Shown: positions 1 to 34,209 of the stretch, piece by piece | Layout of the letters: each line of letters opens with the position of its first letter | How positions within the stretch are numbered: the first letter of the stretch is position 1 | NCBI GenBank assembly: GCA_029248675.1 | Contig: JAQWIX010000049.1 | Coordinates: 1-34,209 of the forward strand | From: Pseudomonadales bacterium | GTDB lineage: Bacteria > Pseudomonadota > Gammaproteobacteria > Pseudomonadales > Azotimanducaceae | Direction of reading: 5' to 3' | Length of the DNA: 34,209 nt | Translations under genes and position numbers: made by a program | The notes under the pieces: model-generated | The model's input: the letters and a program-made list of their open reading frames with translations, nothing else | The model's database searches: none | Told to the model about the DNA's origin: nothing

Positions 1-72
1 TCTACCCTAATTGACCATGTTTGAGAAAACATGAGTAAATTCAGGGGCCTAGAGGCAACTTAAGACACAAAA

Positions 73-148
<76 letters not shown>

Positions 149-221
149 AAGAAGAACAACAAGGCTCGAGTGGTCTCGAGCAAGGCGCGTATTAAAGCGG
201 TGTGGCCGCCCATCGTCAACT

Positions 222-491
222 CTATGTTGGTGCTTGATAGCCTTCGGGTGTATCTGTGGCCTCGTTTGCGAAGAATCGCCACATTTGTTCGGTTAAGTAG
301 GTACGTGTCGCAGGCTCGATCAAGCTCAGATGTTTTTCGTTGATCAGCATGGTTTGCAAGGTTTGCCACTCTTGCCAAGCCTGTGCCGAAACTTCGGTTA
401 ACAGCCTTTCGCCCATGGGGCCGGGTAAGGGTGCGCGCTCCAGTGCTGGTAGTTCTTTGCCATAACGACTGCAAATTACGGTTCGGGCCAT
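222..491 (-). CDS. yggX: YggX family Fe(2+)-trafficking / oxidative damage protection protein
   Basis: 89 aa, MARTVICSRYGKELPALERAPLPGPMGERL...EQMWRFFANE; next to mutY as is usual. Confidence 0.95.
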   Translation of the reverse strand: MARTVICSRYGKELPALERAPLPGPMGERLLTEVSAQAWQEWQTLQTMLINEKHLSLIEPATRTYLTEQMWRFFANEATDTPEGYQAPT

Positions 492-545
492 GCCATTCTC
501 AAGTTAAAAAACGTTGGTTAAGTTTAGCCTGTTGCCTGGCTTGGG

Positions 546-1598
546 TCAGTGCTCTTTGAGCAGGCGCAGCGCGGCGGCAGACAGACCGATGGCCTCATCG
601 CTGTCGCGTAATCGGGTTAACGACACCCAGCGTTGCTCGCCCTCCTGCAGCATGTTGGGCCGGCGCTTAAGCGATATATAGGTTGGCTGGATATCCAGAT
701 GAAAGTGGCTGAAAGTATGGCGGAAAGGCGGCCCGTCTCGCTGTTGCAGCACATCGTTGACATGGATGCCTTGGCTTTGCAAAAAGGACTCCGTCGATGT
801 TTGTGTGGGCCTCTCTGGGGGATTCCAAAGCCCGCCCCAAATCCCGCTTTGCGGGCGTTGCTCCAGCAATATTTGCTGGTCGGGTAACGAGACAATAAAA
901 AAACGCGCTTGGCGAACAGGCTTTGGCGCGCTCTTCTTTTTGGTGGGCAGCTCGGCGACGCGATCGGTTGCAAGGGCTAGGCAGCGTTTCCTCAGCGGAC
1001 ATACCTGACAATTGGCTCGACTGCGCAGGCAGACCGTTGCGCCGAGATCCATGATCCCCTGGGTATAGGCGGCAACGCTTTGATCCGGTGTGTGTTTTTC
1101 AGCAAGTTGCCACAAGGCCTTACTCACTGCAGCTTGGCTATAGTGGCCCTCCACTGCGTGGAAGCGCGCGAGTACGCGCTTAACATTGCCATCTAAGATG
1201 ACCCCTCGTTGATCCATGGAAATAGCGCGAATGGCTCCGGCAGTAGATCGCCCAATGCCGGGCAACGCCTCCAGTTGCTGCTGATCGCGTGGTAGCTGGC
1301 CGTTGTGTTCGGCCAAGATGATCTGGGCCGATTTGTGGAGATTTCGGCCTCTGGCGTAATAGCCTAGTCCGGTCCACAGGTGCAGGACTTCGTCAATTTC
1401 TGCTTGGGCCAAGCTCGGTACATCAGGGAATCGCTGCATAAACCGTTGGTAGTAGCCAATGACCGTGGCTACTTGGGTCTGTTGCAACATGATTTCGGAC
1501 ACCCAAACTCGATAGGGGTTGATGTTAGCTTGCCAAGGAAGATCCTTGCGCCCGTGCTGCTGAAACCAAGCGAGTAGATGTTTGGCAAACCAATCCAT
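546..1598 (-). CDS. mutY: A/G-specific adenine glycosylase MutY
   Basis: 350 aa; HhH-GPD region (PWQANINPYRVWVSEIMLQQTQV, LPGIGRSTAGAI), 4Fe-4S Cys cluster (CLRSRANCQVCPLRKRC), C-terminal NUDIX-like domain. Confidence 0.97.
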   Translation of the reverse strand: MDWFAKHLLAWFQQHGRKDLPWQANINPYRVWVSEIMLQQTQVATVIGYYQRFMQRFPDVPSLAQAEIDEVLHLWTGLGYYARGRNLHKSAQIILAEHNGQLPRDQQQLEALPGIGRSTAGAIRAISMDQRGVILDGNVKRVLARFHAVEGHYSQAAVSKALWQLAEKHTPDQSVAAYTQGIMDLGATVCLRSRANCQVCPLRKRCLALATDRVAELPTKKKSAPKPVRQARFFIVSLPDQQILLEQRPQSGIWGGLWNPPERPTQTSTESFLQSQGIHVNDVLQQRDGPPFRHTFSHFHLDIQPTYISLKRRPNMLQEGEQRWVSLTRLRDSDEAIGLSAAALRLLKEH

Positions 1599-1612
1599 CT
1601 ACCATTGTGGTG

Positions 1613-2893
1613 TTATCGCCCGAACAAGTTCAACAGCTGTTTGGCCCCTTCGCGGAACTCCTCTGGCAGCTTGTCTTCAAGTTCCTCCAGCAGCGGGCCT
1701 TGGATTTTTTCCTCTACAAAGCGCTTGGTTTCTTTTTTGATAAGGTCCTTGGCCACGGACAGCGCAGCGTCTTTGTCGGGGCCACAATCCGGTGAGCCGG
1801 CAGCGCCTTTGCAGTAAAAGGGCAGAGGTAAATCCGTCAGTGCAGGTCCCACGCTGATTGCATCGTTCTCTTTGGCTTCCCTAATCGTCAGGTTACCCTT
1901 TAGATCCAGCTCGCCGGAGCTTTGTTTCATGATGCCGGCCATGGTCACGCGTAAATTGTCGATGTTTGCATCTAATGTGGTTTGCTCATTTTGCAACGAC
2001 CCAGTTACGGCAAGGTTCTGGTAGCGCATCATATCGGGCAGAGATTCGGCGTAATTCTTTTTGCCGATAAGCATGCTCATGGCGGCAAGCGTCTCCTTGA
2101 GCTTCCGAATATCGACGCTGCCATTGGCTGCATCCAGTGTGGCGTCGAGGCGTCCGTTGGCTAGAGTGGCGGTAACTTTGCTTTCCGGCCACGTAAGGCT
2201 GTTGAGGTTGAATTCAGACGAGGTGCAATCTAGCTGACTGGTGTACGCGCTGAGAGCGTCGGCTTGGTTGTCAGCCCCGTCTACTTCTTGCAGCCTGCCA
2301 GTGCATTTGCCAGACAGCGGTGTTTGTTCAATGCGCGTCTTGATGTCGGACTGAACCAAGGTCAGGTCGGTCAGCTGACTGTCTGGATTGGCTTTGGAAG
2401 GCTGTAATCGATAAATCATCTCGCCCGTGATCTCTACCGGTGCGGCGCCGGCGCGGATTTCACTGGGTTCAGGAGCCTGCAAGAATACCAATTGGGCTTG
2501 GAACGGCGTGGTCTTGCCGAGAGAGAAGTCCTGCATGGCGAAGCGCTGTAAACGAAAGTCAGCGTCTTTTACCCTCACTTCGCTGAGCACCAAGCGACCT
2601 AGCGTCCAAGATTCTGGGGCCTTGGTGATTTCTAACAAACTCAACCCAAGCTGAAGTTTGCTGATATGGATTTGAGTTTCCTCATCTCTTACTTTGACGT
2701 TGCTGATCGCCAAACCAAAGCTTGGAAAGATCTGCCAGTTAAGGTCACCCTGAATGTCCACCTGATAGCCGCTGGCGGCGCTGAGTTCGGTGTTTAGCTG
2801 GCTTTTGATTCGTTCAGAATCGCTCAAGAAGTAGCTGGCGGCACCAGCGATCAATGCCACGATGACGAGCAGCGTAAATAGGAATTTTTTCAT
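1613..2893 (-). CDS. AsmA family protein (short form, 426 aa)
   Basis: N-terminal TM plus AsmA-like pattern (SGYQVDIQGDLNWQIFPSFGLAISNVKV); located after mutY. Confidence 0.82.
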   Translation of the reverse strand: MKKFLFTLLVIVALIAGAASYFLSDSERIKSQLNTELSAASGYQVDIQGDLNWQIFPSFGLAISNVKVRDEETQIHISKLQLGLSLLEITKAPESWTLGRLVLSEVRVKDADFRLQRFAMQDFSLGKTTPFQAQLVFLQAPEPSEIRAGAAPVEITGEMIYRLQPSKANPDSQLTDLTLVQSDIKTRIEQTPLSGKCTGRLQEVDGADNQADALSAYTSQLDCTSSEFNLNSLTWPESKVTATLANGRLDATLDAANGSVDIRKLKETLAAMSMLIGKKNYAESLPDMMRYQNLAVTGSLQNEQTTLDANIDNLRVTMAGIMKQSSGELDLKGNLTIREAKENDAISVGPALTDLPLPFYCKGAAGSPDCGPDKDAALSVAKDLIKKETKRFVEEKIQGPLLEELEDKLPEEFREGAKQLLNLFGR

Positions 2894-3112
2894 CGATCTG
2901 GTTTCGCTTGTGATTGGAATGTGGTTCTGGTCCTTGGCAAATGCCGCCCCAGCTCTAGTGCCAATTTAGGGAGTTCTTCTAGGCTGGGCAAGATACGAAG
3001 TGCGATGTTAGTCGCAGTTCCAACCGACGCATTTGCGACAGCACATGCTTTACACTTAGCAGGTGAATTTATTTGACGAAAAGTTTTTCAAGTAGCCCAT
3101 CGCGAGGTCTTT

Positions 3113-3520
3113 ATGAGTGTTGGTACCTTTGATCCTAGTCAGCTCAGGGCGCAAGCCAGACCCATTGATGGGCAGCTACTTCAGCAGGCCGTTGAAATTG
3201 CGCAGCGTCAATCTTCCAGCGCTGGGCAGCTTGATCTCAGCGACGACGAAGTGAGCGCCCTTCAGCCCTTATCGATCCACGCGGGCTGGCTGGAGGCTGC
3301 TCAACAGCTTTCTATGGCTGACGTTGTCGCGTTGATCCGGCTATTCACCCTTGGCGAGGGCCAGTTTTCCAGTTGGCAGGCCGGCGCAAAATCACCGGTG
3401 GTGGCTCTCGCAAAGGCGTTGAAAAAACGGCGTGAGATGACACCGGAGCTGACCACTTGGATCAAGCGAAATACCGATAACCGATATCTACCCCATGGCG
3501 ATCTTATGGACAGGCTATAG
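3113..3520 (+). CDS. conserved-looking hypothetical protein
   Basis: 135-aa ORF in the intergenic space with no competing longer frame; C-terminus ...WIKRNTDNRYLPHGDLMDRL. Family not recognised. Confidence 0.7.
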   Translation: MSVGTFDPSQLRAQARPIDGQLLQQAVEIAQRQSSSAGQLDLSDDEVSALQPLSIHAGWLEAAQQLSMADVVALIRLFTLGEGQFSSWQAGAKSPVVALAKALKKRREMTPELTTWIKRNTDNRYLPHGDLMDRL

Positions 3521-3699
3521 CTGCCATCGTTTTTGGCGTTGTAGTTAACGACGTATTTCATCAACCACCTTTTAAGGGTGCTTCATAACTCGTGAAAGGC
3601 GGTGAAAAGGCGGCTAAACTGCACATCGCTAGGCCGGCCACCTCTGGAAGGTAAGCGACTTTTTCCCAACATATTTTCCCAACACCAAGAGAGAACAAC

Positions 3700-4287
3700 G
3701 TGCGCCAGGCTTCTATCAATCGGGATACCACTGAAACCCAGATAAAACTCAGCATCAACCTAGATGGCGATGGCACCAGCCACTTTGCTACTGGCCTGCC
3801 ATTTTTTGATCATATGCTGACGCAAATTGCGCGACACGGCATGATCGATATTCACGTGGAAGCTACCGGCGACCTTGAGGTCGACGCGCACCACATGGTT
3901 GAGGATGTGGGCATCGTGCTGGGCCAAGCGCTGAACAAGGCTATTGGCGATAAAAGTGGGTTGACCCGTTACGGTCACGCCTATGTGCCGCTGGATGAGG
4001 CCCTTTCTCGGGCGGTGATCGATTTGTCCGGCAGGCCGGGTTTGCACTATCGAGTGGACTACACGCGAGGTCGGGTTGGCGACTTCGACGTGGATTTGCT
4101 GCGGGAGTTTTTCCAAGGATTGGTAAATCACGCCATGATGACCGTGCACCTAGACAACTTACTGGGCGAAAATGCCCATCACCAGGCAGAAACCTTGTTT
4201 AAAGCCTTTGGGCGTGCCCTGCGCGTGGCTGTGGCCGAAGATGAGCGCATGAGCGGTATCGTGCCGTCTACCAAGGGTAGCTTGTAA
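3700..4287 (+). CDS. hisB: imidazoleglycerol-phosphate dehydratase
   Basis: 195 aa, GTG start; [52 protein letters not shown]. Confidence 0.97.
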
Positions 4288-4289
4288 CC

Positions 4290-5027
4290 GTGATTTTGAT
4301 ACCTGCCATTGACCTAAAAGAGGGCCAATGTGTGCGTCTTCGACAAGGGCGAATGGATGACTCGACGGTGTTTTCCAAAGACCCTGTGGCTATGGCGTTG
4401 CATTGGAAATCTCAGGGTGCCAGACGACTGCATATTGTGGACTTGGATGGGGCCTTCGCTGGCGTTCCGCGTAACGGTGAACTGATTAGGGATATGGTTT
4501 CTGCCATGGGCAATGTGCCCGTCCAAGTAGGCGGCGGTATTCGCATCAAGCAGATTATCGATGCCTATCTAGAGGCCGGTGTTCAGGGACTGATTCTTGG
4601 AACAAAGGCGGTGGAAGAGCCGGCGTTTCTGCAGAACATGGCGCGCCAATACCCGGGCAAAATTATCCTAGGTTTGGATGCCCGAGGTGGGGTTGTGGCT
4701 ACCGAGGGCTGGGACAAAGACGCGGGTATTACCGCGCTTGAGTTTGTGCAGGGTCTAGCCGAACTGCCGCTGGCGGGAATTGTTTATACCGATATAGATC
4801 GTGATGGCATGATGCAAGGGCTTAATGTGGAAGCCACGTTGGCCCTAGCCAAGGCCGCTGGCCTTCCAGTGATAGCCTCTGGCGGCGTCACAGAGCTCAC
4901 TGATCTGGCGGCGTTGAAGGCGGCCTTTGCTGACTCGCCGGAGTTGCTTTTTGGTGCCATCACGGGACGGGCCATCTACGAAGGCACCTTGGATGTCGGC
5001 CAGGGACAGGCACTCCTCGACGCTTAA
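4290..5027 (+). CDS. hisA: phosphoribosylformimino-5-aminoimidazole carboxamide ribotide isomerase HisA
   Basis: 245 aa; MILIPAIDLKEGQCVRLRQG, HIVDLDGAFAG, VQVGGGIR, YTDIDRDGMMQG, IASGGV. GTG start. Confidence 0.97.
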   Translation: MILIPAIDLKEGQCVRLRQGRMDDSTVFSKDPVAMALHWKSQGARRLHIVDLDGAFAGVPRNGELIRDMVSAMGNVPVQVGGGIRIKQIIDAYLEAGVQGLILGTKAVEEPAFLQNMARQYPGKIILGLDARGGVVATEGWDKDAGITALEFVQGLAELPLAGIVYTDIDRDGMMQGLNVEATLALAKAAGLPVIASGGVTELTDLAALKAAFADSPELLFGAITGRAIYEGTLDVGQGQALLDA

Positions 5028-6244
5028 TTGTTTTTGTCATGCAGCTCCGATGTTTGTACCAGCGAAGGCTTGGCCAACATCGCCAAAGCTCTGGTGACCG
5101 CCGATTCTCCCTCGGTCAGTAGTACATCCGGCACAAGGCCTTGCTCGTTAAATGTTCGCCCGTTGGGGGTAAGGTAAATCCCTGTGGTGATTTTCAGTGC
5201 GCTGCCGTTTGCCAGTGGTGGTAGCAATGTCTGCACAGTGCCCTTGGCAAAAGTTTGGCTGCCCACAATTTTTGCTCGACCGTGATCTTGCAATGCGCCA
5301 GCGATGATCTCTGCGGCGGAGGCGGTGCCCGCATTGACGAGTATGACGGTTGGCAACGCTTTTAACGGCGTAGTTGGCCCTGCCGGATAGGTAACCGCGC
5401 CTGCAGCCTCCGGTAGCAACTGGGCTGCGGCTGTGGTGACGATCTTGCCGCTATCTAGAAATAAATCTGCCGTTGCAACCGCGCAGTTTAATGTGCCCCC
5501 CGGATTATTTCGCAGGTCCAGAATCAGTCCGGTGATTGGGGGGTTCTTATGAGCTGTGACGGCGCGAACAAGGTCCTCGGCTAAGCCGTCATAGCACTGA
5601 GCTGCTTTCACATGCATGACACGTTCAGCGACCATCTCGGTTTGCAGATACACGCCGGTAAGCTTGGTGCGCTTCAGGGTAAGCTCGAAATAAGATTCCG
5701 ATGACTGAGCACTTACCTTGCGAGAGAAACCGATGGCCACTTCTGTGTCCTGTTTTCCTCGAAGCATGGCAACAAGTTCGCGCAGTAGTTTGCCTTGAAC
5801 GCTCTTGCCATCAACGGTTTTGATCCGATCGCCGGGTTGTATGTCCTGAGCCTCCGCAGGCGAGTTGACCAGGGTACTCAGCACGGTGAAAAACCCCCGC
5901 TCCAGTCCTATTTCCAGACCAACACCAACAAAACTGCCTTGAGATTCTTTCAGCAGCCGCTCATAGGCTTCAGGGGTCAATAATTCAGAGTGGTCATCGA
6001 GGGTGTTAACCATGCCTTTGATCGCGCCGCGCTCCAAGGCGGCGTTGTCGATGTCGCCCAGATAATGCTCGTGAATTTGCTGTTTAGCCCGTTGAAAACT
6101 TGGCGACTGCGATGGTGACTTCTGGGCAGCTCGGTCGAGCACGATGCCCAAGGCGACGCCAAAGACGATGCCAAGTACCAATGTCCGAAGGGTGATGGGT
6201 TTAGCGGCAGGGTTGTCCAAGGCTCCGCTCATGGCGCCAGCCAC
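5024..6244 (-). CDS. ctpA: S41 family C-terminal processing peptidase (CtpA-like)
   Basis: 406 aa; N-terminal TM, PDZ (VGVGLEIGLERGFFTVLSTLVNSPAEAQDIQPGDRI), LRNNPGG, NAGTASAAEIIAGALQDHGRAKIVGSQTFAKGTVQ. Confidence 0.93.
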   Translation of the reverse strand: MAGAMSGALDNPAAKPITLRTLVLGIVFGVALGIVLDRAAQKSPSQSPSFQRAKQQIHEHYLGDIDNAALERGAIKGMVNTLDDHSELLTPEAYERLLKESQGSFVGVGLEIGLERGFFTVLSTLVNSPAEAQDIQPGDRIKTVDGKSVQGKLLRELVAMLRGKQDTEVAIGFSRKVSAQSSESYFELTLKRTKLTGVYLQTEMVAERVMHVKAAQCYDGLAEDLVRAVTAHKNPPITGLILDLRNNPGGTLNCAVATADLFLDSGKIVTTAAAQLLPEAAGAVTYPAGPTTPLKALPTVILVNAGTASAAEIIAGALQDHGRAKIVGSQTFAKGTVQTLLPPLANGSALKITTGIYLTPNGRTFNEQGLVPDVLLTEGESAVTRALAMLAKPSLVQTSELHDKNN

Positions 6245-7374
6245 TGCTTGGGGTTTTTCACCGCGCCCTTGTGCCTAAGTTCAAAGTAGATGCCGGGTTC
6301 GTAGCCGCCGCCGCTGTTTCCTGCCCGGGCCAAGACTTCTCCGCCCTCTACCCAATCACCGACGCTTTTCGTTAGTGAATCAGCATGACCGTAAAGGGTC
6401 ATATATCCGTCACCGTGATCCACAATGGCGATCAGGCCGAAGCCTCGAAGCCAGTCGCTGAAGATCACCTTGCCCTGAAACACCGCGGTGACGCTGGCCC
6501 CTACGGGTCCGCTTACATCAATGCCTCGCCAATCTAGATTTGTGCCTGCTCGGGTGTCCCCAAACTTGTGCCGAATTTTTCCCTTCAAAGGACTGGGTAA
6601 TTTGCCCTTGGCGGCAGCGAAGGCTCTGCCGTCCAAGGTCGATGTTTGGGCGCGCAATTGATTGAGTAAACGCCGCAGGCGGTCACTGTCTGCCAGTAGA
6701 GCTTCCTGTTGGGCTGTTTTTGATTTCCGTTGGCTCGCCAGCGCCCGGATGGCTTGGGAGCGCTCTTGCCTTTGGGTTTTTAGCTGATTGGTTTGACTGA
6801 CAAGGGCTTGGCTGCGGTCGGTTTGTTCCTTCAGTTTGCTGTCCAGTTTGCTCTGGACCCCCTCCAGTTCTTCTAGCCCCTGTTTATAGCGGTTCATGGA
6901 AGCCAAACGCTGCTCACCCAAGTAACGGTGATAGCGAATGAGTCGATCCACATCAGCACTTAGCTGCTGACTTAACAGCTGTTTGATGAAGTCATCCCCG
7001 CCCAGCCGGGAAGACGCCCTCAGGTGGGCAATGATGGCGGCGCGTTGGTCATCCAATTGCTTTTGCAATCGTTGTTGCTGACGCTGTAAATCCCCAACCT
7101 CGTCGCGAGTCCTGGCGAGTTCAGTCTTAGACTGTTGGCTTTGCGTTACCAAGTCGTTGATGGCTTGGTCCTGCTGGCGAATTTGCTGCTCGATCTCGGC
7201 ACTTTGTCGCTGGGCTTGAGTTAGCCACTTTTCTAGATCATTGAGCTGGTTTACAACTTCATCTAGAGCGACCTCGGCTTCGTCGCTGGTGTTAATTTCT
7301 GCGGCGCTGAGATAGGGGGAAGAGCAGGCGATGATGCCCACAATGAACCAAATTCGATTCCGCCGCTTGTTCAT
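6229..7374 (-). CDS. envC: EnvC-like murein hydrolase activator (coiled coil + degenerate LytM/M23 domain)
   Basis: 381 aa; signal peptide, long Q/R coiled coil, C-terminal VDHGDGYMTLYGHADSLTKSVGDWVEGGEVLARAGNSGG. Confidence 0.92.
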   Translation of the reverse strand: MNKRRNRIWFIVGIIACSSPYLSAAEINTSDEAEVALDEVVNQLNDLEKWLTQAQRQSAEIEQQIRQQDQAINDLVTQSQQSKTELARTRDEVGDLQRQQQRLQKQLDDQRAAIIAHLRASSRLGGDDFIKQLLSQQLSADVDRLIRYHRYLGEQRLASMNRYKQGLEELEGVQSKLDSKLKEQTDRSQALVSQTNQLKTQRQERSQAIRALASQRKSKTAQQEALLADSDRLRRLLNQLRAQTSTLDGRAFAAAKGKLPSPLKGKIRHKFGDTRAGTNLDWRGIDVSGPVGASVTAVFQGKVIFSDWLRGFGLIAIVDHGDGYMTLYGHADSLTKSVGDWVEGGEVLARAGNSGGGYEPGIYFELRHKGAVKNPKQWLAP

Positions 7375-7375
7375 T

Positions 7376-8914
7376 CTAGGCTGGCGTAATCAGCGTATTT
7401 CCGGTCATTTCGTCCGGTGCATCCATGTGCATTAGATCCAGCAGGGTCGGCGCCACGTCGCATAGGCTTCCGCCGGATCTCAATTGCACGGGCCGACTGC
7501 CCACGTAAACCAAGGGCACCAAGTTACTGGTGTGAGCCGTATGCTCTTGGTCGCTGTTTGGGTCGCGCATTTGTTCGACGTTGCCGTGGTCGGCGGTTAT
7601 CAACATGTTACCCCCCACGCTGACTATCGCTTCTTCCAGTCTTGCTATGCACGCATCCAGAGTTTCCACGGCCCTGATTGCGGGCAGGAGCTTACCGCTG
7701 TGGCCAACCATATCGCCGTTGGCGTAGTTACAAACGATGACATCGAACTCGCCTCCTTGAATGGCCTGTACCAGTTGATCGGTAACTTTCCCCGCGCTCA
7801 TTTCTGGCTGTAAATCGTAAGTGGCCACATCGGGTGATGGAATGAGGATGCGTTTTTCACCGTCAAAGGGTTGTTCTCGTCCGCCGGAAAAAAAGAAGGT
7901 TACGTGGGCATATTTTTCGGTTTCGGCAATTCGCAGTTGGCGCTTGCCGTTGTTTTGTAGGAACTCTCCCAAGGAATTGTGCAGGGTCTCAGGAGCAAAG
8001 GCACAAGGCGCTTTAATATCGTCGGCATATTGAGTCAGCGTCACGAAGTGCGCAGGGGGAGCGAAGGAGCGGCGTTCAAAACCCGAAAAGTCTTCTTCGG
8101 TCATGGCTCGCGTGAGTTGGCGGGCCCGATCCGCTCGGAAGTTCATGAAGATAACGCTGTCTTGGGCACCAATACCCCGAGGTGGTTCTTGTTCATCGTG
8201 AATAGACGTTGGTTGCACGAACTCGTCGTTTTCGTCTCGATCATAGGCCGCTAGCAGTGCTGCTGTGGCGCTTTGGGCGTGGAAGGGTGCTTCTCCGCGG
8301 GCCAATAGGTTGTAGGCTCTGGCTTGGCGATCCCAATTGTTGTCTCGGTCCATGGCGTAATAGCGTCCGCACAAGCTCATCACGCCACCACAACCAAGCT
8401 CTTGGAATAGGTCTTGGGCGGCTTCAAGGGAAGCCATGGCGCTGCGTGGTGGTGTGTCCCGGCCGTCAAGAAAGGCGTGCAAGTAGACACGCTGAACGCC
8501 GGCGGCGGACGCGCATCGTATCAAAGCAAAAATCTGCTCCTCATGGCTGTGCACACCGCCTGGCGACAGCAGCCCCATAATGTGTAGGGCAGAATCGGCG
8601 TCTTTAACCTCATTGAATACCTTGCCAAATACTGGGTTGCTGGCAAATTCGCCGGTCTCTACCGCGCGATTGATACGAGTGAAGTCCTGATACACCACGC
8701 GGCCGGATCCCAGATTCATGTGCCCCACCTCTGAGTTACCCATTTGGCCTTGGGGCAATCCTACGTCTAAGCCCGAGCCGGATATTAGGGTATGCGGGCG
8801 CTGGTCTAGAAGCCGGTCCCAAGTTGGGGTGCTTGCTAGTGCTATGGCGTTGTTTTCCGTTTCGAGGCGATGGCCAAAACCATCGAGTATCACCAGCAAG
8901 CTGACATCGGGCAT
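7376..8914 (-). CDS. gpmI: 2,3-bisphosphoglycerate-independent phosphoglycerate mutase
   Basis: 512 aa; [69 protein letters not shown]. Confidence 0.98.
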
Positions 8915-9084
8915 CGAATGAGATCCTTTGGATTGTTAGGTGTTATAAAATGAGGGTGACGTCCGTTGGCCTAAGTCTTGAGCTATTACGTATAGCGACC
9001 CTCTGAATTGAGGGGATTCTAGCAAAAAGCTAAGGGATTAAGGATGAACGTGTATAATCGCCAATCTTGGAATAGGCAGTGTTT

Positions 9085-9501
9085 ATGGATCAGTTTTTCA
9101 CCTTTCTTGGCAACCACCCGTTATTGATTGGGGCCTTTCTTTTGCTGGTGTTTTTGTTCTTCCGCAACGAATCAGCCCGAGCGGGAGCTACCATTGGCAC
9201 TCAGGAACTGGTTCGTTTGGTAAATAAGGACAACGCCATCGTTCTTGATGTGCGCGATCGTTCTGAGTTTGACGAAGGTCATATCGTTGACGCGGTGAAC
9301 ATTCCCTATGCGTCCTTGGAGTCCCGAATCGATGAGCTGGCCAAGCACAAAGAAAAGCCCGTGGTCATCGCCTGCAAGATGGGTCAGCACTCAGGGGCTG
9401 CGGGCACTCTTTTACAAAAAAACGGCTTCACAAACGTGGTTCGCCTAACCGGCGGCTATTCTGAGTGGCGGGCCCAAAACTTACCGGTAGTAAAATCATG
9501 A
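9085..9501 (+). CDS. rhodanese-like domain protein with N-terminal TM (YibN type)
   Basis: ATG at 9085 (upstream GTG at 9079 also in frame); LDVRDRSEFDEGHIVDAVNIPY and active-site-like CKMGQHSG. Confidence 0.93.
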   Translation: MDQFFTFLGNHPLLIGAFLLLVFLFFRNESARAGATIGTQELVRLVNKDNAIVLDVRDRSEFDEGHIVDAVNIPYASLESRIDELAKHKEKPVVIACKMGQHSGAAGTLLQKNGFTNVVRLTGGYSEWRAQNLPVVKS

Positions 9502-9998
9502 CAGACGAAGATCAGGCGGGCATTGCTGAGGATGCGACTCAGGGTGAAAAACAGGTGCAGATGCGCATCGAAAAAGTGTATTTGAAAGATGCATCTTTCG
9601 AGTCGCCAAAATCGCCCGAAGTGTTCACCCGCCAGTGGCAGCCGAATTTGTCCGTGGATATCAATACCCGCGCCACGCCGCTGCCAGACGATCGTCATGA
9701 GGTTGTTTTGACCATTACCGTTCGTGCGAACGTGGAAGAAGATTTCCTTGGCTTCTTAGTGGAGGTTCAACAGGCCGGACTGTTCTCCATTCAAAACGCG
9801 GACGGCTCTCAGGTCAGCCAAATCATTGGCATCGCGTGTCCAACGACGCTGTTTCCATACGCACGCGAGGCTTTAGACAACTTGGTGGTTAAAGGGGGCT
9901 TCCCGGCCATTAATCTGGCCCAAGTGAATTTCGAAGCCCTGTATACCCAGGCTCTGCAAGATAGGCAGCAACAGCCTCAGCCATCGACGACTCATTGA
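9498..9998 (+). CDS. secB: protein-export chaperone SecB
   Basis: Start MTDEDQAG at 9498, overlapping the rhodanese stop (ATGA). MRIEKVYLKDASFESPKSPEVF, PTTLFPYAREALDNLVVKGGFPAINLAQVNFEALY. Confidence 0.97.
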   Translation: MTDEDQAGIAEDATQGEKQVQMRIEKVYLKDASFESPKSPEVFTRQWQPNLSVDINTRATPLPDDRHEVVLTITVRANVEEDFLGFLVEVQQAGLFSIQNADGSQVSQIIGIACPTTLFPYAREALDNLVVKGGFPAINLAQVNFEALYTQALQDRQQQPQPSTTH

Positions 9999-10007
9999 TC
10001 TAATGCA

Positions 10008-10469
10008 TCAAAGAACGCCGTCATAACCTCGCTGACGCCAAGCTTCGTAAAGAGTGATGGCTACGGAGTTAGCTAAGTTGATGCTGCGGGTCGGGGCCTG
10101 CATTGGGATACGCAGTTTTCGGTCTTGGGGCCAGCGGGATAACACGTCATCTGGCAAGCCTCGGGTCTCAGGTCCGTAGAGCAGCACGTCATCGGATTGA
10201 AAAGCGATCTCTGCGAAATTTAGGCTACCCTTGGTGGTCATAGCAAACCATCGTTGGTCGCAAAGCTGTTCCTCGCACTGGGACAGGTTGTCGTACAGGC
10301 TGACTCGGGTGAAATCGTGGTAATCCAAACCTGCACGCCGAAGTCGTTTGTCATCCCAGTCGAACCCCAGTGGTCGGATTAAGTGCAGGGACGCACCGGT
10401 GTTGGCGCAAATGCGGATAATGTTACCGGTGTTGGGCGGTATCTCAGGTTGATAAAGAACCACGTGCAT
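10008..10469 (-). CDS. trmL: tRNA (cytidine(34)-2'-O)-methyltransferase TrmL (SPOUT family)
   Basis: 153 aa; [55 protein letters not shown]. Confidence 0.96.
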
Positions 10470-10514
10470 GAATGGACCGCCCGGCTATTGTAAAGGCGTT
10501 CTATTGTACGGCTT

Positions 10515-11903
10515 TTATAACTCCAGCTCCTGCATCTTGCGGGTCAATGTGTTCCGACCCCAGCCCAGTAGATCGGCCGCGTCCTTTTTGCGGCCGCCGG
10601 TTTTACGCATGGCGGCGTTGATCATGATGCGTTCGAATTTCGGCAGCGCACAGTCCAACAATGCAAGTCCCGGCTCCTTCTCCAGTTGCTGGTTGGCCCA
10701 AAGTTCAAGGCTCGATTCCCAGCTATCCAGATCAGAGGCAGGTTCGCTCTGTTGAAGCTCCGGCGGCAGATCTTCAACCAATACCGTACGTGAGCTGGCC
10801 ATGACCTGTAGCCAGCGGCAAGTATTTTCAAGTTGCCGAACATTGCCGGGCCAAGGGAGAAGGCTTAAGTAGTCCGCCGTGGCTGGCTCTAATCGCTTCG
10901 GCTCATCGCCCAGTTCCACAGCGGCGGCGTCTAGGAAGTGCTGGGCTAATAGTGGTATGTCTTCACGACGCTCAGCCAAGCCGGGCACATGAACTCGAAT
11001 GACGTTCAGCCGGTGGAACAAGTCATCGCGAAATTTCCCCTTCTCGACTAACTGTTCAAGATTTTGATGGGTAGCAGCTACGATGCGGACGTTAACGCTT
11101 ACCGAATGGTGTCCGCCGACCCGATAGAACTCGTTTTCTGCCAGCACCCGCAGCAGGCGGGTTTGGGCAGACGCCGGCATGTCGCCTATTTCATCCAGAA
11201 ATAAGGTGCCTCCATCGGCCTGTTCGAAACGGCCAACGCGTCTTTGGGCGGCGCCGGTGAAGGCCCCCTTTTCGTGGCCAAAGAGTTCGCTCTCAATCAG
11301 ATCACTAGGGATGGCGGCCACATTGAGCGCGACGAAGGGTTCATTTTGGCGAGGCGAGTGACGGTGCAGTGCTCTTGCCACCAGTTCTTTGCCGGAGCCA
11401 GACGGGCCATTGATTAGCACAGTGACGTTTGAGGACGACAGGCGACCGATGGCGCGAAAGACTTCTTGCATCGCGGGTGCTTTGCCGATGATCTCAGTTG
11501 CGCCTTGCGGCTCAGCGATCTCAATAGGCTGCACTTCTTGGGTTTGGGCGATAGCCCTGCGCACGACTGCTACTGCCTCATCTACGTCAAAGGGCTTAGG
11601 CAGATATTCAAAGGCACCACTTTCGAAGCTTGTTACCGCGCTTTGCAGGTCGGAATGCGCGGTCATGACGATGATGGGCACCTGAGTATGAGTCTCTTTG
11701 ACCTGGCGCAAGAAATCCAAGCCCGAGGTGCCGGGCATTCGAATGTCAGTGATGATGGCAAGAGGCGCTTCATTTCCCAAATGATGCAAGGCCTGATCGG
11801 CGGTATTAAATGCGGTGATAGGAATGCCGGCTTGGCTTAGCGCGCGGTCCAACACCCAGCGAATGGCGCTGTCGTCGTCGATCACCCATACGTGTTTATT
11901 CAT
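10515..11903 (-). CDS. ntrC: nitrogen regulation response regulator NtrC (GlnG)
   Basis: 462 aa; receiver domain (DIRMPGTSGLDFL), AAA+ with GAFTGA, C-terminal Fis-type HTH (KKDAADLLGWGRNTLTRKMQEL). Confidence 0.97.
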   Translation of the reverse strand: MNKHVWVIDDDSAIRWVLDRALSQAGIPITAFNTADQALHHLGNEAPLAIITDIRMPGTSGLDFLRQVKETHTQVPIIVMTAHSDLQSAVTSFESGAFEYLPKPFDVDEAVAVVRRAIAQTQEVQPIEIAEPQGATEIIGKAPAMQEVFRAIGRLSSSNVTVLINGPSGSGKELVARALHRHSPRQNEPFVALNVAAIPSDLIESELFGHEKGAFTGAAQRRVGRFEQADGGTLFLDEIGDMPASAQTRLLRVLAENEFYRVGGHHSVSVNVRIVAATHQNLEQLVEKGKFRDDLFHRLNVIRVHVPGLAERREDIPLLAQHFLDAAAVELGDEPKRLEPATADYLSLLPWPGNVRQLENTCRWLQVMASSRTVLVEDLPPELQQSEPASDLDSWESSLELWANQQLEKEPGLALLDCALPKFERIMINAAMRKTGGRKKDAADLLGWGRNTLTRKMQELEL

Positions 11904-13015
11904 AGTGCTTTTCTCTTGTCGGCGGCGTCGGATTCTGCCGGCCCATGGAAGGGCAGAAAGACAGAGAACACCGTATTGCCCGGACGGCTGGATACCTGCA
12001 AGGCACCGCCATGTTGGCCAATAATGTTTTGGGAAATGGAAAGTCCAAGACCAGAGCCTTCAGCGCGGCCACTGATCATGGGGAAGAAAATTCGGTCAAT
12101 GAGGTCCGGTGGTATGCCGGGTCCGTTGTCGGTAATGCTCAGGTGCATCACTTGTTTGTGCCGAACTGAGCCAATGGTGAATTGGCGCATGACCCGTGTA
12201 CGAAATGTCAGCTTGGCGTATTCGATAGTGCTGAGGGCTTGGCAGGCGTTTCGAGCGATGTTGAGGATGGCCTGTATCAGCTGATCTTTGTTGCCGGAAA
12301 CTTCGGGCAAGCTGGGATCGTAATCTCTCTGTAAATGCAGGTCTGGTTTAAACTCAGGCTGCAAAATTTGCATCACATGCTCAATAACCTCTACTAGGTT
12401 TACTGCCTCGAAGAGTACCGGCTGCCAAGGACCCAGCATGCGATCCACGAGATCACGCAGCCGGTCAGCCTCACTGATTATCACGCCGGTGTATTCTTTG
12501 AGGTCCTCGTTGGGCAGTGCCCGCTCCAACAGTTGAGCTGCTCCACGAATACCGCCCAGGGGATTTTTCACCTCATGGGCCAAGCCCTTAATTAGGCTTC
12601 GGGTGGTGATTTGCTGTTCTTCACTGAAGCTGCCTTGGCTGATGGAGTTGATACGGCTGGTCGGGTGAAGTTCGAGCAGCAACCCCTTGGGAGACTCAAG
12701 GTTGGATACCGTAAGGTCCACTTCCTCTACGGTGTTCTCTGGTAACTGGAGGCCGACATTTCTGGCGGTAAAGGGCTGGGTTTCATTCATGGCCTGTCGC
12801 AAGGATATGACTAGGTCTTCGGCTTTGAGCACTAAGTCGGTTAAGGAACTGCCTAAAACCGAGCTGGCCGAAACATGTAGCAGGCCTTCTGCTGCGCTGT
12901 TAAGCATGACCAGTCTAAGCTCGGCGTCTAAAACCACCACAGCCGTAGCCAAAGAATCGAACAAATTCTCGATAAGCTTCTTCGGATGTTTGGACTGTTT
13001 TTTCGGTAAGGTCAT
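11900..13015 (-). CDS. ntrB: nitrogen regulation sensor histidine kinase NtrB (GlnL)
   Basis: Start MTLPKKQSKHPKK likely at 13015 (ORF extends to 13090). PAS + GLAHEVKNPLGGIRGAAQLLERAL H-box, DNGPGIPPDL, GSGLGLSISQNII. ATGA overlap with ntrC. Confidence 0.95.
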   Translation of the reverse strand: MTLPKKQSKHPKKLIENLFDSLATAVVVLDAELRLVMLNSAAEGLLHVSASSVLGSSLTDLVLKAEDLVISLRQAMNETQPFTARNVGLQLPENTVEEVDLTVSNLESPKGLLLELHPTSRINSISQGSFSEEQQITTRSLIKGLAHEVKNPLGGIRGAAQLLERALPNEDLKEYTGVIISEADRLRDLVDRMLGPWQPVLFEAVNLVEVIEHVMQILQPEFKPDLHLQRDYDPSLPEVSGNKDQLIQAILNIARNACQALSTIEYAKLTFRTRVMRQFTIGSVRHKQVMHLSITDNGPGIPPDLIDRIFFPMISGRAEGSGLGLSISQNIIGQHGGALQVSSRPGNTVFSVFLPFHGPAESDAADKRKAL

Positions 13016-13332
13016 TGTGTTGGCTGTGTGTCCAGTGGCTTTGGAGCGAATATTTGCCCCAATGAAGCAAAAGGCTGGCCGACCCCTCAATTTATTAGTA
13101 AGTGCTAACTATTAGTTTTTGTCATTTCCAAAGCCAATAAGATCAAAATCGGCTGAGATAGAGGTCATACAAGTTCGTGCTCTCAGTGTGCGCACCAAAA
13201 TAGGGCGCGCACCAAAAAAGGTCAAGCCGCTCCTGTCTTGTATAAGAAAAACGGCGTCTTGGCGCTGGTGTTAACTACCAGGTGTTTGCGCATGGCAACC
13301 GGGCGTGACCGGTACTCCCGTGCCAGGAAGAG

Positions 13333-13362
13333 CGAAGGATGCCGCCTAAGAGGCACCCTTCG
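13333..13362 (-). terminator. stem-loop between the GSII gene and ntrB (possible partial terminator/processing site)
   Basis: CGAAGGATGCC / GGCACCCTTCG arms (one G-U pair), 8-nt loop, just downstream of the GSII stop; no clear T-run. Confidence 0.45.
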
Positions 13363-13377
13363 GATCGTTAAAACGAC

Positions 13378-14391
13378 TTAGGAAAGAGCTTCCTTGGTGG
13401 TCTTAACAATGGCTGCGGCCACTTTGTACGGATCCGCATTGGAGGCAGTGCGTCGGTCTTCCAGACGACCTACCCAGCCGTCGGCAGGGGTGGTTACTGG
13501 GATTCGGATGGACGCGCCACGATCAGAGATACCGTAGCTGAACTCGTCGATAGACTGAGTCTCGTGCTTGCCGGTCAAGCGCTGGTCATTGTCGGCTCCG
13601 TAGACGCTGATGTGACGCTGAATGTTCTTACCAAATTCTTCACAGATCTTGGTGAACACCTCTTCCTTGCCTTCGGTGCGCATGGCTTCATTGGAGAAGT
13701 TTGCGTGCATGCCCGAACCGTTCCAGTCCAGATCGCCAAAGGGCTTTGGATGCCAGTTGATGGTGTAACCGTACTTTTCGCCGGTACGCTCCAGCAGATA
13801 ACGAGCAATCCAAGTTTCGTCACCGGCTTGCTTGGCACCCTTGGCGAAGACTTGGAATTCCCATTGGCCAGCGGCTACTTCTGCGTTGATGCCTTCAACG
13901 TTAATGCCAGCTTCTAGGCAGATGTCGAAGTGTTCTTCAACGCAGTCCCGACCAAAGGCGTTACCTGCGCCAACCGAGCAGTAGTAAGGGCCTTGTGGTG
14001 CGGGGAAACCGCCGGGAGGGAAGCCAGGAGGCAATTGAGTGTCGATATCCCACAAAAAGTACTCTTGCTCGAAGCCGAACCAGAAATCGTTGTCGTCATC
14101 GTCAATGGTGGCTCGTCCGTTGGACGGATGCGGCGTGCCATCGGCGTTCAAAACTTCACACATGACGAGGTAAGCGTTGTGTCGGTCTGGATCTGGGTAG
14201 ATGGCGACGGGCTTGAGTAAGCAATCAGAGCTGCCGCCTTCTGCCTGTTCGGTTGAGCTGCCGTCGAAAGACCACATCGAGACGTCTTCCAGAGCGCCGG
14301 TGAAGTTGTCCTTGCTCATTTGCGTCTTGCTGCGCAGGCTCTGTGTGGGCTGGTATCCGTCCAGCCAAATGTATTCCAGTTTAGATTTCAT
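13378..14391 (-). CDS. type II glutamine synthetase (GSII, eukaryotic/rhizobial glnII type)
   Basis: 337 aa; MKSKLEYIWLDGYQPTQSLRSKTQ, WSFDGSSTEQA, GPYYCSVGAGNAFGRDCVEEHFDICLEAGINVEGINAEVAAGQWEFQV, HANFSNEAMR, GASIRIPV, YLEDRR-like GRLEDRRTASNADPY. GSII rather than GSI signatures. Confidence 0.95.
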   Translation of the reverse strand: MKSKLEYIWLDGYQPTQSLRSKTQMSKDNFTGALEDVSMWSFDGSSTEQAEGGSSDCLLKPVAIYPDPDRHNAYLVMCEVLNADGTPHPSNGRATIDDDDNDFWFGFEQEYFLWDIDTQLPPGFPPGGFPAPQGPYYCSVGAGNAFGRDCVEEHFDICLEAGINVEGINAEVAAGQWEFQVFAKGAKQAGDETWIARYLLERTGEKYGYTINWHPKPFGDLDWNGSGMHANFSNEAMRTEGKEEVFTKICEEFGKNIQRHISVYGADNDQRLTGKHETQSIDEFSYGISDRGASIRIPVTTPADGWVGRLEDRRTASNADPYKVAAAIVKTTKEALS

Positions 14392-14529
14392 GCTTGGTTT
14401 GTCTCCTTAGATGTAGGTACCAGTGCTGCTAATGTGCAGTCCACTCCTACGTTATTCGCTCCGAAGCGAGTTAACGGGATGCGTTTGCTGCATTTTAACC
14501 GAGTCGAAACTCGCTTGAGTCTCTCCAAG

Positions 14530-14544
14530 GCAAAATACGTGCCA
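14530..14544 (-). promoter_or_regulatory. sigma54 (RpoN) -24/-12 promoter for the GSII gene
   Basis: Reverse strand TGGCAC-GTATT-TTGC, a perfect match to TGGCAC-N5-TTGC; predicted +1 near 14518, about 127 nt upstream of the ATG. Confidence 0.88.
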
Positions 14545-14603
14545 TGCTTGGCGTTATTTAACTCATTGATATTATTGAATTTCCCAAAACAACTGGGAAA
14601 AAC

Positions 14604-14620
14604 TGCACCAAAATAGTGCG
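14604..14620. promoter_or_regulatory. NtrC-type binding site (proximal)
   Basis: TGCACC-AAAAT-AGTGCG matches TGCACY-N5-RGTGCA at 11 of 12 defined positions; centre about 94 bp upstream of predicted +1. Confidence 0.8.
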
Positions 14621-14644
14621 CATCAAGCAGCAATGGTCGCCAGC

Positions 14645-14661
14645 TGCGCTATTCTGGTGCA
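14645..14661. promoter_or_regulatory. NtrC-type binding site (distal)
   Basis: TGCGCT-ATTCT-GGTGCA matches TGCACY-N5-RGTGCA at 11 of 12 defined positions; centre 41 bp from the proximal site. Confidence 0.8.
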
Positions 14662-14876
14662 TCTGGCCGGAAGACACAAATCCAGTTGGTATCTTTTTCG
14701 AAAAGGATCAAGACCGTTATCAAAGATTGGGCCAAGGGATGTCGCTGCTCTTTCCTGTAGTTTTAGGCGACAGGTGCAGTTGCTTGGGCCATAATCGCGC
14801 CCGCTCGAAAGCGAGCACCAAACCACCCAGATGCCAAGCGCTAAAGCGAGTGCTCTCCACAAAGGAAGAACCCATC

Positions 14877-16676
14877 GTGCCGAATTTGAATGTCCGTAAT
14901 GTTGCGATTATTGCTCACGTTGACCATGGCAAAACCACCTTGGTCGATTGCCTGTTGCAGCAAACGGGTTTACTGGATGCCAGTGCCGCCGAGCGGGCTA
15001 TGGACAGCAACGATCTCGAGAAAGAGCGCGGCATTACAATTCTGGCCAAGAATACCGCGATCAATTACCGGGACACTCAAATTAACATCGTCGACACCCC
15101 CGGACACGCGGACTTCGGTGGCGAGGTAGAGCGGATTTTGTCCATGGTTGACGCGGTATTGCTGCTGGTCGACGCGGTGGACGGACCTATGCCGCAAACG
15201 CGATTTGTAACCCAAAAGGCATTTGCCTATGGCTTAAAGCCAATTGTGGTGGTGAACAAGATCGACCGTCCGGGAGCAGATCCAGACCGAGCAATCGATC
15301 AGGTCTTCGAGCTCTTTGACAACCTAGGGGGTACCGATGAGCAACTGGATTTTTCTTCGGTTTATGCGTCGGCAATCAACGGAGTGGCAGGCTTAGAGTT
15401 GGATGCCATCGCAGACGATATGAGTCCTTTACTGGATATGATCGTTGACCAAGTGCCTCCGCCCGAGGTGGACGAAAACGGCGCGTTCCAAATGCAGATA
15501 AGTTCACTGGATTATTCAACTTACGAGGGCGTTATTGGCATAGGGCGGATAAGCCGAGGCGTGGTGGAGCGTAACCAGCAGGTCATGGTGGTGGATCGTG
15601 CCGGTGTCGAGCGTAAGGGCAAGGTGATGAACATTTACCGCCACAGTGGGCTAGAGAGGGTAGAGGCCACTCAAGCCAATGCTGGGGATATTATTTGTCT
15701 TACGGGTATTGAGAAGATCAACATTTCCGACACCCTGTGTGCACCTGAACAAGTGGAGGCGTTGCCCGCCTTATCTGTGGACGAACCCACCTTGACCATG
15801 ATGTTTTGTGTGAACAACTCACCGCTTTCGGGCAAAGAAGGCAAGTACGTGACTAGCCGTCAGATTCGCGAGCGACTGCAAACTGAGGCCCTGCACAATG
15901 TTGCCTTGATGGTGGAAGACACCCCGGACCCTGATCGTTTTAGGGTTTCCGGACGAGGCGAACTGCATCTGTCTGTACTGATTGAAACCATGCGCCGTGA
16001 AGGGTTTGAATTGGCGGTTTCCCGTCCTCAAGTGATTTATCGAGAAATAGATGGCGTCGTGCACGAACCTTTTGAAACCTTGACCTTGGACGTTGAAGAG
16101 CAGCATCAGGGCAAGGTGATGGAATCCTTGGGAGACCGACGGGGTGAGTTACAGGAAATGCAGCCCGACGGTAAGGGTCGAGTGCGTCTGCAGTTTCGTA
16201 TTCCCAGTCGCGGCGTCATGGGTTACCGGCCGATTTTTCTCTCCCAAACTTCCGGTACCGGCATCATGTCATTTGCGTCAGATGGCTTCGGGCCGCGAAC
16301 AGCCGAGGAGGTTGGGGCGCGCAAGAACGGCGTGCTGATATCCAATGCCCAAGGCAAGGCCGTGGGTTTTGCACTTTGGAACTTGCAGGCTCGCGGCCGC
16401 ATGATGGTGAAGCCAAACGATATGGTCTACGAAGGGATGGTGGTAGGTATTCACTCACGAGCCAATGACCTGACCGTTAACGCGTTGAAAGAAAAGAAGC
16501 TTACCAATGTGCGTGCATCGGGCACTGATGAAAACATCCAGCTCAGTGGTGCTGTGATCATGACCTTGGAGCAAGCACTGGAATTCATAGACGATGATGA
16601 ATTGGTGGAAATCACGCCGGAAAACATTCGCGTGCGTAAGCTGTTGCTGAAGGAAAGTGAGCGGAAGCGCGCCTAA
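14877..16676 (+). CDS. typA: translational GTPase TypA/BipA
   Basis: Likely GTG start at 14877 preceded by [59 protein letters not shown]. The 14616 ORF start lies in the regulatory region. Confidence 0.96.
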
Positions 16677-16721
16677 AGCCGTTGTCCACGGCCCGTTATC
16701 GGTCCTAGGTTCGGGCAACTC

Positions 16722-17174
16722 ATGAAGGCCGTCATTCAGCGGGTGCATAGCGCCAGCGTTTGCGTAGAAGGCTTTGTAGTCGGTCAAATCCAAAAAGGCT
16801 TGTTGGTATACTTGGGTGTGGCCGAACAGGACGGACCAGAACAGATAAGTTGGCTCACGGACAAGATTGCCAATCTGCGCATCTTCGATGCCTCACTCAC
16901 CGAGAAGACTTCTAAGAGCGTGCAGGACATCGCCGGCGCGGTTTTGGTGATTTCTCAGTTCACCTTGCTGGCCGATACCCGCAAAGGCCGGCGCCCGTCA
17001 TTTTCCGGTGCCGCAAGGCCGGATCGAGCCAAGGGTCTATACGAGGATTTTGTTGTTGAGCTGGGCCGTCTGGTGCCGGTAGAAACCGGTGTCTTCGCTG
17101 CGGATATGCAGGTCGAGAGCGTTAACGACGGCCCTTTTACCCTGCTGCTCGAGCACCCAATGGCGGCGATTTAG
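16722..17174 (+). CDS. dtd: D-aminoacyl-tRNA deacylase
   Basis: 150 aa; MKAVIQRVHSASVCVEG, VLVISQFTLLADTRKGRRPSFSGAA, DMQVESVNDGPFTLLLE. Confidence 0.97.
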   Translation: MKAVIQRVHSASVCVEGFVVGQIQKGLLVYLGVAEQDGPEQISWLTDKIANLRIFDASLTEKTSKSVQDIAGAVLVISQFTLLADTRKGRRPSFSGAARPDRAKGLYEDFVVELGRLVPVETGVFAADMQVESVNDGPFTLLLEHPMAAI

Positions 17175-17191
17175 CGAACTGGGATCGTTTT

Positions 17192-17980
17192 TCAGGCTTG
17201 TGGCTCGTCGTCGGCATCGCTGGGGTTGTTTGCATTGCGCCGTTCCACCAGCCGCGCCATTAAAACGCCAAATTCAAACAGCACCCACGTTGGCAGCGCC
17301 AGCAAAAGCTGGGACACCACGTCTGGTGGGGTGAGCAACATGCCGGCAATAAAGCAGCCAATAATGACGTATGGCCGCTTGCTAGCCATTTTATCTGCGC
17401 TGGAAAGCCCGGACCATGCCAGCAAAAACGTGGCTACGGGAATTTCAAAAGCGATACCAAAGGCCAAGAACATTTTCAGTACAAAGTCTAAGTAGTGATT
17501 GATGTCCGTCATCATGGGCACTCCTTCCGGGCTGACCATGGCCAAAAAATCAAAGACCAGCGGAAAGACCAGGAAGTAGCTAAATGCCATGCCGGCATAA
17601 AACAGCACGACACTGGAGAACAGCAGCGGAAAGGCGAAACGTTTTTCGCTGCGATACAGACCCGGCGAGACAAAGGCCCAAAGCTGATGCAGCAAAAAAG
17701 GCACGCCGATGAATACGGCGGTGTAGATGGCCAGCTTAAAGGGGGTCAAAAACGGCGACGTCACTTGAGTTGCGATCATAGACGAGCCATCGGGAAGAGC
17801 CTGGACAAGGGGAGCAGCCACGAAGCTGAACAGTGGACCGGCATAGTAGTAGATGGGGATGAATAAAATGCCGATGAGAGCAAAGCTTCGAAGAATGCGG
17901 GCACGCAGTTCAATGAGATGCTCAAGAAACGGCATTTCCTTGTCGCTGGCGGTATCGTTTGGCCCGGTCTCAGCTGTCAT
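17192..17980 (-). CDS. tatC: Sec-independent protein translocase TatC
   Basis: 262 aa; MPFLEHLIELRARILRS, LWAFVSPGLYRSEKRFAFPLLFSSVVLFYAGMAFSYFLVFPLVFDF. Confidence 0.97.
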   Translation of the reverse strand: MTAETGPNDTASDKEMPFLEHLIELRARILRSFALIGILFIPIYYYAGPLFSFVAAPLVQALPDGSSMIATQVTSPFLTPFKLAIYTAVFIGVPFLLHQLWAFVSPGLYRSEKRFAFPLLFSSVVLFYAGMAFSYFLVFPLVFDFLAMVSPEGVPMMTDINHYLDFVLKMFLAFGIAFEIPVATFLLAWSGLSSADKMASKRPYVIIGCFIAGMLLTPPDVVSQLLLALPTWVLFEFGVLMARLVERRNANNPSDADDEPQA

Positions 17981-18309
17981 GGTGGGTTGGAATTTGGCTT
18001 AGGGTCGTCGACCTCAGAAGCCGCGGGGGTGTTTGTTGTCTTGGGGTCGATATCGGCGGTGCTGACCTTGACGTCGTTCTCGATTTTTTTCATTTCCGCC
18101 ATTACTTGCTCGTTGTGAAGCTGGCGGCGGATATCGTCCATGCCAATTTCTTGCTCGATTTCGACTTTTACAGCGGCAAATGACCGGCTGATGCGCCCCA
18201 CCCACAAACCTAGCGTCCGCAGGGTCTCAGGCAGGCGCTCGGGACCGATCACCAACAGCGTGACCAGCAATATCAGCATAAGTTCCATGGTGCCGAAATC
18301 ACTGAACAT
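17977..18309 (-). CDS. tatB: Sec-independent protein translocase TatB
   Basis: 110 aa; MFSDFGTMELMLILLVTLLVIGPERLPETLRTLGLWVGRI; overlaps tatC start by 4 bp. Confidence 0.95.
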   Translation of the reverse strand: MFSDFGTMELMLILLVTLLVIGPERLPETLRTLGLWVGRISRSFAAVKVEIEQEIGMDDIRRQLHNEQVMAEMKKIENDVKVSTADIDPKTTNTPAASEVDDPKPNSNPP

Positions 18310-18401
18310 GGGACCGCTTCAAACTCCTTGTGATGAATAAACTGCGGATAGCCTAGGTAGATTTTTTACCATCATCTGAGCTATCCGGGCTGGGACCAAT
18401 C

Positions 18402-18659
18402 CTAAGACTTGGTGTCTTGGGTTGGCTTCTGTGATTGTGCCTCGCCAGAGCTTGTTCCCTGGGTTGCTTCGCTGTCGATGACCTTGGCGCTGTTTTGTTC
18501 GGTATTTTCCGCGGGCTTATCGTCGTCAGTTACCGCTGTTCTAAAGCCTTTGATGGCGTTGCCTAAGTCTGAACCAATATTTTTTAGGCGCTTAGGGCCA
18601 AACAGCAACAGGACGATGGCCAGAATGACCAGAAGTTCTTGCATGCCAAATCCAAACAT
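18402..18659 (-). CDS. tatA: Sec-independent protein translocase TatA
   Basis: 85 aa; [43 protein letters not shown]. Confidence 0.95.
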
Positions 18660-18760
18660 TGGAATCTCCGATTATGTTGGTGTGATTATAGGGGGCAACC
18701 GCGTGCTAGGAATAGTGCGGTGCCAGAATCAGCCTGACGCCCCTTCGTCTAGGTCCCTAC

Positions 18761-19090
18761 CTAGGTCTGGCGACTGGCTTTTTCTTCCAGCCCACCCACG
18801 CCAAAGCGCTTGCCTAACTCATCCAGAACATCTTGGGACGATAATCCTAGCTCACTGAGCATAACCATGGTGTGAAACCACAGATCGGCGGTTTCGTGAA
18901 CCACCTGATTGCGCCCGTTGTCGTCTACCCCCGCATCCTTGGCGGCTAAAATTACTTCGGTGGCTTCTTCGCCAACTTTTTCCAAGATCTTGTTTAACCC
19001 TTTCTCATGCAGTCTGGCGACATAAGACGATTCCGGGCTTTCGTTTTTTCGTTGGGCGAGAACTTGGGTTAAATCGTCTAAGACGCTCAT
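18761..19090 (-). CDS. hisE: phosphoribosyl-ATP pyrophosphatase HisE
   Basis: Likely start [15 protein letters not shown] at 19090; [45 protein letters not shown]. The longer frame to 19198 runs into ubiB. Confidence 0.95.
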
Positions 19091-19131
19091 GACGCGCTCG
19101 TTTGCCTGATGAGATGCCAGCATCCTATCAC

Positions 19132-20700
19132 CTACGGTAAGCCGACACATAGCAGCCAAACTGTCCCGGCGGCTAATAGGCCAAGGCTCACGGCCCAACG
19201 GCGTTGGCTGCGACGCCGGATCTGAAAAAGCTGGCCTTGGAGCTGTTCGAGCTGATCCTGTTGTTGCGCCAGTTGGATCCTCAAATCGATGGTCTGAGTG
19301 TCGTCCAACAAACTGGGTAAGCGGTGCAGCTCGCCGAGAATTTTGGGTCCCTGGTCCAGTAGCTTACCCAAAATCGCCACGGCTCCGAGGTTTCTAACGG
19401 CCCAGCGTTGCATGAATGGCGCAGCGGTTTCCCAAAGATCTAGCTCGGGGTATAGCTGCCGGCCAAGACCTTCAATGTACAGCAGGGTCTTTTGTAACAA
19501 CACCAACTGAGGCTGAACCTGCATGTTGAACCTTCGGGCGGCGTCTAGCAGGTCTGTCATAAAAGCGGCGAAGGATATTTCGCTCAATGGCTGAGCAAAG
19601 ATTGGCTCGCAGACCGATGCGATGACCTCCTCAAAGGCGTTCACATCCGTGGTCGCGGGTATCCAGCCAGAACGCAGGTGTAAGTTGACGATTTGCCGAT
19701 AGTCCCGGGCAAAGAAGGCGATGAGGTTTTGCGCCAGATAGGATTGATCTGACTCACTGAGGCTGCCGATGATGGCGCAATCTAATGCGATCCACCTTGG
19801 ATCCGCTGGATCTTGGATATCCACGAAGACATTGCCCGGGTGCATGTCCGCATGAAAAAAGTTGTGCTCGAATACCTGAGTAAAAAACGTTTCCACACCC
19901 TTATGGGCAAGTACTTTGAGATCGACGCCAGCATCTTTGAGAACGTCCATATCGCCGATGGAAGGGGCGTATATGCGCCTCATCACGAGCAGGTTGGTCC
20001 GAGTGAAGGAGGGGTAGAGACGGGGTACATGCAGCAACGGGGAATCGGCAAAGTTACGGCGCAGCTGAATCTGATTGCGCGCTTCTAAGAACATGTTTAG
20101 CTCGGTCAGCATGATTTGTTGCTGATCCTTCAATATCTGTGTGAAGTGAAGCTGTCTTAACAGTGGAAAGCGCCCCTCCAGCCACTGGGCCAAACCGATC
20201 AGGGCAGTCATCTCGGTGTCGATTAGGGCCCGGATGCCCGGCCTAACTACCTTGATGACCACATCCTCACCGGTGGTCAACTGGGCAGCGTGGACTTGGG
20301 CAATTGAGGCGCTGGCCAGAGGCTCCGGAGCGATGAAGCGAAAATGGCCAAGTGCCTCCTGTCCCAAGGCATCGTTGATCAATTCGATGGCATCATCGCC
20401 AACAATGGGTTGCACCTGATCCTGCAGCTTGGACAGCGCTTGGCAGGCGGCTTCACCTAAGACGTCGGGTCTTGTCGACAACAGTTGGCCCAGTTTTATA
20501 AAGACCGGCCCCCGAGATTCCAAGGCTTGAGGTAGCTGATTTTCTAAAGACTTTGCTGCTGGAAACAGCAAGCGTGCTAGCCAGAGTGCGGTGCGGGCGA
20601 ACCGGCTAGGGACTTGGTTCGCTGGAATTAGGTGGTGGAGCCGAAACTTAAGAACCGTCTTGAGCAGACCCAGAACGTATCGCAAATCACCCCATCGCAT
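19132..20700 (-). CDS. ubiB: ubiquinone biosynthesis ABC1/UbiB-family kinase-like protein
   Basis: 522 aa; [45 protein letters not shown]-terminal TM. Confidence 0.96.
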
Positions 20701-21320
20701 CAGGGTTTGAGTCCAGCAGGGGTGAATAAGTCCAGCCGGGCCTGTAGACGATCAACTCTTAACCGCAGAGTGCTCAAGCGCTGGTGCATGGCGTCAACAT
20801 CGGCTTCAGTAGAGAAGCGTTTGGTCAGCAGGGCTTCGGTTGCCTCTTGGGTCTGCTGGCCGGCCACCCCCACAAAATTCCTCAGGGTACCCAAGCCCAG
20901 TTCTACCAGCGCACTAAGGCGCTGGGCGTCGTGATCATTCATCACCGCCGATAGCGATTTTGCCAGATCCGGTGAAAAGCCCTTAGTGAGAGCCTGTAGT
21001 TTTAGCAGCGTTGTCGCATCGCCCTGTACTTCTAATGGCCAACCGCTATCGCCCGTCGCCAGAGCATGCAGGATATCTCCAGCGCTACCCCGGACAACTA
21101 CGTTCGGGGTGGTCGCTGGCCCACTAATGAAATCAAGCTGGGTGGGCTGAATTACTAGGTGCCACGTTTGTTGGGGCCGCAGGCACTGGATCTCGATAAC
21201 CTGTCCGACCAGAGGTTTGAGCTGTTGTTGGGTGGCCGGGTCGCAATCCAGCGCGGTTGCGCTAAGTTGGCTCAGCGTGGCTTGAAGGGCATTGAGAAGT
21301 AAGTCTGTACTGTCGCCCAT
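20700..21320 (-). CDS. ubiJ: ubiquinone biosynthesis accessory factor UbiJ (SCP2 domain)
   Basis: 206 aa between ubiE and ubiB; SCP2-like N-terminal half, coiled-coil C-terminus. Confidence 0.88.
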   Translation of the reverse strand: MGDSTDLLLNALQATLSQLSATALDCDPATQQQLKPLVGQVIEIQCLRPQQTWHLVIQPTQLDFISGPATTPNVVVRGSAGDILHALATGDSGWPLEVQGDATTLLKLQALTKGFSPDLAKSLSAVMNDHDAQRLSALVELGLGTLRNFVGVAGQQTQEATEALLTKRFSTEADVDAMHQRLSTLRLRVDRLQARLDLFTPAGLKP

Positions 21321-21322
21321 GA

Positions 21323-22108
21323 TCAGTCCGCGATGTGAGGCTTCATACCTCGATGGATGGCGGCAATGCCACCTACCAGATTGTAGAAGTCGGTATCCAC
21401 GAAGCCGGCATCATCAAACATCTGTTTTAGAGTTTTTTGGTTAGGATGCATGCGGATGGATTCGACTAAGTACTGATAGGGTTGGGCATCGCCTACCAAC
21501 AGTTTGCCAACTGGGGGCCACAGAGCCTGAAAGGCTTTGTAGGCAGTTTCTAAAACTGGATCGGTAGGCTGGGAGAACTCCAGCACCAGCAAGGGGGCGC
21601 CGGCTTTAAGTACCCGCAGTAGTTCGCTCAAGGCGCGATCTTTGTCGGTGAAATTGCGAATGCCGAAGCTGATGCAGGCGCAGTCAAAGCTGTTGTCGGG
21701 GAAAGGCAGAGATTCTGCCGGAGCTTGGCAAAACTGAACTTGTGCCAAGCCCTGGTCGAGCAACCGATTTCGCCCGACCTGCATCATCGGACGGTTTAGA
21801 TCCGTCAGCACGACTTGGCCTTGATCGCCAACTGCCGGAGCGAAGAGCGCAGACATGTCACCGGTTCCACCGGCTAGATCCAATATGCGATGCCCTTCGC
21901 GCACTCCTGACATCTGCAGCACCATGCGTTTAAAGATTCGGTGGGTGCCCAGTGACATCAGATCGTTCATCACGTCATAGCGACCGGCAACAGCTTTGAA
22001 GACATCACCAACCTTGCGGGTTTTTTCCTCGGGGGAAACGTCCTCAAAACCGAAGCTGACCTTTTCTTCTTCGGCGTTAGCGTCGTGTCTGTCAGCGCTG
22101 TTGGTCAT
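21323..22108 (-). CDS. ubiE: ubiquinone/menaquinone C-methyltransferase UbiE
   Basis: 261 aa; VFKAVAGRYDVMNDLMSLGTHRIFKR, ILDLAGGTGDMSALF, ISFGIRNFTDKDRALSELLRVLK. Confidence 0.97.
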   Translation of the reverse strand: MTNSADRHDANAEEEKVSFGFEDVSPEEKTRKVGDVFKAVAGRYDVMNDLMSLGTHRIFKRMVLQMSGVREGHRILDLAGGTGDMSALFAPAVGDQGQVVLTDLNRPMMQVGRNRLLDQGLAQVQFCQAPAESLPFPDNSFDCACISFGIRNFTDKDRALSELLRVLKAGAPLLVLEFSQPTDPVLETAYKAFQALWPPVGKLLVGDAQPYQYLVESIRMHPNQKTLKQMFDDAGFVDTDFYNLVGGIAAIHRGMKPHIAD

Positions 22109-22181
22109 CGCAGTGGCGTCTCATCTGTGTGGTGCTGGGCACTATAGCGTGGATAGGGTGTAGTTGAGCGGTCCGGAAATA

Positions 22182-22577
22182 CTACTTTGGCGTCCATTGG
22201 CTGACTGGAATATTCGGCAGCCTGGAAGCGTTTGCTTGTTTGAGTTCCGTTAAGTAGTCCTGCCAAAACCGGTCTTGCTGGGTGCCCATCTCACGCAGAT
22301 AGGTCCAGGCGTAAATGCCACTATCGTGGCCATCGTCGAAGGAAATACGAATGGCGTAGTTGCCTACTGGCTCTATTTGCCTGATGCCCACATTCTTCTT
22401 GCCGGTTTGCAGTGTTCGTTGATCCGGTGAATGCCCTCTGACTTCCGCGGAAGGCGAGTAGACGCGGAGCAGTTCCGCTGGAATTTGCAGGCTCTCATCT
22501 TCCCACTGTAGTTCCAGTGTATGAGCGATTTTGTGATAGGTGATGTGTTTGGGTGGTTGCATATAAGGGTCTGCCAA
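22182..22577 (-). CDS. DUF971 protein (gamma-butyrobetaine hydroxylase-like N-terminal domain)
   Basis: 131 aa; LELQWEDESLQIPAELLRVYSPSAEVRGH, GNYAIRISFDDGHDSGIYAWTYLRE. Confidence 0.9.
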   Translation of the reverse strand: MADPYMQPPKHITYHKIAHTLELQWEDESLQIPAELLRVYSPSAEVRGHSPDQRTLQTGKKNVGIRQIEPVGNYAIRISFDDGHDSGIYAWTYLREMGTQQDRFWQDYLTELKQANASRLPNIPVSQWTPK

Positions 22578-22600
22578 TGGGCGGCCTAGGCCGATGTTAG

Positions 22601-23935
22601 CTACAGAATAAATCGTGACAGATCGGTGTTACTTACCAAGTCGCTCAGGTGCTCGTCCACATAGCCTTGGTCAATCAGTACAGTTTGGCCTGCGTATTCG
22701 TCCGCGGCAAAAGACAAGGGCTCCAGCAGTCGCTCCATAACCGTGTGCAGGCGGCGGGCACCGATGTTCTCGGTACCTTCATTGACCTGCCAGGCCAGTT
22801 CTGCGATGCGGTCGATGCCGCTGGGGTCAAAGTGAATGGTTACCTGTTCCGCGGCCATAAGGGCCTGATATTGCTCGCACAGACTGGCCTTGGGTTCGGT
22901 GAGAATGCGTTTAAAGTCCTCGGGACTCAAAGCCTGTAGCTCTACCCTGATGGGCAAGCGCCCCTGCAGTTCAGGAATCAAGTCTGAGGGCTTAGCTAAG
23001 TGAAAGGCTCCTGATCCAATGAACAGCACATGATCCGTGCTGATAGGCCCGTATTTAGTGGTGACCGTGCAGCCTTCAATTAAGGGCAGCAGGTCTCGTT
23101 GCACGCCCTCACGGGAGACATCTGTGCCCGACGTTTCAGAACGCTTGGCGACTTTATCCAGTTCGTCGATAAAAACGATGCCGGTTTGTTCGACTGCCGT
23201 CACTGCTTTGCTGCGAATCTCGTCCTCGTTAACCAGCCCCGCGGCTTCTTCGTCCTGCAGTCGTTTGCGCGCTTCTTTTATCGTCAGGCGCTGTTGCTTG
23301 GTTTTGCCCTGACCTAGGTTGGCGAACATGTTTTGCAGTTGGTTGGTCATTTCTTCCATGCCCGGCGGGGTCATGATTTCGACACCGCCGGCAACCTGCG
23401 CTAACTCGATGTCGATTTCTTTGTCGTCCAGTTCGCCTTGTCTAAGCTTTTTGCGAAACATTTGTCGGGTGGAAGAGTCGGTACTGTCCGGCTCGCCTTC
23501 AGCATTTCTCGGTGGTGGCAGCAGGGCGTCGAGAATGCGTTCTTCGGCCCGGTCCTCGGCTTGGGTGCCGAGGGCTTGTATTTGTTCCTGGCGCAGCAAG
23601 TTCACAGCAGTGTCAGCAAGGTCGCGTACGATGGACTCCACGTCTCGACCGACATAGCCCACTTCGGTGAACTTTGTCGCCTCGACTTTGATCAAGGGTG
23701 CGTTGGCTAGTTTGGCCAGGCGGCGGGCGATCTCGGTTTTCCCAACACCAGTGGGACCAATCATCAAAATATTCTTGGGACTGACCTCGTCTCGAAGTTC
23801 TGGCGTCAACTGCATGCGTCGCCAGCGGTTTCTTAGGGCAATGGCAACCGCCCGTTTGGCATCGCTTTGACCGACGATGTGTCGGTCTAGTTCAGCGGCA
23901 ATTTGTTTTGGGGTCAGCGACTCTTTATTCGGCAT
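22601..23935 (-). CDS. hslU: ATP-dependent protease ATPase subunit HslU
   Basis: 444 aa; [64 protein letters not shown]-terminal DLSRFIL. Confidence 0.98.
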
Positions 23936-24473
23936 TGGCGTTCAAGGTTTCTATGGTCAGTGAGTGGTTGGTGTAGACGCAGATATCACCGGCAATGGTT
24001 AGAGCCTTGCGGACGACGTCTTCTGGCCCAAGCTCGGTATTTTCAGCTAAAGCCGTGGCGGCTGCTCGGGCGTAGTTACCACCAGAACCAATGGCCAGTA
24101 CGCCAGCTTCGGGTTCGATCACGTCGCCGTTGCCGCTAATTAAAAGAGTGGTGTCAGCGTCGGCCACAATCAACATGGCTTCCAACTTGCGTAAAGCACG
24201 ATCTGAACGCCACTCCTTAGCAAGCTCAACCGCCGAGCGCGCTAGCTGCCCGTGGTACTTTTCTAACGCGGCTTCAAATTTTTCGAACAAGGTGAAGGCG
24301 TCTGCGGTGCTACCGGCAAAGCCTCCCATGACGCGGTCTTGATAGAGTTTTCGCACCTTGATCGCATTGCCTTTCATCACCGTATCGCCAAGGGATACCT
24401 GGCCATCGCCGCCCATGGCTACTTGTTGATGGTTTCTAACACTAAGAATCGTGGTGCCGTGAAATGCTTGCAT
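23925..24473 (-). CDS. hslV: ATP-dependent protease proteolytic subunit HslV
   Basis: Likely start [37 protein letters not shown] at 24473; includes a short pre-sequence before the catalytic Thr. Confidence 0.96.
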
Positions 24474-24595
24474 AAACGAGTCCAATTCCAAAAATGAGCG
24501 CGGCGCGCTGGCGCCGGTCGCACAAGGGTTCGGGATATTGGCGTGGTCTATCGGACAAAGCAATATTTGCCGTCGGACGGACCAGTTTCTGGTGA

Positions 24596-25183
24596 CTAAT
24601 CGTTGTTGATTAAGACGATGCCGGAGATACCGCGTTCTCGAAGCTTGGTTAACGCTCGGTTGGCGTCCACACGCCGATCAAACGGGCCTAGGGTTACTCG
24701 AAACCAGCGGCCAGTGTCACCGTCACTGACCACCACGGTTGCGGGCAAGTTGCTCAACAGTAAATTGGCCCTTAGTTCGTCAGCTTCACCACGGTCCCGA
24801 AACGAAGCAGCTTGAACTTTATAGCTTCTAGGAGTGTCGGACGGCTTCGAGCTTTCAGTCTGATACGGGCTGGTATCCACCTGAATCTCTCGGTCTTTTA
24901 AAATGTCTGGAAATTCAAAGGTGACCGAGGGTGCCGCAGGCGCGTCTGTAGCAACCTGCTCTTTGCTGCCTGGCGGTGTTTCCAGCCACTCGGGCAAATA
25001 GGCTGCGAGGAGAACCAAAACCGCGCCAAAAATAGCACCGGAAGAAAAACTTGGTCCGTGGAAGCTCGCGGTTTTTTTACCTCGAGTTGGCGTCGCCTTG
25101 GCGGTGCGCCTGCGCGGCGACGGGCGAGAGCGCTTTTTGGCAGGCTTTGCCGATTGGCCACGATTAGCGAAATCTTTGGTCAT
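24596..25183 (-). CDS. SPOR-domain protein with one N-terminal TM (FtsN-like)
   Basis: 195 aa; basic N-terminus, single TM, C-terminal [61 protein letters not shown]. Confidence 0.9.
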
Positions 25184-25207
25184 GGCACGCTGCCTGTGCG
25201 AAGGATG

Positions 25208-25393
25208 TTAGAACAGTTCATCGGGACCGATCATAACGTGGTTGCTGGAAGTACGCGAAAGCAATGCAGGGTCGAAGAGAGAATTCAAGAACGCTAACCA
25301 GTCAAAATCGCAATCGTTAGGCAAGAGCTCGCCAGCACCGGGGAACATCCGAAAAAGAAGCAGCCACGCAGAACGGCGAGCGCTACATGGCAT
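25208..25393 (-). CDS. possible 61-aa small ORF overlapping the priA stop
   Basis: ATG at 25393, overlapping the priA end by 11 bp; MPCSARRSAWLLLFRMFPGAGELLPNDCDFDWLAFLNSLFDPALLSRTSSNHVMIGPDELF. Family not recognised. Confidence 0.3.
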   Translation of the reverse strand: MPCSARRSAWLLLFRMFPGAGELLPNDCDFDWLAFLNSLFDPALLSRTSSNHVMIGPDELF

Positions 25394-27563
25394 CGTAAGG
25401 ATCCACGTCAATGGACCAGCGCAGGCTAGAAGGTGTCTTGGGCTGTCCAATGCTGGCGAGGAGTCGATGCAGTTGCGGCCGGGATTCGGCAATAAGGATG
25501 AGCTGGAAGCGGGCTCGCTTGGCCACCCGTGCCATGGGTGCTGGAATAGGCCCCATGATTTGTACGTCGCCATGTGGGGTGTTGTTTTTGGTTTTTACTT
25601 GATTGAGTAGATGCCCTTTGCACTGCTGTAAAAATTCTAGGGCGATCTGCGGATCGAAAGCCTCGGCTCGGAGCATGGCCATGGGCTGACCGGGTGGCAG
25701 TCCTGCGTCTAAACGGCTGTTCAACTCGGCTTGGGCAAAGCTGCTATAGCCATGGGCCATGAGCCGTTTCAGCAATGGGTTTTCCGGCTGATGGGACTGA
25801 ATCCAAACCTGGCCCGGGCGTTCTGCGCGACCGGCCCTACCAGCCACCTGCACGATCAACTGAGCTGTTCGTTCTGGCGCCCGAAAGTCCGGGCTAAGAA
25901 AACCGGCGTCAGCGTTCACCACGGCAACGAGGGTCACCTGAGGAAAGTGGTGTCCCTTTGCCAACATTTGGGTGCCGACCATGATGCAGGGTCGACCTTG
26001 GTGAATCTGCTCCAGCTGGCTATTGAGTTGGTTCGTTGTCCGGGTGGTATCCCGGTCAATCCGATACAAGGGAACGCCGGGGAATAGCTCAGCCAAGGTT
26101 TCCTCGGCTCGCTGGGTACCAACGCCTATGGGCAGCAGGTCGGTGTGACCGCAGTGCTCACAACGCTCTGGTAGGGCGAAACGTAGGCTGCAGTGGTGGC
26201 AGACCATTTGTTCTGGGCGCCGGTGCAGGGTGAGCTTGGCGTCACAATCGGAGCACACGCACTGCCAGCCGCAGCTTTGGCAAAGTAGGGTTGGCGCAAA
26301 ACCCCGTCGGTTTAGATAAATCAGCACCTGTCCCGTGGCAGCCAAGTGTTGGCGAATAATCCGAATCAGCGTGTCAGAAAAGCCACCGCGTAGACTCTGT
26401 CCGCGCATGTCGATGACGTCGAAGCTGGGCATCAGGGCGCCACCGGCGCGCTGAGTGATCTCAAGGTGCCGGTAACGCCCCCGCTGGACGTTGTACAAAG
26501 ATTCCAGCGACGGTGTGGCGGATCCCAAAAGCAATGGGATGTTGGCGCTTTGGGCTCGCTTTACGGTCAGGTCCCGAGCGGAATAGCGAAGGCCTTCCTG
26601 CTGTTTATAGGAGCTGTCGTGTTCCTCGTCGACGATGATTAAACCTAAGTCGGCAAACGGCGTGAATACTGCCGAGCGGGTGCCGATTAAGACCCGGATA
26701 TCGCCGGACCGGCAGCGCAGCCAGGTTTGGAGGCGCTGCTGATCCGTTAGGCCCGAGTGCATGATGCCGACGCCGGCAAAACGATTTTCGAACCGTGCCA
26801 AGGTTTGTGGCGTTAGGGCGATCTCTGGGACTAGAACAAGCACTTGTTTGCCCTGCTCCAACACCGGCGCCATGACTTGAAGATACACTTCGGTTTTACC
26901 GGAGCCGGTGACACCTTCAAGCAGGAAGGTCGCAAATTGCTTTGTCTTGGTTACGGCTTCAATGGCCTGAGCCTGCTCTGGCGTTGCTGTTAGCGGTGGG
27001 TCCAAGGCCGTCGAGTCGGTTGAATGTTTTCGCTCCACGACGCCAAGGGTTTCGAGCTTCCTCAGCATGGGGCGATTAAAGCCCGCCGACTCTAAATCTG
27101 GGCCGGTTACCGGCGCCCCGGCCAACTGCATGTGTTGGACAAAGGCTTGCTGAGTTTTGGCCCTCGGACTGGCGGCAGAGGGATCCAGAAGATGCCACAG
27201 ATCCGGTGGTGGCGGTGGCTTGATCTCAAAGTCTGACCCCTTGCGCGCAGCGCTGGGTAAAATGGTGGCTAGTACTTCTCCTAACGGGTAGTGGTAGTAG
27301 CCGCTCATCCATTGGGCAAGGTCCAGCAGCTCTTCGGCAATGGCTGCGTCAGCGTCAAGAATCTCCAGTACTGCCTTGGTGTTGTCGTGAGGCGTGTCCA
27401 CCGTCGTGCTGATACACACCCCGATAACCTCGCTACGACCAAAAGGCACGCGCAACCGCGCGCCCACCTTGGGCACATCGGTGGATCCATCGACGTGGTA
27501 GTCGTAGACCGAGTGTAGTGGCCTAGGAACGGCGACTTGAATTACGTGGTGGTTGCTGGCCAT
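25383..27563 (-). CDS. priA: primosomal replication protein N' (PriA helicase)
   Basis: Likely start MASNHHVIQVAVPRPLHSVYDYHV at 27563; LEGVTGSGKTEVYL, DEEHDSSYKQQEGLRYSARDL, zinc-binding Cys pairs, LYRIDRDTTR. Confidence 0.97.
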   Translation of the reverse strand: MASNHHVIQVAVPRPLHSVYDYHVDGSTDVPKVGARLRVPFGRSEVIGVCISTTVDTPHDNTKAVLEILDADAAIAEELLDLAQWMSGYYHYPLGEVLATILPSAARKGSDFEIKPPPPPDLWHLLDPSAASPRAKTQQAFVQHMQLAGAPVTGPDLESAGFNRPMLRKLETLGVVERKHSTDSTALDPPLTATPEQAQAIEAVTKTKQFATFLLEGVTGSGKTEVYLQVMAPVLEQGKQVLVLVPEIALTPQTLARFENRFAGVGIMHSGLTDQQRLQTWLRCRSGDIRVLIGTRSAVFTPFADLGLIIVDEEHDSSYKQQEGLRYSARDLTVKRAQSANIPLLLGSATPSLESLYNVQRGRYRHLEITQRAGGALMPSFDVIDMRGQSLRGGFSDTLIRIIRQHLAATGQVLIYLNRRGFAPTLLCQSCGWQCVCSDCDAKLTLHRRPEQMVCHHCSLRFALPERCEHCGHTDLLPIGVGTQRAEETLAELFPGVPLYRIDRDTTRTTNQLNSQLEQIHQGRPCIMVGTQMLAKGHHFPQVTLVAVVNADAGFLSPDFRAPERTAQLIVQVAGRAGRAERPGQVWIQSHQPENPLLKRLMAHGYSSFAQAELNSRLDAGLPPGQPMAMLRAEAFDPQIALEFLQQCKGHLLNQVKTKNNTPHGDVQIMGPIPAPMARVAKRARFQLILIAESRPQLHRLLASIGQPKTPSSLRWSIDVDPYDAM

Positions 27564-27699
27564 AGGGCATTCTACGGTGGCGAGGCCAGATCTTGATAGT
27601 TCTGGGTGATAACTTACTTGTTTGGCTCTCCTTAATAGTTGCGGGGGCAAACGCTTCTGTTAAACTTCGCGCCCGATTTAGAACAAGCAAGTAGCGGAT

Positions 27700-27918
27700 A
27701 TGAAAGCTGAAATTCATCCCGAGTACCACGCCATCAATGCAAGCTGCAGCTGCGGTAACAAGATGGAAATTGGTTCAACACTGGCAGACGACCTGCATTT
27801 GGACGTCTGCTCTAGCTGCCACCCCTTTTACACGGGTAAGCAAAAGACTATCGATTCTGGCGGCCGTGTTGAGAAATTCCGTCAGCGATTTGCCAAGCGC
27901 ACCAGCTCCGGCACTTAG
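27700..27918 (+). CDS. rpmE: 50S ribosomal protein L31 (Zn-binding Cys+ type)
   Basis: 72 aa; [27 protein letters not shown]...[31 protein letters not shown]. Confidence 0.98.
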
Positions 27919-27972
27919 CCGGGTGGTCCATCACGGGTAGTGGTGGGCAGAGGACCTTAGGAACCGTCAAAC

Positions 27973-28013
27973 CCAAGCCTAGCGTGGGAAAGCTTTCCAA
28001 CACGCTAGCTTGG
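27973..28013. repeat. 41-bp imperfect palindrome in the rpmE/mrcA convergent gap
   Basis: CCAAG-c-CTAGCGTG-GGAAAG / CTTTCC-aa-CACGCTAG-CTTGG: 19 potential pairs with two small bulges. Confidence 0.8.
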
Positions 28014-28063
28014 TGAAGAAGAGGTCAGTAGCGACGACGCGAACAATAGGTGCCGCGAACAAT

Positions 28064-28087
28064 AAAGGAGAGAGATCTCCTTTTTTT
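28064..28087 (+). terminator. rho-independent terminator for rpmE
   Basis: AAAGGAGA-GAGA-TCTCCTTT followed by a T-run (TTTTTTT). Confidence 0.85.
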
Positions 28088-28126
28088 GTGCCCGATGCTG
28101 GGGCCTTTTGACGATCGTAAGATCGG

Positions 28127-30799
28127 TTAAAACAAATCCACCGCCCGAATTTCTTCGCTGCTGACATCGCCTTTTTTGATGGTCACTGCGGGATCCGGCG
28201 CAAATTCAGCTAAAAAAACTTCGTCAAGGGCCGAGGGGTTGCTGGGGTATGTCGGCTGTCCGGTCTCTCGATCTATGCGCAAATTTACGACCCCGGGGGG
28301 TTGGGGCAGCATTTGCTCGGGTACGCCGTCGAGGGCGTCGCGCATGAAATCGATCCAAATGGGTAGCGGTATATTCGAGCCGTAAGCGTTTCGCCCTAAC
28401 GCTTCCTGATCTTTAAAGCCTACCCAGACGCTGGCGACGAGACTGGAGTTGAACCCATTAAACCAAGTATCCGACGCATCGTTGGTGGTGCCGGTCTTTC
28501 CAGCAAGGTCATTGCGGCCCAGGGCCCTAGCCCTTCGGCCAGTACCGAGCTTGATGACGTCGCGAAGCATGGATTGCATGATGAAGGCATTGCGCTCGTC
28601 GAGTACACGCTGTGCTACCACGACAGAGGTTTCGTTTGGCTTAGCGCTCTCCGCTTCCGCCAGCAGTCTGTCGAGAATCGTTGAGGCCAGCCAATCCATC
28701 TTAGGTTCCTTGGCTGGCTCTGCGCCCTTTGTTGAACGATTCTCTTGTTCCACTGCAATCTGCGGGTCCGGGCAAGACGAACACACTCTGGCGGGGGTTG
28801 CGGCGAATAGCACGATGCCCTGCTGATCGACCAGTCGATCTACGATGTAGGGTTCCACCAAATAACCGCCATTGGCCAACACAGCATAGGCTTTGGCCAT
28901 ATCAACTGGCGCCACGGTCATGGTGCCGCCACCAAGGGCGAGCTGGGTATTGCGCGGAAATGACGTCATATCGAAGCCAAACTTGCGCACATCGCGAAGT
29001 ACTCGCCCGGCACCGATTTTCAGCAACACGCGCATGGAGACTAAGTTGATGGAGCGATACAGAGCTTCACGCAAACGCGTTGGCCCGTTGTATCGGTTGT
29101 TGTCGTTTTCTGGCCGGTATTGAGATTCCAAATTAGCGTCCTCGAAAACTAAGGGCGCATCAAGAAAGATATCTGCTGGGGTAATGCCTCGACTGAGCGC
29201 TGAGCTGTAGACAAAGGGTTTGAAGCCAGACCCCGGTTGACGCTGGGCTTGCAGGGCGTAGTTGTACTGGTTGCGATAAAAATCGTAGCCGCCCATCAGT
29301 GCCCGTATGGCCCCATCGTTTGGATCAATGGCGATCAAGGCGCCCTGAATTTCGGGCAGCTGAGTCAGCAGCCAAGTGGCTTGTTCCTGCTGCGTTGGGG
29401 GTTTTACGTTCACCCGAACGATGTCACCCACGGCTAGTATGTCATCCATCCGTTGAGGTCTAGGGCCCAGTTCGTCCACAGAAATGTAGGCCCTCGCCCA
29501 CTTGCTGGCTTCCAAGGTGATGGATCCAATGTCGCCATCCTTGGTCACAAACTCCGCGCTATCCTCGGTAAGCTTTACAACCACAGCCGGTGTTTGTTGC
29601 TCGAACGTAGTAAAGCTCTCAAGTTCAGCTTTGATGCTTGCAACGACTTGGGTTTCTTTTGTTTCCGAGTTGTCGCTATCCGGCGGAGTTACCAAGTCTG
29701 ATTGCTGGGGCGCATCCAAGGATGGACGTTCCAGCTGCTCACCAACCGTTCCGAAGGTCTGATCGAGGTCAGTGAGCAACGCTGGGGACACTCGACCTTC
29801 GGGTCCGCGGTAGCCGTGGTCTTGATCGTACTTAAGTAGCCCGTGTCGCAGCGCCTGCATTGCCGACCGCTGTTGCGCGCTATCTAAGGTCGTATAAATC
29901 TCGTAACCACCTGTATATAGATCCGGCACAAGCCCGGTGACTTGCTGTCTTGCCCACTCCGCAACATAAGGGCTGGGTAAGTCTAGCTCGCGGGCATAGA
30001 CCTTGGCGGTAATGGGCGCGGCGAATGCCTCGTCGTACTGAGCTCTAGTAATCGACTGTTGAGACAGCATGCGACCCAGCACTTGGTTGCGGCGGCGTAG
30101 TGCCCACTCGGGTCCGTTGATGGGATTGCCGGCTTCCGGCCGCTGGGGGGTGCCAGCCAGCATGGCAAGCTGGGCTAAGGTTAACTGGTTCAGAGATTTA
30201 CCGTAGTAAGTAACCGCCGCAGCTTCGGCTCCATAGGCACGTTTGCCGAAGGGAACGAGATTGACATACAGCTCAAGAATCTCGTCCTTGCTGAGCTTTT
30301 GCTCGATTTTCAATGACAGCAGCATTTCTTTGAACTTGCGTAAAAAGCTGCGTTCAAGGGTGAAGGAAACATTTCGGGCAAGCTGCATGGTGATGGTGCT
30401 CGCGCCACCTAGTCGCTCGTTTCCGATGCCTGCGAGACTGGCCGCTAGCTGCATGACGTCATTGGCTAGGGAAATGTAGTCAATACCATGGTGCTGATAG
30501 AAGCGTTTGTCTTCGGTATCTAAAATCGCGTTGATGAAATCTTGAGGAACATCCTCTAATGCGATTGGGATTAGCCGTCTTTCGCCAAATTCGCCAATCA
30601 GTTCCCCGTCCTTGGCATAAATGCGCAGAGGAGCTTCTAACGTGACATTGCGGAACGTTGAAGCTTCTGGAATCTGTGGATCGAGATAGATGTAGGTGGC
30701 AGATACCCCGATAACGACGGTACAGAGAGTCGCCAAAGCAAAAAGGCTGAGGACTCTTAAGACCGGATGCTTGCGCTTAGACCGCTTGGGGCTGTTCAT
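28127..30799 (-). CDS. mrcA: penicillin-binding protein 1A (bifunctional transglycosylase/transpeptidase)
   Basis: Likely start MNSPKRSKRKHPVLRV at 30799; EDKRFYQHHGIDY, GGASTITMQLARN, SxxK in RQPGSGFKPFVYSSAL, KTGTTNDASDTWFNG. Confidence 0.96.
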   Translation of the reverse strand: MNSPKRSKRKHPVLRVLSLFALATLCTVVIGVSATYIYLDPQIPEASTFRNVTLEAPLRIYAKDGELIGEFGERRLIPIALEDVPQDFINAILDTEDKRFYQHHGIDYISLANDVMQLAASLAGIGNERLGGASTITMQLARNVSFTLERSFLRKFKEMLLSLKIEQKLSKDEILELYVNLVPFGKRAYGAEAAAVTYYGKSLNQLTLAQLAMLAGTPQRPEAGNPINGPEWALRRRNQVLGRMLSQQSITRAQYDEAFAAPITAKVYARELDLPSPYVAEWARQQVTGLVPDLYTGGYEIYTTLDSAQQRSAMQALRHGLLKYDQDHGYRGPEGRVSPALLTDLDQTFGTVGEQLERPSLDAPQQSDLVTPPDSDNSETKETQVVASIKAELESFTTFEQQTPAVVVKLTEDSAEFVTKDGDIGSITLEASKWARAYISVDELGPRPQRMDDILAVGDIVRVNVKPPTQQEQATWLLTQLPEIQGALIAIDPNDGAIRALMGGYDFYRNQYNYALQAQRQPGSGFKPFVYSSALSRGITPADIFLDAPLVFEDANLESQYRPENDNNRYNGPTRLREALYRSINLVSMRVLLKIGAGRVLRDVRKFGFDMTSFPRNTQLALGGGTMTVAPVDMAKAYAVLANGGYLVEPYIVDRLVDQQGIVLFAATPARVCSSCPDPQIAVEQENRSTKGAEPAKEPKMDWLASTILDRLLAEAESAKPNETSVVVAQRVLDERNAFIMQSMLRDVIKLGTGRRARALGRNDLAGKTGTTNDASDTWFNGFNSSLVASVWVGFKDQEALGRNAYGSNIPLPIWIDFMRDALDGVPEQMLPQPPGVVNLRIDRETGQPTYPSNPSALDEVFLAEFAPDPAVTIKKGDVSSEEIRAVDLF

Positions 30800-31001
30800 A
30801 TGGCTGGTTTCTGCTGCCAGAAGAGATCGGACGTTGCGGGGAAAGCATAGCAAAATGGATCTGGCAGAACACTGACCCAGTTGTCAGATCTGGCCGGATA
30901 TCGAGAGGCAGAACGCTTACATTGAAATCAGAGCGGATGTCTCGTTAAGCGATGCTCCGCTCGCCATCCTCGGTTTCACATTAGACAGGCGTCGTGGTGG
31001 C

Positions 31002-34000
31002 TTGATGAGAGGATTGAACGCCGAGAAGACTGAAAAAGCTGATGACACAGACAGGATCGATGAGGCAAACAGGATCGATGAAACGGACAGAATCGGTGAA
31101 ATAGAGAAAATCGATGAAATAGAAAGAACCGATGAAATAGAAAGAATCGATAAAACAGACCGCCCTGACCTGACGGGCATTCGTAGCCGCTCGGCTCTTC
31201 GCTTCTCAAACCCCTTGGTTCGAGCACGGGGGCTCTTTAGATTCTTTGGATTCGACGATCCGGCCTCTGTCAGCGGTGTGCTGGGGTTTTGTTTTCATGG
31301 TGATAGCGGGGCGGTTTGCTACCTAGCCCATCACCGAGGGAGGGGGGCGTATCGCCGGCCCTCGCTGGAGGGTTCTTGCTTTGTGCTCGTCAATAGTGAG
31401 ATCTGGCAGATTGAAGAGCCTGATGGTCTGTCTGTGTACCAGCGGTGCCAGCGAGTATTTGACCTGCCCGTTGGCGGCCCGTTTCCCCAAGTTTGGGTGA
31501 GTACCAATCTGGCCTCGGGCGCAGAGGCTGCCGTCAGCGTGCCAGGGTCCTTACACCGCACACTGGTTTTTTCCGCAGCCCAAGAACTGGGGCAATTCGC
31601 GTCTCGTGCCGCCGCTGATTTGTTGGGTTCTGGTCGTGGTGAAAGCTGGTTGGAGCAGGCAAAAGCCGAAGAGCCCCCGGCTTTTGACTACACGTTGCTT
31701 CGCGTATCGCTAGAACCGGAGGCTGTCCAGCCGCCGGTTGCCCAGCGCGACCACCCGCCCGAAAAAACTTTTTCGAAGTCTGCTAGTGCCCAAGCTAGGC
31801 TTTGGTGGATGGCGGGTTACGCAGCTTCGAATCTGTTGACCCAGTTGCAGGGGCACGGTCTTACAGTTGCCGGCGTGACGCCAGATGGTGTGGCCTTGTA
31901 CTGGGGTTTGGAGCGCCTGTGGCAGGAGTCTAATTCCGATTTAAGCGCTCTGGGCGGCCCCTGGGCGTTGGTGGAAGATAGTGATCAGCCTAGCCTATGG
32001 CTTTATTCCGGGCCTTGGTTTCAAAGCCGCCTACTGGTGGATTCGCTGGATGCTTTGCAAACTTTGGATTTAGAGGAACAGACCAAAATCGTTCTCTGGC
32101 TGACCACGAAAGACACCGTCGAGGCGTTAGCAGATTCGTTGGCTGAGACGTGGACCGTCTTTGACAATACGCTATCGCGCTGGTCGAGGGGTAGGCGCTA
32201 CCCCGGTCCAACGTTAGAGATACCATCGATTATCGCCCTAGGAAGTGCATTGCAGGGCAGTCGACAGCCCTCAGGTGATTGGCAGAAGGAAGATGCACCT
32301 CCAAGGATAAACTTGCTGCCTTGGCGAGGGGCATGGCTGCAACGTCGCCAAGGTCAACTTTACTGCCAGTTTGTTGGCCTGGCCCTCGTGTTTTCCGCAT
32401 GCGCTTATGCATGGTTCGAAGTGTTTCAGCGCAAAGCAGACTTCAGCCACCGGTTGTTGACCGACGCAAGGGCGGAGCATCAGAAAATTCTGGAGGCCCA
32501 GCAACAGGCCCAAGCCCAAGACCATGCTCGCGCCGCTCGTAAGGCAGCACTGGCGCAACTTGATGTTCATGGAAAGTACGGCCAGCGCCAATTGCTTACC
32601 GTTGAGGCCCTGTTGGCATTGATGCCAGAGTGCTTGGTGATTTGTCGAATTGCTCTCACCGAACGTTCGGCAACGATTTTTGGTTCTGCATCAAATGTGA
32701 ACCGCCAGTGTTCTTTCTGCCTAAGCCGCCTATGGCGGTCGCCTTGGCCTGCTCGCGTCGCGTTTTTGTCGGTGCTCTGCAGTATGGGAACGACTCTTGC
32801 TGCAAGTCTTGATCACGAATCTAAAAAAACCTCGATCCTTGCTGCCTCCGATTCCTTGTCGGCTCCGGGCGCTGAGTTGCGCCTGAATTTACAGCTTCAG
32901 GATGCCCCCGTGCGAGATCTGATTCAGCTCCTAGCCCATCAAAAAGGTATCAGCGTTTTAGTCAGTGAGGAGGTGTCAGGCAGACTGTCCATGAACTTGG
33001 TGGATGTGGCCTGGTCTGATGCTTGGGCTACTACGCTGTCAGCTGCCGGGCTCGCTGAACGAGTTCGACAAGGCATCCGCTTCGTGGCTCCGGCTGAGGC
33101 ACTTGCCGCCCAGGAAACCCAAGCGTTGAGCGATGCGCAAACCGTTGAGAAGCTTGTGCCGTTAAAAACCGTCGTGATTCGTGTCCGCTATGCTCGCGCC
33201 AATCTTCTGATTAAGCACTTAGCTGCAGATAAAGCCGGGCTGTCGGATCGCGGTAAGGTTTTTGTGGATGAGCGTCTTAACGCCTTGATTATTCGAGATG
33301 CGCCGAGTCGGCTGGAGGCATTGCGTCACTTGGTTGAATTGTTGGATGTGCCGCTTTCTCAAGTGGCGATCGAGGCACGAATAGTGACTGCCAGCGACAG
33401 CTTGAACCAACAGCTTGGTATAGCTTGGCAGACGGCGTTTAGCTCTGTAGCAACTACGGATGGTGCCACTGATGTTGGCAGCAATTCGATAAATACCTTG
33501 GTGGCCACTACGGCTTTGTCGACCGCTTCTCCGGCCTCGACTTTGGCGCTTGGGGTTCTTCGTCCTGGCATTGCCATAGATGCACAGCTGTCTTCCCTAG
33601 TTGAGCAGGGGCGAGCGCGGGTCTTGGCCAAGCCGAAAATCCTCACCATGGATCAGTCGTTGGCATCCATTCAGTCCGGCGTACAAATTCCCTATCAAGA
33701 AACCAGTCGCAGCGGGGCCACGTCCACATCGTTTAAAGATGCGGTGTTGTCTTTGCACGTCCGGCCTCAGGTCACCCCGGATTACAATATTCTGATGCAG
33801 CTAAAGGTGAAGCAGGACACGGTAGGCCAGATTTTCAATGGCGTGCCGTCAATTAACACGAACGAGATGCAAACAAATGTGCTGGTGGGGAACGGTCAGA
33901 CATTGGTCTTGGGAGGTATTTTGCAGGAGGACGAAAACGACGCGCGGCGCAAAACGCCTATCTTGGGAGACCTGCCTTTTGTTGGTCGTTTGTTCCGGCG

Positions 34001-34091
34001 CAAGATCAAACGTAAGGACCAGCAGGAACTGTTGGTCTTTATCACGCCGACCCTAGTAGCAAACGAGCCGGTTGCAACCACCCTTGATTAA
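31002..34091 (+). CDS. 1029-aa composite protein: repeat leader + HofM/PilM-like + truncated HofN/PilN-like + HofQ/PilQ-type secretin
   Basis: Single uninterrupted frame (TTG 31002 or ATG 31005). Segments: hexapeptide repeats; FDYTLLRVSL...GLTVAGVTPDGVALYWGLERLW...IPSIIALGSAL (HofM-like); PRINLLPWRGAW + TM (PilN/HofN-like, from 32301); LNLQLQDAPVRDLIQLLAHQKGISVLVSEEVSGRLSMNL ... VPSINTNEMQTNVLVGNGQTLVLGGILQ...KTPILGDLPFVGRLFR...QELLVFITPTLV (STN + secretin). Confidence 0.85.
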   Translation: MMRGLNAEKTEKADDTDRIDEANRIDETDRIGEIEKIDEIERTDEIERIDKTDRPDLTGIRSRSALRFSNPLVRARGLFRFFGFDDPASVSGVLGFCFHGDSGAVCYLAHHRGRGAYRRPSLEGSCFVLVNSEIWQIEEPDGLSVYQRCQRVFDLPVGGPFPQVWVSTNLASGAEAAVSVPGSLHRTLVFSAAQELGQFASRAAADLLGSGRGESWLEQAKAEEPPAFDYTLLRVSLEPEAVQPPVAQRDHPPEKTFSKSASAQARLWWMAGYAASNLLTQLQGHGLTVAGVTPDGVALYWGLERLWQESNSDLSALGGPWALVEDSDQPSLWLYSGPWFQSRLLVDSLDALQTLDLEEQTKIVLWLTTKDTVEALADSLAETWTVFDNTLSRWSRGRRYPGPTLEIPSIIALGSALQGSRQPSGDWQKEDAPPRINLLPWRGAWLQRRQGQLYCQFVGLALVFSACAYAWFEVFQRKADFSHRLLTDARAEHQKILEAQQQAQAQDHARAARKAALAQLDVHGKYGQRQLLTVEALLALMPECLVICRIALTERSATIFGSASNVNRQCSFCLSRLWRSPWPARVAFLSVLCSMGTTLAASLDHESKKTSILAASDSLSAPGAELRLNLQLQDAPVRDLIQLLAHQKGISVLVSEEVSGRLSMNLVDVAWSDAWATTLSAAGLAERVRQGIRFVAPAEALAAQETQALSDAQTVEKLVPLKTVVIRVRYARANLLIKHLAADKAGLSDRGKVFVDERLNALIIRDAPSRLEALRHLVELLDVPLSQVAIEARIVTASDSLNQQLGIAWQTAFSSVATTDGATDVGSNSINTLVATTALSTASPASTLALGVLRPGIAIDAQLSSLVEQGRARVLAKPKILTMDQSLASIQSGVQIPYQETSRSGATSTSFKDAVLSLHVRPQVTPDYNILMQLKVKQDTVGQIFNGVPSINTNEMQTNVLVGNGQTLVLGGILQEDENDARRKTPILGDLPFVGRLFRRKIKRKDQQELLVFITPTLVANEPVATTLD
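31053..31160 (+). repeat. six tandem 18-bp degenerate repeats
   Basis: AGGATCGATGAGGCAAAC / AGGATCGATGAAACGGAC / AGAATCGGTGAAATAGAG / AAAATCGATGAAATAGAA / AGAACCGATGAAATAGAA / AGAATCGATAAAACAGAC; translates as (R/K)(I/T)(D/G)(E/K)xx x 6. Confidence 0.95.
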
Positions 34092-34209
34092 AAGAACTGA
34101 CAGAATTGGGTCGTTGCATTTCTGCTTGGAAGGACGAGCCCTGCTGTCTGGGGTATCGCCCCGTTTTCGTGATGGTTCCCGTGGCAATTGGATGACAATT
34201 GGATGGAAA

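Follow-up and report, generated by a model that had tools for sequence, protein, structure and literature searches.

In this work we analysed a 34,209-nucleotide stretch of a Pseudomonadales genome (the window) in which a 1029-aa gene next to mrcA/ponA brings together HofM/PilM-like, HofN/PilN and HofQ/PilQ segments. We hold with fairly high confidence, from comparison with relatives of the same genus, that this gene is a deletion scar in a decaying competence-pilus (hof/pil/com) operon; it most likely reflects ordinary gene decay, not a new machine.

The open frame and its segments

The frame runs from 31002 to 34091 on the + strand without a single stop, whereas the longest stop-free run in 200 shuffles of the same bases was 221 codons. 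The initial annotation had described a stop-free 3.1-kb frame with M, N and Q adjoining mrcA, and both the frame analysis and the gene order agree with it. The features are as follows.

28127–30853, −, mrcA/ponA, divergent neighbour, intact
31002–34091, +, 1029-aa open frame made of M, the first half of N and the whole of Q (frame analysis, shuffles)
31041–31160, +, array of 6.7 tandem copies of an 18-nt unit at the 5' end of the frame, translated as DETDRI-like repeats
31203–32294, +, M segment, in the HofM/PilM place, flanked by mrcA and PilN as in relatives; an actin-like fold is weakly suggested
32301–32696, +, N segment: INLLPWR start, transmembrane helix, coiled coil, first alpha-beta-beta motif
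32680–32700, +, putative deletion join, PilN homology ending just before the GTG of Q
32697–34091, +, Q segment, HofQ/PilQ secretin with its own in-frame GTG start (family searches, alignment with relatives)
32697–32807, +, retained secretin signal peptide, MNRQCSFCLSRLWRSPWPARVAFLSVLCSMGTTLAA-S, the cleavage site being placed by eye

The last 463 aa form a complete HofQ/PilQ secretin. Pfam recognizes Secretin_N (aa 723–787, E 3e-11) and Secretin (aa 866–1019, E 1.5e-46), the NCBIfam models PilQ and HofQ match at 1.6e-110 and 1.6e-76, the signal peptide is present, and the segment is 60–66% identical to the Q proteins of relatives. No AMIN domain was found in the family searches, as had been noted at first sight. 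The boundary of Q, initially drawn at about 32820, is moved upstream to GTG 32697, an in-frame start with a signal peptide. A TGA in the next frame overlaps this GTG (GTGA), which matches the ATGA of relatives at the P/Q boundary; Q has retained its own start. We also weighed a frameshifted start at ATG 32732, which supposes that a base is lost from a run of T, and abandoned it in favour of the in-frame GTG with its overlapping TGA. The contig ends about 118 bases after Q with an 11-bp direct repeat, CAATTGGATGA (34185–34205), and the expected next gene, aroK, lies outside the contig.

The N segment is, by its homology, a truncated PilN. The NLLPWR start, transmembrane helix (aa 457–475), coil and first alpha-beta-beta motif are present and homologous, while the second of the two alpha-beta-beta motifs that make up the PilN core (PMC5805733) is missing. 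Over its PilN columns, a profile of the MN genes of this clade picks up a separate gene of about 190 aa in most of the 268 genomes with a match, out of 392 of the order. Its best match in the PDB is PilN 3jc8, at a weak E of 0.12, and the Pfam PilN signal, seen in relatives, is also weak (0.013). The PilN identity first proposed for this segment thus stands, with the correction that the PilN part stops half-way through the periplasmic domain: homology runs to aa 564–565 (...SATIFGSASN) and then ends, the next codon being the in-frame GTG 32697. The cut appears to fall inside the folded PilN domain, because the model of the window MN ends after the first alpha-beta-beta motif (helix 372–473, strands 478–485 and 490–496) whereas that of the intact protein of G023, a genome of the same genus, goes on with one helix and two more strands, both models having a low mean confidence (about 51). 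A weak search with the G023 model retrieved two GspL proteins, PulL and XcpY, through their periplasmic domains (E 0.03–0.07, prob 0.99–1.00).

The M segment lies where HofM/PilM belongs. Sequence searches give the proposed HofM-like assignment no significant backing: there is no Pfam or NCBIfam match (relatives were included in the Pfam check), and the M profile compared with other HofM/PilM proteins of the genus gives a non-significant E of 0.08. AlphaFold models of MN computed from seven sequences had a mean pLDDT of about 51 on both occasions and do not place M firmly; a Foldseek search with a low-confidence model ranks Pseudomonas aeruginosa PilM third (E 8.5e-3, prob 0.96). Position and weak fold resemblance to PilM are consistent with a HofM/PilM-like segment and fall short of proving it. 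The true start of M is uncertain and could be ATG 31005 or a TTG further on, beyond the 18-nt repeats. These repeats have no counterpart in the aligned relatives and are possibly located upstream of the true start. In two genomes of the genus, G028 and G007, MN has a tail reading SAETDKIDE and SAETDKTDD, respectively, oddly like the DETDRI-type repeats that precede M in the window. Several genomes of the genus share the feature of short tandem arrays at the edges of genes, between Q and aroK in loci L044 and L043, and at about 7090–7170 in L060.

The operon in the genus

In G028, the order is mrcA (−), a 568-aa MN frame, an overlapping 461-aa OP frame, a 465-aa Q that starts from an ATGA overlap, aroK and aroB, the last two named by resemblance. 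G019 and G023 share this layout, as do G007 and G011 as far as their contigs reach, most genomes of relatives being draft assemblies. A separate OP gene thus stands between MN and Q in all five, the observation that the initial annotation had named as refuting its fusion. Other lineages of the genus carry M, N, OP and Q, or five separate genes. The presence of the M–N fusion in relatives indicates that the M–N join is old: on these gene comparisons, the M–N fusion and a Q without AMIN domain characterize a subclade, and only the N–Q join is peculiar to the window. About 1.4 kb that G028 possesses is absent at this join, namely the second half of PilN and the whole O–P gene. The breakpoints of the putative deletion are approximate.

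On a well-supported mrcA tree the operon between mrcA and aroK was lost at least six more times, the genome of the window (G000) not being counted. Nothing recognizable of it remains between the two genes in G022, G012, G035 and G015. G002 keeps the last ~59 aa of Q at this place, and comparison with its sister G004 reveals a deletion of about 3.3 kb whose flanking matches overlap by about 10 nt. In G001, a 5' stub of M is left and hofB is split. In G024, a stub of M continues in frame into the last ~55 aa of Q, and a frameshift follows (L069, 16095–16320); compared with G019 the deletion amounts to about 4.0 kb, dprA is broken and comEC has no match. This M-to-Q joint is an independent scar. 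The operon of G059 may be decaying too, as it carries two stops, a TGA in frame inside N and a TAA close to the P terminus, while being otherwise open (L060, 6820–8353).

The rest of the DNA-uptake pathway

Orthologues of O and P were found nowhere in the assembly and the PilO Pfam search of the genome gave no match, so the loss of O and P initially proposed is upheld; the PilP Pfam search was uninformative, since no positive control responded to it. PilO and PilP, which a functional alignment complex of PilMNOP and PilQ would include, are thus missing, and no second HofQ was found in the genome. On contig C95, comEC (L076) is interrupted by a single in-frame TAG, the rest of the frame being open and conserved; aligned copies of relatives are uninterrupted, and the search of the genus returned no other comEC stop. 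ComEC forms the DNA channel of the inner membrane; in Acinetobacter baumannii, transformation falls under the limit of detection when it is inactivated (PMC11472951). Contig C160 groups the genes of a pilin, a short HofB-type ATPase and HofC with coaE. The frames of pilin, hofB, hofC and dprA are still open. The C-terminal part of HofB (L065, 2235–3506) is very unlike that of G059 over about 45 aa, in an open frame. Relative branch lengths indicate that MN evolves only mildly faster in this genome, an effect too weak to date the loss. Altogether, a deletion scar in a competence operon is recognized by an intact operon in relatives, an internal deletion and further competence lesions, and all three are found here.

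An assembly error, in which the real genome would hold an intact O–P gene and the assembler would have skipped about 1.4 kb, is an unlikely explanation, yet the least unlikely of the alternatives. The genome is a draft of 192 contigs, about 92% complete, and the contig stops 118 bases after Q in the 11-bp repeat. Against such an error, O/P orthologues are absent from the whole assembly, comEC has its own lesion on another contig, the operon is truly variable in the genus, and the other genes of the window that were examined look intact. A glutamine synthetase gene of the window (13378–14391, −) encodes a short, 337-aa type and adjoins an NtrB/NtrC-like pair. It is distantly similar to the longer forms (mostly about 470–520 aa) of other families in the order, and we considered it as a possible second deletion; this was rejected, as the protein is full length and 81–98% identical across the genus.

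Origin and fate of the 1029-aa gene

The deletion would have arisen in an ancestor with the order mrcA (divergent), fused MN, fused OP, Q and aroK. A loss of about 1.4 kb would have taken the second half of PilN, all of O–P and the P/Q spacer, leaving MN and Q in the same frame by a one-in-three chance. Read-through would then give a 113-kDa chimera that the N helix would anchor in the inner membrane, with a broken PilN domain. Q alone might also be made from its retained GTG and signal peptide, and without PilO and PilP it would have no link to the inner-membrane platform. As comEC also carries a stop, the cell probably no longer takes up DNA by this route. The absence of any stop or frameshift over 3 kb of frame is a point against decay, as are the pilin, hofB, hofC and dprA genes, whose frames are still open. 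In Pasteurellaceae, it was argued that few lesions per genome mean a recent loss (Redfield et al. 2006, PMC1626085), and the same reasoning fits the clean frame observed here. The frame, the gene order of relatives, the lack of O/P and of half of PilN, the comEC stop and the repeated losses in the genus are observed; we infer that the deletion is present in the genome itself, that the system no longer functions and that its loss is recent.

A functional MN–Q protein, in which PilM/N of the inner membrane would be tied directly to the secretin and would make O and P needless in a minimal DNA-uptake or pilus device, is very unlikely. The long frame without stops and the retention of pilin, hofB and hofC would suit it. 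However, the join appears to lie inside the ferredoxin-like domain of PilN and not between domains, the signal peptide of Q is left in the middle of the frame, the secretin would end up anchored to the inner membrane, no other match of the fusion was obtained in the genomes searched, comEC is broken, and pilus extension and retraction are described as depending on PilMNOP (PMC5805733). The minimal working MNQ device evoked in the initial annotation is accordingly not supported, the M–N join being old, the missing AMIN domain a clade trait and the N–Q join one that halves the PilN domain; the same annotation also spoke of a remnant, and this reading is strengthened by the deletion, the retained Q start, the comEC stop and the further losses in the genus. 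Least likely of all, and hardly credible, is that Q serves as a stand-alone secretin made from GTG 32697 behind a dead MN' leader, since this complete secretin, despite its start, its signal peptide and its identity to the Q proteins of relatives, has no partner P to connect it and no clear ribosome-binding site upstream of the GTG, and its branch in this genome is not shorter, relative to relatives, than that of mrcA.

Comparison with known systems

Read as a decayed operon, the locus resembles the comABCDE (pilMNOPQ) genes of Pasteurellaceae, where an internal deletion fuses the secretin gene to the 5' part of another gene (comE to comD in Haemophilus somnus) and a stop interrupts comA in H. 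ducreyi (Redfield et al. 2006, PMC1626085). Competence genes are broken genome by genome there, as in the genus of the window. In contrast with the comD–comE joint of H. somnus, the join studied here connects N to Q, is in frame, leaves Q whole and has an older MN fusion upstream. The locus has the usual context of hofMNOPQ/pilMNOPQ, since it diverges from mrcA and, in relatives, is followed by aroK, with homologous N and Q; it departs from it by the lack of O and P and by a halved N. PilM–PilN gene fusions are reported in most Campylobacterota type IV pilus clusters (PMC11870540), and GspL is the type II secretion equivalent of a PilM–PilN fusion (PMC4471445). Like these proteins, the window gene unites a cytoplasmic PilM-like part and a membrane/periplasmic PilN-like part in one polypeptide; unlike them, it breaks off within the periplasmic half and continues as a secretin.

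A gene fusion is commonly regarded as a sign of partnership or of a new machine; for the one in the window, a scar is the better reading. Intact, half-deleted and fully deleted competence operons form a natural series in the genus, which can help to time the loss of natural transformation and to learn by what route and how frequently it happens.
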